Assembly (NCBI GenBank): GCA_021771715.1
Contig: JAETOO010000006.1
Location: 62,001 to 126,000 of the forward strand
Length of the DNA stretch: 64,000 bases
Direction: 5' to 3'
Source: Oscillospiraceae bacterium
GTDB taxonomy: Bacteria; Bacillota; Clostridia; Lachnospirales; Lachnospiraceae
The notes under the pieces were generated by a model. That model searched no databases. It worked only from the letters and a program-made list of their open reading frames with translations, and was not told where the DNA came from. Positions 1 to 64,000 of this stretch are shown piece by piece. Made by a program: the position numbers and the translations under genes. Numbering within the stretch: position 1 is the stretch's first letter; each line of letters opens with the position of its first letter.

Positions 1-428
1 CGGACCTCGGAGACAATCCCTGTGCCGAAATACCGGTCAATCTCCGGGCTGTACGCTTCCCCGTATGCCGCCAGCATCGAGGCCGCCTTGCACGCATCGA
101 TCGTAGACCCGCCGCCGATCGCCACAATGCAGTCCGGCTTATAGTGCAGGATATAGCTCTCCAGACGGTAGACATCCTCCCTGGGCGCGTTCGGACGCGC
201 CCCCGGGATCACCCCATCCGGAACTACCTCTACTCCGGCTTCCTTCAAGTATTCCATTGCCTTCTCCGCCACCGGTTTCAGTCTCCTCCCGGTTCCGATT
301 ACCAGCGCGCGGCTTCCATATTTTTTCACCAGCTCACCCAGCTGATCCATCACACCCAGTCCAAAAATGTAAGAACCCTGCTTCCATTCCTCCAAAAGGG
401 TGTATGCTTTATTTACAGAATCATTCAT
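1..428 (-). CDS. Iron-containing alcohol dehydrogenase, N-terminal part (cut by window edge)
   Basis: The first 142 residues of a group III (iron-type) NAD(P)-dependent alcohol dehydrogenase are present; the metal-binding half lies beyond base 1. The start ATG at 428 follows an AGGAGAAG site. The Rossmann-like half shows the family's GTGRR turn after the first strand and the dinucleotide-binding CIVAIGGGSTIDACKA motif. It is the last visible gene of the sugar operon that begins at 10824 and sits 71 bases after the ThDP enzyme. Such enzymes reduce small aldehydes or ketones, so it may handle the carbonyl product of the upstream ThDP enzyme; that is inference. Confidence 0.9.
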   Translation of the reverse strand, partial: MNDSVNKAYTLLEEWKQGSYIFGLGVMDQLGELVKKYGSRALVIGTGRRLKPVAEKAMEYLKEAGVEVVPDGVIPGARPNAPREDVYRLESYILHYKPDCIVAIGGGSTIDACKAASMLAAYGEAYSPEIDRYFGTGIVSEV

Positions 429-499
429 ACAACTTCTCCTCTTTTTCGTTGGACAGCTTTGTAATACCAGATACTCTGTATATCGCAAAAATATCCTTT

Positions 500-2185
500 T
501 TACTCTGCGGGTGCGAAGCTCTTCACATTGGCCAGAGAACCGCCCATGTCGCAAAGCTGCTCTTTGACACAAATCGCATCAATAATGTACGTCTTTCCGG
601 ATTCCTTTGCCCGAACCAGAGCCGCCTTCAGTTCGTCCGGCGTAAAGACTCTCTCTCCGGCACAGCCAAAGCCCTCTGCCACCTTCACGTAGTCAATCGT
701 TCCATCCTGATTATACGGCATCTCAACCGCATATTCAAACCCATATGCACCCTTCTGATTCTGCCGGATCAGGCCCAGGAACGCGTTATTGACAATAACG
801 ACGATGATCGGCTTCTTAAACACCGCCGAGACAGCAATTTCCTCTCCCAAAAAGGTAAAGCCGAAATCGCCGAGCACCGTAACCACGGTTCTCTCCGGGT
901 GTGCGACCTTCGCTCCGAACGCTGCCGGCACTTCATATCCCAGCGTACCCGCTCCGCCTGACGGAAGGTATCTCATCGGCTTATTAATTTCCTGCAGCTG
1001 TCCGGACCAGATCTGAACGATTCCGCAGCCTGTCGTGAACATGGTCTCATCGTCAAAGGCGTCGTTTACCTCTTTGAACACTCTGTGCGGCATGATCGGA
1101 ACACTGTCGTAATCCGTCTTTCTCGCAAGCTTCTTTCTCCAGGACGGGATCTCCGCAACTCTCGGATTGCCGGCCGCAGTCAACCCCATCTCCTTCGCCG
1201 CATCCTTCAATGCCTCGATCGCCAGCTTTGCGTCAGAGACAATGCCAAGATCCGGGTCAAATACCTTTCCGATCTGCTTCGGCTCAATATCGATATGAAT
1301 AAACTTTCTGTCTCCGCGGTACACGTCCAGCGCGCCTGTGTGGCGGTCTGAGAAACGGCAGCCAATCGCCAGCACTACGTCTGACTCCAGCATATACTTA
1401 TTTCCCAGCGGCTGTCCTACCTGGATTCCGCAGTGGCCGACATTCAGCGGATGATCCACCGGGATTCCGCCCTTCGCCATATAGGTCGTGATCACAGGAA
1501 TCTGGTACTCCTCCGCAAATTCCACCAGCTCGCGCTCAGACTCAGAGAGAATCACGCCGCCTCCCATGATGATGATCGGAGCCTTCGCCTCCTTCAGCAT
1601 CGCAACGGCTTCCCTGATCTGGCCCATATCCGGTCTGACCTCTTCCACCGGCATCGCCTCGTAAGCGTCAATGTCGAACTCCGTCTCCGCCATCTGGACA
1701 TCCAGCGGGAAATCAATCAGGACCGGCCCCGGCTTTCCTGACCGCATCAGGTGGAACGCCTCTCTCATCATCACCGGAACATCCTCAGCCTTCATCGGCC
1801 GGAAGACCTTCTTCGTCACGGTATCCGCAATGCTCACCATATCCACGCACTGGAACGGATCCTGCGTCAGCTGCCACGTATTTGCCTGTCCCACCATAGC
1901 CAGCATCGGGATGGAATCAATATTTGCAGTGTACAATCCTGTCACAAAGTTTGTCGCTCCCGGGCCGGCGGTACAAATGGCAAGTGCAATCTTATGACTT
2001 GCTCTGTAATACGCATCTGCCGCATGTGTGCAGGCCTCCTCGTGCCTCATCCCGTAATGCTCGATGGGCGCCGTCTCCAGATATTTATATACCGGGTTAA
2101 TTCCCGCGCCAGGGATACCAAACGCATCTGTGATCCCTTCCTTTACCATGATCTGAACTGCTATCTCAGCCGCTTTCATCAACAT
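500..2185 (-). CDS. Glyoxylate-carboligase-like ThDP enzyme (acetolactate synthase superfamily)
   Basis: A 561-residue ThDP enzyme with the order Pyr domain, central domain, PP domain. It is closest by eye to glyoxylate carboligase: the stretch FHLMRSGKPGPVLIDFPLDV and the PP motif GDFGFTFLGEEIAV...VNNAFLGLIRQ follow the Gcl pattern rather than acetolactate synthase. Unlike E. coli Gcl, which has Val51 at the cofactor-activating position, this protein has Glu49 in a RHEEA motif. The start at 2185 is chosen because AAGGAGG lies 8 bases upstream; a longer frame to 2209 would bury that site. It could join glyoxylate or another 2-oxo acid or aldehyde; the substrate is not determined. Confidence 0.8.
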   Translation of the reverse strand: MLMKAAEIAVQIMVKEGITDAFGIPGAGINPVYKYLETAPIEHYGMRHEEACTHAADAYYRASHKIALAICTAGPGATNFVTGLYTANIDSIPMLAMVGQANTWQLTQDPFQCVDMVSIADTVTKKVFRPMKAEDVPVMMREAFHLMRSGKPGPVLIDFPLDVQMAETEFDIDAYEAMPVEEVRPDMGQIREAVAMLKEAKAPIIIMGGGVILSESERELVEFAEEYQIPVITTYMAKGGIPVDHPLNVGHCGIQVGQPLGNKYMLESDVVLAIGCRFSDRHTGALDVYRGDRKFIHIDIEPKQIGKVFDPDLGIVSDAKLAIEALKDAAKEMGLTAAGNPRVAEIPSWRKKLARKTDYDSVPIMPHRVFKEVNDAFDDETMFTTGCGIVQIWSGQLQEINKPMRYLPSGGAGTLGYEVPAAFGAKVAHPERTVVTVLGDFGFTFLGEEIAVSAVFKKPIIVVIVNNAFLGLIRQNQKGAYGFEYAVEMPYNQDGTIDYVKVAEGFGCAGERVFTPDELKAALVRAKESGKTYIIDAICVKEQLCDMGGSLANVKSFAPAE

Positions 2186-2243
2186 TTCGTATTCCTCCTT
2201 GTCTCTCAAATCCTATCAACCAATTCCGTCCGCCGCTTCGCCG

Positions 2244-3635
2244 TCAATTCGTCTTCACGCACAGCGGTTCATCCTCGAACCAGACACCGCCCCGCAGGAG
2301 CGCGCTCTTCAGGTCTGCAAACGGCAGATCTCTGAAATTGTCATAGCCGCCTGTCGCGAGCAGCGCTGCCGCAGTGCCCGCTGCCTGTCCCTGCGCCATA
2401 CAGGAGACCGTATTTCTGGTAGACATGTGCGCGTTATGCTCAGATGTAATCATCATTCCGATGCACAGCAGATTTTCCAGCTTCTTCGGCAAAATCGCCC
2501 GGAACGGAATCCCGTACGTGCTTCCGTTTTTAACCTGGAATCTCGGCGCATAGTCATGGAAGCCGTACGCCAAGACATCATCCTCAAAATGTGTGCCGTT
2601 CAGGATTTCTTCATTTGTCAGATCGTACTCGCATGCGATGCACCGTGCTCTCCGGATCGTGATCGCCGGGCTGGTTCTTGCGATGAACGCATTCTCGCTC
2701 CCCGGAATGACACTCTTTAAGAGCTTCAATGCTTCCTGCTGCCTTCTCCTCAGCTCATACTCCGCATCCGCCAGCGCATCCCGGTCTGTGGGAGACTTCG
2801 GCATCATATAGTTCAGCTTGATAAACATAAAATAGTTGTCGTGAAGCGTCGTCGTCACCGTGTGCATGCCAAGCTCCAGCTGCTTTTTATGTACCTCCGG
2901 ATCCAGCTTGCCCCAGTCTCCGTCGACGCGGATCAATTTGCCATCCCCGTCTCTGGGGCCGAATGCGTACTCCTTCAGGGCTCCGTTATCCTTCAGGAAC
3001 TGATAATACTTGTCAATGTCGATCCCGCCGATTCCCATGCTGTTTGCCACCGCATAATCGTTCGGGTCCGTGAAATCAGCCCCGGCTCTCGCCGAGAAAT
3101 CGCCGTACCCGGTTGCGTCAATGACTGCCTTCGCGAGAAGCGCCTCACAGCCCTGGTGTGACTCCGTAATGACGCCCACCACACGATCGCCTTCTGTCAG
3201 CGCATCCGTCACCATCGTGTTCAGCAGCACGTCCACCCCGGCCTCCCGAAGCATACAGAGCGCCACGTATTTGTAGATTTCCACATCCACACACAAAGTA
3301 TCGGAATCATATTCATAGCGGAGCACCGTCTCGTTGTGCCCGGAGGCGCCGCCGACCTTCGTCAGGCGGTTGATCAGCTCTTCCGGGATTCCCCGAATGA
3401 CCTTCTTCTTCTCGACACCCGGAAACGCCTTCCACAGATTGTAAAAGCTATGGAGCCCACAGCCGCCCTCCGTGGCGATTCCTCCGACGTAACCCTTGCT
3501 CTCGACCACCGCGGTCTTTGCGCCGTTTCTTGCCGCGGCCAGAGCCGCAATCACACCGCCTGTGCCCGCGCCGCATACAACTACATCATAATTTCTTGCA
3601 CTGACCTTCTGCTCAGGACGTACGATATATTCCAT
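2244..3635 (-). CDS. FAD-dependent oxidoreductase (FAD_oxidored family), copy 1
   Basis: A 463-residue flavoprotein with an N-terminal GAGTGG dinucleotide motif (residues 22-27) ending in an acidic residue (VVESKGYVGG), followed by a long substrate domain. It ends with the FAD-contacting stretch STRNTVSCMAQGQAAGTAAAL. No signal peptide is seen, so it is cytoplasmic. It lies 12 bases after a paralogue with the same architecture and near-identical end motif. The family (PF12831-like) occurs in carbohydrate loci, but its reaction is mostly unknown. The start has GGAGGAG upstream. A role oxidising a sugar or sugar acid brought in by the linked ABC transporter is inferred. Confidence 0.8.
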   Translation of the reverse strand: MEYIVRPEQKVSARNYDVVVCGAGTGGVIAALAAARNGAKTAVVESKGYVGGIATEGGCGLHSFYNLWKAFPGVEKKKVIRGIPEELINRLTKVGGASGHNETVLRYEYDSDTLCVDVEIYKYVALCMLREAGVDVLLNTMVTDALTEGDRVVGVITESHQGCEALLAKAVIDATGYGDFSARAGADFTDPNDYAVANSMGIGGIDIDKYYQFLKDNGALKEYAFGPRDGDGKLIRVDGDWGKLDPEVHKKQLELGMHTVTTTLHDNYFMFIKLNYMMPKSPTDRDALADAEYELRRRQQEALKLLKSVIPGSENAFIARTSPAITIRRARCIACEYDLTNEEILNGTHFEDDVLAYGFHDYAPRFQVKNGSTYGIPFRAILPKKLENLLCIGMMITSEHNAHMSTRNTVSCMAQGQAAGTAAALLATGGYDNFRDLPFADLKSALLRGGVWFEDEPLCVKTN

Positions 3636-3647
3636 TTGTCTCCTCCT

Positions 3648-5018
3648 TTAATCCCCCAGATACACCTTCTGCTTCAGCAGCTCTTTTCTGAGCAGATCCG
3701 TATCCAGATTCCGCACCAGAACACCTTCTCTCGCCGCAAGCGCTGCAGCCACACCGACCGCCTGCCCCTGCGCCATACAGGACGCCGTATTTCTGGTAGA
3801 CATGTGGGCATCCCACTCGCTCGTGATCAGACGCCCTGCCACAAGCAGTCCCTCGACCTTCTTCGGGATCAATGCCCGATAAGGAATTCCATAGTAGCCG
3901 CCGTCCTTGATCATAATGCGCGGCGCGCAGTCATGGAAGCCGTAAAGCATTACCTCGTCGTCGAACCGAGCGCCATTTACGATCTCCTCCAGCGACATGT
4001 CATGCTCGCACTCCACCACTCTTGTGTAGCGGACTCCTATGCTCGCAGGCGTCCAGCTCACATAAGCCTTCTCAAATCCCGGGACATGTTCCTTCAGCAT
4101 ATGCGCCAGAGTCATTGCCTGGTGGCGGAGCTTGATCTCTGCCTCCGAAAAAATCTGCGTGTCCGTGGCATCAACACTCTTCAGCGCGCAGCCATTTATG
4201 TAATTGAAGTTGCCCTCGTGGTACGAGAAGCCCAGCGGCCCCCATATGCCCTCTTTCTCCATAAACTCCTTGAACTCCGGGAGCTTTTTGAGCTCGAAGC
4301 CGAGCCGGATCACATGGTCTGTCTCACTTCCCTTGTCGCCCTCGATGATCTGGTTAATCATATCGTGTTCTCTCAGGAACTCGACCAGACGGGTCATGTC
4401 CACGCCGGTCATGCCAAACGGGAAGCCGACCGTTGTCGTCTCGTGCTTTTTGATAAAGGGAGCCCCTGCAAACGCCGCCACATCGCCGTCACCGGTCGTA
4501 TCGATCACCGTCTTCGCAAGGATTGCCTCTCTTCCCGACTTTCCTTCAATGATCACTCCGGTCAGCTGGTCTCCGTCCATCACTGCGCCCGCGACCATCG
4601 TGTGCAGCAGCACCTTGACGCCTGCCTCCTCCAGCATCGTGAAGGCCAGATCCTTGAATTCCTCCCAATCCATCAGGGTAATGCGCGAATCGTAGTTTCC
4701 GCCCTTGTCCTGCTCCAGATGGCCGTAAGAATTTCCGCTTGCCTGCATCCGCTCGATCAGCTCTCCCGGTATTCCCCGGATCACCTGCTTCGGCTCTACT
4801 CCCGGAAATGCCTTGTACAAATTGAAGAAGCTGTGCAGCGGCCCTGCTCCGTTGATCATAGAACCGCCAATGTAGCCGAACCGCTCGATCAGAATCGTCT
4901 TTGCCCCTGCTCTTCCTGCCGCCACAGCCGCGATAAAACCGGCCGTACCGCCGCCGCAGACCACAACATCGCACTCCTCACGCACCGGAGTCTGCAAATT
5001 CTCAGTGATTGTTTTCAT
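3648..5018 (-). CDS. FAD-dependent oxidoreductase (FAD_oxidored family), copy 2
   Basis: A 456-residue paralogue of the next gene downstream, with GGGTAG at residues 22-27, ERFGYIGG closing the first beta-alpha-beta unit, and DAHMSTRNTASCMAQGQAVG near the C-terminus. The start at 5018 is taken because GGAGGAGAG sits just upstream of MKTITENL; the longer frame to 5054 overlaps the previous gene and lacks a site. It starts one base after the stop of the GH-like gene, so translation is probably coupled. The two copies may form a heteromer or act on successive substrates; neither can be told from sequence. Confidence 0.8.
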   Translation of the reverse strand: MKTITENLQTPVREECDVVVCGGGTAGFIAAVAAGRAGAKTILIERFGYIGGSMINGAGPLHSFFNLYKAFPGVEPKQVIRGIPGELIERMQASGNSYGHLEQDKGGNYDSRITLMDWEEFKDLAFTMLEEAGVKVLLHTMVAGAVMDGDQLTGVIIEGKSGREAILAKTVIDTTGDGDVAAFAGAPFIKKHETTTVGFPFGMTGVDMTRLVEFLREHDMINQIIEGDKGSETDHVIRLGFELKKLPEFKEFMEKEGIWGPLGFSYHEGNFNYINGCALKSVDATDTQIFSEAEIKLRHQAMTLAHMLKEHVPGFEKAYVSWTPASIGVRYTRVVECEHDMSLEEIVNGARFDDEVMLYGFHDCAPRIMIKDGGYYGIPYRALIPKKVEGLLVAGRLITSEWDAHMSTRNTASCMAQGQAVGVAAALAAREGVLVRNLDTDLLRKELLKQKVYLGD

Positions 5019-5019
5019 T

Positions 5020-7584
5020 TTATCTCTCCTCCTCCCGCAGTACACGGACCACATGATACGGCCACGGATATGTCGGGTTATAGATTCCCGGATAAACGGC
5101 GCACGTATTCTTTTCTGCCTCCAGAGTCACATAGACCATCAGATCCCAATCGCCCTTCAGGTATTCTGCCGGAATCGTAGCCACGTAGAAATCCCCGTCC
5201 TTCTGCATCGCCATCTCGTGGAAAAGCCCTTCCGTCTGATCCACGTGCCGATAGTGCAGAACCGGTATCTGAGCTGCGTCCGACGGAGCGCTCACCGCAA
5301 TGCTAAGCGGCTCTCCGGCCGGTACCGTCTCCGGCCACACTCCGGCAAGCTGCACCGCATTTTCCGGCCATGCAGCAACAGCAGCCGACATCTTCACATT
5401 GTTCTGCTTCGCAAGCTTCTCTAAGGACTCGAAATCGGCCTCCAGCTCCCTGGTCAGATCCGCCCACGTTCCGCGCCTTGTCTTTGTCCCCGCCGTGCTG
5501 AAATCAAGATCATGGTAGTAATACGTTTTTCCCATCTCAGCCAGCTTCTGCCATGCATCTATTGCCTTCTTCATCCACGCGAGCGCATTTGCCAGACTTG
5601 TGCAGTCAAAATGCCGTCTGAAAAAGCCAAGCTCCATCGCCGCATAAATCTTATTCGCGTGATAAGCGGCGAAGGCGACGAGCATGCTCATATCGACCAC
5701 AAATGCCTTCCACTCCGGCCCGTCCGCATGTGCGCACGCCTCCGCAGCAGCGAGGGATTCCGATACCTTCCGCGACATCTCAAACAACTCATTTGCGTAC
5801 TGAACCGGCGTATATTTGACGAGCTTCTCCCCGTCACTCACCGCGGCTACATACTCATCAATCCCGTAGAACAATCCGTGATCGCTGGGCTCCGTGCTCC
5901 CGTATGTAATGTGCTGATGATAATCGCTTCCGTCACTCGGATACACACAGTTCTCGTCAAACAACGCCCATCCTGTATTCAGCTCCGTCCAGTAGCGCAG
6001 AGACGGATGAACCGGCATATGAACGGTTGTCACGAACGGTACAATTTTACTCGCCTCTGCGACCGTTCTCATCACAGCCGCCCCTGCGTCAACGCCGAAA
6101 TGCTCTTTAAATTCTTCCTCAAAGATCTCGTCCGGAACGTCATGTTTGTACCCGATTCTGCCGAACATGCTGTACCATGCGAAAAACCGCTCGTCCTCCC
6201 ACGTTCCGTACCGGAGCGCCGGGTCGCGGAAGGTCTTCCACGCCTCCTTGTGAGACAGCTCATAGCCGTACTTCAGGGAAAGCGGCGCATTTACCTGGAA
6301 TCCTGCCGATCCGGACAGGCCGCAGCTCTTCGCGAAACGGCGGATGTAGTCGGAATCTGCCCACAGGAACAGGTTCGTCGAGCCATAGTTCCACAGCCTG
6401 TAGATGACCGGGTAGCGCAGCGGCTTCTGGAGCATATCCGCGTAGGAATATCTTCTCGAATGATTGAAGTTGTCGAGCTGGGCCAGCTCCTCGCTCCGCA
6501 TCGTGGAGAGGTGGTACGGAAGCGCCGCGTGCTCACACCAGTACTTCGTCGGAACCTCCAGCTCCAGGCCGCGCTCATATGCGTGCGCTGTCATCTTCTC
6601 CGTCAGTCCCTTTGCACGCAGATCCAAAATGTAAGGCTTCCCGGTCTCCTCCTTTGCGTCCGCCACCGCATCTGCACAGTGATTCCAGAAATCCTCCGCC
6701 GAAATCTGTGTGCCGACGCCGGACTCATGATTCACCCGGAACGAAATGACGTCCATATCCGGAACCGCCCGGAGCAATGCTCTCAGACCGGCATAACAGT
6801 ACTCCGACAAGCCGCTCTCCGTCTCCGGCAGCCCCTCGACAAGGACCTCCTGCTTCTGCGTCCACGGGCGCTGCTGCCACGTCGCAAAGACGAACTGGAT
6901 ACTGTAGGAATGACACAGCTCCACAATTCTCCTCAGCATCTCCAGATTCTTCTGGACAAACTCTTTCGAGAACGCAGTCATTCTCACATCCGGATACCCC
7001 TCAACCTGCTCCAGGAAGAACGGATAGGGCGGCGCCATATACGGCGTATCAAATCCGACGATCAGGCTGAAGCGGTTGAATCTCCCCTCCGCCAGTCGTC
7101 CGAGATAGTAGTGCCAGAAATCCTCTGACCAGAACCACTCATTGTCGAGATGTCCGACCAGATACCGGTCCATACAGCGCACTGCGTTGTCCGGGGATTC
7201 GTCAAAATCTTCCGCCTCCTCCAGCGCCTTGGCTCCGTACAGCCGAACTCTTCTTGCCATTTCCAGAAGGAGATACATCAGCCCTGCATGGTCACTTCCC
7301 GCAAGCACCAGCACGGTTCCCTCTCTCGTGCTGCAAGTTCTGCAGTAAAAGCTCTCCGGCTTCGAGACCGCTTCCTTCGCGCTCCCTGCCATCAGCGTCC
7401 TGATCCGAAGGTCATTCAGAGTACCTGCGGCGAGATACACGGTATCCGCATCCTGCTCCGTCACCCAGCTTTTGGACTCTGTCACGGCTATCTTTTTATC
7501 TGACAGTGCTTCCAGCAGTCGTCTCTTTCCGAACACCGCTCCGTTCTGAATATCGTAGGACAATAAAACAACCTTTGTTTTCAT
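5020..7584 (-). CDS. Large GH20b/GH67-like N-domain plus TIM-barrel protein
   Basis: An 854-residue protein without signal peptide. Residues about 1-115 look like the small alpha/beta domain that precedes the barrel in GH20 and GH67 enzymes, ending in a VLAGSDHAGLMYLLLEMARRV helix. The next section, from VRCMDRY onward, reads as a TIM barrel with many aromatic motifs (WFWSEDFWHYY, RVNHESG, YWCEHAALPYH). A helical part and a beta-rich C-terminal domain follow. I cannot assign a CAZy family or catalytic pair. Its place between the transporter and the oxidoreductases suggests that it cleaves the imported glycoside or uronide in the cytoplasm. ATG at 7584 follows GAAAGGAG. Confidence 0.65.
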   Translation of the reverse strand: MKTKVVLLSYDIQNGAVFGKRRLLEALSDKKIAVTESKSWVTEQDADTVYLAAGTLNDLRIRTLMAGSAKEAVSKPESFYCRTCSTREGTVLVLAGSDHAGLMYLLLEMARRVRLYGAKALEEAEDFDESPDNAVRCMDRYLVGHLDNEWFWSEDFWHYYLGRLAEGRFNRFSLIVGFDTPYMAPPYPFFLEQVEGYPDVRMTAFSKEFVQKNLEMLRRIVELCHSYSIQFVFATWQQRPWTQKQEVLVEGLPETESGLSEYCYAGLRALLRAVPDMDVISFRVNHESGVGTQISAEDFWNHCADAVADAKEETGKPYILDLRAKGLTEKMTAHAYERGLELEVPTKYWCEHAALPYHLSTMRSEELAQLDNFNHSRRYSYADMLQKPLRYPVIYRLWNYGSTNLFLWADSDYIRRFAKSCGLSGSAGFQVNAPLSLKYGYELSHKEAWKTFRDPALRYGTWEDERFFAWYSMFGRIGYKHDVPDEIFEEEFKEHFGVDAGAAVMRTVAEASKIVPFVTTVHMPVHPSLRYWTELNTGWALFDENCVYPSDGSDYHQHITYGSTEPSDHGLFYGIDEYVAAVSDGEKLVKYTPVQYANELFEMSRKVSESLAAAEACAHADGPEWKAFVVDMSMLVAFAAYHANKIYAAMELGFFRRHFDCTSLANALAWMKKAIDAWQKLAEMGKTYYYHDLDFSTAGTKTRRGTWADLTRELEADFESLEKLAKQNNVKMSAAVAAWPENAVQLAGVWPETVPAGEPLSIAVSAPSDAAQIPVLHYRHVDQTEGLFHEMAMQKDGDFYVATIPAEYLKGDWDLMVYVTLEAEKNTCAVYPGIYNPTYPWPYHVVRVLREEER

Positions 7585-7608
7585 CGCGTCTCCTTTCTCT
7601 CATCTGCG

Positions 7609-8445
7609 CTACTCCTTCATTCCAGAGGTCGCAATACCGGCGACGAACTGCTTCTGGAATAACAGGAATACGATAAATATCGGGATCAGCGAGCAAACGG
7701 AAGCCGCCATAATCGCTCCGTAGCTCACAGAATTTTCGTCTCTGAAAAAGTTAAGTCCCAGCGGAATTGTCGCGAGCGCCTTCTCACGGATGTAGACGAG
7801 CGCGCTCTCATATTCGTTCCAGGACGAAACAAACTGGAAAATAATCAATGCACTGAACGCGGGCTTTGCCAGAGGGACCACGATCTGCCCGAATATACGG
7901 AAATGCCCCGCTCCGTCAATCTTCGCCGCCTCGCACAATTCATCCGGAATGGACTTAAAGAATGAGCGAAGCATAAATGTGCCGAACGCCGTAAACATTC
8001 CCGGAAGAATCAGCGCCAGATGCGTGTTGTACAGTCCAAGCTCACGGAACAGTACGAATCTCGGGATCAGCATCATCTGCGTCGGGAACGCCAGCGTAGA
8101 AAGGTAGATCAGGAAGACAACCTCTCTCCCCTTGAATTTGATCTTTGAGAAGGCGTACGCTGCCAGGGCACTTGTTGCCACTTCACCCGTGACAGAGATC
8201 AGTGTAACCTTCAGTGAATTTTTCACGAATGTTGTAAATGGGACACTGGAATTCCACACCTTATCATAATTTTCCCATGTGATTTCCTTCGGAATCCACT
8301 CGATCGGAAAATTAAAGATCTGGTTGTCCGGCTTAAAGGAAGCCGACAGCATCCAGACAAAAGGAAGGATCATGGCAATCGACAACGCTCCCATAATGAT
8401 TGTGCAGATTATTTTGATTGTCCTGCGTTTTGCTCTCAAGCTCAT
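7609..8445 (-). CDS. Sugar ABC transporter permease, MalG/UgpE type
   Basis: A 278-residue CUT1 inner permease with about six membrane segments. The EAA loop that docks the ATPase reads EAAKIDGAGHFRIFGQIVVP. The start at 8445 (MSLRAKRR) follows GGGAGGGG; the frame continues to 8535 but that extension overlaps the partner permease gene. No ATPase gene is in this operon, so a shared MsmK-type ATPase encoded elsewhere probably energises it, as is usual for Firmicute CUT1 systems. Confidence 0.92.
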   Translation of the reverse strand: MSLRAKRRTIKIICTIIMGALSIAMILPFVWMLSASFKPDNQIFNFPIEWIPKEITWENYDKVWNSSVPFTTFVKNSLKVTLISVTGEVATSALAAYAFSKIKFKGREVVFLIYLSTLAFPTQMMLIPRFVLFRELGLYNTHLALILPGMFTAFGTFMLRSFFKSIPDELCEAAKIDGAGHFRIFGQIVVPLAKPAFSALIIFQFVSSWNEYESALVYIREKALATIPLGLNFFRDENSVSYGAIMAASVCSLIPIFIVFLLFQKQFVAGIATSGMKE

Positions 8446-8462
8446 TATTTTCCCCTCCTCCC

Positions 8463-9389
8463 TTAATCTTCTTTTTTTCTGTTCATCAGCATACGCGCTG
8501 CAGAGAATACAAACACCAGCAAAAACAGTATCCATGCCATCGCACTCGCATATCCAATGTCATTCTGCTGGAACGCTTTTTTATAGATATAGTAGACCAA
8601 TACAGAAGACGACGTTCCCGGTCCTCCCTGCGTCATGACCTGAACCGGCGTGAATACCTGGAAGGAGCTGATGAAGGATATCATCGTCAGGAAAAACAGC
8701 GTATTGGAAAGTCCCGGAATGGTAATATAGAAGAATTTCTGTACGACATTTGCCCCGTCAATCTCCGCCGCCTCATACAGAGACTGCGATATCCCCTGCA
8801 GACCTGCCAGGACAATAATAATGTTGTATCCAAGGCGCTGCCACACACCTACAATGATGATGGAGATCAGCGAGGTGGATGAAGCATTCAGCCATCTGGG
8901 CGGATTTTTTATTCCCAGATTCTGCAACACGGTATTAATCGGACCATAGGACGGCAGAAACAGAATCATCCACACGACGGATACCGCCACCATCGACGAA
9001 ATGTTGGGCAGGTAATAGGCCAGCCGCATAACGCCTTTCCCATAGACATATTTGTCAAGAATAACCGCCAGAATCAAAGAAAGGAAAATAGCAACCGGAA
9101 CCATTACGATTGCATAGAGAATCGTATTTGTGACGGAAACCCGGAAGATTTTGTCGCCAAACATCTTCACGAAATTTTCAACCCCGACAAACTCCATCTT
9201 CTTAAATCCGGCCGCAAGATTGAATTTTGTAAAGCTTAATACACCGGCGAGAACCAGCGGTACCAATTTAAAAAGAAAATAGCCAATCAGGTTCAAAGAA
9301 ATAAACGCCCAGCCGGCAAGATTTTCTCTCGTCTGCATCCGCATTGGCTTTCTCACTTTATTTACTCCCGATGCTTTCAATGAAATCAC
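8463..9389 (-). CDS. Sugar ABC transporter permease, MalF/UgpA type
   Basis: A 308-residue permease partner of the MalG-like gene 17 bases downstream. It has six predicted membrane segments and the EAA loop EAAEIDGANVVQKFFYITIPG. The start codon appears to be GTG at 9389 behind AGGAAAGGA; an internal ATG (MRMQTREN) is an alternative. It lies 82 bases after the binding-protein gene. Substrate cannot be told from the permease, but the operon content points to a glycoside or uronic acid derivative. Confidence 0.9.
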   Translation of the reverse strand: MISLKASGVNKVRKPMRMQTRENLAGWAFISLNLIGYFLFKLVPLVLAGVLSFTKFNLAAGFKKMEFVGVENFVKMFGDKIFRVSVTNTILYAIVMVPVAIFLSLILAVILDKYVYGKGVMRLAYYLPNISSMVAVSVVWMILFLPSYGPINTVLQNLGIKNPPRWLNASSTSLISIIIVGVWQRLGYNIIIVLAGLQGISQSLYEAAEIDGANVVQKFFYITIPGLSNTLFFLTMISFISSFQVFTPVQVMTQGGPGTSSSVLVYYIYKKAFQQNDIGYASAMAWILFLLVFVFSAARMLMNRKKED

Positions 9390-9471
9390 ATCCTTTCCTC
9401 TGCAATGCCCGCTGCATCACGGAAATGCAACGGGCATCCACTCATTTCTTATAAAACCCTCCTGACAGGCA

Positions 9472-10824
9472 TTACTGATTTGCCGCTACGATTGCGTCTC
9501 CCTCAGTCTTCAGCGTCTCAAGCGCTTCCGTCGTGCTCATCTCTCCGTTAAACACGAGTGTCATCGTGTCGTCAATCAGAGTCTGGAGCTCTGTCTGTCC
9601 CTTTTTAATCGTACAATCCTTAGACACCAGCGTTCTGTCAAGCGCCATCGTCTCCATACACATGTCATAGTCCACGCCAGGCTTGTCACTGAAGATCAGG
9701 CTGTTGAATGCTTCCTTCTCCTCAGCTGTCTTCAGCTCGATACCAGGATGCATTGCCTTCGGGCCAGCGAACAGGTCCGGTCTCTCAATGCAGATGTACT
9801 TGATCAGCTCCCATGCAGCGTCTGCATCTTCGCAGTTTGCCGGGATACTTGCCGTCGAAGAATAGCAGGTCGTGATCGTCTCTCCGCCTTCCCATGTCGG
9901 CATATCTACAAGACCGATGTCCGTTCCCTCCGGAACCTCGCCGTAGCTCGCCTTGGTGTAAAGCACGCCGTACACCGGAGCGATCCACATCGCGAATCTG
10001 TCGTTGTAAAGTCCAGCCATTCCCGTCGGGTCGACGTTGTACTTCAGAGCGGTATACTCCTCGTAAGGAACGACACACTTGTCTTCCATAGCCATCTTGT
10101 AGAAGAAATCAAGGCTCGTCTTGAACGCCTCATTCTCGAACTGAGTAGCGGTGAAATCATCGTTGTAGTATACATACGCTCCGAGCTTCTGACGCGCGAT
10201 CAGATCCCAGTAGTTATCTCCGCCGCCTGATCCTGCGTAGTCAAGCATTGCACCGTAAACCTTGTCTGCACCTTCGCCGTGCGTCAGTGCAATCGCGGTT
10301 TGACGGAAGTCCTCCCAGGTCCATCCTGCCTTCGGGTACTCTATGCCGGCCTCGTCAAACATTTTCTTATTGAACCATACCATGTTGATATTGTTGCAGT
10401 ACGGGATCGCATAGTAGCCGCCGTCAATATTCTCGGTCGCCTCGATCGCAGATCCGCAGATGTCCTCGTAGGTCCAGCCCTCTTTCTCGAAGAACGGCTT
10501 CAGATCGAGGTAAACACCATCGTCAGCGCGGACACGAAGATCCATTCCTGAAGCCTGTGTCATGACGTCGATCGACTCACCGGACGAAAGCGCTACATTG
10601 ATCGTATTGGTCGCCGCATCTGCAAGCTTCACATAGTTCAGCTCGTACTGGCCCTCATAGTCCTTATTGAACGCTTCCGTCAGCGGCTTTACATTGTCCT
10701 CGTTCGTCCATGCAGCAAAGTATACCGGCTTCACGTCTCCCTCTGCCTTTGCGGACGCTGCGAGCAACGGGGTAACCACCATTGCCGATGCAAGTGCTAA
10801 AGTGACGATCTTCTTGTGTTTCAT
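9472..10824 (-). CDS. Extracellular sugar-binding protein of CUT1 ABC transporter
   Basis: A 450-residue SBP_bac_1-type binding protein. The first 27 residues form a signal peptide (MKHKKIVTLALASAMVV...ASAKA|EG) with a type I AxA site. There is no lipobox cysteine, which is unusual for a Gram-positive binding protein that needs a membrane anchor. It is the first gene of the operon, directly behind a consensus promoter, an operator palindrome and an AAGGAGGA site at 10831-10838. Aromatic-rich stretches in the mature part fit carbohydrate binding. Confidence 0.92.
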   Translation of the reverse strand: MKHKKIVTLALASAMVVTPLLAASAKAEGDVKPVYFAAWTNEDNVKPLTEAFNKDYEGQYELNYVKLADAATNTINVALSSGESIDVMTQASGMDLRVRADDGVYLDLKPFFEKEGWTYEDICGSAIEATENIDGGYYAIPYCNNINMVWFNKKMFDEAGIEYPKAGWTWEDFRQTAIALTHGEGADKVYGAMLDYAGSGGGDNYWDLIARQKLGAYVYYNDDFTATQFENEAFKTSLDFFYKMAMEDKCVVPYEEYTALKYNVDPTGMAGLYNDRFAMWIAPVYGVLYTKASYGEVPEGTDIGLVDMPTWEGGETITTCYSSTASIPANCEDADAAWELIKYICIERPDLFAGPKAMHPGIELKTAEEKEAFNSLIFSDKPGVDYDMCMETMALDRTLVSKDCTIKKGQTELQTLIDDTMTLVFNGEMSTTEALETLKTEGDAIVAANQ

Positions 10825-10844
10825 TTGAAATCCTCCTTCCTTAT

Positions 10845-10886
10845 AAACGCGTTTTAAGATGTTTTAAATATTGAAACCGCGTTTCA
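10845..10886. promoter_or_regulatory. Two palindromic operator candidates downstream of the SBP promoter
   Basis: TGAAAC-CGC-GTTTCA (10872-10886) has perfect 6-base arms. AAACGCGTTT (10845-10854) is a perfect 10-base palindrome sharing the CGCGTTT core. Both lie between the predicted transcription start (about 10891) and the ribosome site. Position and shape suit repression by the adjacent IclR-family regulator; that link is inferred. Confidence 0.6.
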
Positions 10887-10897
10887 TTTATAGTCAC

Positions 10898-10926
10898 ATT
10901 ATACATTACCTTTTCCGGGCTGTCAA
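10898..10926 (-). promoter_or_regulatory. Sigma-A promoter of the sugar oxidation operon
   Basis: On the minus strand TTGACA (10921-10926) and TATAAT (10898-10903) are separated by exactly 17 bases. Both hexamers match consensus perfectly, so strong expression needs a repressor; the operators just downstream fit that. Confidence 0.9.
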
Positions 10927-10942
10927 CAACATTTTAAAATTT

Positions 10943-10977
10943 GACAAAAAAGCCAAAAACGCATGCGCATTTTTGGC
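10943..10977 (-). terminator. Rho-independent terminator of the IclR gene
   Basis: The arms GCCAAAAA (10952-10959) and TTTTTGGC (10970-10977) flank a loop containing a GC-rich palindrome, and on the minus strand six T residues follow. It separates the regulator from the operon promoter immediately downstream. Confidence 0.8.
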
Positions 10978-11064
10978 CATTTTTTCTACATCTGCTGAAT
11001 ATTTTTTCTTCTGGATCTTCTGATTTGACGAAACGATTTCTATGAACCGGTCTGATCTGACCTT

Positions 11065-11856
11065 CTACTCGAACGCTTTATAGCCTAATTTGTGGGATAT
11101 TTCCATTGTGATTCGACGGAATTCCTCTATCTTCGGGGCAATCACCTCGTCCGTCATGCGATTGTCCGGCCCGGTGACGCTCATGCCGGAAACCACTTTC
11201 CCCTTATCGTTGTATATGGGAAACGCAACGCACCTGGCGCCCAGCTCTCTCTCCTGCTCATCGTAAGCGAACCCGCGCTTCCGGATCTTTGCCAGCTCCT
11301 GCTTCAGCTCTTCCTTGGTCGTCAAGGTATACTCGGTATACCTCTCCAGCCCCTTTACGCGAATCAGCCGGTCAAGATCCTGGTCTGAGTAATTCAGCAG
11401 CAGCACCTTGCCGTTTCCGGTGCAATGCATCGGCGCGGCGTTTCCGATCTTCTGGACTGTCACAAGAGACTGGCTGCTGCCTCGTATGACATCGACATAC
11501 ACAGACGTCATTTTATTTTCTACCGCCATATTGACCGATTCCCCAAAGATCTTCGCTAACTGCTCCAGATAAGGGCGCGCTATTTTTCTCAGCTCTGTAT
11601 GTAAATCGACCTTGTTCGCCAGCGCGCAGATCTTGTACGTCGCAACGTACCTGCTCGTCTCGGCCTCCTGATCAATATAGCCTGCATTCACCAGCGTCTT
11701 CAGAAACCGCAGCGCCGTGCTCTTATTCATCCCGAGCTCCCCCGCAACATCCTGCAGCCGTTGCGGTTCCCCCTTTAAAATAATAAACTCCAGCACATTC
11801 AGCAGTTTCTCTCCGGACTGGTTGCCGGGTGTCTTTTGTCGCATTCCTTCGTCCAA
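11065..11856 (-). CDS. IclR-family transcriptional regulator
   Basis: A 263-residue regulator with an N-terminal winged helix-turn-helix (about residues 15-70; MNKSTALRFLKTLVNAGYI is the recognition part) and a C-terminal IclR effector domain with ELGARCVAFPIYNDKGKVV and MSVTGP. The start is probably TTG at 11856, nine bases behind GGAGG; ATG at 11844 is the alternative. It lies directly upstream of, and in line with, the operon it probably controls, but has its own promoter and terminator. Relatives sense small organic or sugar acids; the ligand here is unknown. Confidence 0.9.
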   Translation of the reverse strand: MDEGMRQKTPGNQSGEKLLNVLEFIILKGEPQRLQDVAGELGMNKSTALRFLKTLVNAGYIDQEAETSRYVATYKICALANKVDLHTELRKIARPYLEQLAKIFGESVNMAVENKMTSVYVDVIRGSSQSLVTVQKIGNAAPMHCTGNGKVLLLNYSDQDLDRLIRVKGLERYTEYTLTTKEELKQELAKIRKRGFAYDEQERELGARCVAFPIYNDKGKVVSGMSVTGPDNRMTDEVIAPKIEEFRRITMEISHKLGYKAFE

Positions 11857-11897
11857 TGTTCTAATCCTCCGTAACTGTACTCCTTACAATTACTTCC

Positions 11898-11925
11898 ATT
11901 ATGACGAAATTTAGAAAAAAATCAA
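11898..11925 (-). promoter_or_regulatory. Promoter of the IclR-family gene
   Basis: On the minus strand TTGATT (11920-11925) and CATAAT (11898-11903) are separated by 16 bases in an AT-rich stretch about 40 bases before the start codon. Confidence 0.6.
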
Positions 11926-11931
11926 GTCCCG

Positions 11932-12891
11932 TCACTCAATTTTTTCGACCCGGCACTCTTTCTCGCCCGATTTTCCCCGCCGCTCAATCCGCTTCGAGAT
12001 CAGATACCGCGGCCGGCCCTTGACTTCCTCGTAAATTTTCGCGATGTAGTAGCCGATGATGCCCAGACTGATCATGATGATGCTGCCGATGATCAGAATC
12101 AGCAAAATCACGGTCGTAAAGCCCTCCACCGCGTGCCCGGTGAAATAGCGCACGAGAGACTCGATGCCCAGAACGATCGCCAGCAGGAAGACAAAGACTC
12201 CGGCCACCGTCACGCACTGCATCGGCACGGTGGAAAAGGCGACGATATTCTTGACGGCATATTTGATCAGAGAGGTGGTCGACCACTTCGATTCCCCCTC
12301 GGTGCGCTCCTGCACATCGAACTCGACCGAGGCGGTGCGGTAGCCGATCCACGACGAGAGCGCGCGGAAAAATACATTGCGCTCCGGCAGCGAGAGCAGC
12401 GCGTCAACGGCCCTGCGGTCGAGCAGCTTGAAATCCGAGGCGCGCGTCATATCAATCTTCACTGCACCCGAGATAATCCGGTAGAACAGCCCGGCACTCG
12501 CCCGGTGCAGCGCGCTCTCCTTGCCGCGGCTGCGCTTCACGCCCTCGATCACCTCGTAGCCCTCCGTCCACAGACGGTACATCTCGATGAGCGTCTCCGG
12601 CGGGTGCTGCAGGTCGCAGTCCATCACCGCGCAGCAGTCGCCGGACGCGCCGGCCAGCCCTGCGAGCATCGCCGACTCTTTCCCGAAATTGCGCGAAAAA
12701 TGAATCCCTGTCACGTTCGGATTCCGCCCCGCCGCCCGCTCGATCTCCTGCCACGTCGCATCCTTCGAGCCGTCATCGACGAAAACCAGCTCATACGCAA
12801 TCCCCGCTCCCGCAAGAATCCCGTCGAGCGTGTCCGCCGCCTTCTGAATCATTTTTTCTTCATTGTATGCCGGTAAAATTACAGAGAGCAT
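11932..12891 (-). CDS. GtrB/DPM1-like polyprenyl-phosphate glycosyltransferase
   Basis: A 319-residue GT2 enzyme. The N-terminal GT-A domain shows SVILPAYNEE, VDDGSKD and the DCDLQHPP metal-binding segment. Two membrane helices follow (about residues 215-240 and 255-285). This is the layout of enzymes that move a sugar from a nucleotide to undecaprenyl phosphate at the inner face of the membrane. It is the last gene of the glycopolymer operon and may supply a lipid-linked sugar for decorating the polymer outside the cell. The start at 12891 follows GAAAGAGGGG. Confidence 0.88.
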   Translation of the reverse strand: MLSVILPAYNEEKMIQKAADTLDGILAGAGIAYELVFVDDGSKDATWQEIERAAGRNPNVTGIHFSRNFGKESAMLAGLAGASGDCCAVMDCDLQHPPETLIEMYRLWTEGYEVIEGVKRSRGKESALHRASAGLFYRIISGAVKIDMTRASDFKLLDRRAVDALLSLPERNVFFRALSSWIGYRTASVEFDVQERTEGESKWSTTSLIKYAVKNIVAFSTVPMQCVTVAGVFVFLLAIVLGIESLVRYFTGHAVEGFTTVILLILIIGSIIMISLGIIGYYIAKIYEEVKGRPRYLISKRIERRGKSGEKECRVEKIE

Positions 12892-12917
12892 ACATGTCCC
12901 CTCTTTCTATCCTCATC

Positions 12918-14885
12918 TTAAATTTCCCCGATGCCGGATTCCGTCTCCGCATCCTCCGCGAGCCGGAACTCTGTGTATGCGCCCAGGTCCGTCAGCACGA
13001 TGCTGTGGCTCGTGCGGCGGTGGCTCACGGGGATCATCTGCATGTAATCCCCGTACAGATACGTCAGATATTTGTCGTATTCCTTGGGCACCGGGAACGC
13101 GTAGCCCTCGAACTCCACGTAGACCGCTTCGTCCAGCCACGCCTTCGGGAAGGGGCCGCGCTTGAGATTGCGACCCATGCCGTCGTAGAGATACTCCGTG
13201 CGGCGCTTTTTGAAGAAGGTCAGCGACTTGTTCTGCGCCCACTCGGCGAACCGCATCGGCACCAGGTACTTCGCCTTGTCCACAATCTTGCAGATCACCG
13301 GGTGGTTGCCGCCGCTCTTGATGTCCGTGTTTCCCCATTTATTGAACACAACCGAGCGCGTCAGCATCGTCACCATCAGGTGCAGCTTCTGCGACCACTT
13401 GTGGTTGCCGGTCCGGTCATGCGAGAGCACATCAAAGAAGATCCCGTTGTGCAGCTCCATAAAGTGTCCGGTAAACTCCGTCGCAAACATCGTGTTATTG
13501 ATCCGCAGCTTCGTAAACGGGTTGTGATTGCCCTTCTCCGTCGTCGGGAGCTGCATGAAAATGTTGTCCGGCAGCTCTTTTTGCACCACCGCCTGGAACC
13601 GGTCGTAGTCCTCGCGCATCATCATGACATCCGCGTCGTCATCCCACGGGATGAACCCGTGATGGCGGATCGCGCCCAGCAGCGTCCCACCCGCGAGAAA
13701 ATATTTGATATCGTACTTTCTGCAGATCCGGTCGATCTCCAGCAGATAGCCGAGCAGGATCTTCTGCACCTTCTCGAGCTTGCCAAGGTACGTATTGTCA
13801 AAAATGAAGACCTCCCCGGTGTTCTGAAGGCATTTCACGAGAATGATCAGGCCATCCTCCATCGAGACCGAAGGCACAAAACCATAGTGCTCGATGAGCT
13901 GCGTATTCAGCAAAATGCCTGGCTGCGCAGAAAGCCCGAAATTATCATCCACGCCCACGCCCTGCCTATCTGCGCCCGACAGCTTTCCTCCGCCCGCCGA
14001 CATGCGCAGCTTGCACTGCGCCGGGAAGTTCTGATAGAGCATCACGGCCAGCTCGGCCGCCGATTTGTCTGAGTCCGGCCCCTTCACGTTAAAAATTTTA
14101 TTTTCCGGGCACACCGTCAGCACAAACTGGAGCGCGGTCAGCACGTCATGGATACAGACATACGAATCCCGGTCCGGGAGCAGCTGCAGCTCGATCTCCG
14201 ATCCGGAAGCCGTCTTCTCCGCCAGCCGTATGGCCGTGTGATTTTGCATCGGGATGCACGGGCCGTAGATCTTCGCCGTGCGCAGAATATTGCACGCCCT
14301 GCCGGCAGCCTTCGCGGCGGAAACCAGAATCCCCTCCATCGCCTGCAGCAAATATTGCGCAGAAAAAGCTCCGTCCGACACCGCTGCAGTCCCGGACTCG
14401 TACTCAGACATCATAAATTCTGCCGCGCCGTCCCCGCGGACCCGCCCGTAGACTCTGCCGTCCGAGAGCAGCAGGATGCGCTTGCAGTTCACCCGGCAGG
14501 CCGCCTCGACAAGCCGCCCGAACTGTTCCAGATATTCCATGCGCTCCAGCACCGTTCCCGGAATCTCACAGCAGCACAGTCCGGTCAGGATCACATAATC
14601 CGCCTCCGCAGCCGCAAACGACTGCTCCGTAAACAGATGCGTCACCGCGATGCGCCCTTCTTCTCCGTCTGCCGCCGACAGCTCCCCCTCCACCGCGCGA
14701 ACTCCGAGCTTCTTCTCGTCATTCCACGCCATAAAGGACCACGCGATCGACTCCTGCAGATCCGGCTGACTGCCTGCGAGCAGGATTTTTGCACCCTTCA
14801 GCTTCTTCGGCGGAATCAGCTCCGACCGAACCGCGGCCTGCGCCCAGTCCAGCTCAAATTCATTTAAAAAATCACGAAGTAACAT
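12918..14885 (-). CDS. Fusion of a degenerate SDR/epimerase domain with a LicD phosphotransferase
   Basis: A 655-residue two-domain protein. Residues about 30-345 have an extended-SDR outline (GAKILLAGS, SDGRVYG, ILRTAKIYGPCIP) but lack the GxxGxxG loop, and the catalytic YxxxK reads YLLQA (178-182), so it is probably not an active dehydrogenase. From about residue 375 comes a LicD nucleotidyltransferase-fold domain with AGGTLLGAIRHHGFIPWDDD (398-417). LicD proteins transfer phosphocholine or other phospho-alcohols from a CDP carrier to surface glycans. The gene lies 8 bases after another degenerate SDR gene. The SDR part may be a scaffold for the cytidylyltransferase or the active epimerase of this cluster; that is inference. 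Confidence 0.85.
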   Translation of the reverse strand: MLLRDFLNEFELDWAQAAVRSELIPPKKLKGAKILLAGSQPDLQESIAWSFMAWNDEKKLGVRAVEGELSAADGEEGRIAVTHLFTEQSFAAAEADYVILTGLCCCEIPGTVLERMEYLEQFGRLVEAACRVNCKRILLLSDGRVYGRVRGDGAAEFMMSEYESGTAAVSDGAFSAQYLLQAMEGILVSAAKAAGRACNILRTAKIYGPCIPMQNHTAIRLAEKTASGSEIELQLLPDRDSYVCIHDVLTALQFVLTVCPENKIFNVKGPDSDKSAAELAVMLYQNFPAQCKLRMSAGGGKLSGADRQGVGVDDNFGLSAQPGILLNTQLIEHYGFVPSVSMEDGLIILVKCLQNTGEVFIFDNTYLGKLEKVQKILLGYLLEIDRICRKYDIKYFLAGGTLLGAIRHHGFIPWDDDADVMMMREDYDRFQAVVQKELPDNIFMQLPTTEKGNHNPFTKLRINNTMFATEFTGHFMELHNGIFFDVLSHDRTGNHKWSQKLHLMVTMLTRSVVFNKWGNTDIKSGGNHPVICKIVDKAKYLVPMRFAEWAQNKSLTFFKKRRTEYLYDGMGRNLKRGPFPKAWLDEAVYVEFEGYAFPVPKEYDKYLTYLYGDYMQMIPVSHRRTSHSIVLTDLGAYTEFRLAEDAETESGIGEI

Positions 14886-14893
14886 AGCTTCCC

Positions 14894-16423
14894 TTACTTT
14901 CCAAGTCTGTCCACTTTCTCTGTATCAGTAACAATCGCGATCGGCGCAAGCGGCGAGCTCCCATCCGCAGCCTCCTCATAGCCGCGCCCGGCCGCTCGTT
15001 CTGCGGCAAATCTTCCGGCAAACAAATCGGCAGACTGTCCGGCTGGTGATCCGGCTGGCTGTCCGGCCGTTTCCGGCCCGCATTCCGGATATCCGCCTGC
15101 AAGTTTCTGCTGCGCAGCCTCTTTCCCGGATATCCCGAATCTGCTGACAACAGTTGCCTCTTCCTTCGCAGTATCATTTTCTTTTGCCCGGAACCGGACA
15201 ATCTTTCCCGATTTCTGACTGCTCGTCATCGTTTTCCATCCGTCCTGCAAGCCTGATTGGCTGCCCGGCTGCGACTCTCGCTCGTCCTGATTCCCCGAAA
15301 TCATTTCCCGCTCATCCTGCCAGTCTCCCTGGCTGCCCGGCATCGTCCTTTGTTCACTCCACTGTTCCGCTTCACTGCCTGGCACCGATTTCCGCCCGCC
15401 ATGCAATCCCATCTGGCTGCCCGGCATCATTTTCTGTTCGTCCTGCAGGCCCGCTTGACTGCCCGGCTGCGGTTCCTGTCCATCCTGCAAGCCCGCTTGA
15501 CTGCCCAGCTGCGGTTTCTGTCCATCCTGACTCCCCAGAATTGTTCCCCGCTCGTCCTGCCAGTCCATCTGGTTGCCCGTCGCCGACCCTTTCGTCGCGC
15601 TTCCCCGCTGCCGCCGGTTCATCTGCGCGATATAACTATGTTCCGTGTCGTAAGAGATATCTTCCGCCTCTGCGTCTGCCCTCTTCTCTCCGGGCAGGTT
15701 GTAGATCTGCGCATCCTCCCCGTACAGCAGCACGCGCGCGCACGCCTCGAGCATCTCGGACGGCACCGCCTCATCCGCTCCCAGTGCGCCCATTCGCACG
15801 ACCCGCACCGGAAGCTTCTGCTCCGCCGCGAGCTGACATGCGAAATGCTCCGCCGTCCGCAGACACTGCGCCGCAGCATCGTCGCAGTCCGTATGGCTGA
15901 GATAGCCCAGCTCCGCCTCCTTGAGCGCATGCGGCACACCAAAGCATTTTCCGTAGACCTCATTCCCGGAGATCACCAGCACAGCCTCAGGATGCACTGC
16001 GGTGAGCGCCCGAAGCTGCGGAAGCAACCCAAGCAGTTCCCGCCAGTCCTCTCCTGCGGCCTTCACACTCCCGGGTGCCTTGCGCCAGCTATAGTGCGCA
16101 GCCGGGTCGTCAAACGGCGCCTCCCAGTCGGGATTCCCCCTCCTCGATGGCCGCCGCGCAGCCTTTCCGTCGCCTGCGCCGCCCCCGGTCATCCTGCCAC
16201 CGGACGGTCTTGCGAACAGCAGCACATAGTCTCCGTCCAGCACATTTTCCACTCCGTCCACCACCCGGAAGCCTGCCCCGGTGCGGCTGCTGACCCCCGC
16301 CAGGCTCTGAAAAAATGCCTGGTATTCCGGCCCGTCCACGCCTGCGAGCACAAGCCTTTTTCCTGCAAACCGCTGCCATATGTTATCCTGCGCTTCCATA
16401 CCGCGCACCTTGTCCTGCTCCAT
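14894..16423 (-). CDS. Degenerate SDR-like protein with 14-residue tandem repeats
   Basis: A 509-residue protein I cannot assign to a known function. Residues 20-245 keep an SDR outline (GKRLVLAGVDG, VLVISGNEVYG, VRVVRMGALG, then YNLPGE), but the catalytic Tyr and Lys positions read A and R. Residues about 283-400 are tandem units of mostly 14 residues beginning GSQ. A Gly/Ala/Pro-rich tail follows (residues 440-480). It sits between the canonical SDR gene, across a 506-base gap, and the SDR-LicD fusion, so all three look like products of one duplication series. ATG at 16423 follows GAGGAG. No signal peptide or membrane segment is seen. Confidence 0.7.
   Translation of the reverse strand: MEQDKVRGMEAQDNIWQRFAGKRLVLAGVDGPEYQAFFQSLAGVSSRTGAGFRVVDGVENVLDGDYVLLFARPSGGRMTGGGAGDGKAARRPSRRGNPDWEAPFDDPAAHYSWRKAPGSVKAAGEDWRELLGLLPQLRALTAVHPEAVLVISGNEVYGKCFGVPHALKEAELGYLSHTDCDDAAAQCLRTAEHFACQLAAEQKLPVRVVRMGALGADEAVPSEMLEACARVLLYGEDAQIYNLPGEKRADAEAEDISYDTEHSYIAQMNRRQRGSATKGSATGNQMDWQDERGTILGSQDGQKPQLGSQAGLQDGQEPQPGSQAGLQDEQKMMPGSQMGLHGGRKSVPGSEAEQWSEQRTMPGSQGDWQDEREMISGNQDERESQPGSQSGLQDGWKTMTSSQKSGKIVRFRAKENDTAKEEATVVSRFGISGKEAAQQKLAGGYPECGPETAGQPAGSPAGQSADLFAGRFAAERAAGRGYEEAADGSSPLAPIAIVTDTEKVDRLGK
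15224..15577 (-). repeat. Intragenic tandem repeat, 42-bp and 30-bp units (14 and 10 residues)
   Basis: Eight successive units each begin GSQ, GSE or GNQ, as in GSQAGLQDGQEPQP, GSQAGLQDEQKMMP and GSQMGLHGGRKSVP. Six have 14 residues and two have 10. The frame is kept throughout, so copy-number change would alter protein length without disrupting it. Confidence 0.9.
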
Positions 16424-16929
16424 CCGAACTCCTCATTTCCCTGCCATCCGGCGCTTGGTGTGTCAACGATCGGTCGCTGACCATCCACCATATCAATCCC
16501 TTTACCCGATCTTCTGACTGCACTGATTCTATACTGCACACATCCTGGATTATGTCTACCGACAGCAGACACCGCTATCTTGTGACGATTGATTTCTCCA
16601 CATTACACGCTTCCGTTCAAGCACGTCACTGTCATGCTTCTCCCGCTTACTTTCCCGTTAAATTCCCGGCGCAATCCGTCTCATGTGCCTGTCTTCTTCA
16701 CTATATCATCTTTTATCTGTAAAATATATTATTCTTTTCCTAAATTTCCTGCTGCGATCCGTCACTAGATGTCGTATATCGCTGTGCGCATCTGCACGTT
16801 TTTTCCAGTTCCTCTGTCCATTTCTCACGGCTGCACACGAAACCGTTCCCAGTCCTCCGCACAGCCGCCACCGCATCTCCTTCATCAGCCGTTACCTTTT
16901 TACCGTTCGTGCACGCCCTCCATCCATCG
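16424..16929. other. 506-base gap in the glycopolymer operon
   Basis: No convincing gene on either strand; short frames here have neither a ribosome site nor a recognisable product. An AT-rich patch at about 16700-16745 could hold a promoter, but I see no good -35/-10 pair. It separates the canonical SDR gene from its two degenerate relatives. Confidence 0.5.
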
Positions 16930-18003
16930 TTACCTTTCTGCCCAGCCGCGCATGCTCTCCATCAGCCGCGCAAACATCTCCGGCAGGTCAACCTGCGCCT
17001 GCCAGCCGAGCGCATGCAGTTTCTCCGCATTCACGAGCATCCGCGAGGTCGGCGCGTAGCCGAACTGATTGACATCCTCCGGGATGTCAAAGACCAGCCT
17101 CGAACCGCTCCCGGGATAATTGCGCACGAGCATTTCCGCCATCTGGCGGATCGTCCCGAACGTCGCCTCATTGGAGACATTGTACGCCTCGCCCGAGGTT
17201 CCCCGCAGCAGAATCGTCAGCAATCCGCACACCGCATCCGACGTGTAACAGTAGCAGTGCGCCTTGCTTCCGTCCGTGTGCAGCACAATGTCCTGGCCGC
17301 CGAGGATGCTGCGCGCAAACTGCGCAAATACACGGTTCTCGCTCTTCGCGATCCCCGCCCCGAAGGTCTGCGCGAGCCGCGCCGTCTTCACCGGCACGCC
17401 GTACTCATGTGCATAGGCCCCGCAGAGCCCCTCCGCCATCCGCTTGCTCTCCGAGTAGCTGCTGCGCACCTGCAGCGGGTCAATATAGCCATAATCCTTC
17501 TCCCGCACGATATAGTGCGCGTCGTCGGCCACACCGTACGCCTCCATCGAGGAGAGGTAGACCATCGACTTCACCTGCTTCTCCCTCGCAAGCTCGAGCA
17601 GATGCTCCGTGCCCGCCAGCGTCGTCCGGATCGTCTCGACCGGATGATCCACAAACTCTTTCGACGCAGTCAACCCTGCCCCGTGGATGATGTAGTCCAC
17701 CGGACCGTCGACCGTGACCGGAGACAGGATGTCACACAGCACCAGCTCTGCCCCGCAGCCCAGAAATCCTGACAGCTCTCGCTCCGCCTTTTCCCGGCTG
17801 CGCGCCACGGCCAACACCTGGATGTCCAGCCCTCTGTACTCGCTCGCGCACACGAGCGCTCTTACGAGAAGCCCGCCGATCAGCCCGGTCGCCCCTGTCA
17901 CCAGCACCCGGCTGCCGCGCAGCTGCTCCCAGTCGATCTGTTCATCCTGTGCAATGCGTTCAAGATCCTCCTGCAGCACCCGATCCTCTACCCAAGTTTT
18001 CAT
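16930..18003 (-). CDS. NAD-dependent epimerase/dehydratase (extended SDR)
   Basis: A 357-residue canonical extended SDR: GATGLIGG at residues 37-44, the SSMEAYG serine region, and the catalytic YSESK. It would reduce, oxidise or epimerise a nucleotide-linked sugar or polyol in the cytoplasm. It lies 74 bases downstream of the TarI-like cytidylyltransferase and shares an N-terminal helix plus Rossmann layout with the two degenerate SDR proteins further downstream. With the cytidylyltransferase and LicD it probably makes and transfers a CDP-activated alcohol; the precise substrate is unknown. Confidence 0.88.
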   Translation of the reverse strand: MKTWVEDRVLQEDLERIAQDEQIDWEQLRGSRVLVTGATGLIGGLLVRALVCASEYRGLDIQVLAVARSREKAERELSGFLGCGAELVLCDILSPVTVDGPVDYIIHGAGLTASKEFVDHPVETIRTTLAGTEHLLELAREKQVKSMVYLSSMEAYGVADDAHYIVREKDYGYIDPLQVRSSYSESKRMAEGLCGAYAHEYGVPVKTARLAQTFGAGIAKSENRVFAQFARSILGGQDIVLHTDGSKAHCYCYTSDAVCGLLTILLRGTSGEAYNVSNEATFGTIRQMAEMLVRNYPGSGSRLVFDIPEDVNQFGYAPTSRMLVNAEKLHALGWQAQVDLPEMFARLMESMRGWAER

Positions 18004-18077
18004 CGTCTATCTTCCTCCACAACCATTGCAGTTTCTTTCCTGCCGCTATCTTCCGCGCCGCGTTTCTCGTATCCGCG

Positions 18078-18893
18078 CTATGCTTCCTCTTTGCCGCCGC
18101 TCCCCGCGGTTCCCTCCGCCGCTTCCTTCCTGCGGTACCGGTTCATCTTCGCCGCCAGCCGGTTCGTCAGCCCGAAGCCGAACGCCTGCTCGTTTTCCTT
18201 GTACTGCAGCAGCGCGCGGAACATGTAGACATCCTCCGGCGTCGTGACCTTGATGTTTCCCCGGTTTCCGATCACCATGTGCGGCTTCCGGCCGAGCGCG
18301 TTGTAGATCGTGCAGGCGTCCACCATATTTTCATACCGGCTCTCGGTCGCGCGGATCATCTCGTGCGCCTCGATGATATCCTTCAGATAAAAGCTTTGCG
18401 GTGCCTGGGCCGAATAGCTCTCCTTGCGCAGCGGCAGACTGTCCACGCTGCAGCCGTCGCTGCTGAGCAGAATCGTCTCATAGCACAGTGTCGACGTAAT
18501 CGCGCTGCCATATTCCTTCACAGCCTCAATATTTTCGCTGATCACCTCATACGCGACCACCGGGCGGACCCCGTCATGGATCAGCACGATCGAGTCCTCC
18601 GGATTCTCCTCCGCCGCTTTTTTGAGCGCATTGTAAATCGAATCCTGCGCCGTCTCGCCGCCCGGCACGATGGCCGCCAGCTTGTCAATCCGGTAGTCCA
18701 GCACGAGCTGCTGGGCATACCTTATATAATCTGCATTCATCGCCAGATAAATCCGGTCGATCTCCTCATGCTCCTCGAACAGCTGCAGCGTGTGGATCAG
18801 AATCGGCTTCCCATTGATCTCCAGAAACTGCTTCGGCACGCCCGCGCCCATCCTCACACCGCTGCCTCCCGCAAATATAATCGCAATATTCAT
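18078..18893 (-). CDS. TarI/IspD-like cytidylyltransferase
   Basis: A 271-residue IspD-superfamily enzyme with the CTP-binding motif FAGGSGVRMG...PKQF at the N-terminus, HDGVRP in the middle, and TTPEDVYMF near residue 230. Family members join CTP to ribitol 5-phosphate (TarI) or methylerythritol 4-phosphate (IspD). The context with LicD and TagF-like genes favours a CDP-polyol for wall polymer synthesis. The start at 18893 follows ACGGAGGA; the longer frame to 18938 has no site. A Gly/Ala/Glu-rich tail closes the protein. Confidence 0.85.
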   Translation of the reverse strand: MNIAIIFAGGSGVRMGAGVPKQFLEINGKPILIHTLQLFEEHEEIDRIYLAMNADYIRYAQQLVLDYRIDKLAAIVPGGETAQDSIYNALKKAAEENPEDSIVLIHDGVRPVVAYEVISENIEAVKEYGSAITSTLCYETILLSSDGCSVDSLPLRKESYSAQAPQSFYLKDIIEAHEMIRATESRYENMVDACTIYNALGRKPHMVIGNRGNIKVTTPEDVYMFRALLQYKENEQAFGFGLTNRLAAKMNRYRRKEAAEGTAGSGGKEEA

Positions 18894-19121
18894 ATCCGTC
18901 CTCCGTTTTCCTGCTGCATCCGCAAAAATCCTCTGCATCTATCTCCTGCTTCTATCCAGCATTCTGTATACGTTCCTGCAATTTCGTTTTCTTCACATGC
19001 CTCTCTGGATGCATTACAAATTCGTTCGACACTGTCGAACCTTTCCCAAATCGCAGAAGCGTCTGTATGGATCCTCTGACTCCACTTTTCGTTTTTCAAC
19101 GCGGTAATTTCTTATTCTCCA

Positions 19122-19226
19122 TCAGCCAGCCCGACCAGTCTCAGAATCCGCTCCGATTTCATTCCGCGCTGCCGGGGTATAGCGGTTTCCCGCTTTCCAG
19201 CCCGACCAGCCTCAGAATCCGCTCCG
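19122..19226 (-). repeat. Echo of the TagB-like gene's 3' end (71-bp spacing)
   Basis: The last coding stretch for ERILRLVGL (around 19200-19226) recurs 71 bases further on as ERILRLVGLADGE plus stop, outside the gene. The copies differ at few bases, so this is a recent tandem duplication that carried the gene's tail beyond its stop codon. Confidence 0.8.
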
Positions 19227-20304
19227 TCGCGTGGCCGTCGCATGCGCCAACGTACTTCTCGCAAAAGGCTTTGATCTCCGGCTCCCGCCGCTGTGCACAG
19301 GCTGCGCTTTCCCGAATTGCCCCGGCGAGCCTATCGCCGTCCTCGACAATCTCAAACGGCATCTCCCTGTAGTCAAGATAAAACCCACGCTGTTTTTCGT
19401 ACTCCCGCAGATCCGGTGCAAAGAGCAGCAGCGGTTTCCCATAGAGCAGATAATCAAACATCACCGAGGAATAATCCGTAATCAGCAGATCCGCGACGGC
19501 GAACAGCTCCTCGGTCGGGATCTCGCAGTTCGACACCCTGCCGTGCGCGTCAATGTGCGGGTGCGCTTTGATCACCACGTGCCATTCCCCGCCAAGCTCG
19601 CGGGCCGCGGCACGCACCTCCTCCAGCCCCGCAAGATACGGGCGTCCCGCATTTCCGCGGAAGGTCGGCGCCCAGACGACGATCCGTTTCCCCTTCGCCT
19701 CCAGGTGCAGCCGGTAAAACTGTTCCCGGCACCGCGCATTCCAGGCCGGATCAAAATAGAAATCCGTCCGGCTGATCCCCGTCGCCCGGATCCGCTCCGC
19801 CGGCAAACGCAGCGCCCGCGCGTGCACCGGGACACAGACCTCGGCGCTCATCGTCAGATACGAATAATTTCCGAACAGATCGCCGTGGTAATGCTTCGGA
19901 ATGTCATCCCCCGCGTCAAACGCGATCCGCTTCATCAGCCCGCAGGAATGCCAGAGCTGCACCAGCGTCGTCTCCGGCCTCTTTTTGCACGACGATGCGG
20001 GCAGGAAATAATCACAGATAAACACGTACTCCGCCGTCGCGTACGCCCGCATAAACCGCACCAGAAACCGCGCCATCTGCCCGAATCCCACACTGCCGAA
20101 ATCCGCGATAAAGAGCTCCGGCTCGCGCCCCTGTGCCCTCAGCGCCTCGTACATCCTGCGCATCGAAAACGGCATCTCGGCATGGTGCGCGTCCGCCATC
20201 AGGATGCGCCCCTGCTCCACCGGCCTGCGGCGGTACACAAAATAAATAAGCGGCAGCACCACGTTCTGCAAAAGCATCTTAATACACTGTTTGATCCGAA
20301 ACAT
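19159..20304 (-). CDS. TagB-like CDP-glycerol/CDP-polyol phosphotransferase
   Basis: A 381-residue Glyphos_transf protein with the family motifs QLWHSCGLMKR, WAPTFRG, IKAHPH and TDYSSVMFDYLLYGKP. TagB-type enzymes add the first polyol-phosphate unit to the lipid-linked primer; TarF and TarL relatives extend the chain. The start at 20304 is chosen for AAAGGAGG seven bases upstream. An N-terminal hydrophobic stretch (LLQNVVLPLIYFVY) probably seats it on the membrane. It follows the larger TagF-like gene by 91 bases. Confidence 0.87.
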   Translation of the reverse strand: MFRIKQCIKMLLQNVVLPLIYFVYRRRPVEQGRILMADAHHAEMPFSMRRMYEALRAQGREPELFIADFGSVGFGQMARFLVRFMRAYATAEYVFICDYFLPASSCKKRPETTLVQLWHSCGLMKRIAFDAGDDIPKHYHGDLFGNYSYLTMSAEVCVPVHARALRLPAERIRATGISRTDFYFDPAWNARCREQFYRLHLEAKGKRIVVWAPTFRGNAGRPYLAGLEEVRAAARELGGEWHVVIKAHPHIDAHGRVSNCEIPTEELFAVADLLITDYSSVMFDYLLYGKPLLLFAPDLREYEKQRGFYLDYREMPFEIVEDGDRLAGAIRESAACAQRREPEIKAFCEKYVGACDGHATERILRLVGLESGKPLYPGSAE

Positions 20305-20395
20305 CCCGCCGCCTCCTTTCATTTGCACCCATCGCAGCCACTTTTTCCTCATGTCCTCCACCGCTCATCACAGCGTTTTCCGGTTCACTCATCTT

Positions 20396-23263
20396 TTACC
20401 TGCGGCTCTTCTGATACTCCCACGCATCCTCAAAGATCCGCCTGCAATTTTCATGGTCGTCGAACGCGAAAAACGCATCCTCCCGCTCGCGATAGAGGGG
20501 CTTCAGCGCACAGCCCGTCTCCAGATATCCGCACAGCACGGACACCAGCTCCTCCGTCTCTGTGCAGATCTCCCCAAAGCCCTGCGTCTCGTACTCAAAG
20601 CCGCCCTCCACGTAGTGCGGCGGCAGCTTTGGCGGGTGAAAATAGACCACCGGCTTTCTCATATACGCAAAGTCGAACTGCACGCCGGAGTAATCCGTCA
20701 CCATCAGGCTCGACTCCGTCAAAAGCTGCTCATAGTTCGCCTCTGTCGCCGCCAACAGCCGCACGCAGCCATCCACCCGGAAATCACCCTTCTGCGCACT
20801 GATGACCGGGTGCAGAAGGTATACGATCTCATATCCTGCGCGTTCCGCCGCCTGCTTCAGGCGCTGATTTTGCAGCAGCCCCTGGAAAATTCTGAAATAA
20901 TCTGTGTCCTTAAAATCCGGATTGTACGGCCGCGCCGCTCCCATGACCGGCGGCATCGCAATGTACGCGCGCCACGTCGGCGTAATCAGGATCTGCTTCT
21001 TGTCCCGGTTCACCAGCCCGTCATAGCGCGGCACTCCGGTCAGACGCAGCACCTCGCTGTCATAGCCGTACGCCGGAGCAGACAGATTCTCGATCTCGCA
21101 CGGAGACGCACAGTAATAGCGCTTGTTGTTGTTCACGATCCGATTGGAGTCAAACGTCAGATCCTGCACGGACAACCCGTGCTGAATACACGTGTTGACT
21201 GCGCGCAGCCGGTCCTGCACGAAGCGGACCTCCCACTTCGAAAATCCGCAGAAGCCGTGCACACTGCTGTGCGTCGCAAACACCATCGACGCGTGCAGGT
21301 ACATCAGCCGCTGCTGCAGGCTGCGGTACAGAAGCGGCCGCAGACCCTCCCGGCGCATCCGGGCACAGTCCGGCGCATCCTCCCGGATCACATACCCCGG
21401 CGTGATGCCTTCCGACCGGCGCGTCAGCATGTACCTGTAAAAATATTCGCCGCAGTCGCCGCCCTTGTACAGCTTGTCAAAGGTCAGCCAGATATTTTTC
21501 CGCCCATAGACCGGATACGTGAGCCAATACAGCACACGTACCAGAAACATCTGCTTCGAGCCGTAGGATGCCCGGAGTATCTCGTGCAGCAGCCGCAGCT
21601 CCTGACGAATCCGCCCGCCTCTCCCCGCGCGCTGCAGGACAATACCTTTTCTGCCGCCCTCGCGCAGCCGCGCCATATAGCGGTCAAAGCACCAGTAGGA
21701 CTGCTTCAGCATCCGTGTCAGCTTTGCCTCATAGTCAATCGTCACGACCGGGAGCACCTGCTCCCTCTCCCCGTCCGTCAGACGAAATTCAAGCTCCTCC
21801 CGCTCACCCAGCTCTGCGACCGGAATTTCGACCGCAAACGTATCGCGGGGGGCCAGCGGCTCCCGGAAAAACTCCACTCCGCGATATCGCTCTGTCCTGC
21901 AAAAGCCGTACTCCCTGCCGTTTCGGAACACCTTCAGCGCAAAATGTTCCGTCACAAAACGGTCGACAGAGCAGTCGATCCTCCAGCTTCCGCGCTCGCA
22001 TTCCATCAGATCCAGTGTCACAACCGGGACAAACTCACCGAGCTGCCAGCCATTCCCGTACTTCACGCACATGAGTGCAGACCACACTGAGTAGACCAGC
22101 CTCCGCTCTGGATGCACTGACTCCTCCGGCGTAATCAACTCGTTCGAAATCTGCGCCAGCACGCCGCGGCAGCCGTCCAGAAACTGCTCCAGCTCCGCAC
22201 CCGTCAGTACGCCTCCGCTCCGGTTCCCCCGATTTACGAGAAAACAGCTGCGCAGCTCCGACACAAGCTGTGCCTGCAAAATCAATGGTGCGCCTCCGTC
22301 CGGGCAGGCGGCAAGTGCTGCCTCCCAGCGGTGCACCTGCGCCAGATACCAGTCCGGCTCCAGCCACCCCGGACAGAACCCCTCCAGCTCCGGCAGCACG
22401 ATCTCCCCGTGAAAATACGCGTGCTTCGCGTATACGGGCTTCCCCTTCCGGCCGATCACGCGGCACAGCAGAAGATCATCCCAGCACGCGGCCAGACGCT
22501 CCACAGTGAGCGCACCGCCCTCCTGCCCTGCGCCATTCGTCCGCGGCTCTCCTTGGGCCGCTTGTTCTCCTGCATTGCTCCCTTGGCATCTTACCAGTCT
22601 GTCTTCCTCATTCTCCTTCGGCCACGATCCGCTCCGTATGGCTTCTTCTCCTGCCTCTCTCTCTTTGCTTCCTGCAGGCGTCTCTCCCACACCACTCTCT
22701 GACCACGGTTTTCTCCGAGCGGTTTCCTCGAGCACCGCGCGGACTGCTCCCGCACGCACGAGCATGCCGCGCATGCACGCCGGAAGCTTCTGCACCTGGC
22801 TGGCGCTCTCGACCGACACCAGCGCCTCACCTGCATCTGCCGCAGCGGTCTCCTTGATTTTCGTCCGGCTCGTCACGTTCGGCAGCAGCACGACATCCGC
22901 CTGTCCCTCATACTTCTTCAGACACGCGCACACGCGCCGCAGTGCGTCCCCGTGATAGTATTCCCCGGCGCGAATCACCGTCACAAACTCCGCATCCGGC
23001 ACTGCAATCCGATCCATGCGCGTCGTGCCGGCCCACTGCGCTGCACTATCAGAACATGCCGCCCCATTCAAAGACACCGCATTGTCCAGGCGTGCAATCC
23101 CCTCCGAATGCACTGCACCGCCTGAACCCGCCGTCCCGTCCGGCTGCCGCCCGATCACCTCCACCCTGACCTGCCCGCAGAGCTCCGGGTCGTCCGTCCC
23201 GAGCGACGCCATCGTCCTTTTCAGTTTTTCCTCGTCATCACCAAGAATGATTACCGTGACCAT
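20396..23263 (-). CDS. TagF-like poly(polyol-phosphate) polymerase with GT2-like N-terminal domain
   Basis: A 955-residue protein, about 200 residues longer than B. subtilis TagF. Residues about 1-190 resemble a worn GT-A domain (MVTVIILGDDEEKLKR, VTVIRAGEYY) without a clear DxD. A low-complexity Gly/Glu-rich insert covers about residues 190-260. The C-terminal half is a Glyphos_transf domain: NIWLTFDKLYKGGDCGEYF, QHGLSVQDL, TPTWRAY, LLHPVI and TDYSGVQFDFAYMRKP. It would polymerise CDP-activated polyol phosphate at the cytoplasmic membrane. The start at 23263 follows AGAGGGA; MSERQ further upstream is spaced too closely to its GGAGG. Confidence 0.85.
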   Translation of the reverse strand: MVTVIILGDDEEKLKRTMASLGTDDPELCGQVRVEVIGRQPDGTAGSGGAVHSEGIARLDNAVSLNGAACSDSAAQWAGTTRMDRIAVPDAEFVTVIRAGEYYHGDALRRVCACLKKYEGQADVVLLPNVTSRTKIKETAAADAGEALVSVESASQVQKLPACMRGMLVRAGAVRAVLEETARRKPWSESGVGETPAGSKEREAGEEAIRSGSWPKENEEDRLVRCQGSNAGEQAAQGEPRTNGAGQEGGALTVERLAACWDDLLLCRVIGRKGKPVYAKHAYFHGEIVLPELEGFCPGWLEPDWYLAQVHRWEAALAACPDGGAPLILQAQLVSELRSCFLVNRGNRSGGVLTGAELEQFLDGCRGVLAQISNELITPEESVHPERRLVYSVWSALMCVKYGNGWQLGEFVPVVTLDLMECERGSWRIDCSVDRFVTEHFALKVFRNGREYGFCRTERYRGVEFFREPLAPRDTFAVEIPVAELGEREELEFRLTDGEREQVLPVVTIDYEAKLTRMLKQSYWCFDRYMARLREGGRKGIVLQRAGRGGRIRQELRLLHEILRASYGSKQMFLVRVLYWLTYPVYGRKNIWLTFDKLYKGGDCGEYFYRYMLTRRSEGITPGYVIREDAPDCARMRREGLRPLLYRSLQQRLMYLHASMVFATHSSVHGFCGFSKWEVRFVQDRLRAVNTCIQHGLSVQDLTFDSNRIVNNNKRYYCASPCEIENLSAPAYGYDSEVLRLTGVPRYDGLVNRDKKQILITPTWRAYIAMPPVMGAARPYNPDFKDTDYFRIFQGLLQNQRLKQAAERAGYEIVYLLHPVISAQKGDFRVDGCVRLLAATEANYEQLLTESSLMVTDYSGVQFDFAYMRKPVVYFHPPKLPPHYVEGGFEYETQGFGEICTETEELVSVLCGYLETGCALKPLYREREDAFFAFDDHENCRRIFEDAWEYQKSRR

Positions 23264-23338
23264 ACGCAGCCGTCCCTCTTCTTCCTGTCTCTCTGACATC
23301 CCTCCGCACGCCGAGCACATCTTCCGAATTTCCGTTCC

Positions 23339-25249
23339 TTACCGAACCCTGCTCTCTTCCTCGACTGCCGCAAGCGCCGCCCGGATCACCTTGTCCATAT
23401 CATAATACTTGTACTGCCCGAGGCGGCCGCCGAAGATCACATCCTCCTCCTTCTCGGCGAGCTCGCGGTACTTCTCGTACAGCGCACCGTTCTTCTCATC
23501 GTTCACCGGATAGTACGGCTCGATGCCCGGCTTCCACTCCGTCGAGTACTCGCGCGAGATGATCGTGTAGTCCTTCGGGTGCTCCCGCTCCTCCTCCGGC
23601 GCGAAATGTTTGTGCTCGATCACCCGCGTGTACGGCACCGCGCGCTCCGTGTAGTTGATCACCGCATTTCCCTGATAATTCTCCTCCTCGACCCGCTCCG
23701 TCTCAAACCGCACCGTCCGGTACTCGAGATGCCCGTAGCAGAAGTCAAAATACTCGTCGATCATGCCGGTGTAGACCACCTTGTGAAACATCCCCGGATG
23801 CTCCTTGCGGTACGCAAAAAAGTCCGTCCCCGTCATCACGTCGATATTGTCGAGCAGCTTCTCGACCATCTGTGTGTAACCGCCGACCGGGATCCCCTGA
23901 TACCGGTCATTAAAATAATTATTGTCATACGTGAACCGCAGCGGCAGCCGCTTTATGATGAACGACGGCAGCTCCGTGCAGTCTCTGCCCCACTGCTTCT
24001 CCGTGTAGCCCTTGATCAGCTTCTCGTACACATCCCTGCCGACGAGCGAGAGCGCCTGCTCCTCCAGATTCTTCGGCTCCGTAATGTTCAGATCCGCGAT
24101 CTGCTCCCGGATCCGCTCCCTGACCTCCTGCGGCCGTTTGAGCCCCCAGAGCTTGCTGAACGTATTCATATTGAAGGGGAGGTTGTACAGCTCATCCTTG
24201 TAAATCGCGACCGGAGAGTTGATGTAGTTGTTAAACTCCGTCAGCTTCGTCACGTACTGCCAGACCTCTTTATCGCTCGTGTGGAAAATGTGTGCGCCGT
24301 ACTTGTGCACCTGAATCCCGTCGACATCCTCCGTGTAAATATTTCCGCCGATGTGATCCCGCTTGTCGATCACGAGACAGCGCTTGCCGCGCTTCGTCAT
24401 CTCGCACGCAAACACCGCTCCGTACAGGCCGGCGCCGACCACGAGGTAATCGTACGGCTTGCCCTCCTTGCGCAGCTCCTCGCGCTTTTTCTCCTTTTTC
24501 TCCCTGCGCAGCCGGTCCTGCTCCGTCCGGTACGCCTCGCAGACCACCTCGGACGGCCCGGCCATCCGCACCCGGCCCTTGTCGAGCCACAGTGCATTCT
24601 GGCACAGATTCTTGACATTCTGGATGTTGTGCGACACAAACAGCAGCGTCGTGCCGCCCGCGAGCATCTGCTGCATCCGCTCGTTGCAGCGGCGGCGGAA
24701 ATTGTAATCGCCGACCTCGAGCACCTCATCCACGATCAGGATATCCGGATTCACGACCGTCGCCACGGCAAACCCGAGCCGCGCCTTCATACCGGACGAA
24801 AAATTCTTGATCGGAGAGTCGAGGAACTTTTTCAGATTCGCAAACTCGACAATCTCGTCAAAATGCGCCTCCATAAACTCCCGCGAGTGCCCCAGCACCA
24901 GCCCGTTCAGGAAAATGTTCTCCCGTCCCGTCAGTTCCCCGTCAAACCCGGCGCCCAGCTCGATCAATGGCGAAATCCGCCCCTTCGTCTTCACCTCACC
25001 CCGGTACGGCTGCAGGATCCCGCTGATCACCTTCAGAAGCGTGGACTTCCCCGCTCCGTTCGTCCCGATCAGCCCCCAGGATTCCCCCTTTTTCACCTTC
25101 AGGGACACATCCTGCAGCGCCAGGAACTCCTGGAACATCAGCTCGTGCTTCGCCAGCTTGATCGCATACTCCTTCAGATTGTCCACCTTCTGGTTCGCCA
25201 GATTAAAGCGAACCGACACCTTATCCACATCAATCACGTAATCGCCCAT
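23339..25249 (-). CDS. Fusion: TagH/Wzt-like ABC ATPase plus UDP-galactopyranose mutase
   Basis: A single 636-residue frame carries two complete enzymes. Residues 1-242 are a polysaccharide-export ATPase: Walker A GTNGAGKST (62-70), signature FSSGMKARLGF (150-160), Walker B DILIVDEVLEVG (169-180) and switch SHN (206-208). A 23-residue charged linker (RLRREKKEKKREELR) leads into UDP-galactopyranose mutase from about residue 266: FAD motif GAGLYG, GGNIYTEDVDG, KYGAHIFHT, KQWGRD and RFTYDNNYFNDRYQGIPVGG. It lacks the C-terminal carbohydrate-binding domain of some Wzt proteins; the mutase takes its place. The start at 25249 follows GGAGGA. It couples UDP-Galf supply to export of the polymer, which is inference. 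Confidence 0.93.
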   Translation of the reverse strand: MGDYVIDVDKVSVRFNLANQKVDNLKEYAIKLAKHELMFQEFLALQDVSLKVKKGESWGLIGTNGAGKSTLLKVISGILQPYRGEVKTKGRISPLIELGAGFDGELTGRENIFLNGLVLGHSREFMEAHFDEIVEFANLKKFLDSPIKNFSSGMKARLGFAVATVVNPDILIVDEVLEVGDYNFRRRCNERMQQMLAGGTTLLFVSHNIQNVKNLCQNALWLDKGRVRMAGPSEVVCEAYRTEQDRLRREKKEKKREELRKEGKPYDYLVVGAGLYGAVFACEMTKRGKRCLVIDKRDHIGGNIYTEDVDGIQVHKYGAHIFHTSDKEVWQYVTKLTEFNNYINSPVAIYKDELYNLPFNMNTFSKLWGLKRPQEVRERIREQIADLNITEPKNLEEQALSLVGRDVYEKLIKGYTEKQWGRDCTELPSFIIKRLPLRFTYDNNYFNDRYQGIPVGGYTQMVEKLLDNIDVMTGTDFFAYRKEHPGMFHKVVYTGMIDEYFDFCYGHLEYRTVRFETERVEEENYQGNAVINYTERAVPYTRVIEHKHFAPEEEREHPKDYTIISREYSTEWKPGIEPYYPVNDEKNGALYEKYRELAEKEEDVIFGGRLGQYKYYDMDKVIRAALAAVEEESRVR

Positions 25250-25364
25250 GTCTCCTCCGAACTCCACGAAAATAACACCGCTTTTTCCCGATACGACCAT
25301 ACAAATCCGCTTACAGCCAGTCGTATCATTCTCACTGCCATCAGGCCATGCAAGCCATTTCCAC

Positions 25365-26159
25365 TCAAATGTACAGAATAAATTTATCCTTCGCCCTCTG
25401 GAACGTCCACACGCCGAACGCCAGCATCACAAACGCCAGAATCCAGCCGCCGAAGAACACCCGCGGTCCCGGCAGCCGCCCGTAGTAGATCAGATCGCGG
25501 AACTGTGCCACATAGTAGTAGAGCGGGTTGAAGCCCTTGATCAGCACGACCAGCCACTTCATGTCCGCGAGCACCTCGAGCGGGTACATGATCGGCGTCA
25601 GATACAGCCAGGCCGTAAGCACCGCGTTGTAAATATACTGCACGTCCCGGAAAAACACGGTCATCTGCGCGAGGAAAAATCCAAGCCCGCAGCAGAAAAT
25701 GTACAGCTGCACAATCACGAGCGGACACAGCAGGAACTCCCAGTAGAACGGCGCCCGCGTCACCACCATGACGACCAGCAGCGCCCCCATCGAGAGCACC
25801 ATGTCGACCATACAGCTCGTCACTTTTGCAAAGGTGAAAATGTACTTTGGAATATAGACCTTTTTCAGAAGCGCAGCGTTGCCGGTCACGGACTTCATCG
25901 CGTTGGTTGTGCTCGCCTTGAGAAAGTCATACAGCATGCGGCCCGTGAACAGATAGACCGGAAAATTCTTGATATTTTTGCTGAACAGATTGGAAAATAC
26001 CAGTGTCAGGACGATCATGATCAGCAGCGGATTCAGCACGCTCCACAGATAGCCCAGAAAGCTCCTCCGGTACTTGAGCTTCAGATCTCTCTGCACCAGC
26101 TCCCACACCAGATCCTGGTATTTGATAAAGGTTTTGATACGATATTTCAGCAGGCTCAT
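25365..26159 (-). CDS. Polysaccharide ABC export permease, TagG/Wzm type
   Basis: A 264-residue ABC2-type permease with six membrane segments; the N-terminal stretch RDLKLKYRRSFLGYLWSVLNPLL is typical of TagG and Wzm. It forms the membrane channel for the fused ATPase encoded 115 bases downstream. It is the first gene of the glycopolymer operon, about 70 bases after a promoter at 26230-26258. The start is ATG at 26159 with AAAAGGAGAG upstream. Confidence 0.92.
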   Translation of the reverse strand: MSLLKYRIKTFIKYQDLVWELVQRDLKLKYRRSFLGYLWSVLNPLLIMIVLTLVFSNLFSKNIKNFPVYLFTGRMLYDFLKASTTNAMKSVTGNAALLKKVYIPKYIFTFAKVTSCMVDMVLSMGALLVVMVVTRAPFYWEFLLCPLVIVQLYIFCCGLGFFLAQMTVFFRDVQYIYNAVLTAWLYLTPIMYPLEVLADMKWLVVLIKGFNPLYYYVAQFRDLIYYGRLPGPRVFFGGWILAFVMLAFGVWTFQRAKDKFILYI

Positions 26160-26229
26160 AGTCTCTCCTTTTGCATTCCTTCGTTATACCGCCGGGGGAT
26201 GCCGCCTCCCCGTTTTTACATTACAGATT

Positions 26230-26258
26230 ATCTTACCATAACCGGTACTTCATTTCAA
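26230..26258 (-). promoter_or_regulatory. Promoter of the glycopolymer operon
   Basis: On the minus strand TTGAAA (26253-26258) and TAAGAT (26230-26235) are 17 bases apart, about 70 bases before the permease start. Confidence 0.65.
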
Positions 26259-26307
26259 CGGTGGAAATTCTCAGCTTTTCAGCTGGTTTCGAATGGTTTT
26301 TCCGCTC

Positions 26308-26484
26308 TTATCCCCTTCCCTCTGTGGGTACAATGCCAACATCAAGCCTGCAACCGCGCATATGCAGCTCGTTGTATATCACATGCTCCACTGCATGGGG
26401 CTGTTCGAGCCAGCAGAAGTCGATACGGGCATTCCGCAGAACAACAAGGAGAATTCCGCCATATTCAAGTTTTCCCGTATATTT
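26308..26484 (-). pseudogene. Remnant of a DUF4143-type AAA ATPase (C-terminal scrap)
   Basis: A 58-residue open stretch ending in TAA contains RNARIDFCW...HAVEHVIYNELHMRGCRLDVGIV, which matches the conserved end of AAA_14/DUF4143 ATPases (typically RNARL...ENIIYNELRIRGFxVDVGVV). The rest of the gene is missing or frame-broken. It lies in the 630-base gap between the glycopolymer promoter and the HTH-Uma2 gene. Confidence 0.65.
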
Positions 26485-26701
26485 ACGAAAGATTTTCGCA
26501 GCAATTCACATTTTTCCTTCTGCACTAAACATCCCTCGCACAGCTTCTCCATAGATTCCGAATCCCACAGGATCTTTCTTTGCTACAGCCGCCGGTTAAG
26601 ATACTCACAGTCCTTGTCCGGAACAATTCTATAATGTGGGCTCTATTTCCATAAAATATTATCATTTGCTCCTTTCGTTTCCATATTTGGTGATAAAATG
26701 G

Positions 26702-26729
26702 TTGCGTTTTTCTCTCGATCTGATATAAT
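26702..26729 (+). promoter_or_regulatory. Promoter of the HTH-Uma2 gene
   Basis: TTGCGT (26702-26707) and TATAAT (26724-26729) are 16 bases apart, about 60 bases before the start codon. Confidence 0.7.
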
Positions 26730-26791
26730 GATGTCAAATTAAAAAAGAGGCAGAGCGTAGACGCAGCTGCCCGATCAGGAGGTGTATTTTT

Positions 26792-27580
26792 ATGAGGACC
26801 ATCACAGAAATGAAAGAGCGTGTCCGGGAGCTCGGCTACTCGTATGCGATGCTCTCAAAGCTCTCCGGTGTCCCGCTCGGCACGGTGCAGAAGATTTTCG
26901 GCGGCGTCACGGCCTCGCCGCGCTACGATACGCTGCGCGCGCTCGAGGACGCGCTGTACCCGCACATCAACTGCGGCATAGCGGAGAGCCTCCCTTCCTG
27001 GGGAACAGGGGAAAAACAGCCCGGCTCCTACACCCTGGAGGATTATTACCGGCTTCCGGACGACCAGAGGGTAGAACTGATCGACGGATACTTCTACGAT
27101 ATGAGCGCGCCCTCCACCGCGCATCAGATCATCTGCGGGCATCTCTACGCCAGGCTGCTCGCCTACGTGTCGTCAAAAAAAGGGGCCTGCCTGCCCCTGC
27201 TTTCCCCGGTGGATGTCCAGCTCGACTGTGATGACCGCACAATGATACAGCCGGACGTGCTGGTCGTCTGCGACCTGGGCAAGGTGATCAACCGCTGTGT
27301 CTACGGCGCACCGGATTTTGTCATCGAGATCCTCTCCCCGTCGACGCGGAAAAAGGACCTCACCCTGAAGCTGAATAAATATATAAATGCAGGTGTGCGC
27401 GAATACTGGCTCATCGACCCGCAGCACCGCTCCGTCCTCGTCTACGATTTCATCGCGGACCCCTGGCCGACCCTCTACGGCTTCGACGCAAAGATCCCGG
27501 TCGCCATCTGGGGCGGAGACTGCGTGATTGACTTCCAGGAGGTCGATGACGCAATCCGGTTCCTGTACGAAAAAGAGTAA
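26792..27580 (+). CDS. HTH domain fused to a Uma2-family (DUF820) PD-(D/E)XK nuclease
   Basis: A 262-residue protein. Residues about 5-55 form an XRE-like helix-turn-helix (YAMLSKLSGVPLGTVQKIFGG). Residues about 80-250 are a Uma2 domain with VELIDGYFYDM, the aspartate in IQPDVLVVCD and the E-x-K-like core VIEILSPSTRKKD, then AGVREYWLIDP. The start has AGGAGG nine bases upstream. The fold is a restriction-type nuclease, but cellular roles of Uma2 proteins are poorly known. The N-terminal HTH suggests a DNA-targeted or self-regulating form. It is a lone plus-strand gene. Confidence 0.85.
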   Translation: MRTITEMKERVRELGYSYAMLSKLSGVPLGTVQKIFGGVTASPRYDTLRALEDALYPHINCGIAESLPSWGTGEKQPGSYTLEDYYRLPDDQRVELIDGYFYDMSAPSTAHQIICGHLYARLLAYVSSKKGACLPLLSPVDVQLDCDDRTMIQPDVLVVCDLGKVINRCVYGAPDFVIEILSPSTRKKDLTLKLNKYINAGVREYWLIDPQHRSVLVYDFIADPWPTLYGFDAKIPVAIWGGDCVIDFQEVDDAIRFLYEKE

Positions 27581-27620
27581 CCCCTATGAAAATGAGTAGC
27601 GCTCTCAGCGCCCTCCCCGG

Positions 27621-28361
27621 CTAGATGAACCGCCGTTTGATCTCCTCAAACTTCTCCGCCGTCAGCAGCGCGTCCTCCTTCCGCCCCTGGAAGTGCACCA
27701 CGTACGTCCATCGGCCATACGGCTCGATCCTGCGGATGCGGGAGAGGTTGATGATGTAGGATTTGTGGCTGCGCAGAAACTGCTGCGGGTCGAGGCGGCG
27801 CTCCAGCTCGGCGAGGCTCGCCGACGTCACATAGCTGTCCTTCTCCGTGTAGATCACCGTCGCGTTATTCTCTCGCTGGATCAGAATGATCTCGGGGATC
27901 GGGATAAAGCTCATGCTCTCCTTGCCCTTCACGAGCAGCTTGTCGTGCCGGTACTGCGGGCGGACGACCTTCTCCTCCTGTTCACAGTCCTCCGGCATGC
28001 GCTGCGCCGCGATCCGATCAAGTGTCTGGTTGACGCGCTCCAGAGAGAACGGCTTGACCAGGTAGTCAAACGCGTACAGCTCAAACGCCTCCGGCATGTA
28101 CTCCGCATGCGCGGTCGCGAAGATGATCTTGACCTTTGGATTCAGATCCGTCAACAGGCGCGCGCACTCGATCCCGTTCTGGCCGCGGATCGCGATATCC
28201 AAAAACACGACCTCCGGCTGCCACCGCCGGAACTGCACAGCCGCATCGCCGAGCTCTTCGCACTCTGCGACCACCTGAAATTCCGGGTGTTTCTCTATGA
28301 TTTTTTTCAGGAGGAGGCGCATTCCCGCCTCATCCTCGACCAGCATGACTCCGATCGCCAT
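27621..28361 (-). CDS. LytTR-family response regulator
   Basis: A 246-residue regulator. The receiver domain (1-120) has acidic residues in VEDE, the phospho-acceptor in VVFLDIAIRGQNG and the lysine in YLVKPF. The LytTR DNA-binding domain follows (about 140-246) with SHKSYIINLSRI. The start at 28361 is set by GAAGGTGA before MAIGVML. Its probable kinase partner is the GHKL sensor at 31350-32216, separated by the FloA/NfeD genes, an unusual spacing for a pair. AgrA-type regulators bind direct repeats near promoters. Confidence 0.9.
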   Translation of the reverse strand: MAIGVMLVEDEAGMRLLLKKIIEKHPEFQVVAECEELGDAAVQFRRWQPEVVFLDIAIRGQNGIECARLLTDLNPKVKIIFATAHAEYMPEAFELYAFDYLVKPFSLERVNQTLDRIAAQRMPEDCEQEEKVVRPQYRHDKLLVKGKESMSFIPIPEIILIQRENNATVIYTEKDSYVTSASLAELERRLDPQQFLRSHKSYIINLSRIRRIEPYGRWTYVVHFQGRKEDALLTAEKFEEIKRRFI

Positions 28362-28449
28362 TGCTCTCACCTTCTTTTTTCCTGATGCCTTAGAGCGTGT
28401 TTGAAAAATCATTCCCATGATCTGCATTTCCTATTTTGTGGGAAATTTG

Positions 28450-28760
28450 CCCCTCATTCGGTCGACTTAGCCCGCACCGCTCTCTCACTGCCTCTTGCCA
28501 CTCCGCTCCCTCGCTGCCTTTGGCCGTTCTGCTCTACTTTCTCACTATCTCTTGCCGCCTCGCTCTACTTTTCCACTGCCTCTCGCCGTTCCGCTCGCTC
28601 ACTGCCTTCAGCCGCTTCGCTTTATTTTTTCACTGCCTCCCGCCGTTCCGCTCGCTCACTGCCTTTGGCCGCTTTGTTCTAATTTGTTCACTATCTCTTG
28701 CCGCGTCGCTCCCTCACTGCCTTTGGCCTCTTCGCTCGCACTGCTTCTGGGTGTTCCGCT
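28450..28760 (-). repeat. Degenerate tandem repeat of about 28 bp extending past the gene's stop
   Basis: On the minus strand about ten units close to GAGCGRARCGGCNARAGGCA plus GTGA follow one another. The first two units encode the end of the hypothetical protein (CERRGQRQ and stop); the rest lie beyond it and carry in-frame-looking stops. This is tandem growth of a gene tail into intergenic DNA. Confidence 0.8.
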
Positions 28761-29385
28761 CTCTTCTGCGCCGCTTTGCAACAGGCTCGCCGAGAACCTC
28801 CGACCAGACCACCGCCTGGCGAAGCATTTCCGGGGAGTTTGGGAGTGCCACATTCCAGCCATCGCGTCCGTCAGATCTGCCCTTGCATGCGTGACCTGCG
28901 CCAGCGCCCGGCAGTCCTGTTGTTCTGCCTGCGCCCGCTCTCCCGCCGTCTGCTCCGGCTGCCGCTCTGCCTGCGCCAATCCTCTCACTGCCTGCTTCGG
29001 CTGCCGCTCTGCCTGCGCCGGTCCTCTCACCGCTTGCTCCAGTTGCCACTCTGCCTGTGCCTATTCTTCCGTCGCCTGCCTGGCCATCCTCCCGGACTGC
29101 ATCTTCCGCCTGGGAAGCTGCGTCCGCTGCCCCACCGACTGCCTCCGTTCCTTCTGCATCCGCTTCCGTTTCCGCCTGTCTGCCCCTTCTGCTCTTCTTA
29201 GAGAACGGCAGCGCAGTCTTTTTTCCTAAGGACACATTTACATTTTCCAGACCTGCCAGCATCTGCGAAACATTCATCTGCGCCTGGTTCCGAAACAGGG
29301 TGTGATACTGCCAGATTCCCTTTCCCACAGCAGCCCCTCCTCTCATACATCTACGGTATTTCCTGCCGCCGCACCCAACCGGCAT
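28714..29385 (-). CDS. Hypothetical protein of the floA operon with Gly/Ala/Arg 14-residue repeats
   Basis: A protein of up to 223 residues with no function I recognise. The outer parts look conserved: GIWQYHTLFRNQAQMNVSQMLAG near the start and LPNSPEMLRQAVVWSEVLGEPVAKRR near the end. The middle (residues 70-165) is low-complexity and contains 14-residue repeats. The start is uncertain: ATG at 29385, or at 29346 behind a weak AGGAAA. It follows floA by 35 bases and precedes the LytTR regulator. It is probably a short floA-linked protein expanded by repeats. Confidence 0.55.
   Translation of the reverse strand: MPVGCGGRKYRRCMRGGAAVGKGIWQYHTLFRNQAQMNVSQMLAGLENVNVSLGKKTALPFSKKSRRGRQAETEADAEGTEAVGGAADAASQAEDAVREDGQAGDGRIGTGRVATGASGERTGAGRAAAEAGSERIGAGRAAAGADGGRAGAGRTTGLPGAGAGHACKGRSDGRDGWNVALPNSPEMLRQAVVWSEVLGEPVAKRRRRERNTQKQCERRGQRQ
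28918..29061 (-). repeat. Intragenic 42-bp tandem repeat (14 residues)
   Basis: About 3.4 units: GTGRVATGASGERT, GAGRAAAEAGSERI, GAGRAAAGADGGRA, then GAGRTT. The frame is kept. Confidence 0.9.
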
Positions 29386-29420
29386 TGCAGGAATCTCTCA
29401 CGCCACATAACTGCAATGAG

Positions 29421-30380
29421 CTACTCATCCAGCCCTGCCTCGTTCGTCTTCTCCCCGATCGTCTCGCGCATCCGGGTGTCGGCCTTGAGATTCTGCAGCT
29501 CATAGTAATCCATCACACCCATGCGGCCCTCGCGCAGCGCACTTGCCAGCGCCTTCGGCACCTCGGCCTCCGCCTCCACGACGTAAGCGCGCATCTCCTG
29601 CTCCTTCGCGACCGCCATCGCGCGGCGCTCCTCCGCCTTCGCCTGTGCGATATTCTTGTCAGCCTCCGCCTGCAGGCTCTGCAGCTGTGCGCCGATGTTG
29701 CGCCCGACGTCGATATCCGCGATATCAATCGAGAGAATCTCAAACGCCGTCCCGGAGTCCAGGCCCTTCCCGAGCACACGCTTCGAGATGTCATCCGGAT
29801 TCTCCAGCACTTCCTTGTGGGAGACCGCCGAGCCAACCGTCGTGACAATTCCCTCGCCGATTCGCGCGAGCACCGTCGCCTCCCCGGCTCCGCCGACCAG
29901 ACGCTCCAGATCCGCCCGCACGGTGACTCTCGCCTTTACCAGCAGCTCAATACCGTCCTTCGCCACTGCGGAGACGTTCGGCGTCTCGATGACCTTCGGA
30001 TTTACGCTCATCTTCACGGCTTCCAGCACATTTCTTCCTGCAAGGTCGATCGCCGCAGCCTTCTCAAACTTCAGCTCAATGCCTGCACGCTCTGATGCGA
30101 TCAGTGCGTTTACGACATTGTCTACATTGCCGCCGGCGAGGTAATGCGCCTCGAGCTGGTTCACGCTCAGGCTCAGCCCTGCTTTGCGGCCCTTGATCAG
30201 CGGCATCACGATCTTCGCCGGCTTCACGCGGCGCAGACGCATGCCAATCATATTGAAAATGCTGATCTTTACGTTCGCAGCCAGCGATGAGATCCACAGC
30301 CCCACCGGCACAAACACAAAGAATAAAACGACCAGCAACCCGATCACTCCCAGCAATACAATCCACAAAATGTTATCCAT
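29421..30380 (-). CDS. floA: Flotillin-like membrane scaffold FloA
   Basis: A 319-residue FloA protein. An N-terminal hydrophobic hairpin (residues 1-35) is followed by the SPFH-like domain ([33 protein letters not shown]) and an Ala/Glu-rich coiled coil ([29 protein letters not shown]). FloA organises membrane microdomains and pairs with an NfeD protein, whose gene lies upstream here. The start has GGAGGAG. Family lengths near 330 residues agree, so the gene is complete. Confidence 0.95.
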
Positions 30381-30529
30381 AGTTCTCCTCCTCTTCCCGA
30401 TTTATTTCCGCTGAATCTGCCCTGCACTTTTCCTGATATCCTGCCCGGCAGATCTGTCATGCGCTCTTTTCCGGATCGTTTACCCGCTTACGCTGCTATG
30501 TTTTTCCGCGTCCTGATCCCGCGAAACCG

Positions 30530-31024
30530 TCACACTTTTCTTTCCCGGACCACCAGCTTCGAGCCCTCGACCTTGATGATCTCGACCTCGGTTCCCTTCA
30601 GGATATAGTCTCCCTCAGACATCACGTCGAAATTCACACCGTCAAAGCTCCCGATGCCGGACGGCCTCAGATCCGTGACCGCCGCGCCCTGCTTTCCGAG
30701 CAGATACTCGAGGTCGCTCGAGCTCAGGTATCCTTCCTGCCGCTTCTGCTCCTCCTTCAGGATGATCGGCGTCTTCAGCTTTCCCCTTGACAGGAGGCTC
30801 AGCATGACGGCCATCAAAATGCCGAGCAGCGCCAGCACCGCAATCGTGATCACAGCCGCCTCCATCGCCGAGTCCGCCAGCACAAACACTCCGACCACCA
30901 GGCAGATAATTCCGCTCACGCCCGGCACAGAAAACCCGGGCAGCACCATCTCAATCCCGACCAGCACAAACCCCGCAATCAAGAGCAGGATGCCGACCAC
31001 CATAACCGTATCAACCGCATTCAT
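30530..31024 (-). CDS. NfeD-like membrane protein
   Basis: A 164-residue NfeD protein with three membrane segments (MVVGILLLIAGFVLVGIE, then GIICLVVGVFVLAD, then VITIAVLALLGILMAVML) and a C-terminal OB-fold (GKQGAAVTDLRPSGIGSFDG...VEIIKVEGSKLVV). It is the usual FloA partner and lies 149 bases upstream of floA. The start at 31024 follows AAGGAGGGGGG. It has no serine-protease domain, so it is the short form. Confidence 0.92.
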   Translation of the reverse strand: MNAVDTVMVVGILLLIAGFVLVGIEMVLPGFSVPGVSGIICLVVGVFVLADSAMEAAVITIAVLALLGILMAVMLSLLSRGKLKTPIILKEEQKRQEGYLSSSDLEYLLGKQGAAVTDLRPSGIGSFDGVNFDVMSEGDYILKGTEVEIIKVEGSKLVVRERKV

Positions 31025-31349
31025 TTCCCCCCTCCTTTCCAGCACGGCTGCTCCTGCTTCCGCAGAGATAACAGAATTTGATTCCCTGCGCACGGAGCAC
31101 CTTCGTCCGGCTGCTTCTTAAACCACTCTTCCCAGCCGCCTCTCGCAACTGATGCCTCTATTTTACAGACTTCTCCACAAATGAAAAGGCGTATTGCGCC
31201 ATTTATACACATTTGCTCCCAACCTGTCACTTTTTCCGCACAAAACTGCCGCGCGAACAATTCTCTCATACATGACTCGATCTCACAGCTACAAATTCTA
31301 CTTTCTTCTCAATTTATTTCACACGCAAAGCTGCAATTCCTACTTCCAT
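31025..31349. other. Gap between kinase and nfeD, holding a promoter
   Basis: No gene is supported. On the minus strand GTGACA (31225-31230) and TATAAA (31202-31207) lie 17 bases apart, a likely promoter for nfeD-floA. That makes the kinase a separate or read-through unit. Confidence 0.55.
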
Positions 31350-32216
31350 TTACACACACTTCGCCCGTGAGTCCATTTTCTCCGCCCTCTTCTTTTCACG
31401 CTTCGGCAGCGTGACCGTGAAGGTCGTCTCCTCCTCGCTGCTCTCCACCTCGATGCGCCCGCCCGCCTCCTTCAGCGCAGCGCTCACGATCGCGAGGCCC
31501 ATTCCGTGGCCCTCCCCTTTCTTGGTCGTGTATCCTCTCGAAAAGATCAGCTTCTGCTGCTCCTTGGGAATCTGCGGCCCGTTGTTCTGCACCAGAAAGC
31601 AGTATTCCGACCCGATCTCCCCGATCCGCAGCATCACCCGCCGCTCTCCTTCCTGTCCGGCCACCGCCGTCACCGCGTTGTCAATCAGGTTCGCGAGAAT
31701 CTTGCACAGCTCCCACGGCTCGGTTTCCAGGTTGGCGAGCTGCGTGCCGACCTCCAGATAAAAGTCAATTCCCTGCCGCTCCGCCTCCTCCATCTTCGCC
31801 TGCAGCAGCGCATTCACCGCGGGCTGCGACGTCCGAAGGGCACGGCTGACCTTCATGAGATCCTTGAACACCGGCTGCAGATAGTTCCGCGCCTCCTCGT
31901 ACTCCTCCAGCTCCAGAAGCCCGTAGACGACCTGCAGTTGATTCAGATAATCATGCCGCTGCTCCCGCAGCTTTGTGTTGAGCTCCTCCAGATTCTCCAT
32001 GCTTTCCGCATAGCTGTGGTTCTGGTAGCGCGTCACCGACAGCAGTCCTGCGATCGACAGCAGACTGGACAGCAGCACAAGCGCGACCGACAGATCCAGC
32101 ACCGCCTCCGATTGCCCGATGACGTCCATGTGCAGCCCCAGCAGAATCCCAACGCCCACCAGGAACTGCAGCCCGTTGACCAGAAACAGCATTCTGGATA
32201 ATTTACGCACCGACAT
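31350..32216 (-). CDS. GHKL sensor histidine kinase (AgrC/Spo0B-like)
   Basis: A 289-residue kinase. Two N-terminal membrane segments lack a large extracellular domain. A coiled coil leads to the phospho-acceptor region LREQRHDYLNQLQVVYGLLEL, with His in the RHDYLN motif. The ATP-binding domain has NLIDNAVTAV, VQNNGP and GYTTKKGEGHGMGLAIV. This is the Spo0B/DcuS-like type that partners LytTR regulators, so the regulator at 27621-28361 is the likely target. The start at 32216 follows AAGGAGGAG. The signal is unknown; a membrane-stress input through FloA is only suggested by position. Confidence 0.9.
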   Translation of the reverse strand: MSVRKLSRMLFLVNGLQFLVGVGILLGLHMDVIGQSEAVLDLSVALVLLSSLLSIAGLLSVTRYQNHSYAESMENLEELNTKLREQRHDYLNQLQVVYGLLELEEYEEARNYLQPVFKDLMKVSRALRTSQPAVNALLQAKMEEAERQGIDFYLEVGTQLANLETEPWELCKILANLIDNAVTAVAGQEGERRVMLRIGEIGSEYCFLVQNNGPQIPKEQQKLIFSRGYTTKKGEGHGMGLAIVSAALKEAGGRIEVESSEEETTFTVTLPKREKKRAEKMDSRAKCV

Positions 32217-32244
32217 AATACTCCTCCTTTTCCCAGCCTGTCTC

Positions 32245-32273
32245 ATTATGCCACACGCACCGTCAAATAACAA
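32245..32273 (-). promoter_or_regulatory. Promoter of the sensor kinase gene
   Basis: On the minus strand TTGTTA (32268-32273) and CATAAT (32245-32250) are 17 bases apart. It points away from the ABC-F promoter 24 bases beyond. Confidence 0.5.
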
Positions 32274-32296
32274 GCATTCCGGGCGCTCGTACCCTC

Positions 32297-32325
32297 TTGA
32301 CTTTTCCGGAAATAGCTAGTATAAT
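32297..32325 (+). promoter_or_regulatory. Promoter of the ABC-F gene
   Basis: TTGACT (32297-32302) and TATAAT (32320-32325) are exactly 17 bases apart. Transcription would start near 32332, giving a leader of about 540 bases. Confidence 0.85.
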
Positions 32326-32381
32326 GCCCCACGAAAGACAGAACAGCGCGACGGATAAGGCTGTTTTGGGAAAAGAGAGGT

Positions 32382-32402
32382 ATGGCGATGATTCAGAAGT
32401 AA
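32382..32402 (+). CDS. Possible 6-codon leader peptide of the ABC-F gene
   Basis: ATG at 32382 behind AGAGAGG opens MAMIQK and a stop. Short leader peptides on which drug-stalled ribosomes pause are known upstream of ABC-F resistance genes. Here only position and a fair ribosome site support it. Confidence 0.3.
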   Translation: MAMIQK

Positions 32403-32585
32403 TTCATCTTTCATGGGAACAAACGGAACACACCCTTTCCGAGAGGGAGAGGGACTGATTCTGTCACCTGAAGTTGGATTACTTTGCCGGAATTTCCGGC
32501 CCGCACATCGCTGTCTGATTGCGGCGAGGATCAAAACGCTATCGACTGCAGCCAAATCCCGGATCACTCCTCGGCGATCTCGGAG

Positions 32586-32714
32586 CTGCCGCCGGATGGT
32601 TTTGAGAATCCTCCGAATCAGCTGCAGGATCGCTCTGAAAATCCTCTGAGCAGCTGCAGGATTGCTCTGAAAATCCTCTGAGCAGCTGCAGGACGGCTCC
32701 GAAACCCATCCGAG
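32586..32714 (+). repeat. Tandem 32-bp repeat in the ABC-F leader
   Basis: CAGCTGCAGGA starts at 32619, 32651 and 32683, giving a 32-base period with AATCCTCT between copies. A worn fourth copy lies at about 32586. Each unit holds the self-complementary GCAGCTGC, so the leader RNA could form alternative hairpins just before the terminator. Confidence 0.85.
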
Positions 32715-32762
32715 GTTTCGCAGGAAATGCGGCAGGCTTCTCTCTGCAGCAGCGCGATGAAT

Positions 32763-32805
32763 CCACTATTGGTGACAGGACAGATGCACCAATGGTGGTT
32801 TTTTT
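32763..32805 (+). terminator. Attenuator-type terminator in the ABC-F leader
   Basis: CCACTATTGGTG (32763-32774) pairs with CACCAATGGTGG (32787-32798) over 12 pairs with one G-U, followed by seven T residues. It lies after the ABC-F promoter and 70 bases before the start codon, so it must be bypassed for expression. Confidence 0.88.
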
Positions 32806-32875
32806 ATTCCCGTTGCTTGCAGCGGGAGATTGAACCGCCTTGACGAGGCAGAGGATCTCGATAGGAGGCGATTGC

Positions 32876-34540
32876 ATGCTGCAGATTAAGCATTTGAAGA
32901 TCATACACAAAAAAGACTTACGAGTCATTCTCGACGACTTTTCCCTTGTCCTGAACCCCGGGGACAAGGCGGTTATTATCGGGGAGGAGGGGAACGGGAA
33001 ATCGACACTTCTGAAGTGGATCTATGATCCCGCGCTGGCGGAGGACTACGCGGAGATTTCCGGTGAGCGGGTGCTCACACAGGAAAAGCTCGGCTATCTG
33101 CCCCAAGAGCTGGCGCGGGCGGACTACGAAAAGAGCGTCTACGAGTTTTTCTGCGAGGAGCCTGCGATCTGGGACCGGACGCCCAGGGAGCTGGAAGCGC
33201 TGGCCGCGAGGCTGAAGCTTCCCCTCGAGCTGCTTTACAGTGAGCAGCTCATGAAAACACTCTCCGGCGGTGAGCGCGTGAAGGTCCAGATGGCGCGGAT
33301 CCTGCTGGGTGAGCCAAGCCTGCTTCTGCTTGACGAGCCCTCCAACGACATCGACATCCCCACGCTGGAATGGCTGGAACAGCAGATCACGGCGTGGAAC
33401 GGCTCGGTCCTGTATATTTCCCACGACGAGACCCTGATCGAGCGGACGGCAAACCGCGTGATCCACCTGGAACAGATCAGGCGAAAGACACTTAGCCGCT
33501 ATACCGTGGCAAATATGCCGTACCAGGACTATATCGCACAGCGCAGCGCGCAGATGGCGAACCAGAGGCGGCAGGCGGAAAACGACCGGCGCCAGGAGCA
33601 GATCCGACAGGAGAAATTCAACCGGATTCAGCAGAAGGTGGAACACGACCTGCGGTCCGTCTCCCGGCAGAACCCCCACGGAGGGCAGCTGCTCAAGAAA
33701 AAAATGAAGGCCGTAAAATCGCTCGAAAAACGGTACGAGAGAGAAGCCCGGGACATGGCGCAGCTGCCCGAGGAGGAGGATGCAATCTTTATAAAATTCA
33801 AGGACACGTGCCGGATCCCGGCGGGCAAAACGGTTCTCGACTTCACACTCGCACGGCTGGAGATTCCACAATTCTCCTGCATGCCTGTGGAAAACACATC
33901 AGATACAACGCAATCTTCCTGCACGCCGGGGGAAAATGCATCAGATACACCACATTTCTCCGAAGTGCCGAGAAAAAATGCGCCGGCCCGCCTGCTCGCC
34001 TCCGACATCCATCTGCGGGTCAGGGGAAGCGAGAAGCTCTGCATCGTCGGGCGAAACGGCGCAGGGAAGTCCACGCTGCTCCGGAAGATCGCCGCGGAGC
34101 TGCTTCGGCGGCCTGATCTCAAGGCGGCCTACATGCCGCAGAACTACGAGGAGGAACTGGACGGCGATCTGACTCCCGTCGAGTATCTCGCGCAGAGAGG
34201 GGACAAGGAGGAGCTCACGCAAATCCGCACCTACCTGGGCGCGATGAAGTACACGGCACAGGAAATGCTGCGCCCGGTGCGGGAGCTGTCCGGGGGCCAG
34301 CGGGCAAAGCTCTTTCTGCTCAAACTGAGTATGTCGGAGGCAAACGTCCTCATCCTGGACGAGCCTACCAGAAATTTCTCCCCTCTGTCCAACCCTGTGA
34401 TCCGGGAGGTCCTCTCGGAGTACGGCGGCGCTATCCTCAGTGTCTCCCACGACCGGAAATATATCCGCGAGGTGTGCGACCGCGTGCTGGAGCTGACCCC
34501 CGACGGGCTGCGCGAACAATCGCCGGAGATTCGCGCATGA
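32876..34540 (+). CDS. ABC-F ribosome-associated ATPase, possible antibiotic resistance
   Basis: A 554-residue protein with two ATPase domains and no membrane segment. Domain 1 has GEEGNGKST, LSGGERVKVQ and LLLLDEPSNDID; domain 2 has GRNGAGKST, LSGGQRAKL and VLILDEPTRNFSPLS. A charged helical linker between them (residues about 205-290, RQAENDRRQEQIRQEKFNRIQQK) would reach into the ribosomal E site. A 14-residue repeat sits just before domain 2. The start at 32876 follows AGGAGG. The leader terminator is what one expects of a drug-inducible ABC-F gene; the drug class is unknown. Confidence 0.9.
   Translation: MLQIKHLKIIHKKDLRVILDDFSLVLNPGDKAVIIGEEGNGKSTLLKWIYDPALAEDYAEISGERVLTQEKLGYLPQELARADYEKSVYEFFCEEPAIWDRTPRELEALAARLKLPLELLYSEQLMKTLSGGERVKVQMARILLGEPSLLLLDEPSNDIDIPTLEWLEQQITAWNGSVLYISHDETLIERTANRVIHLEQIRRKTLSRYTVANMPYQDYIAQRSAQMANQRRQAENDRRQEQIRQEKFNRIQQKVEHDLRSVSRQNPHGGQLLKKKMKAVKSLEKRYEREARDMAQLPEEEDAIFIKFKDTCRIPAGKTVLDFTLARLEIPQFSCMPVENTSDTTQSSCTPGENASDTPHFSEVPRKNAPARLLASDIHLRVRGSEKLCIVGRNGAGKSTLLRKIAAELLRRPDLKAAYMPQNYEEELDGDLTPVEYLAQRGDKEELTQIRTYLGAMKYTAQEMLRPVRELSGGQRAKLFLLKLSMSEANVLILDEPTRNFSPLSNPVIREVLSEYGGAILSVSHDRKYIREVCDRVLELTPDGLREQSPEIRA
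33869..33994 (+). repeat. Intragenic 42-bp tandem repeat in the ABC-F gene
   Basis: Three 14-residue units: QFSCMPVENTSDTT, QSSCTPGENASDTP and the more diverged HFSEVPRKNAPARL. They sit in the loop before the second ATPase domain. Confidence 0.85.
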
Positions 34541-34576
34541 AACTGCGCAGTGCAGACAAAACGGATCTTTCATGAC

Positions 34577-34660
34577 AAAAGGGTGCTGCAAGCCTGACCT
34601 TGCTGCCCGCGGCTTTGAGCCGACCGGGCAAACGCCAGTGCCTGCAGCACCCTCTTTCTA
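34577..34660. terminator. Shared terminator between convergent ABC-F and darA genes
   Basis: GGGTGCTGCA (34581-34590) pairs with TGCAGCACCC (34643-34652). On the minus strand TTTT follows; on the plus strand TCTTTCTATTTT follows. It fits a two-way terminator with a long internal loop. Confidence 0.65.
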
Positions 34661-34668
34661 TTTTCTCC

Positions 34669-35022
34669 TCAGTATCTCTCGTTCCGCTCCACATCCAGGA
34701 CGAACAGTACCACGCCGCCGCACCGGACCGGGACCGGGATGGTGGCGCCGGCCATCGACACCGTGCCGGCGCCGCTCATGCCCGCCGGCTGATAGTGCGT
34801 CTCCATACGCTCCCCGTACCGCTTCAGAAGCCCGATCGCCTCCTCCAAATACGCATGATTCAGTCCGATCATAACGGTCACGCTCTTCTTCTTCAGAAAG
34901 CCTCCGCTCGAGTTCAGCACGGTGGCATAAAAGCCATGCCGGTTCAGCTCGGCAATGGCCTCCTGATAGTCCTCCCCCTGGAGCACCGCCAACAGCATTT
35001 TGTCACAGTCAAGATTTTTCAT
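34669..35022 (-). CDS. darA: DarA/PstA-type cyclic-di-AMP receptor
   Basis: A 117-residue PII-like protein (DUF970). The swollen T-loop region TGGFLK of the family reads SSGGFLKKKSVTVMIGL here, and it ends in GGVVLFVLDVERNERY like B. subtilis DarA. DarA trimers bind cyclic-di-AMP; downstream targets are not well established. The start at 35022 is chosen since GGGAGG lies 7 bases upstream; the ATG at 35028 is too close to it. The gene follows the esterase gene across the repeat element at 35053-35184. Confidence 0.88.
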   Translation of the reverse strand: MKNLDCDKMLLAVLQGEDYQEAIAELNRHGFYATVLNSSGGFLKKKSVTVMIGLNHAYLEEAIGLLKRYGERMETHYQPAGMSGAGTVSMAGATIPVPVRCGGVVLFVLDVERNERY

Positions 35023-35052
35023 GGTCATTCCTCCCTTATTTATGGAACACTT

Positions 35053-35184
35053 GTTACAGTTCAGCCAAGGCTGAACCGTAACGCATCCAGCAATAAAATC
35101 GCTTCGCGATGGGCTGGATGCCTGTCTCCTTCACGTGTTCTCACGGTCTGCACAGTAAATGTGCAGACCTGCCTAAGCTGTAAC
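35053..35184. repeat. Complex inverted-repeat element, copy A of a family
   Basis: Three successive hairpins: GTTACAGTTCAGCC/GGCTGAACCGTAAC (35053-35082), GCATCCAGC/GCTGGATGC (35083-35121), then ACGTGTTCTCAC flanking GGTCTGCACA/TGTGCAGACC (35145-35169), ending CTAAGCTGTAAC. The last hairpin and its flanks match copy B at 62932-62984, although the stem bases differ. It overlaps the end of the esterase gene. Confidence 0.85.
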
Positions 35185-36012
35185 GAATACTTCATCCAGA
35201 AAACCACATATGATCTCCCGTATGTTCGGCTGATAAAACGCGTCTGTGCCGTGGTCCTCGCCCTCCAGCACATAGAAATCCGCGCGGACCCCCTGTCTCG
35301 TCAGGGCCTCGTAGAGCGCCTCGCTCTCTGCGATCGGGACGAGCTGATCGCTGTCTCCGTGAAAGATCAGAAACGGCGGCGCATCCGGGCCGACCCGATG
35401 AACCGGCGAGGCCTGCGCCAGCGCATCCGGATCGCTGCTGTCCGCAAACTCCGCGATCTGGCGATCACAGACGGGATCATTCCCGGTCATACTGAGATCT
35501 GCCACCCCGTAGTAATCCACCACCGCCTGCACGGCGGATGATTCTTCAAGCCAGTCCCCCGTATCGTAGACCGGATCGTTTACGCCCGCCATCGCCGCGA
35601 GATAGCCGCCCGCCGACTCTCCCATCACAGCGATATGCTCCTTGTCGATGCAGAATTCCTCGCTGTGCGCTCTCAAAAAACGGATCGCCTGCTTCACATC
35701 ACAGACTGCGGCCGGGTATGGCGCCTGCGCGGTCACGCGGTAATCGACGGCGGCCACCGCATATCCCTTCTTCACGTACGGCATCAGCGTCGGCAGCCAG
35801 ATACTCCGGTCCTGCTGCCACATCGCACCCCCGCAGATCCAGACGATCAGCGGCAGCCGCTCCTGCAGCTCCTCCCGGTGCTTCGGCACGATCAGATCCA
35901 GGCACAGCGGCCTCACCGTCCCCCCGAACCAGTACGGCGCATACCCGTACGGAATGCCATTGATCAGGGAATATACCTCCTCCTCTGACTTCGACGGAAT
36001 ACAATATTTCAT
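35173..36012 (-). CDS. Alpha/beta hydrolase (BD-FAE/HSL-like esterase), copy 1
   Basis: A 279-residue cytoplasmic esterase with an oxyanion strand VWICGGAMW, nucleophile elbow GESAGG, acid in HGDSDQLVP and histidine in EGEDHGTD. Relatives deacetylate or de-esterify sugars or xylan side groups. The start at 36012 follows GGGAAG. Its stop codon lies within the repeat element. A distant relative is encoded at 46510-47379. The next gene downstream is darA, but no functional link is evident. Confidence 0.85.
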   Translation of the reverse strand: MKYCIPSKSEEEVYSLINGIPYGYAPYWFGGTVRPLCLDLIVPKHREELQERLPLIVWICGGAMWQQDRSIWLPTLMPYVKKGYAVAAVDYRVTAQAPYPAAVCDVKQAIRFLRAHSEEFCIDKEHIAVMGESAGGYLAAMAGVNDPVYDTGDWLEESSAVQAVVDYYGVADLSMTGNDPVCDRQIAEFADSSDPDALAQASPVHRVGPDAPPFLIFHGDSDQLVPIAESEALYEALTRQGVRADFYVLEGEDHGTDAFYQPNIREIICGFLDEVFVTA

Positions 36013-36394
36013 AGCTTCCCAGCCCCTTCTGTGTGCACCCTGCAAGGCGCATTCTTTTCCTTTAACAATAACACTTTTTGAGCGAAATTTCTATCTTTTT
36101 TTGCCCAATCCCCGTTATCTGACCTGAATTTTCAGCTACAATTCGCCTGGCAATCTTCCCGTCCAGGTCAGCTGAACTGTATCGCCAGTAACACGCGCAG
36201 ACGGCAGCCATCGAAAATTCCTATTGACAATAATTTCTTATTTCCTTATTATAGTTAGTACTGCATACCCTCAAGTCCAACAGCTCCCAAAAGCTTCATT
36301 GGGCTTTTTGTATTGCCGCTGCATCTGAGGGGGTATGCGCCCACACGTTTCTTTTTTTACAGATAGTTTACCATATAAGGAGGGATCTTTGGAA
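36013..36394 (+). promoter_or_regulatory. Promoter and structured leader of the MATE gene
   Basis: TTGACA (36224-36229) and TATTAT (36247-36252) are 17 bases apart. The transcript would begin near 36259 with GCATACCC (36263-36270), which pairs with GGGTATGC (36331-36338). Inside lies a terminator-like hairpin, AGCTCCCAA/TTGGGCT followed by TTTTTG (36283-36310). This is a riboswitch-like or attenuator-like layout that I cannot match to a named class. Bases 36013-36220 hold nothing I can identify. Confidence 0.7.
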
Positions 36395-37789
36395 ATGAAA
36401 AATGAAACAAAAGAGAAAGTAACCGGAACTTCCGGCGAGCCCAGGCAGGAAAACAAGATGGGCGTCATGCCGGTTCCGAAGCTGCTCGTGACGATGTCGC
36501 TGCCGATGATTCTCTCGATGCTCGTGCAGGCGCTCTACAACATCGTCGACAGCATCTACGTCTCGCAGATCGACGAGAACGCGCTGACCGCCGTCTCGCT
36601 CGCATTCCCGATTCAGAGCCTGATGATCGCGGTGGCCACCGGTACGGGTGTCGGTATCAATGCGCTGCTCTCGCGCAGCCTCGGGGAAAAGAATTTTGAG
36701 CAGGCGGACAAGACTGCAAATAACAGCCTCATCCTCGCCGTCCTGAGCTACCTGGTGTTCTGCGTCTTCGGCCTGCTCGGCTCGCGGCTCTTCTTCGCGT
36801 CGCAGACCAACGACCCGCAGATCCTGGAATACGGCGTGCAGTACCTGACGATCATCTGCGGACTGTCGATCGGCATCTTTCTGCAGGTCACGCTCGAGCG
36901 TCTGCTGCAGTCGACCGGCCGCACCATCTACAACATGCTCACCCAGGGCACCGGGGCGATCCTGAACATCATCTTCGACCCGATCCTGATCTTCGGCTAC
37001 TTCGGTTTCCCGAAAATGGGCGTGGCGGGAGCCGCGGCGGCGACCGTCTTCGGACAGATCGTCGCGACCTGTCTGGGCATCTACTTCAACCTCCGGAAGA
37101 ACCCTGAGATTCACCTCTCCTTCCGGCAGATGCGCCTCGACGGCAGGACGGTGAAGGCGATCTACATCGTCGGCGTGCCCTCGATCCTGATGCAGTCGAT
37201 CGGCTCTGTCATGACCTTCGGCATGAACAAGATCCTGCTGATGTTCTCCTCGACAGCCGCGGCGGTGTTCGGCGTGTACTTCAAGCTGCAGAGCTTTTTC
37301 TTCATGCCGATCTTCGGCCTGAACAACGGAGTTGTCCCGATCATCGCGTTTAATTACGGTGCACAGAAAAAAGAGCGCATCCTGCACACGATCCGGCTCG
37401 CATGCCTGGCCGCGTTCGCCATGATGATGCTCGGGCTCGCCGTCTTCCAGCTGATCCCGGACAAGCTGCTCCTGCTGTTCAACGCGTCCGACGATATGAT
37501 CGCGATCGGCTCGACGGCGCTGCGCACAATCAGCTGGAGCTACCTCTTCGCTGCATTCTGCATCGTGTTCGGCTCGGTCTTCCAGGCGCTCGGCAACGCC
37601 GTCTACAGCCTGATCGTCTCCATCGCGAGACAGCTCGTCGTCCTCCTGCCGTCCGCGTGGATTCTCGCGAAGGCGTTCGGCCTCGACGCCGTGTGGTGGT
37701 CCTTCCCGATCGCAGAGATCATGTCGATCCTGATCTCGGTGATTCTGTTCCGGAAGATTTATATGGAAAAGATTAAGCCTCTGCCGTAA
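36395..37789 (+). CDS. MATE-family multidrug efflux protein
   Basis: A 465-residue MATE transporter with twelve membrane segments in two homologous halves, starting MPVPKLLVTMSLPMILSMLVQALYNIVDSIYVS; GVPSILMQS opens the second half. It exports cationic drugs or metabolites in exchange for Na+ or H+. The start may be ATG at 36395 or the in-frame TTG at 36389, which is better spaced from AAGGAGGG. The structured leader upstream suggests ligand- or translation-controlled expression. Confidence 0.92.
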   Translation: MKNETKEKVTGTSGEPRQENKMGVMPVPKLLVTMSLPMILSMLVQALYNIVDSIYVSQIDENALTAVSLAFPIQSLMIAVATGTGVGINALLSRSLGEKNFEQADKTANNSLILAVLSYLVFCVFGLLGSRLFFASQTNDPQILEYGVQYLTIICGLSIGIFLQVTLERLLQSTGRTIYNMLTQGTGAILNIIFDPILIFGYFGFPKMGVAGAAAATVFGQIVATCLGIYFNLRKNPEIHLSFRQMRLDGRTVKAIYIVGVPSILMQSIGSVMTFGMNKILLMFSSTAAAVFGVYFKLQSFFFMPIFGLNNGVVPIIAFNYGAQKKERILHTIRLACLAAFAMMMLGLAVFQLIPDKLLLLFNASDDMIAIGSTALRTISWSYLFAAFCIVFGSVFQALGNAVYSLIVSIARQLVVLLPSAWILAKAFGLDAVWWSFPIAEIMSILISVILFRKIYMEKIKPLP

Positions 37790-37815
37790 AGGACAGATAC
37801 ACAGAAAATGCAAAG

Positions 37816-37866
37816 CAGCCCACCGGATCTCTCCTCGCCTGAGAATCCGGTGGGCTGTTCGTTTTT
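37816..37866 (+). terminator. Terminator of the MATE gene
   Basis: CAGCCCACCGGAT (37816-37828) pairs perfectly with ATCCGGTGGGCTG (37845-37857), followed by TTCGTTTTT. Confidence 0.9.
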
Positions 37867-37879
37867 CTGTCAGCTCCAT

Positions 37880-39463
37880 CTATTTTGTCTGCTTCTCAAT
37901 TTTGCACGTATGTTTTTTGGTACCCTCGTCATAGCTGATCCCGACCAGATAAATATCCCCGCCGTAATCCTTGAACGCGTGCGGATAGTCTCTCTTTTTG
38001 ATCTGCTCGATTGCACTCTCGCTGCTCTTATTCCACTTCAGCTCAAACACGATCACCGGCCTCGCCGATCCCCGTTTTGGCATGAACACCATATCCGCAT
38101 AGCCTGTTCCTGACGGGAACTCATCCACCTCGATAAATTCGTCCAGATACGTGATATAGGCAAAGCGAATCGTACTGCGAAGCGAGTCCTCCTTATTATA
38201 GGAAAGCGGCGATGAAACCACCTTGTGTGCCTCCTCTATGGCCCTTTCCACCGCTCTTTCATCCATATTCAAAGTCTGTTCCAATAAACGGTCTGAATTT
38301 TGGATCAACCTCGCCAGCTCCGCGTGTCAGCCCTTCGTCACCGCCAGCACAAATTCTTCCCGCACTTCCTCGTTCGGGATAAAGACCGCCTTCTCTTTTG
38401 CGTCATAGACAAGGTAGCCCAGATGAACCATCAAGGTCAGCACGTCATCCTTGCTCTTCATACTGGTCATATCATTTTGGAAGGAACCTGCCATGATTCG
38501 AACCCGCTCACCGCCCAGCATGCAGATAATTGCTTCCTTCAGCCCGTCCATATCCATGTCAATATAGATCTTCAGCGCCTCGTACGTCTCTGTCCGTGTC
38601 CAATAGCTCCCGAACTCCTCACTTCGGATCGCCTCCATCACCGAATTCGGGCTGTAGACCGAGTTCGTCCTGCTGAAGGAATACCCGTCATACCAGCGCT
38701 TCATCTCCTCAAAATCCATAGCATACTCTTGGCAGAGCGCTTTTACCTCCGCCTCCGTGAATCCGACATACTTTGCCAGCTTTCCCGGCGTGAGCATCGT
38801 GTACTCCCGAAAATCGGACACCGCAGACTGGGTCCCGTATTTTTTGATCGGCAAAATTCCTGTCATATACGCAGCTTCGATCATCTTGTCTGTCTTGCCG
38901 CTGTTCTTAAACAGGCCACGCAAAAGGCCGATATACTCCTCCTGCAGACCGACGTCCTCCTTCGCCTCGCGGAACAGAGCATCCCACTCATCAATGATGA
39001 AAATGAATTTGTTCCCGGTCGCCTCCGTGATGCTGCAAAGCAGATTCGGCAGACTGTTCTGCTCCTCCACGGTCGGATAGACCTCGCGCAGCTCCTGCAT
39101 CACCCGGCACTCGATTGTCCTGACGATTTCTCTCGTACTTCCCTTCACCAGTGCATCAGAGGTAAATTCCGTGATATCCAGATAAATGACATCATATTGA
39201 TTCAGGTGTTTTTCAAAGGAGGGATCGCGTGCGATCGCCAGACCGTCAAACAGCGCGCGCGAATCGCAGCTCTTGTCATAATACGCGCACAGCATTTTCG
39301 CGGCGAGAGATTTTCCGAAACGGCGCGGTCTGCTCACACAGGTCAGCTTATCCATCGTTCCAAGCGTATCATTGATGTAAGAAATCATCTCCGTCTTATC
39401 GACATAGATACCCTTGACCGCCGTTGCAAACCCGGCATTTCCCACATTCAGATAATTTCCCAT
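37880..39463 (-). pseudogene. AAA-ATPase-like/PD-(D/E)XK protein split by one in-frame TGA
   Basis: The two halves form one family (AAA-ATPase_like plus PDDEXK_9). The N-terminal part (38327-39463, 378 residues) has VDKTEMISYIND, the P-loop-like RPRRFGKSL, IIDEWDALFRE and YDGYSF. The C-terminal part (from about 38326 to 37880) has GYADMVFMPKRG and VIVFELKW, the nuclease core. A TGA at 38327-38329 interrupts the frame between TKG and HAELARLIQNSDRLLE. Relatives have a sense codon there, often Trp, so TGG to TGA is likely. The frame is otherwise clean, so the loss looks recent. The start follows GGGAGGAGG. Confidence 0.8.
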
Positions 39464-39583
39464 GTTCTGACCTCCTCCCTGGCGGTTCCAAAGCAGCCCT
39501 GCAGTAAATATCCACGTGGTATTACTGCCATTATACCCTATTATCCCGAAACATCAAGGGAGAACGATCGACTCCCAAGCAAA

Positions 39584-39620
39584 TGAAGGTGCTGCAAAAC
39601 TGTCGGCAGCACCCTCATTT
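39584..39620 (-). terminator. Possible terminator after the DUF4250 gene
   Basis: GGTGCTGC and GCAGCACC pair around a 10-base loop just after the stop codon; the T tract on the minus strand is weak (TTCATTTG). Confidence 0.5.
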
Positions 39621-39797
39621 TTACACAAATGCATTCAGCGAAGCATCGTATGCGTAATCCACGCTTCCGAGCTTCTCCTCCAGCTGCGCCCGGTCGAGCC
39701 CCAGCGACGCGCAGAGCTCGTCCAGGGAAGCATAGTGATCCCGCAGCTGAGTATTGACATAGCTCAGCAGCATGATCGGATCCTGTGGCAGATTCAT
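39621..39797 (-). CDS. DUF4250 small protein
   Basis: A 58-residue protein MNLPQDPIMLLSYVNTQLRD..., a small family of unknown function common in Lachnospiraceae. The start at 39797 is set by GAGAGGAG; the longer frame to 39929 has no homology and overlaps the transporter gene region. It lies 116 bases after the ABC ATPase gene and may be its last operon member or independent. Confidence 0.85.
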   Translation of the reverse strand: MNLPQDPIMLLSYVNTQLRDHYASLDELCASLGLDRAQLEEKLGSVDYAYDASLNAFV

Positions 39798-39913
39798 GAC
39801 TCCTCTCACTCCTTTCTGGGTATTGGTAACTTTACATACGCACTCCTGTTCCGATACACTTCCTCCCAAACGCCCGTCTTTGCACTCCCGGGCTTCTGTC
39901 CGGACACTCATCT

Positions 39914-41002
39914 TCACACTTCCAGGCACCCTGCCTCAATCGCCAGCCGCCTGTTCCTTTCGTTTCCCGGGCCGAACTCTTTTACGCAGCAGATCACCTC
40001 GCCGCACGTCCGCATCACCGCAAGCGCGCGCCGGTACGTCTCCTCCGTGACCGCGCAGAACGCCTTCTCCGTGATCACCTCGGCGGCCAGCGCCCGCGCC
40101 ACCTGGCAGTCGACGTCATTCTCGTGCAGCACACCCGCCGCAAACGGAATTCCCTTTCTCTGCAGCCGGCGGTACACCGGAATGCCGCTCCCGTTTCCGC
40201 CGATCACAAAGACCTGCGGCGCGCCCTTCGCAGGCTCCAGCTCCAGACAGCCAAAGGCCGCGTTATAGCTGCCCTTCGTCACGCCGTACAGCTCCTTGAT
40301 ATAATCCGAGGTGAAAATCTCCTCCGGGGAGCCGTACCGCGCAATCGTGCTCCCGTGCACGCATACCACCTGGTCGGAAATCTTCTGCGCCAGATCCAGC
40401 TCATGCAATGACATCACCACCGCCACATGCCTCTGTTCCACCATCGCCTTCAGAATCGTCAGCAGCTCCAGCTTGTGGCGGATATCGAGGAAGGAGGTCG
40501 GCTCGTCCAGCACGATGATCTCCGGCTCCTGGCATATGGCCCGCGCCAGCAGCACTCTCTGCCGCTGCCCGTCGCTGATCTCGGAAAAATCACAGTCCGC
40601 CAGCTCCTGCGCGTGCACCAGCTCCATTGCCTCGCGCACCTTCTCCCGGTCCGCCGCGCTCAGGATCCCCAACCGCCCGGTATACGGGTAGCGGCCTGTC
40701 CCGACCACGTCCTCGCACGTCATCAGCTCCGGGCGCAGCCGCTCGGTCAGCACGACCGCCAGCTTTCTCGCGATCGCCTTCTCCGTCATCCGGCTCATGG
40801 ATTCCCTATCAATATAGACCGTCCCCGCAACCAGGTCAAGCTGCCGCGTGATACTTTTTAAAATCGTCGACTTTCCCGCCCCATTCGGCCCGATCAGCGT
40901 CAGGATCTCTCCCCGCCGCACCCGAAGCTCAATATCCCTGATCAATGGCGTGCCGTGATAGCCCACGGCCATTTTTTCCGTATAAATATAGTAATCGTTC
41001 AT
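39914..41002 (-). CDS. Iron/cobalt/tetrapyrrole ABC transporter ATPase with C-terminal extension
   Basis: A 362-residue FepC/BtuD-type ATPase: Walker A GPNGAGKST, signature ISDGQRQR (D in place of the usual second G), Walker B IIVLDEPTSFLD and the switch HELD. About 110 residues follow the usual end (QVFVIGGNGSGIPVYRRLQRKG to the C-terminus), forming a Rossmann-like module with a glycine-rich loop. ATG at 41002 is the likely start; a GTG at 41029 is possible. It energises the permease encoded 86 bases upstream. Confidence 0.88.
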   Translation of the reverse strand: MNDYYIYTEKMAVGYHGTPLIRDIELRVRRGEILTLIGPNGAGKSTILKSITRQLDLVAGTVYIDRESMSRMTEKAIARKLAVVLTERLRPELMTCEDVVGTGRYPYTGRLGILSAADREKVREAMELVHAQELADCDFSEISDGQRQRVLLARAICQEPEIIVLDEPTSFLDIRHKLELLTILKAMVEQRHVAVVMSLHELDLAQKISDQVVCVHGSTIARYGSPEEIFTSDYIKELYGVTKGSYNAAFGCLELEPAKGAPQVFVIGGNGSGIPVYRRLQRKGIPFAAGVLHENDVDCQVARALAAEVITEKAFCAVTEETYRRALAVMRTCGEVICCVKEFGPGNERNRRLAIEAGCLEV

Positions 41003-41087
41003 CTGTCCGCCTTCCCGCTGATCTGCCACTGCGCTCCCGCATGTTCCATACAGGACGGCCTCTGTGCCCTGCTTACATTTACTCCCT

Positions 41088-42107
41088 CTACAACGCCCGG
41101 CTCTGCCTGCGCACCATCATATAAATCACGACCGGGGCGCCGAAGACCGCCGTGACAGAACTGATCGAGAGCTCTGTCGGCGCAAAGACGGTCCGCGCAA
41201 TCAGGTCGCAGAACAGGCAGAAGACTGCCCCGCCCAGGAAACAGCCCGGGATCAGAAGAATCGGCTTCGCGGTTTTCAGCATCGTCTTGATCAGATGCGG
41301 CACCGCGATGCCCACAAACGAAATCGGTCCCGCAAAGGCCGTGACGCAGGCCGAAAGGATACTCGAGAGCAGAATCAGCGCGATACGGAACCGCCGGATG
41401 TTCACTCCCATATTTCTCGCATAGCTCTCCCCGAGCTGATAGGCGCCAATCGGCTTCGACATCAGAAACGTCAGCGCCAGAGTCACCGCAATCACTGCCG
41501 CCATCACCCGCACATCCGGCCACGAGGTGCCGGAAAAGCTGCCAAGGGACCAGTTGTGCAGGTTCACAATGTTCGAGTCATCCGCAAAGGTCACTACAAA
41601 GTCCGTCACGGCGGAACAGATATAGCCGATCATCACGCCGCAGATCACAAGAATTGACATCTTCTTGACCCGCTTTGAGACCAACAGGATGAAGCCCATC
41701 GAGATCATTGCCCCCACAAAAGCGGCGGCAATCAGCGTCCCGGACCCGGCTGTCAGCCCCTTCCCGAGCAGGAAAATCATCACCAGCGCGACGATAAATT
41801 TCGCGCCCGACGAGATTCCGAGCACAAACGGCCCGGCGATCGGATTCCCGAAGAAGGTCTGCAGCAAAAAGCCGGAGACGGACAGAGCCCCGCCCAGGAT
41901 CAGCGCCGCCAGAATCCGCGGCAGCCGGATCTCCCAGACAATGTTGCACGAAGTCGTATCTCCCTCACGGCTGACAAGAATCCTGAAAATCTCGCCCACA
42001 GTCAGCTCTACACTGCCGGAATTGATATTCGCAAACACCAGCAGCAGCAACAGCACGGCCAGCGCCGCAAATGAGACCGCATAGCGAATCTGTGTCTTTT
42101 TCCTCAT
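41088..42107 (-). CDS. FecCD/BtuC-type ABC permease
   Basis: A 339-residue FecCD permease with about ten membrane segments (IRLPRILAALILGGALSVSG, GISSGAKFIVALV, FVGIAVPHLIKTM). It carries iron-siderophore, cobalamin or heme substrates in related systems. The start follows GGGAGG. It is part of the riboswitch-controlled operon that begins with the chelatase gene, so a corrinoid, cobalt or tetrapyrrole is likelier than a siderophore. Confidence 0.92.
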   Translation of the reverse strand: MRKKTQIRYAVSFAALAVLLLLLVFANINSGSVELTVGEIFRILVSREGDTTSCNIVWEIRLPRILAALILGGALSVSGFLLQTFFGNPIAGPFVLGISSGAKFIVALVMIFLLGKGLTAGSGTLIAAAFVGAMISMGFILLVSKRVKKMSILVICGVMIGYICSAVTDFVVTFADDSNIVNLHNWSLGSFSGTSWPDVRVMAAVIAVTLALTFLMSKPIGAYQLGESYARNMGVNIRRFRIALILLSSILSACVTAFAGPISFVGIAVPHLIKTMLKTAKPILLIPGCFLGGAVFCLFCDLIARTVFAPTELSISSVTAVFGAPVVIYMMVRRQSRAL

Positions 42108-42183
42108 CCGTACTACCTCCCGCCATCCCGCACGCGCATGCCCGTAATCTGCCTGACCTGTGCTCTTTCTTTTCCAGCCCCGC

Positions 42184-43332
42184 TTAGCTCAGTCGGTTCA
42201 TATAAGTAAGCTCTGTCAGTTCCGGGTCGTCGGTCGTCAGCATCCTGTGAATATCCGCGATCATGTTGGCGATCCCTGTCGTCTCCTGGAACAGGTTCTT
42301 CTGCGTGCACCAGACATTGCCGTCCCGGACAGCCTTGAAATCCTTCAGCACGCTGCTCTTCTCAAGCAGCTCATCCAGCGAGTGCAGCTCTCCCTCGATC
42401 GCGCTGTTGTAGATCAGGTAATCCGCCTCACACGCGCCCGCATAGAAATCCTCCATCTGCATGTTCATCGTCGACAGCGCATTGTCGTCGCCCAGATCCT
42501 CAAAGATATACCGGCCGCCGGACAGCTCGATCATCTTTGCGACATAGTCCCCCGATTTGCGCACCGTCACGTAGCCGTTTGAGCTGATCGAGAAAAAGGC
42601 CACCGTCTTTTCCGTATTCTCCTGCCCGAGCACGTCCGCGAGCAGCTCCTTCTGTCCGTCAAAATACGCTTCCGCCTCTTCCTCCCGTCCCAGAAGCGCC
42701 GCATACAGCTTCAGCCACTCGGTCCTGCCAAGCGGATGGCTCTCATAGCTCGACCGCTCCACCAGCACCGGAATGCCAAAGCTCTCCAGCTTCTCTTTTA
42801 CCTCCGGCGAGTGGTAGATCATGGTGGACTCGACCGCGAGATCGCAGCCCTGCGCGACAATCCGCTCATAGTCCGGCGCATTGTATTTTCCGGCGTACTG
42901 CATCCTGCCTTCCTCCAGCGCTTCCCTCGCCTCCTCGATATACCAGCCGTCCGCATCCGTGCCCGAGAGCGTGACGCTGTCGATCCCGCCGATCGCCCGG
43001 AAAAGATCCATCGCCGAGGTTGCCACCAGGTAAATATGATCCAGCGGCTGCGAGAGAACCGTGATCTCCGGATCCAGCCCCTCCGGCGCCTCCATACCCT
43101 CCGGCACCGTCAGAAAGCGCTGCCCGTCCTCAATCGAGATCAGCGCGTAGCCGTCCTCATAGTAATCCACCGCAAACTGCGTCGCATACTCCAGCTCCAT
43201 GCTGTGATCGTACGTCAGCCCCGCGAGTTCCTCAGCCCTGGCTCCGATGCCGACACATAAAAACGCCGCCAGCAACCCGAACACGGCCGCCACCCCCGCC
43301 GATCTTATCTCCGATAGTGCCCTCTTTCTCAT
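42184..43332 (-). CDS. Substrate-binding protein of the BtuF/FecB type
   Basis: A 382-residue Peripla_BP_2 protein. The signal peptide is MRKRALSEIRSAGVAAVF...GARA|EE; the one cysteine in it (FLCVG) is not in a lipobox. The mature part has the two-lobe pattern (QPLDHIYLVATSAMDLFRAIGG, RIVAQGCDLAVESTMIY, PVLVERSSYESHPLGRTEW). It delivers substrate to the FecCD permease. The start at 43332 follows GGGAGG; a longer frame to 43407 lacks a site. Confidence 0.88.
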   Translation of the reverse strand: MRKRALSEIRSAGVAAVFGLLAAFLCVGIGARAEELAGLTYDHSMELEYATQFAVDYYEDGYALISIEDGQRFLTVPEGMEAPEGLDPEITVLSQPLDHIYLVATSAMDLFRAIGGIDSVTLSGTDADGWYIEEAREALEEGRMQYAGKYNAPDYERIVAQGCDLAVESTMIYHSPEVKEKLESFGIPVLVERSSYESHPLGRTEWLKLYAALLGREEEAEAYFDGQKELLADVLGQENTEKTVAFFSISSNGYVTVRKSGDYVAKMIELSGGRYIFEDLGDDNALSTMNMQMEDFYAGACEADYLIYNSAIEGELHSLDELLEKSSVLKDFKAVRDGNVWCTQKNLFQETTGIANMIADIHRMLTTDDPELTELTYMNRLS

Positions 43333-43432
43333 ACTCAAACGCCTCCCTGCTGCCACGAACTGTCTCTGTTCCGCCCTGAGCTTTCCGGCAAAACACAGGC
43401 ACTGCACACGTCTGCTCTTACTTCCCGCTTTC

Positions 43433-43528
43433 GTCTGCTTGCATTGCCGGTTCTGCTTCCTGCTATTATTTTCCGCTGCCGTCTGCTTGCATTGCCGGTT
43501 TTATTTCCTGCATCTACTTGCCCCGTCC
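43433..43528 (-). repeat. 48-bp tandem duplication upstream of the binding-protein gene
   Basis: GTCTGCTTGCATTGCCGGTT (plus-strand reading) begins at 43433 and again at 43481, so the period is 48 bases. It lies in the 214-base gap between the two secreted-protein genes. Confidence 0.8.
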
Positions 43529-43546
43529 GATAAAAATGCGCCTTTC

Positions 43547-44497
43547 TTATTCTGTCTCCGCAATCGTCGATGAGTCGAACGTAATCAGGTAGTCAATTTC
43601 GTGCGGCACGCTCATCGCGATCGTATCTGCAACCACCGGCATCGCATAGTCGAATCCGGCCAGCGGGATCAGGAAGGTCGAATTTCCCTCCGTATTGACG
43701 ATCTCGTACTTTTCGCCGTCGACCAGCATGTAGTCATAGTTGGCGCTGCCGAACACAATCTTCGCGGTGACTGCACCGTCCTCCACCGTAAATTCTGCCG
43801 GCGACTCGATGCTCGCCCTTCCGGAGCCGCCCTCCAGCTTTGCCTCCGCGGTGTACGTGCCGTCCGCGAGACCCAGGTCAGCGACGGTCGTCATCTTCAC
43901 TTCCTTAAACGCAGCGGTGTCGAGGGATTTGGAGTTGAACACGAGCACGCGGTCATACCATTTTTCCTTCTTCTTGCTGAATGCCGCGCAGTCGATCCCC
44001 ATGTCCAGAGCCTCCACCGGCACCTCAAAGGTATGCGCGCCCGCTTCGTCCTCCACAACCGGAATGTACGCCGTCTCCTCGGCCCCGGCAGCCTCTTCCC
44101 CGGTGCCCATAAACAGCTGCAGATAACCTTTTCCGCCCATCGTCATCACGGCCGTCATGCTGCCGTCCGCTACCGTCAGCTCACAGCTCTCGATCTTGAA
44201 CATGGAAGAACTGCTCTTTACCTCGATCTCATACGTGCCGTCGTTCAGCTCGTCCGCGTAAATCGGCACCATCCAGTCCTCCACCACGTCCTCCGGCTCC
44301 ACCATCTCATCCGCGGACGCCACCTCTCCCTTGGCGTCTGCGCCGGAACCGGCCTTGGCTTCCCCGGCCTCCGATTCCGCCTCAGTCTCCGCAGACACGG
44401 CGGCCTCCGTCTCTGATTCGGCAGACACCGCCGTCTGCATCACTCCCGCCATCATTACCGCCGCGGCAAACAAAACCGCACATCTCATTTTTTTCAT
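43547..44497 (-). CDS. Secreted protein with two NEAT-like repeats, linked to chelatase and ABC transporter
   Basis: A 316-residue exported protein. The signal peptide ends TAVSA|ES, then comes a Glu/Ala-rich linker (residues 25-65). Two similar beta-rich domains follow: DGTYEIEVKSSSSMFKIESC...GGKGYLQLFMGTGEEA (about 87-205) and DGTYTAEAKLEGGSGRASIE...NYDYMLVDGEKYEI (about 215-305). The Y...L-x-M/V pattern recalls heme-binding NEAT domains, but I see no sortase signal and no certain heme ligand. Its place between an exported chelatase and a binding protein suggests surface capture of a metal or tetrapyrrole. The start follows AAGGAG. Confidence 0.7.
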   Translation of the reverse strand: MKKMRCAVLFAAAVMMAGVMQTAVSAESETEAAVSAETEAESEAGEAKAGSGADAKGEVASADEMVEPEDVVEDWMVPIYADELNDGTYEIEVKSSSSMFKIESCELTVADGSMTAVMTMGGKGYLQLFMGTGEEAAGAEETAYIPVVEDEAGAHTFEVPVEALDMGIDCAAFSKKKEKWYDRVLVFNSKSLDTAAFKEVKMTTVADLGLADGTYTAEAKLEGGSGRASIESPAEFTVEDGAVTAKIVFGSANYDYMLVDGEKYEIVNTEGNSTFLIPLAGFDYAMPVVADTIAMSVPHEIDYLITFDSSTIAETE

Positions 44498-44545
44498 AAT
44501 AAAACTCCTTTCTCTGTCTACACTCCGTTCCGGTCCGTGCTAAAC

Positions 44546-44639
44546 GAGTCCCGCTGGGACTCAGCACCGTCCCGCCCATCCCAAAATACAAATCCAGGCC
44601 GAAGCAAATAAATTTGCTTCTTCCTTCCTTTGTATTTTG
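44546..44639 (-). other. Two perfect hairpins in the gap between cbiK-like and NEAT-like genes
   Basis: GAGTCCC/GGGACTC (44546-44562) is a tight hairpin. CAAAATACAAA (44582-44592) pairs with TTTGTATTTTG (44629-44639), enclosing GAAGCAAAT/ATTTGCTTC (44601-44620). No T tract follows, so these look like processing or stability structures rather than terminators. The rest of the 265-base gap shows nothing. Confidence 0.65.
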
Positions 44640-44762
44640 CTGCTGCTCGGGACTGGTTACTAAAAAGCTGCCGCGGGGCTGGCTTGGGGGCAGCTCGGTT
44701 TGCGGCAGCTCTTGTTCCTTCTTTTTACAGTGTATGCCCTTGTCGGGGCTTCCGGCCTGTGC

Positions 44763-45809
44763 TTACTCGGCGAGGCTGTCCACTGCGGCCTGTGCGTGAG
44801 CGACGTACAGATCCTGGATCGCCGGGATCTGGCCAAGGCCCTCGAGGACCGTTACCACCTCATAGCCTGCATCCTCGAATGTCTTCTTCCAGGTGCCATC
44901 CTCGTCGCCTGCCATGTCGTTGTTCGCATGGTCGCCTGCCACTACCATCAGCGGGCGAAGGACCACTCTCTTGTACTCGCCGGCCTGAACTACCGCGAGC
45001 ACATCATCCAGCGACGGAGTTGCTTCAACGGTACCTACGTAGTAGTTCGCCATGCCCTTCTTGGTCAACACATCCTGCATCTTCTGATAAACCTGATTCG
45101 ACTCGGCCTCTGTGCCGTGGCCCATGAAGCAGATCGCCGTCTCGCCGTCGTCGTACTCCTTGGTCGCCTCAACGATCGCATCTGCAACCGTGTCAAAATC
45201 CTCATCCGAGGTCAGCAGCGGCTCGCCGACTACTACCTTCTCGAACGCATCTGCATACTCAGCAAGCTTGCCCATGATCTCATCATACTCAATGCCGTTC
45301 ATCAAATGCGTCGGCTGTACGACCAGCTTCTTCACGCCATTGTCCACTGCACGGTCCAGAGCCTCGTTAATGTCGTCGATGTGGATGCCGTCGCGGCGCT
45401 CTACATGGTCGATGACGATATTCGCCGTAAAGCCGCGTCTCACGGACCACTCCTCCGGGAGCGCCTCGTCGATCGCATCCTCGATCGCACCGATCGTCAG
45501 TCTTCTGCTGTCATTAAAGCTCGTGCCGAAGCTCAACACCAGAAGCTCATTCTCCCCGATCTCATCCTGGTTGCGGATGTTGTCAAGGCTCGCGTCGCCG
45601 GTATCATAGTTCTCCTCGTCGTCCGCTTCCTCTTCAGCTGCTGCGTTTTCTTCGGCCGCTGCCGTCTCCTCCTCGGCTGCCGCCTCAGTCGCCGCCTCTG
45701 TGACTGCCTCTGTCTCAGCCTCCTCAGCCTGTACACCCATCGCTCCCATCACGAGCGCTGCCGACAGACCGGCTCCCATAAACAGTGTCTTCCATGCCTT
45801 TCTTTTCAT
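44763..45809 (-). CDS. cbiK: Exported CbiK-type sirohydrochlorin cobaltochelatase
   Basis: A 348-residue protein with a signal peptide (MKRKAWKTLFMGAGLSAALV...GVQA|EE), an acidic Glu/Ala linker (residues 29-70) and a class II chelatase domain. Metal-site histidines fall in QPTHLMNG (H168), FMGHGTE (H231) and AGDHANND (H294), matching CbiK. Most CbiK enzymes are cytoplasmic and insert cobalt during B12 synthesis; exported forms are known from Desulfovibrio. It is the first gene after a cobalamin riboswitch and precedes an ABC uptake system. The start at 45809 follows GAGGAGG. A secreted chelatase or tetrapyrrole/metal scavenger is inferred. Confidence 0.88.
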   Translation of the reverse strand: MKRKAWKTLFMGAGLSAALVMGAMGVQAEEAETEAVTEAATEAAAEEETAAAEENAAAEEEADDEENYDTGDASLDNIRNQDEIGENELLVLSFGTSFNDSRRLTIGAIEDAIDEALPEEWSVRRGFTANIVIDHVERRDGIHIDDINEALDRAVDNGVKKLVVQPTHLMNGIEYDEIMGKLAEYADAFEKVVVGEPLLTSDEDFDTVADAIVEATKEYDDGETAICFMGHGTEAESNQVYQKMQDVLTKKGMANYYVGTVEATPSLDDVLAVVQAGEYKRVVLRPLMVVAGDHANNDMAGDEDGTWKKTFEDAGYEVVTVLEGLGQIPAIQDLYVAHAQAAVDSLAE

Positions 45810-46066
45810 CGTTTTGTCCTCCTCTGACAACTATAAAATTTCTGATGTATCCATGAAATTTAAGTCCCTGCCGGGCACCCCACGCGCTAACCACAGAACT
45901 CGCGATAACTCCAGAGTCCGCGACATCCCAAAGACGCTTCGCAGCACGACAGCCGGCAGATTCTTAAACTGGCATCAGCCAATTCAAGTACAGGAGTCCG
46001 GACGTGAAACAGAACGCTTCGCAAAAGCCATTGTATAGAGAAAGACATCTTGCAGAAAAACTTTGC

Positions 46067-46101
46067 AGAAAAATAGACCTTTTACCGCAAAGTAAAAGGT
46101 C
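46067..46101 (-). terminator. Terminator of the cobalamin riboswitch expression platform
   Basis: On the minus strand GACCTTTTAC and GTAAAAGGTC (46076-46101) pair perfectly over ten bases and are followed by TATTTTT. It lies after the riboswitch core and about 260 bases before the chelatase gene. The remaining leader (45810-46066) shows no gene. Confidence 0.88.
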
Positions 46102-46140
46102 CTGCTGTCTCAAGCGATAAGGTACGACCAATTACTCGTG

Positions 46141-46345
46141 ATCCGGAAACAAACTTCCTGTACCAGCACCTGGCAGGTTTCCTGACTCACAGATCCTCAT
46201 GCGCGGCCGCCTTCCCGGTATCCCCAGTGGCATATCTGACCGTGCACTCCCTGCTCACAGTGACGAGATCGTACAGGACTTTCACCTGTTTCCCTTTTAC
46301 CTGACAGCGATTCCGCACCTGCGCAATCGCCTCAGCACCAAATGC
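46141..46345 (-). ncRNA. Cobalamin riboswitch
   Basis: On the minus strand the conserved pieces appear in order: AAAAGGGAAACAGGTGAAAG, then ACTGTGAGCAGGGAG, then the B12 box GCCACTGGG, then GTGAGTCAGGAAACCTGCC. This is the class I adenosylcobalamin aptamer. With the terminator downstream it should shut off the chelatase/transport operon when cobalamin is plentiful. Confidence 0.92.
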
Positions 46346-46362
46346 TTTATTTAATTTTCCTC

Positions 46363-46391
46363 ATCTTAGCACTTTTACATAGAAAAAGCAA
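46363..46391 (-). promoter_or_regulatory. Promoter of the riboswitch-controlled operon
   Basis: On the minus strand TTGCTT (46386-46391) and TAAGAT (46363-46368) are 17 bases apart, just upstream of the aptamer. Confidence 0.7.
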
Positions 46392-46419
46392 GTATCGGCT
46401 CCTCTTTTTTATAGATTTT

Positions 46420-46470
46420 TATTATAAAAGAAAGACAGTCCTTCGCAAGCGAGCTTACAAGGCCTGTCTT
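46420..46470 (-). terminator. Terminator of the second alpha/beta hydrolase gene
   Basis: On the minus strand AAGACAG and CTGTCTT (46432-46470) bracket an inner CCTT/AAGG pairing; TCTTTTAT follows. Confidence 0.75.
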
Positions 46471-46509
46471 CCCATCTTTTTTGCATAGCGGAACCGCCAC
46501 AAACGTTCC

Positions 46510-47379
46510 TTACTTCAGCACCCGCTCCAGGAATGCATAGATCCTCTGATAGTACTCCTCCCCGTCAAAGAATCCGTGTCCCTGTCCCGGTACAGTAACC
46601 AGCTCCACATCATTACCTGCCGCCTGCAGCGCGTACAGCATCTCCACGCTGGCAGAATAATTCACCAGACGGTCCGCGTCGCCGTGCATCAGCAAGGTCG
46701 GCGGATTCTTCCGGTCTGCATACAGGATCGGGCTCGCCGCCTCCATCATCCTCTGCCGCTCCTCCTCATCCTCATACGCAAAGAGCCGGACGAACGGGCT
46801 ATCCTCCTCCGGGCCGCCTTCTTTTTTTGCGCTTGCCTCCCTGCGCAGGTCAATCGGCGCATACCACGGGATCACACCCTGCAGTCTCGACGAGTACTCC
46901 GGATTCGTGCCGTCCATAAACTCTGTGTCATCGCTGTAGGCCATCAGCTCCACCAGATGTCCCCCTGCGGACTCGCCCCACGCTGCGATGTGATCCGGAT
47001 CGATCTGGTATCTCGCCGCATTCGCTCTGAGGAAGCGAACCGCCGCCTTGCAGTCCTCAATCTGCGCCGGGAACGGTGCCACCTGGCACAGCCGGTAGTC
47101 AATGCTGGCCGTCACATACCCCTGCTTCGCCAGATCCGCCAGCTCACGCGACGGCAGATATTTCCGCGTCAGGTTCTCGTCCGACCAGCCGCCGCCGTGC
47201 ACCCAGACCACCGCCGGGTAAGCCCCATCTGTCCCCTCGGGACACACAATATCCATCCGGCAGTCCACACCCTGCCACGTCTTGTAGACGACCCCCTCAA
47301 AAAACTGAAGGCCCTCCTTCTCATACTCGATCTTTGGCGGCGTCACTACCTTCGCCACCGGAACCTCCTGTAAGTTCAT
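46510..47379 (-). CDS. Alpha/beta hydrolase (BD-FAE/HSL-like esterase), copy 2
   Basis: A 289-residue cytoplasmic esterase with oxyanion motif WVHGGGW, nucleophile elbow AWGESAGGH, acid in LMHGDADRLV and histidine in GQGHGFFDGEEY. It probably de-esterifies sugars or small acyl esters. It has its own promoter (47431-47459) and terminator, so it is a single-gene unit between the B12 operon and the second sugar locus. The start follows AGGAGAA. Confidence 0.88.
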   Translation of the reverse strand: MNLQEVPVAKVVTPPKIEYEKEGLQFFEGVVYKTWQGVDCRMDIVCPEGTDGAYPAVVWVHGGGWSDENLTRKYLPSRELADLAKQGYVTASIDYRLCQVAPFPAQIEDCKAAVRFLRANAARYQIDPDHIAAWGESAGGHLVELMAYSDDTEFMDGTNPEYSSRLQGVIPWYAPIDLRREASAKKEGGPEEDSPFVRLFAYEDEEERQRMMEAASPILYADRKNPPTLLMHGDADRLVNYSASVEMLYALQAAGNDVELVTVPGQGHGFFDGEEYYQRIYAFLERVLK

Positions 47380-47430
47380 TCCAATTCTCCTTTCAAATGC
47401 AGGTCTCGCTGCACTTTACGATTATTTTTA

Positions 47431-47459
47431 ATTTTATCATACACTGCTTTCAATGTCAC
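47431..47459 (-). promoter_or_regulatory. Promoter of hydrolase copy 2
   Basis: On the minus strand GTGACA (47454-47459) and TAAAAT (47431-47436) are 17 bases apart, about 50 bases before the start codon. Confidence 0.65.
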
Positions 47460-47553
47460 ATATTTTTGGCACTATCATTCCCCCGGCTTCTGAATTCATG
47501 GTGATCTTGACCATCGGTCTTCTGCTCGCAGCGATTCTGAATTTGCAAAATAA

Positions 47554-47591
47554 GCAAGCCGCCTTATCCCTGCAAAAGATAAGCGGCTTGC
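47554..47591. terminator. Two-way terminator after the dehydrogenase operon
   Basis: GCAAGCCGCCTTATC and GATAAGCGGCTTGC pair with one bulge; on the minus strand TTATTTTG follows. Confidence 0.65.
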
Positions 47592-47639
47592 TTATTCAGA
47601 ACTCTTTTTAAATACCTGATCAATTCCCCGCATAAATAC

Positions 47640-47767
47640 CGATCAGCTTTGACGCATAGCTCCTGCTCACTCCCAGTAAAAGTTGGCGGCTATTTCTTAG
47701 CTAATACTCACGCCGGGATGGGTAGTACGCACCTACCTTCCGGCTGTCCTGTTAAGCGTATTATAGG
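47640..47767. other. Structured non-coding stretch of unknown kind
   Basis: Between the dehydrogenase stop and the terminator lies about 125 bases with a hairpin GCCGG...GGTAG/CTACC...CCGGC (47712-47744) and TAGC repeats (GGCTATTTCTTAGCTAATA). No frame, ribosome site or known RNA class is recognised. Confidence 0.4.
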
Positions 47768-48760
47768 TTAAACATCATGATTTGTCAAATCGGTGGCAAA
47801 ATATTTTTTATTCACAACATTCACCGGCTCCCCGCTCAAAAATGCTTTCACATTTTCCGCCGTGATATCCATAATTCTCTGCCGGGAGGCCTGCGCTGCC
47901 CAGGAGATGTGCGGGGTGATAAAGCAGTTTTTAGCCCCGAGGAGCGGATTGTCCCCACGGATCGGCTCTGTCGAGACGACATCGAGGCCGGCGGCGTACA
48001 CTTTCCCGCTGTTCAGCGCCTCCGCCAGATCCTGCTCCATAATCAGCTGTCCCCGGCTGTTGTTGATCAGAATAACCCCGTCCTTCATCTTGCGGATGGT
48101 CTCCCGGTTAATTATGCCCTCCGTTGCCGGAAACAGCGGGCAGTGCAGGAAGATCACATCCGAGGCTGCGAGCAGCGTATCAAGATCCACATACTCCGCG
48201 AGTTGCCTTCCTGCCTCACTCTCCGCCGTATCGTATGCCAGCACCTTCATACTCATGGCATTCAGGATCCTCGCCGTGGCCTGCCCGATGCGCCCCAGTC
48301 CGATGATGCCCGCGGTCTTTCCGTACAGCTCGATCATCGGATAGTCCCAGTAGCACCAGTCCTCGCACTGCTCCCATCTGCCCTCTGCCACCGTCCTCGC
48401 ATGGTGTCCGTAGTGCGAACAGATCTCCAGCAGCAGTCCTACCGCGTACTGTCCAACGATCTGTGTCCCGTACGTCGGCACATTCACCACCGGGATTCCC
48501 TTTGTCCCCGCATACACATAGTCCACCACATTATACCCTGTCGCAAGCACGGCGATCAGCCGGATATTCGGGCACGCATCTATCGTCTCCCTGGTAATCG
48601 GCGTCTTGTTGACAATCACGATCTCGGCGTCCCCGATTCGCTCCTGTACCGCCTCAGCCGCTGTCCTGTCGTAAACCGTCAGGCTGCCAAGCTTCCCCAC
48701 TTCCTCCCAGCTCAAATCGCCAGGATTTTCCGTATAGCCATCTAAAACTACAAGTTTCAT
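47768..48760 (-). CDS. D-2-hydroxyacid dehydrogenase (glycerate/hydroxypyruvate reductase type)
   Basis: A 330-residue NAD-dependent enzyme with nucleotide motif GLGRIG, catalytic Arg in NNSRGQLI and His in FITPHISWA. Relatives reduce hydroxypyruvate, glyoxylate or 2-keto sugar acids. The start at 48760 follows ACAGGAGGA. A longer frame to 48883 runs back through the 63-bp repeat and is rejected. It is the last gene of the unit after the transketolase pair, so it may reduce a pathway by-product. Confidence 0.9.
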   Translation of the reverse strand: MKLVVLDGYTENPGDLSWEEVGKLGSLTVYDRTAAEAVQERIGDAEIVIVNKTPITRETIDACPNIRLIAVLATGYNVVDYVYAGTKGIPVVNVPTYGTQIVGQYAVGLLLEICSHYGHHARTVAEGRWEQCEDWCYWDYPMIELYGKTAGIIGLGRIGQATARILNAMSMKVLAYDTAESEAGRQLAEYVDLDTLLAASDVIFLHCPLFPATEGIINRETIRKMKDGVILINNSRGQLIMEQDLAEALNSGKVYAAGLDVVSTEPIRGDNPLLGAKNCFITPHISWAAQASRQRIMDITAENVKAFLSGEPVNVVNKKYFATDLTNHDV

Positions 48761-48794
48761 CCTTATCCTCCTGTATCCACACGACCGCATCCGT

Positions 48795-49043
48795 TTCCGG
48801 CAGAAGCTCTGCCTTCCCGCAGACTGCCTCCGCCGTAATCCGCACAGCCGTTTACTTTTCCGGCAGAAGCTCTGCCTTCCCACAGATCGCCTCCGCCTTC
48901 ATCCGCACAGCCGCTTACTTTTTCAGCAGAAGCCTTGCCTTCTCACAGATCGCCTTCGCCGTAACCCGCACAGCCGCTTACTTTTCCAGCAGAAGCCTTG
49001 CCTTCTCACAGATCGCCTCCGCCGTAATCCCGTTCATCCTCAG
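48795..49043 (-). repeat. 63-bp tandem echoes of the transketolase gene's 3' end
   Basis: CAGAAGC (plus-strand reading) recurs at 48801, 48864, 48927 and 48990, exactly 63 bases apart. Each unit comprises the last 16 codons of the transketolase C-subunit (ITAEAICEKARLLLEK), its stop and a 12-base spacer. The copy in the gene is intact; three further copies lie downstream and diverge with distance, and the last has lost its stop. Confidence 0.95.
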
Positions 49044-49910
49044 CAGCTCCTCATACGGCGCCGATTCCCCGAATCTGTCCTGCACCCCAATACGGACCAC
49101 CTTTCCGCTGCCTGCCTCCGCAACGACTTCGCACACCGCCGAGCCAAGTCCATTCAGAATATTGTGGTCCTCCACGGTGATGATCCTTCCGTTCTTCTCA
49201 ATTGCAGCCTGCACAGCCGCCGTGTCCAGCGGCTTGATCGTGTGCATGTCATAGAGCTCTGCCTGTATTCCCTCTTCCGCCAGACGCTCCGCGGCCTCCA
49301 GCGCGATCGACACCGTGTCTCCGTTGGCAAAAATCGTCACGTCCTCTCCTGCCCTGAGCAGTCTGGCACGCCCTATCTCAAATTCCTCGTCCTCGCCGTA
49401 AATGCAGGGAACCGCGTCCCGGGTGAACCGCATATAGACAGGGCCCGGATATGCGTAGGCCGCCGCGATCAGCTTGCGGGCAGATGCGTAGTCTGCAGGC
49501 ATGATCACCGTCATATTGGGGATCGTGCGGAGCACGCCCATATCCTCAATGCACTGGTGGGACGCCCCGTCATTGGCCGGAGTCAGACCGCCGTGGGAGC
49601 ACAGCAGCTTCACATTCAGCTTCGGGTAGCACGCCTCCTGGCGGAGCTGCTCGCAGGCACGCATGCTCCCGAAAACCGCATACGTAACTACGAACGGCAC
49701 CTTCCCCGCCGTCGCCAGGCCGGCGGCAATCCCCACCGCATTCTGCTCGGAAATCCCGACATTGATATGCTGCTGCGGCAGCGTCTGCGCAAATTCCAGC
49801 GTCCTGCAGGATTTTGCCACATCGCAGTCAATGACGTAGACCTCCTCGTGTTCCTTTCCAAGCCTCAGTACCTCTGCCCCCAGGGCATCTCTCGTCGCAC
49901 GCTTCTCCAT
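48978..49910 (-). CDS. Transketolase, C-terminal subunit
   Basis: A 310-residue subunit carrying the Pyr domain (NVGISEQNAVGIAAGLATAG with the cofactor-activating Glu) and the C-terminal domain. Split transketolases in Firmicutes consist of this and an N-terminal ThDP-binding subunit, encoded directly upstream with a one-base overlap. Together they move two-carbon ketol units between sugar phosphates. The last 16 codons are the source of the downstream 63-bp repeat. Confidence 0.93.
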   Translation of the reverse strand: MEKRATRDALGAEVLRLGKEHEEVYVIDCDVAKSCRTLEFAQTLPQQHINVGISEQNAVGIAAGLATAGKVPFVVTYAVFGSMRACEQLRQEACYPKLNVKLLCSHGGLTPANDGASHQCIEDMGVLRTIPNMTVIMPADYASARKLIAAAYAYPGPVYMRFTRDAVPCIYGEDEEFEIGRARLLRAGEDVTIFANGDTVSIALEAAERLAEEGIQAELYDMHTIKPLDTAAVQAAIEKNGRIITVEDHNILNGLGSAVCEVVAEAGSGKVVRIGVQDRFGESAPYEELLRMNGITAEAICEKARLLLEK

Positions 49911-50746
49911 CAGAATCCCCCCTCAATCTCCTGCATCGCCTGTCTGTACTCCTCATCATTCGGCGCCACGCCGTGCCACTTCGGCACATTCTCCATAAAG
50001 GACACGCCCTTGCCCTTCACCGTGTTGCACACGATACATTTCGGCTTCCCGTTCTTCTGTGTGCCCATGAAATCAAGCGCCGCTTCCAGCTCGAGCACAT
50101 CATGGCCGTTGATCCGCACCGTCTGAAACCCGAAGGATGCAAACTTCTTCTCCAGGTCGAGCGTCGGCATAATCTCCGCCGCAAAGCCGTCGTTCTGAAG
50201 GCCGTTGTTGTCGATCAGCACCGTCAGGTTGTCCAGCTCATATTTATTCGCCGCCATCGCGGCCTCCCACACCTGGCCTTCCCCGCACTCGCCATCTCCG
50301 AGCAGCGTGTACACCCGGTATGGTCTTTGATCTCTTTTTCCGGCAATCGCCATCCCGACCGCACAGGAAATCCCCTGTCCCAGCGACCCGGTGGAGATGT
50401 CAATGCCAGGACACCGCTTCATGTCCGGATGTCCCTGGAGCGGGGAGCCCTGCTTCCTGAGCGTCCCGATCTCCTTCTCCTCCATAAATCCCTGTTTGAT
50501 CAGGGCCGAATACAGCACCGGACACACATGGCCTTTGGACAGCACGAACCGGTCGCGGTCCTCCCACTTTGGCTCATCCGGTCTCACATTCATCGTGTGA
50601 AAATAGAGCACCGTTATGATGTCGGCCGCCGAGAGCGATCCACCCGGATGCCCCGACTGCGCCTCATAGATCATCGTAAGAAGCGTCTTGCGAAGCTCCT
50701 TCGCCTTTTCCTTTAATTCCGTTCCACTTGCCTTTATCTGCTCCAT
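49910..50746 (-). CDS. Transketolase, N-terminal subunit
   Basis: A 278-residue ThDP-binding subunit: the cofactor motif GDGECGEGQVWEAA...LIDNNG is clear, and HPGGSLSAADI near the start matches transketolase. The start follows GGGGAGGAAG. It partners the C-terminal subunit gene that overlaps its stop. It follows the GntR regulator gene by 18 bases, so regulator and enzyme are co-transcribed. In this locus it probably channels pentose phosphate made from the imported sugar. Confidence 0.93.
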   Translation of the reverse strand: MEQIKASGTELKEKAKELRKTLLTMIYEAQSGHPGGSLSAADIITVLYFHTMNVRPDEPKWEDRDRFVLSKGHVCPVLYSALIKQGFMEEKEIGTLRKQGSPLQGHPDMKRCPGIDISTGSLGQGISCAVGMAIAGKRDQRPYRVYTLLGDGECGEGQVWEAAMAANKYELDNLTVLIDNNGLQNDGFAAEIMPTLDLEKKFASFGFQTVRINGHDVLELEAALDFMGTQKNGKPKCIVCNTVKGKGVSFMENVPKWHGVAPNDEEYRQAMQEIEGGF

Positions 50747-50764
50747 ACCTTCCTCCCCGAAAAA

Positions 50765-51460
50765 TCATTTAATCTTATCCTGCCACGATTCCAGAGTACC
50801 TTCCACCACCTCTTTCACCCGCGCTTCCCGGCGGTCTCTGATGCAGTCCAGAATCGCCTGATGGTGCTTCACCACCGTGGTTCTCTCCTTTTCATACTCT
50901 ACCGTATTGATGATAGACTGCTCAAAGATACTGTAAACGCCGCTCATAATCCGGACAAAAAAGGGATTTTTGCACATCTCGATCAGCTTCATATGAAACG
51001 CAAAGTCCAGCGCCTCTGCCTCTTCATAATTCTGTCCTGCGATCGCATCTGACATCCTCCTGACGTTCTCCTCCAGCTCCCCCAGCTCCTGCCCCGTCAC
51101 CTTCTCCATTGCGAACCGCACAATCTCCTCGTCGATCACGCGCCGCAGCTCCAGCAGCTCCGCGCTTGTGCTCATATCATAGATAATGCTGTACGCCGCG
51201 TAGTCAAAGACAGAGGGCTTGATCTGAGAGCAGACATACGTCCCGTCCCCGCGCCGGATCTCCACGATGCCCGCAGCAGAGAGGATCTTAACCGCTTCCC
51301 GCAGAGAGTTCCGGCTCACCTTCAGCTCCCGCATCATCTCATATTCGTTCGGCAGCTTCGATCCGGCCTTGTACTCCCCTTTGATAATCCGCTCTGTGAT
51401 GCAGTCAATAATCTGCCTCACCACATTCCTGGTGCGCACGGGCGCAAAACACTGATTCAT
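50765..51460 (-). CDS. GntR/FadR-family regulator, copy 1
   Basis: A 231-residue regulator: N-terminal winged helix (KLPNEYEMMRELKVSRNSLREAVKIL, then GDGTYVCSQIKP) and a C-terminal FCD effector domain rich in helices. It is a clear paralogue of the regulator at 54730-55434. It sits between the permease genes and the transketolase genes on the same strand, with no obvious promoter of its own. FCD proteins often sense sugar acids. ATG at 51460 follows GGGAAAAGG. Confidence 0.9.
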   Translation of the reverse strand: MNQCFAPVRTRNVVRQIIDCITERIIKGEYKAGSKLPNEYEMMRELKVSRNSLREAVKILSAAGIVEIRRGDGTYVCSQIKPSVFDYAAYSIIYDMSTSAELLELRRVIDEEIVRFAMEKVTGQELGELEENVRRMSDAIAGQNYEEAEALDFAFHMKLIEMCKNPFFVRIMSGVYSIFEQSIINTVEYEKERTTVVKHHQAILDCIRDRREARVKEVVEGTLESWQDKIK

Positions 51461-51500
51461 CCTTTTCCCATCCTGTCTCTTCTGATCTGCTCGCTTCCTC

Positions 51501-52346
51501 CTACTGCTTCATTCCTGTAAACGCAATACTCTGCACAATGTATTTCTGGCAGAAGATATAGATCGTTGAGAGCGGGATGATACTGATGACAGAGAGCGCC
51601 AGCGCGGTCCCGGCATGTGTCGTACCGGACGCCCCGGAATTATACATCTGCAGACCGATCTGTACCGTATAGTGATCCTGCTGTGTCAGCACAACCATCG
51701 GCCAGAGCAGGTCATTCCAGACATTAATCGCATCCAGCACCACAATCGTCGCGATGATCGGAGTCAGCAGCGGAAAATAAATTTTCCAGTAGACTCTCAG
51801 GATCCCTGCCCCATCCACTCTGCCGGCCTCGTACAAATCGTCCGGAAGCCCGTCGCAGAAGGTCTTCACGAAGAAAATATACATTGCATTCGTGAGTACG
51901 CTCGGAAGCACAACGCCAAGCGAGGTATTGCTCAGCCCGATCGTGCGGATTACCGAGTAGATCGGAAGAAGCTTCGACTCAAACGGAACCATCATGTTCG
52001 AGAGGATCACCATCAGAATGACCCCCTTGCCCCGAAAATTTCCTTTGGACAGCGTAAAGCCCGCAAGTGTCGCTGTGATGATATTCAGGACCGCGCTCGT
52101 CGCCACGATAATCGCCGTATTTTTCAGGTACTTCAGCATCGGCACATTTGAAATCGCCATCTTATAGTTGAAGGTGCTGAACTCCTTGGGAATCAGCCTG
52201 GGCGGAAACCTCAGAGAGTAGGATTTCACATAGTCAAAGCTCGTGGACACAAACCAGACAAACGGCACCACTACGACAAGAGCAAGCACAGTCAGCAGCA
52301 AATAGGTGGCTATCATTGCCGGCTTTATTTTTTTCCTTTTCTTCAT
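51501..52346 (-). CDS. Sugar ABC transporter permease, MalG type (second locus)
   Basis: A 281-residue CUT1 permease with six membrane segments and the EAA loop EAGRVDGAGILRVYWKIYFP. Its start overlaps the stop of the partner permease by four bases (52343-52346), behind AAGGAGG. No ATPase gene is linked. The matching binding protein is encoded in the neighbouring unit at 55617-56990. Confidence 0.92.
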   Translation of the reverse strand: MKKRKKIKPAMIATYLLLTVLALVVVVPFVWFVSTSFDYVKSYSLRFPPRLIPKEFSTFNYKMAISNVPMLKYLKNTAIIVATSAVLNIITATLAGFTLSKGNFRGKGVILMVILSNMMVPFESKLLPIYSVIRTIGLSNTSLGVVLPSVLTNAMYIFFVKTFCDGLPDDLYEAGRVDGAGILRVYWKIYFPLLTPIIATIVVLDAINVWNDLLWPMVVLTQQDHYTVQIGLQMYNSGASGTTHAGTALALSVISIIPLSTIYIFCQKYIVQSIAFTGMKQ

Positions 52347-53260
52347 CTGACCCGCCTCCTTCTTCCCGATGCAGACTCGTCCGCAGATTTCTCCTTCGTC
52401 AGATAATTGTTCAGCAGCGTTGCCGCCAGAATGATCACAAACAGCGTCACAGACGCAGCAGCCGCCTGCCCCTCATCTTTATAGTTGAGGGTTGAAAACG
52501 AATTTTTGTAGATATACAGCATCAGCGTGCCGAGCTTCCCGGCCGGGTTCCCCGTCTCGCCGCTCACGGCATAGACCTCGGTAAACCGCTTCAGCGCGGC
52601 AATCGTGGACGTCATCAGGACAAAGGTGAACGTGCCCTTGGAACACGGGATGGTGATGTACCTCCAGCGCTTTAAGGGCGTGGCTCCATCCACCTCCGCC
52701 GCCTCGTACAGCTCAGGCGAAATTCCCTGCAGCCCGGCGAAAAACAGGATAATGTTGTAGCCGATTCCCTTCCAGATCGCTATGAAAATCAGGCTCTCCC
52801 TCGCTGTTCCGGGATCGTTCAGCCACAGCCTGGGCTGCACTCCCCAGAAAGAGAGGATGTAGTTAAACGCGCCGTCCGGCGACGGCATCATCAGATATTT
52901 AAACAGTGTGACCACGGTAATCATGGACATCACCATCGGCAGCAGGAAAATGACTCGGTAAATCCCTTTTCCTCTCCCGATGCTGTTCATCAGGCTGGCA
53001 ATAATAAACGCAAACGGGACATTGAAGCCCACACCCAGAACCGCCATGTACAGAGTGTTCACCACGCTCTGGCGAAACTCCCCGTTGGCGAACATGATCT
53101 TATAGTTTGTCAGTCCGATAAAATTCCCGTTCATATTCTGCAGGCTCGCAATGAAGGTCTCAATCAGCGGATAAAAATTAAATACCAGTGTCCCGACCAG
53201 GCTGATCAGCAGCAGCCTATACCAGCTCATATAGCGTTTTAGCCTCGCACCTTTTTTCAT
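52343..53260 (-). CDS. Sugar ABC transporter permease, MalF type (second locus)
   Basis: A 305-residue CUT1 permease with EAA loop EAAEVDGATPLKRWRYITIP. The start at 53260 (MKKGARLKR) follows AAAGGGGG; the frame runs to 53305 without a better site. It follows the GH5-like hydrolase gene by 56 bases and shares its promoter, so hydrolase and permeases are made together. Confidence 0.9.
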   Translation of the reverse strand: MKKGARLKRYMSWYRLLLISLVGTLVFNFYPLIETFIASLQNMNGNFIGLTNYKIMFANGEFRQSVVNTLYMAVLGVGFNVPFAFIIASLMNSIGRGKGIYRVIFLLPMVMSMITVVTLFKYLMMPSPDGAFNYILSFWGVQPRLWLNDPGTARESLIFIAIWKGIGYNIILFFAGLQGISPELYEAAEVDGATPLKRWRYITIPCSKGTFTFVLMTSTIAALKRFTEVYAVSGETGNPAGKLGTLMLYIYKNSFSTLNYKDEGQAAAASVTLFVIILAATLLNNYLTKEKSADESASGRRRRVR

Positions 53261-53316
53261 GAGCAATTCCCCCTTTCGCTTTCTCACGCTTCGCACAGCT
53301 TCCAAACATATCGCTC

Positions 53317-54573
53317 CTACACTTCACACTCCCTGGTCAGCACAGTACCGTCCGTCAGGGTAATGACCGCCCTCCACTGCTCTCCCGGCAGAACCTCTTC
53401 CACGGGCTTCTGATACCAGTTCACCACGTAATGGACCGTGAACGGATCGTTGTACGCCGTCTCAAAATACTGCCCATTCCTGTAGAACTCCACCTTGTGA
53501 ACCTTTTCCGGATACATGCACGCAACGCGGACCCAGCGCTTTCCGCCGCACTCCATATGGGGCTCCAGCCCCTGCAGATAGAACTGCTCCTCGAGCGGAA
53601 GCGTATTCTCCTCGATTCCAAGGCTGTCTGCCATCCTGCGCGCAAAAAAGTCATCCTCGCCCCTGGTAATCTCCCAGTACACCGGCGGCTCCTGCTTTGT
53701 CATATTGTTGTAGTAGCCCCAGGACACTCCCTCGTCCAGCGCCACCTGCATCTCGGCCAGCGCCTGCGAGTCCTCATTGCACACAATCGGGCGCGCCGGG
53801 CGGATCTGCTTCGCCTCCCGGATATGATTGTAAAACATCTGCCGCGACATATTATTTCCGTGGATCAGGATCACATCCGAGGCTTCCGCGATCTCCTTCG
53901 AAAGATAATGCCCGGTCGTGCTGCACCCCACCGGCATCCCGCCGGACTCTCTCTGGGCGATCCGAATCAGCTGTGCAATCCCCTTCTCATCAAAAAGGAT
54001 CGGATGGATCTTGTAGTCCTCAACGTTGTGCTCATTCGCGATCTCGATGATTACATTCGTGAAGCGCTCGTCCCGCAGCCAGTTGGCCGCCGTCTTCACC
54101 GCCCGGATCACCGCCAGGTCATCCTGCAGGAAACGCGTCTGCGCCCCGTAGAAAAAGCTGACAATCACCAGCATCCCGATTCTGTCCGCCGCCTCAATCA
54201 CCCGCTTCATACGCGCCAGGTAAGCCGGATCTATGGCGCTTCCGTCCCTGCCAAACGGATTGTTGCTGATCGTATAGTTATCCGTCGTAAAGCAGGGGCC
54301 TCCTCCCTGAAAGCCTACCGTGAATGCCCGCAGCCCCTTCTGATACCACATGGGAAGCGCTGCGATCAGCTCCTCCGTGTTCGCCTCCGCGTCAAACTCC
54401 TTTCCAAAGCGGTCAAACCGCTCCGGCGCCTCCGCATCGTCAAATATGCCCTGGATAAAGCGGGCATTCATCAAAAGCCCCTGATACTGCTTCGGGCACT
54501 TCGGATACTCACTGTACGTCAAATGCCCATTGATGAAAAAGCGATCTCCCTCGATCGAAAACGTCGTCACCAT
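53317..54573 (-). CDS. GH5-like (clan GH-A) intracellular hydrolase, copy 1
   Basis: A 418-residue TIM-barrel glycosidase without signal peptide. The acid/base Glu lies in IIEIANEHN (E181) and the likely nucleophile in PIVCNEDSQ (E267), the pattern of clan GH-A. A beta-sandwich tail follows (from about residue 335). It probably cuts oligosaccharides imported by the adjacent permeases. A paralogue at 58029-59315 has the same domain order and motifs. The start follows AGGAGG. The exact glycosidase family is unassigned. Confidence 0.75.
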   Translation of the reverse strand: MVTTFSIEGDRFFINGHLTYSEYPKCPKQYQGLLMNARFIQGIFDDAEAPERFDRFGKEFDAEANTEELIAALPMWYQKGLRAFTVGFQGGGPCFTTDNYTISNNPFGRDGSAIDPAYLARMKRVIEAADRIGMLVIVSFFYGAQTRFLQDDLAVIRAVKTAANWLRDERFTNVIIEIANEHNVEDYKIHPILFDEKGIAQLIRIAQRESGGMPVGCSTTGHYLSKEIAEASDVILIHGNNMSRQMFYNHIREAKQIRPARPIVCNEDSQALAEMQVALDEGVSWGYYNNMTKQEPPVYWEITRGEDDFFARRMADSLGIEENTLPLEEQFYLQGLEPHMECGGKRWVRVACMYPEKVHKVEFYRNGQYFETAYNDPFTVHYVVNWYQKPVEEVLPGEQWRAVITLTDGTVLTRECEV

Positions 54574-54605
54574 CTCGCGTCCTCCTGTCTTTTATCATAC
54601 GTTGT

Positions 54606-54621
54606 ACGTAGGATGTTTATG
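54606..54621 (+). promoter_or_regulatory. GntR-type operator candidate, site 1
   Basis: ACGTAGGATGTTTATG lies at the predicted transcription start of the hydrolase/permease unit and matches three other sites in the locus (55462, 59901, 59977). Confidence 0.6.
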
Positions 54622-54626
54622 TATGG

Positions 54627-54655
54627 AGTATAACAAGTCGCACGCGACTTGTCAA
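54627..54655 (-). promoter_or_regulatory. Promoter with a palindromic spacer for the hydrolase/permease unit
   Basis: On the minus strand TTGACA (54650-54655) and TATACT (54627-54632) are 17 bases apart. The spacer is almost wholly a palindrome, ACAAGTCGC/GCGACTTGT (54633-54652), which suggests a second repressor site between the hexamers. Confidence 0.85.
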
Positions 54656-54729
54656 TACTCTTTCGTCAAACTGACGTTTTATACAGATTTATTCTTTCAA
54701 AACTATATCATTTGCACAACAAAAACAAC

Positions 54730-55434
54730 TCACACGTGGTTTTTCCACGTTGTCAGGGAATCCTCCACCGCACGGTATACTCCCTCGTAATTCCGCTCCC
54801 TGATGCAGTCCAGAATTTCCTGGTGGTACTCAGCCGCCTTTGAATCCATTCGCTCCATATCCACATTTGCCAGAATGGAATTTTCAAAAATACTGTAGAC
54901 GCCCTTCATAATCCGAATAAAAAAGACATTTTTGCACGAGTCAATCAGCATCATGTGAAACTCCACATCGCAGTGCTTTATGCTCTCTACATCCTGATTC
55001 ACAATGGCCTGGCGCATCTTTTCAATGTTCGCCTGCATCCGGTCGATATCCTCCGCGTCTGCTTTCTCAATCGCAAAGCGCACCGTCGATTCGTCCAGCA
55101 CCTGGCGCAGCTCCAGCAGCTCGCTGCTCGTGCTGGACCCGTAAATCATGCTGTAGACGACCTTATCGAACATCGACGGATTCATCTGGGAGCACACGTA
55201 GGTGCCATCCCCGCGCTTGATCTCCACAATCCCCATCGCAGACAGGATCTTCATCGCCTCCCGCAGAGAATTGCGGCTCACCTGCATCTGCTCGATCAGC
55301 TCAAACTCGTTCGGGAGCTTCATCCCCGCCCTGTAATTTCCTTTAATAATGGAATCCACAATTTCATTTATAATCTGGTTGACAACTGTTTCCTTCCCTA
55401 TCGCCTTCAATTTTCCCCCTCGGCTTTCTCTCAT
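54730..55434 (-). CDS. GntR/FadR-family regulator, copy 2
   Basis: A 234-residue paralogue of the regulator at 50765-51460: winged helix (KLPNEFELIEQMQVSRNSLREAMKIL, GDGTYVCSQMNP) and FCD domain. The start may be ATG at 55434 behind AGAGG or TTG at 55410 behind AGGGGG. It has its own promoter, with an operator-like site between promoter and gene, so it is probably autoregulated. It separates the binding-protein unit from the hydrolase/permease unit and is the best candidate regulator of all four operator sites. Confidence 0.9.
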   Translation of the reverse strand: MRESRGGKLKAIGKETVVNQIINEIVDSIIKGNYRAGMKLPNEFELIEQMQVSRNSLREAMKILSAMGIVEIKRGDGTYVCSQMNPSMFDKVVYSMIYGSSTSSELLELRQVLDESTVRFAIEKADAEDIDRMQANIEKMRQAIVNQDVESIKHCDVEFHMMLIDSCKNVFFIRIMKGVYSIFENSILANVDMERMDSKAAEYHQEILDCIRERNYEGVYRAVEDSLTTWKNHV

Positions 55435-55461
55435 GATATCGTACCTCTGGCTTTCTATGTA

Positions 55462-55478
55462 ATGTAGGATGTATGATG
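55462..55478 (+). promoter_or_regulatory. GntR-type operator candidate, site 2
   Basis: ATGTAGGATGTATGATG lies just after the promoter of GntR copy 2. Confidence 0.6.
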
Positions 55479-55490
55479 TAAATATCCTCC

Positions 55491-55519
55491 ATTTTACATA
55501 CAATTTGACTTTAAGTCAA
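55491..55519 (-). promoter_or_regulatory. Promoter of GntR copy 2
   Basis: On the minus strand TTGACT (55514-55519) and TAAAAT (55491-55496) are 17 bases apart. Confidence 0.8.
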
Positions 55520-55552
55520 TAAAACCGCACAAAATGGTACCGGCAGCGCTGA

Positions 55553-55586
55553 GGAAAAAGACCGCAGCCCCATCCGGACTGCGGCC
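55553..55586 (-). terminator. Terminator of the binding-protein unit
   Basis: On the minus strand GGCCGCAG and CTGCGGTC pair with one mismatch around an 11-base loop, followed by TTTTT. Confidence 0.85.
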
Positions 55587-55616
55587 TTCTTGTTATGATC
55601 GCTGGCAAGCTACAGC

Positions 55617-56990
55617 TTACTGTGCAGACTGCAGCTTAATGTTGTTGACCCAGGAGCTCACACCCTCATAAAGCGCATTTACGGCCTCATCCACGCTGTA
55701 CTGCTTTGAGAGAATCTGGTTGATGACGCTCTGCATCGCGGTGCGCCAGTACCAGTAGTCGTCTGTAATCAGCATATTGTTCAGCTGATACTCATGTCTC
55801 GCCTTATTGACCTCATAGTCCATCATCGTAATTCCCTCGGTGTCCCTAAGACAGGTCACCTTATCCGACGCATAATTGGTCAGGTAGAAATTGATCACTT
55901 CCTTGTTCGTCGTAATGGCCTTGATCACTTCCCACGCTGCATCCGGATTCTGTGCGTTCTGTGCAATGGCAAAGCGGAAGAACTCCGGGAAGCCCTCTCC
56001 ATACTCACCAGCCGGGATCAGAAGCGGCTTATAGCGGTCTGTGATGCTCTCATCTCCTGCATAGACGTACTTCATGTAGGTTCCTGTATTGTTGTTCGTA
56101 TCAAAGTTAATCGCGATGTCATTGTCCTCTGTCAGCCAGTTCTCTCCGCCGCTTCCGGTCGCAACGGCCGCGTTGCAGCAGTCGACGAGGCGAATCATAT
56201 CTGTGAAAAACTTGTTTACTTCCGGGGACGTCTTGATATATTCCACATACTCATCCATATCAAGCTCATTGATATCCATCGTATCGCTCATGTACGGCTT
56301 CACTGCGCTGTAGCACAGAGCATACCACTCTGCCCAGGTTGAGAAGATGTATCCGCCGTAGTTGGTCCGCCCGGTCACAGGGTTCGTTCCGGTCATCTTC
56401 TCCGCCAGGTCGACCAGCTCGGAGAAGGTCACGCCCTCGGACGGCTCCTCGATCCCCCAGTCCTCGAAGATCTGGCTGTCGTAGATAATCATGTTGCAGG
56501 CAAGCGTAAGCGGGATGCCGAATACCTTTCCGCTGTCCCCCGGATAGTTGAAGGACTTGTACGTGCTGTATTTCACAGCCGGGTCGATAAACCACTCGGA
56601 CAGATTGTCAAAGTTCAGCTCCTCATCCTTCTCCAGATACGGCGTGAGGTCCGTGTACCAGTTCGGAACTCCCTCCTGATTCGTAAAGAACCCGATGTCC
56701 ACCTCTCCTGCCGTCACCATTGCCTCCATACTCTGAATCCAGCCATCCCAGGCGATCGTTTTCACCTCGATATCATAGCCCGGAATCTGCTCATTCAGGA
56801 AATCCTGAAATTCTCCGCGGCCCTTTGTCTCCAGACCGGAGACCGGATCAATCGTGGATTCCTCGCTCAGACCCGGAACCAGAATCCGCACTGTCTCCTC
56901 CGCCTGCGCACTCATGCCTCCTGTCATCAGCCCGAGTCCAAGCGCAAGACTCAAAGCCATGCTTGTGTTCCTCTTCCATCCTCTTTTCAT
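55617..56990 (-). CDS. Extracellular sugar-binding protein (second locus)
   Basis: A 457-residue SBP_bac_1-type protein. The signal peptide ends MSAQA|EE with no lipobox cysteine. It is the last gene of the unit that begins with the lyxose isomerase and ends at a clear terminator. It should feed the permeases encoded at 51501-53260, which lie in a different transcription unit. Acidic and aromatic residues in the mature part suit oligosaccharide binding. The start follows GAAAGGAGAA. Confidence 0.92.
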   Translation of the reverse strand: MKRGWKRNTSMALSLALGLGLMTGGMSAQAEETVRILVPGLSEESTIDPVSGLETKGRGEFQDFLNEQIPGYDIEVKTIAWDGWIQSMEAMVTAGEVDIGFFTNQEGVPNWYTDLTPYLEKDEELNFDNLSEWFIDPAVKYSTYKSFNYPGDSGKVFGIPLTLACNMIIYDSQIFEDWGIEEPSEGVTFSELVDLAEKMTGTNPVTGRTNYGGYIFSTWAEWYALCYSAVKPYMSDTMDINELDMDEYVEYIKTSPEVNKFFTDMIRLVDCCNAAVATGSGGENWLTEDNDIAINFDTNNNTGTYMKYVYAGDESITDRYKPLLIPAGEYGEGFPEFFRFAIAQNAQNPDAAWEVIKAITTNKEVINFYLTNYASDKVTCLRDTEGITMMDYEVNKARHEYQLNNMLITDDYWYWRTAMQSVINQILSKQYSVDEAVNALYEGVSSWVNNIKLQSAQ

Positions 56991-57026
56991 GCTTCATTCT
57001 CCTTTCTTTTTATATGCATCCGCTCA

Positions 57027-57983
57027 TCAAACCAATGACCGGATGTAATCCATGATTTCAAAAGTAGCCTGCTCCTTCTGCAGCTTTTTCAGCTTTTCAT
57101 CGTCAATCCTGTCGGCGATATCAAAGATATAATCCATCCACTCAAAGGTCTTCTCCATGATCTGGATGGGGTCATGTCTCTGTGGGAACACGTCTGCCGT
57201 AATCCACCCGTCATAGCCCACCTGCTTTAATGCCAGCGCAAACTCGAGATAATCCCAGAAATTGACCGTGCCGGGCACCATATCCCAGTCCCAGTTTCTG
57301 AAATTGTCATTCACATGCACGTAAAACAACTTTCCGGTCTGCCCCAGGAAGCAGGCGGAGTCCGCAGGTACCTCGAGCGCCTGCAGCGCATGTCCGAAGT
57401 CCAGCGTCACCCCGACATTTTTCTGTCCGGTCATCTGTGCAAAGTAGGCCATCTTCCCTGCATTGTTCAGCAGGCAGTGGATTCTCGGCTCTGACTGCTT
57501 GTACTCCAGGCTGATTCTGACATCCTCCCTGTACTGCGCGGCCTCCCGGATTCCCTCTACCGCATAGGAAAACGCATCCATGTAATTGATCTCAAACGGA
57601 TAGTCCACGCCGTCATTCAGGAGTGCGCAGGTCACAGTCGGGCACTCAAGCTTTGCCGCCTGGTCCATCGCGCGCTTCATCGCATCGACCGCCTGCGCCC
57701 TGACCGCCGCGTCCGTGCTGGTAAACGAACCCCAGCGCCAGATCGGATCTCCTTTTACATTCAGATTTACCGTCGACACCCCGAGCCCGTAAGCATCCAG
57801 CATGTTTTTCAGCTCCGCCGCATCCGTAAAGTTCTGCGGATACACGACCTCAAGCCCGGAACACCCCTTGACCTTCGACGCCATCCGCACCATCTCTTCC
57901 ATCGGTCTCGGCGGCTGATACTCAATAAAACGATCTCTCACCGCTCCCATAAAGCCGGTGATTATGGAATATTTTCTTGCCAT
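57027..57983 (-). CDS. Sugar (phosphate) isomerase/epimerase, xylose-isomerase-like TIM barrel
   Basis: A 318-residue AP_endonuc_2 protein with metal-ligand candidates in ISLEYKQ (Glu), VTLDFGH (Asp, His), YVHVNDN (His) and TADVFPQRHD (Asp, His). Such enzymes epimerise or isomerise free ketoses such as tagatose, psicose or xylulose. It sits between the GH5-like gene and the binding-protein gene. With the D-lyxose isomerase it may convert an unusual monosaccharide into a common ketose. The start follows AGGGAGAGG. Confidence 0.85.
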   Translation of the reverse strand: MARKYSIITGFMGAVRDRFIEYQPPRPMEEMVRMASKVKGCSGLEVVYPQNFTDAAELKNMLDAYGLGVSTVNLNVKGDPIWRWGSFTSTDAAVRAQAVDAMKRAMDQAAKLECPTVTCALLNDGVDYPFEINYMDAFSYAVEGIREAAQYREDVRISLEYKQSEPRIHCLLNNAGKMAYFAQMTGQKNVGVTLDFGHALQALEVPADSACFLGQTGKLFYVHVNDNFRNWDWDMVPGTVNFWDYLEFALALKQVGYDGWITADVFPQRHDPIQIMEKTFEWMDYIFDIADRIDDEKLKKLQKEQATFEIMDYIRSLV

Positions 57984-58028
57984 AGTCCTCTCCCTTCTGC
58001 TCTCCCTGTCTCGCTTCGCCCGCCTGGC

Positions 58029-59315
58029 TCAGGCGCGCTGCTCTCTGAGTTCCCGCAAATTTGCGGTCCGCTCCACCACTTCCCCGCTGTGCAGGAAAAT
58101 CTTCACACGGAATCTCTCTGCCTGCTCTGACGGCCTGTACGGCTTCTGCTCCCAGGTCGTGAGCGAATCCATCATGAACGGCTCCGCAAATGCAGTGTAC
58201 AGATGCACCTCGTCCTCATAAAACTCCACGTAATCAATCTTCTCCGGGTACAGGCTGGCGAGCCGCACGTAGTACCCGCCGTCGATGTCGCTGTCCTTCT
58301 CCAGGCCCTGCAGGTAGAACTCGTTTTCCTCCTCCTGTTTCCCCAGAATCATGGATTTCAGCCGCCGGGCAAAAAACGCATCCTCCCCGGCTGTAATTCC
58401 CCAGTCTGCAGGCGGCTCCTGCTTTGTGAAATTGTTGTAATACCCCCAGGAAATGTGGGACGCATACGCTACCTTCAGCTGTCCGAACATCTGCGAGTCC
58501 TCATTGCAGACAATCGGTTTTTGTGCATCCACCTCCCGGATCTGGCGGATGAACTGATACAGCTCCTGCCGTCTCAGCGTATTTCCGTGAACCAGAATCA
58601 CATCGCTGTTCTCGATCACTTCCTTCTTGCAGACGCCACCGCCGCCGCTCGATCCTACCGCGAACTTGCCGCCGCTCCACTCCCGCGCCTGATTTATGAC
58701 GCTCGCGATTCCTTCCCCGCTGCAAAAGAGCGGATGCTTCGCGAAATTCCCGACATCGTGCTCATTTGCGACCTCGAGGATGATATTCTCATAGCCGCAC
58801 TCCCGCAGGAACACACTCACCGTCCGCACGGCCTCAAGCATAGCGACCCCATCCCGGAACAGGTGCTCCTGCGCCTGGTAGAGCACGCTGACAATTACCA
58901 GCATTCCCAGCTCGTCACACGCGCGGATCACCTTGAGCAGCCGGTCCTTATAGTCGCTGCGCAGCTCGCGTCCATCCTCGGAAAAGCTCCCGGTGTCGAT
59001 CACGCTCCAGTCCTTGTACGTGTAAATCGGCCCTCCGCCCTGCAGCCCGACCGTAATCGCCCGCAGTCCTGCCTCGTACCAGGACGGCAGGGCGCGAATC
59101 AGGTCGTCCGTGTTGCGCTCTGCGTCAAAGCATGTTCCGAACCGGTCATACTTCCCTTTGTTGTTCTCGTTTTTATCATCAAAAATTCCCTGTATAAACC
59201 GGGCGTTAAACAGCAATCCGTGCACCGCCGGGTCACTCCCCGGTATCTCCTGATAGGTCAGTTTTCCGTTGATGTAAAACTCCCCATCCCTGATCTCATA
59301 GCTTGTCTTTCCCAT
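58029..59315 (-). CDS. GH5-like (clan GH-A) intracellular hydrolase, copy 2
   Basis: A 428-residue paralogue of the hydrolase at 53317-54573, with acid/base Glu in EVANEHD (E185) and nucleophile in PIVCNEDSQ (E272). N-terminal residues (YEIRDGEFYINGKLTYQEIPG) and the C-terminal beta part align throughout. No signal peptide. Having both copies in one regulon suggests two linkages or two chain positions of the same imported glycan. The start follows AGAGGAGG, 11 bases after the isomerase gene. Confidence 0.75.
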   Translation of the reverse strand: MGKTSYEIRDGEFYINGKLTYQEIPGSDPAVHGLLFNARFIQGIFDDKNENNKGKYDRFGTCFDAERNTDDLIRALPSWYEAGLRAITVGLQGGGPIYTYKDWSVIDTGSFSEDGRELRSDYKDRLLKVIRACDELGMLVIVSVLYQAQEHLFRDGVAMLEAVRTVSVFLRECGYENIILEVANEHDVGNFAKHPLFCSGEGIASVINQAREWSGGKFAVGSSGGGGVCKKEVIENSDVILVHGNTLRRQELYQFIRQIREVDAQKPIVCNEDSQMFGQLKVAYASHISWGYYNNFTKQEPPADWGITAGEDAFFARRLKSMILGKQEEENEFYLQGLEKDSDIDGGYYVRLASLYPEKIDYVEFYEDEVHLYTAFAEPFMMDSLTTWEQKPYRPSEQAERFRVKIFLHSGEVVERTANLRELREQRA

Positions 59316-59326
59316 TCTGCCTCCTC

Positions 59327-59866
59327 TCAGACAATCACCGTCTTCCGCACCACCTGCGGGTCCGAAAACGGATCACGGCTGTCACTCGTCATAGTAGACA
59401 TTGTATAAAATACGCATTCCCCGCCGACCGCCTGGAACCAGTGCTTCATCCCGGGATACAAGGTCAGGTTCTGGTTGGGCTCAAGGAGAATCTGATGGCG
59501 GCAGGTGTAATACTCCTCCTTCCCCGCCGGAATGCAGGTAACGTCCAGATTGTCCTCCCCCTCCACACATACCCGCAACACTCCCTTGATGACCCGAATC
59601 GTCTCTTCCTTTCCCTCGTACTCGTCCGTGCCGACATGCCAGTGCTCCGGCTCCGTCTGACCTGCAAAGAGGAAAATCACGCGACATGCGACTCTCTCCG
59701 TCTCAAACAGCGAGAGAATCTGCGCTCCCTCGGCTCTGATATGCGATAGTCCGAAGTCTGCCACGTCCATCTGTGCAAGCTCCTGCTCTGAAAAAGTGAT
59801 CCCGGCTTCTGCAATATGACGTCCCGCTTCCGCTCTCGCTGTCTGCTCCTCCTGCCTTGTAATCAT
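59327..59866 (-). CDS. D-lyxose/D-mannose isomerase-like cupin
   Basis: A 179-residue cupin with the metal-binding signature EPEHWH...GKEETIRVIKGVLRVCVEG and a later PGMKHWFQA histidine, as in D-lyxose ketol-isomerases. The reaction would be D-lyxose to D-xylulose, or D-mannose to D-fructose. It is the first gene of its unit, behind a strong promoter and two operator sites. ATG at 59866 follows GGGAGGAT. It names the likeliest sugar of the locus. Confidence 0.85.
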   Translation of the reverse strand: MITRQEEQTARAEAGRHIAEAGITFSEQELAQMDVADFGLSHIRAEGAQILSLFETERVACRVIFLFAGQTEPEHWHVGTDEYEGKEETIRVIKGVLRVCVEGEDNLDVTCIPAGKEEYYTCRHQILLEPNQNLTLYPGMKHWFQAVGGECVFYTMSTMTSDSRDPFSDPQVVRKTVIV

Positions 59867-59900
59867 AGCATCCTCCCTTCCTTCCCAATCGCTTGGCTTT

Positions 59901-59917
59901 CATAGTACATCCTACGT
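59901..59917 (-). promoter_or_regulatory. GntR-type operator candidate, site 3
   Basis: On the minus strand ACGTAGGATGTACTATG lies 35 bases before the lyxose isomerase start. Confidence 0.65.
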
Positions 59918-59976
59918 TTCGTTTGAAAAAAAAGAATAATTGAGTTCTTTTTCATCGCAAAAGTCATTTTTGTCAT

Positions 59977-59993
59977 ACGTAGTATGTACTATG
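59977..59993 (+). promoter_or_regulatory. GntR-type operator candidate, site 4
   Basis: ACGTAGTATGTACTATG contains the core inverted repeat TAGTA-TG-TACTA and lies just downstream of the promoter of the lyxose isomerase unit. Confidence 0.65.
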
Positions 59994-60004
59994 TTTGTGA
60001 CTTA

Positions 60005-60033
60005 ACTCTACACCAGAATTGACAAAATGTCAA
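60005..60033 (-). promoter_or_regulatory. Promoter of the lyxose isomerase unit
   Basis: On the minus strand TTGACA (60028-60033) and TAGAGT (60005-60010) are 17 bases apart. With the operators and the clpB terminator this accounts for most of the 415-base gap between the two genes. Confidence 0.8.
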
Positions 60034-60180
60034 ACATTTTTCTCGCTTTTTCTGTTTTTAGGCATTATCAATAGTTTTTTCTTCTGATTTTGCCGAAACT
60101 GTCTGGATTCTTATCTATTTTGTACAAAGATAACGTTTTCCGGATCTCTACGCGGCCCACGGCTGCTCTATGTTCACGGG

Positions 60181-60226
60181 AATAAAAACAGCTTCCACTT
60201 GCGCGCAATGCGGTTCATGGAAGCTG
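60181..60226 (-). terminator. Terminator of clpB
   Basis: On the minus strand CAGCTTCCA and TGGAAGCTG (60189-60226) pair perfectly and TTTTTATT follows. Confidence 0.88.
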
Positions 60227-60281
60227 CAATATTGAAAAATTTCTATTTGACTTTAAAGCTACTTAAATTTCCAAAATTCTC

Positions 60282-62870
<2,589 letters not shown>

Positions 62871-62931
62871 AAACACACCTCCCTGGTGGCCTGCACTGCG
62901 GTGAGGGGCAGATTCCCTCTTGGCTAAATTT

Positions 62932-62984
62932 ACGTGTTCTCACGGACTTTGCAGCAAAGTGCAAAGTCCTGGCTGAACTGTAAC
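62932..62984. repeat. Inverted-repeat element, copy B, in the clpB leader
   Basis: ACGTGTTCTCAC, then the stem GGACTTTGCA/TGCAAAGTCC (62944-62969), then GGCTGAACTGTAAC. The flanks match copy A at 35133-35184, while both stem arms differ in a compensating way. Confidence 0.85.
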
Positions 62985-63060
62985 AGCGGATTTACTCTTC
63001 TGCGCCGTTCTGCCTGCACCGCGGTGTCTGGTATGTGTAGGTTTTCTTGTTCTAGCGGAA

Positions 63061-63089
63061 CTATAACACACTTTGTTAGCCACGTCAAT
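63061..63089 (-). promoter_or_regulatory. Promoter of clpB
   Basis: On the minus strand TTGACG (63084-63089) and TATAGT (63061-63066) are 17 bases apart. Confidence 0.85.
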
Positions 63090-63103
63090 AGGTGAGTGCT
63101 AAT
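63077..63103. promoter_or_regulatory. CIRCE-like HrcA operator overlapping the clpB -35 box
   Basis: GAGTGCTAA (63095-63103, plus strand) is a perfect CIRCE half-site. Nine bases away TTAGCCACG (63077-63085) is a degraded partner that keeps TTAGC. Spacing equals the CIRCE consensus. Confidence 0.75.
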
Positions 63104-63109
63104 TATTTT

Positions 63110-64000
63110 TTAAAAATGGTTCTTTACATAAATCGTTCTTCGCGCTGCGCCTTCTTTTCTCAAGTAAGCACCCTCAACCATATCCATCAAAACGGCTCTT
63201 GCTCTACGGTGTTTTACTCCTAAAAGCTCTGCCACCTTAGCTGTTGTAATGGAGCCATTTTCCAATACATATTTATAAATCTGCTGCTCCTGCTCATTAT
63301 CCGGCATTTTATTGGCACTATCCGGCACTCCCTCAATAGTATCCGGCATTTTATTGGCACTATCCGGCACTCTCTCAATAGTATCCGGCACTTTATTGGC
63401 ATCATTGAGGGCAATCTGACCTCGATAAATATTGATACGCAAATCAACTTCGCCGCCAATAAACTCCGGTTCCCGCAGTCCGGCAATCTTTACTTTATCA
63501 ATAATTCTCGGAATACCGCTTCCCCAATGCTCGATCAGATTCATATAAGCAAACGCATGAGCAAGAGCTTCATTTCTGATTTTGGAATAGCCTTCTTTCA
63601 TACGCTCTATAGTTTGTCCCATTGGCAGCTTTCCTGGGGAAGTGATTTCCAATCTGTTGTCATATACCGCAACCTGTATCGTACCATGATCCAGATAACT
63701 GCGATGTATCATGGCATTGATAATCAACTCCCGAATGGCATCCGGTGGAATCTCATAAACATCCTGGCGATAAATCCCCACAATGGTAGCACCCAAGTGA
63801 ATATTTCGCAGAACAAACTGAAATGCTTCGTCTATCTGCTCCCAGAGCGGACCGGTATACTCCCGTCGATCAACAAATACCGATTTCGTTGTACCTTTGA
63901 ACACGCCACATTGCGTTGCAACATGAAGTCCTCCATTACCTGTTAAAATAGCAAAGGCATTGGACGGATAATCTTTCCCATCACGCTCAATCAAAACACC
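63110..64000 (-). CDS. Schlafen/RecG-like (AlbA_2-type) putative regulator, C-terminal part
   Basis: The gene runs past the window end; 297 codons are visible. The section AIRELIINAMIHRSYLDHGTIQVAVYDNRLEITSPGKLP and then NLIEHWGSGIPRII belong to the HATPase_c_4-like part of proteins annotated as RecG-like regulators; the AlbA_2 domain would lie upstream. A winged helix closes the protein (TTAKVAELLGVKHRRARAVLMDMVEGAYL). Between them is a 14-residue repeat, VPDTIERVPDSANK. Base composition is more AT-rich than the neighbours, hinting at transfer. Confidence 0.82.
   Translation of the reverse strand, partial: GVLIERDGKDYPSNAFAILTGNGGLHVATQCGVFKGTTKSVFVDRREYTGPLWEQIDEAFQFVLRNIHLGATIVGIYRQDVYEIPPDAIRELIINAMIHRSYLDHGTIQVAVYDNRLEITSPGKLPMGQTIERMKEGYSKIRNEALAHAFAYMNLIEHWGSGIPRIIDKVKIAGLREPEFIGGEVDLRINIYRGQIALNDANKVPDTIERVPDSANKMPDTIEGVPDSANKMPDNEQEQQIYKYVLENGSITTAKVAELLGVKHRRARAVLMDMVEGAYLRKEGAARRTIYVKNHF
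63300..63410 (-). repeat. Intragenic 42-bp tandem repeat in the RecG-like gene
   Basis: TCCGGCA (plus-strand reading) opens units at 63300, 63342 and 63384, exactly 42 bases apart, about 2.6 copies. The first two are nearly identical at base level. Confidence 0.95.

Follow-up and report, generated by a model that had tools for sequence, protein, structure and literature searches.

The window analysed here, a stretch of 64,000 nucleotides from an Oscillospiraceae bacterium (Lachnospiraceae in the GTDB lineage; GenBank assembly GCA_021771715.1, contig JAETOO010000006.1, positions 62,001 to 126,000), carries a single gene in which a TagH/Wzt-type polysaccharide-export ATPase is joined in frame to a UDP-galactopyranose mutase (Glf). 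The fusion is real, conserved in its genus, and apparently undescribed, and can be regarded as a variant of the Wzt proteins that bear a C-terminal module. Our preferred reading, to which we assign a probability of about 0.58, is that the protein is a bifunctional subunit of a Wzm–Wzt exporter whose tethered mutase would be active and would supply UDP-galactofuranose (UDP-Galf) locally. A preliminary description made from the letters alone had placed a complete ATPase and a complete mutase in one frame at 23339..25249; the analysis recovered exactly these coordinates, with the gene on the minus strand. Taken as a whole, that description stands as regards a conserved two-module fusion in a polymer-export cluster, and fails as regards the replacement of a glycan-binding domain. 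The features of the gene and its surroundings are listed in Table 1.

Table 1. Modules of the wzt-glf fusion gene and genes of the surrounding cluster, in positions of the window.
Feature	Position	Strand	Details
wzt-glf fusion gene	23339..25249	(-)	636 aa + stop; ATG at 25249, stop at 23339-23341; conserved in genus
TagH/Wzt-type export ATPase module, residues 1-240	24530..25249	(-)	ABC_tran; nearest solved chains TarH, RfbE/Wzt, TagH
Charged linker, residues 241-265, mostly within predicted continuous helix 233-262	24455..24529	(-)	AlphaFold model, linker alignment
UDP-galactopyranose mutase (Glf) module, residues 266-636	23342..24454	(-)	TIGR00031 above cut-off; full-length alignment with E. 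coli Glf 1i8t; active-site columns intact
wzm, ABC-2 permease partner	25365..26159	(-)	115 nt upstream of fusion; ABC2_membrane; distant match to galactan Wzm model, below cut-off
Large protein with C-terminal CDP-glycerol glycerophosphotransferase (TagF-like) domain	20396..23320	(-)	Glyphos_transf 619-965; 18 nt after fusion
TagF/TarL-like polyol-phosphate transferase	19159..20361	(-)	Glyphos_transf
TarI-like D-ribitol-5-phosphate cytidylyltransferase	18078..18938	(-)	NF001183 subfamily, 182.8 bits against cut-off 166
NAD-dependent epimerase/dehydratase	16930..18003	(-)	PF01370
Protein of unknown family	14894..16423	(-)	No Pfam/NCBIfam match; shorter proteins match in related clusters L065-L067, L072, L073
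LicD-family phosphotransferase with weak epimerase-like N-terminal half	12918..14885	(-)	PF04991 LicD 388-612; PF01370 19.9 bits, just below cut-off
Family 2 glycosyltransferase	11932..12891	(-)	PF00535; nearest NCBIfam models PgfS and ArnC-like, both below cut-off

Within the encoded protein, the Pfam search returned ABC_tran (residues 45–176), NAD_binding_8 (270–336), and GLF (410–615), and Wzt_C (PF14524) was absent. Over residues 266–631, the mutase half, which contains the FAD-binding GxGxxG motif, scored 439.2 bits with the NCBIfam equivalog model TIGR00031 (UDP-GALP_mutase), above the model's cut-off of 303.75. The ATPase motif residues were identical in all covering rows of an alignment of 44 distinct fusion ORFs taken from the fetched loci, including Gly62, Asn64, Gly65, Gly67, Lys68, Ser69, and Thr70 of Walker A, the signature Ser151–Leu158, Asp174 and Glu175 of Walker B, and His207 of the H-loop. 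These motifs, together with the adjoining gene for an ABC-2 (Wzm) permease, identify the module as a Wzt/TagH export ATPase. It scored below the cut-offs of two TagH equivalogs (NF010065, 214.9 against 538; NF010066, 192.7 against 320) and of the galactan Wzt equivalog NF050108 (209.1 against 400) and is therefore described as TagH/Wzt-like and assigned to neither. A 600-residue open frame running antisense to the fusion gene (23579–25381, plus strand) is probably a by-product of G+C-rich coding.

The preliminary description had named an overlooked stop or frameshift near 24457–24525 as a possible source of error, and none was found there. The strongest check is conservation across homologues, which excludes a sequencing error: genome scans, on which all distribution counts rest, detected an uninterrupted fusion in 41 of the 47 genus genomes, the window's own included, and several other genera, further Lachnospiraceae among them, carry it as well, with Parablautia sp. 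Marseille-Q6255 (L102) and Porcincola intestinalis (L110) among the named carriers. An assembly artefact was rejected on the same grounds, leaving a negligible probability that an assembly or sequencing error joined two genes. Porcincola was described from pig-gut isolates (PMC7738495). In the remaining genus genomes, a stop codon (G026) or an N-gap (G036) lies inside the linker, a contig end falls within the Glf half (G044), or no fusion match was returned by the scan of the 47 genomes (G004, G024, and G030). The classification of G036 as an unfused genome was rejected, the apparent break being the N-gap. Three further genera with the fusion (G226, G153, and G309, the last with its start cut by a contig end) were identified among 299 family genomes, in which 298 genera were sampled. 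Scans of 392 genomes of the order, 391 of the class, and 398 of the phylum yielded no additional full-length open fusion at the strict thresholds of 1e-185, 1e-160, and 1e-150, respectively, at which distant fusions would be missed. In G085, from another family of the order, wzt and glf are adjacent and unfused. A collection of named genomes yielded at least 13 fusions in 80 kept loci, several of them from genomes already included in the genus scan, and the scan of viral contigs returned a single distant Glf and nothing else. Two copies of the fusion, each 87% identical to that of the window, were observed on two contigs of one genome (G020:C109 and G020:C110). Within the open-licence literature searched, we found no description of a Wzt–Glf fusion, in line with the earlier statement that no characterised protein of this design was known.

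The linker between the two modules is nearly constant in length, spanning 25 residues from the Tyr240 column to the mutase start in 37 of the 44 distinct fusions, 26 in four, and 27 in three. Its mean pairwise identity is 0.41 (43 of the 44 sequences) versus 0.78 for the ATPase and 0.76 for Glf. The linker is rich in charge, with K, R, E, and D together making up 62% of it. AlphaFold predicted a single helix (residues 233–262) directly before the first mutase strand at residue 266, with a mean pLDDT of 80–95 per ten-residue block over residues 231–260, in a model built from 15 sequences (two of them from the residue-changed clade described below) that has an overall mean pLDDT of 74.6 and a pTM of 0.59 and carries no dimer information. 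This helix begins in the region matching the Wzt hinge helix (residues 226–240 in A. aeolicus). In the ATP state of A. aeolicus Wzt, contact with the glycan-binding dimer is made through this hinge helix (PMC9445017), so that the linker could by analogy pass ATPase movement to a mutase dimer, or the reverse. Regarding translation, the Glf boundary of the window's gene offers no ribosome-binding site paired with a canonical start codon; a separate Glf is therefore unlikely to be made from it, and an internal start was rejected for this gene. Some start codon occurred in the scanned region in 30 of the 44 fusions. In four of these 30, one was preceded by a ribosome-binding-site-like stretch, and in none of the four did it fall within the six codons before the Glf start.

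The genomic context of the fusion is largely maintained in the genus. The wzm gene was situated upstream of the fusion in all 13 mapped genus loci, interrupted fusions included, the TagF gene downstream in 12 of the 13, and the TarI and epimerase genes in 10 of the 13; contig ends cut two of the loci, affecting TagF, TarI, and the epimerase in L071 and TarI and the epimerase in L064, and L070 (G026) bears different genes at the TarI/epimerase position. In other genera, the neighbours of the fusion are partly different. Relatives of the LicD-family protein in L058, L068, and L069 comprise 305–328 residues and match its LicD half only, and the protein at 12918–14885 (minus strand) may represent a second gene fusion in the same cluster. 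Just past the wzm end of the cluster, a Uma2-family gene lies on the opposite strand (26792–27580, plus strand). No dedicated galactofuranosyltransferase was identified in the cluster, and the family 2 transferase is most like enzymes that transfer sugars to polyprenyl phosphate. The presence of wzm, TagF, TarI, and LicD makes a teichoic-acid-like polymer probable, and we infer that the exported product is probably a polyol-phosphate chain of this type carrying galactofuranose.

The identity of the mutase half with E. coli Glf (1i8t) is 61%, and with the C. jejuni enzyme 4mo2 it is 59%. At all 13 active-site columns checked, whose roles we take from the literature on these mutases, the window protein carries the residue common in unfused enzymes. 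The fusion is the only Glf found in its own genome, which is 97.7% complete. A fused Glf scored over the cut-off in 43 of the 47 genus genomes (G026 and G036 counted in), and in 25 of the 43 it was the only Glf to do so, one of the 25 (G009) also having a contig-end fragment below the cut-off. The fused copy is therefore the probable maker of UDP-Galf in those genomes, provided that the cells use UDP-Galf, and under the same proviso the window's own mutase is, judging from its sequence, probably the source of this precursor. A separate Glf over the cut-off accompanied the fused one in the other 18, comprising 13 of the 38 genomes with an unaltered site and all five with a changed site (Fisher p 0.0089, uncorrected for relatedness, the five forming one clade). 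A different sugar nucleotide, for example UDP-GalNAc, is improbable as the substrate of the mutase. Such a specificity is suggested by the UDP-GalNAc mutase of C. jejuni (4mo2), which was the best Foldseek match and the second-best sequence match, and is opposed by position 323, where the His/Arg difference is presumably a determinant of substrate specificity: the residue is His in the window protein and in all 44 fusions, as in E. coli Glf, and Arg in 4mo2.

Some relatives of the window protein differ at residues that are otherwise fixed. Arg434, Tyr580, and Tyr615 are invariant in 38 unaltered fused rows and in 58 unfused rows, the latter chosen by similarity to an intact enzyme and thus biased against decayed unfused Glf. 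By alignment, they are equivalent to Arg170, Tyr311, and Tyr346 of E. coli Glf, which we take to be pyrophosphate-site residues. All three differ in L058, L063, L068, and L069 (genomes G036, G010, G015, and G040), which form one clade, and the same positions differ separately in L111 (RUG409); a separate alignment revealed the same three positions changed in L064 (G035). The first of the L058 changes, Arg to Lys, is conservative, and an insertion adjoins the Tyr580 column, where two alignments give different residues. When considering the 55 columns invariant in unfused rows, six to eight were changed in the four clade rows and 12 in L111, versus two, as both median and maximum, among unaltered fused sequences. 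The residue-changed forms retain the flavin motif together with Trp420, Arg542, and Arg609, and the altered clade contains inserted loops. The changed clade is nested within the intact fused clade (support 100), and the loss is therefore derived. L212, L155, L071, and L091 were left out of the residue count (105 to 101 rows), and the interrupted row of G026 was kept among the 38 unaltered ones; when added back, L212 and L155 retained all three residues, and the L091 row, covering 189 C-terminal residues only, differed at Tyr580 and agreed at Tyr615. Position Asn344 was rejected as a marker of loss because it varies among the unfused enzymes, 45 of the 58 having Asn.

Substitution rates indicate that the changed Glf half is still under purifying selection, though of a less tight kind: the six pairs among L063, L064, L068, and L069 had dN/dS values of 0.075–0.140 in the Glf half and 0.034–0.049 in the ATPase half, and the 25 closest unaltered pairs listed had 0.012–0.116 and 0.013–0.240, respectively, so that the Glf ranges overlap, with some dS values near saturation. 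Relative to its own ATPase half, Glf evolved at about 1.5–4 times the rate in changed pairs and about 0.3–2.1 times in unaltered pairs. Ordinary catalysis is probably not what preserves the fused mutase in the changed clade and in RUG409, and the conserved, putative pseudo-mutase versions make a non-catalytic role possible in some relatives. In RUG409 (L111:6001-9373), the changed fused mutase is followed about 1.2 kb downstream by the start of a separate glf gene, cut by the contig end, of which 72 residues are visible (69% identical).

The preliminary description had also proposed that the mutase took the place of a glycan-binding domain, a history that the nearest relatives of the ATPase do not support. 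Trees were built after removal of near-copies (at least 96% identity), which reduced the ATPase rows from 142 to 131 and the Glf rows from 121 to 105. The nearest unfused ATPases comprise about 243–271 residues and bear no added domain, the nearby exception seen being L179 with its enzyme tail, and in four of these nearest relatives (L057, L113, L191, and L192) a separate glf adjoins wzt. Unfused wzt and glf neighbours about 10–40 nt apart occur in five loci, namely G016:C20 (L057, 11 nt), G085 (L059, 33 nt), RGIG2157 (L113), G206 (L191), and G333 (L192), the ATPase of L059 being more distant in the tree than the other four. The window's own genome encodes two Wzt proteins with Wzt_C, 44% and 40% identical to the fusion ATPase; one of the two was placed in the tree and fell in a separate clade together with other Wzt_C proteins. 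Tail-less nearest relatives and adjoining glf genes therefore indicate that the mutase was added by the joining of neighbouring genes, glf to a tail-less wzt, and did not take the place of a glycan-binding domain.

Apart from L111, the fused rows of the Glf tree formed one clade (SH-aLRT 95), with the interrupted rows of G026 and G036 inside it. Two origins of the main fusion were considered, L111 having first been placed outside, and rejected: the best tree found with L111 constrained to lie inside had a higher likelihood and was not rejected (p-AU 0.865), making a single origin acceptable. In the best ATPase tree, all fused rows except L091 were located on one side of a branch with weak support (70). 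A single origin of the main fusion thus appears to fit both halves. Locus L091 (3414-5015; G016:C108) contains a Wzt–Glf frame with a distant ATPase type (45% identity) and a mutase without about 100 middle residues. The two halves point to different relatives. In its own tree, the ATPase is grouped with the unfused Wzt of G085 (support 100), which would be expected of a second, independent fusion, but the mutase half forms a very long branch within the clade of fused Glf. The locus may stem from a second fusion, from exchange of its ATPase half, or from a misassembly.

Other enzymes occupy the same position in related Wzt proteins. In L179:984-3284 (G327), a Wzt 65% identical to the window ATPase continues in frame into a nucleotidyltransferase and an APH-type kinase (767 aa); in L092:3458-5236 (G053), the frame includes a polysaccharide pyruvyltransferase (593 aa); and in L155:4055-6037 (Candidatus Anaerotruncus excrementipullorum), a proline-rich stretch leads to Acyl_transf_3. 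These three tails, picked from long-frame hits, correspond to three separate gains in the ATPase tree. Wzt_C tails were present in L002, L003, L186, L187, L189, and L190, and in Actinomycetota the frame of Wzt-type ATPases runs into S-layer homology (L129, L149) or CWB2 (L137) modules, which are normally extracellular. Among the matches listed, which cover 158 of the 299 family genomes, most frames were too short for a tail. The long open frames of G240, G335, G210, G105, G200, and G168 were rejected as tailed Wzt, proving tail-less on reading. As a tentative generalisation, the C-terminal end of TagH/Wzt proteins might have served repeatedly as an evolutionary socket for polymer-making or polymer-modifying enzymes, with some of the plugged mutases being conserved pseudo-enzymes that position or gate the exporter. 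If so, the exporter would double as a synthesis station.

In the mechanism that we favour, the exporter would be a Wzm–Wzt (type V ABC) transporter of a lipid-linked, teichoic-acid-like polymer, containing the fusion protein twice, along with two Wzm subunits. From each ATPase, a rigid helix would lead into a mutase module capable of catalysis. Bacterial Glf forms homodimers, and the two mutase modules would lie beneath the transporter, roughly at the site of the glycan-binding dimer of other Wzt proteins. UDP-Galp would be converted to UDP-Galf at the membrane, beside the transferases consuming it. The mutase equilibrium strongly favours UDP-Galp, and local production next to the consumer would therefore help. 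The intact active site, and the fact that no other Glf was found in the genome, agree with the earlier suggestion that the fusion could bring the supply of precursor to the exporter. The separate Glf in 13 of the 38 genus genomes with an unaltered fused mutase counts against tethering as the sole supply, which is therefore not always the only one. The linker stop of G026, the key residues changed in one clade and in RUG409, and the search of the cluster that identified no dedicated galactofuranosyltransferase also weigh against the favoured mechanism.

The main rival of local supply is a passive fusion, in which adjacent operon genes lost the intervening stop once, the halves work independently, and the joint brings nothing. 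The short spacing of unfused wzt and glf in five loci is what such an event would start from, and the single origin fitting both halves (AU p 0.865 for Glf, branch support 70 for the ATPase) and the position of the L091 mutase half inside the fused Glf clade agree with it. We consider it unlikely, if worth serious attention, in view of the near-constant linker length and predicted rigid helix, the purifying selection that persists where residues have changed, the other enzymes joined at the same position, and the grouping of the L091 ATPase with the unfused G085 Wzt, which fits a second fusion. A different role would be gating or recognition, whereby the mutase would sense a nucleotide sugar or bind the polymer and so control the ATPase, in the manner of the glycan-binding domain of other Wzt proteins, with catalysis secondary or lost; the preliminary description had likewise suggested that substrate level could gate export. 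The changes of Arg434, Tyr580, and Tyr615 in the four-member clade and L111, in spite of which the clade's Glf half is kept (dN/dS 0.075–0.140, six pairs), point in this direction, as does the separate Glf in 5/5 changed-site genus genomes versus 13/38 others. However, the window's own protein is intact at every checked catalytic column, and its genome yielded no second Glf. The inserted loops of the altered clade also fit relaxation or a new substrate, the Arg to Lys change of L058 is conservative, and at Tyr580, next to an insertion, the residue differs between alignments. Gating is thus quite improbable for the window protein and more plausible in its putative pseudo-mutase relatives.

Local supply by a tethered mutase would offer a genetically simple case for the open question of whether precursor synthesis, polymerisation, and export are physically coupled, the covalent tether making coupling addressable by splitting one gene. 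The presence of intact and residue-changed versions in one genus constitutes a natural experiment on catalysis versus scaffolding. To our knowledge, galactofuranose is absent from mammals. Since it is also described as an established binding partner of human intelectin-1 (PMC9441953), a galactofuranose polymer, if made by gut Lachnospiraceae, would be relevant to host recognition of commensals.

When compared to known systems, the stand-alone Glf of E. coli (1i8t) shares the checked active-site columns with the fused mutase at the identity given above and lacks a transporter module. In the Klebsiella O1/O2a galactan exporter, glf is separate. The TagH/TarH teichoic-acid exporter ATPases (PDB 7dd0, 6jbh, 9cfl) are among the closest by sequence and fold, and the TagF and TarI neighbours recall these systems, whereas the fusion falls below the TagH equivalog cut-offs and bears a mutase. 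Wzt proteins whose C-terminal module binds carbohydrate (A. aeolicus, PDB 8dku and 7k2t; E. coli O9a), the attachment of such a module being described in PMC11231755, have in common with the fusion the Wzm partner, the Wzt/TagH fold, and a module placed after the hinge helix. In contrast, the module here is a flavoenzyme rather than a jelly-roll glycan-binding domain, and the nearest Wzt relatives are without a module. In the mycobacterial galactan exporter, Wzm, Wzt, and Glf serve one polymer, as proposed here; PMC10951656 cites a proposal that an interaction of GlfT2 with Wzm–Wzt sets galactan size and reports that, in density fractions, the Glf of M. smegmatis was found among cytosolic enzymes. 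The mutase of that system is a protein of its own, and here it is covalently joined to the exporter, the mycobacterial case thus representing a non-covalent parallel.
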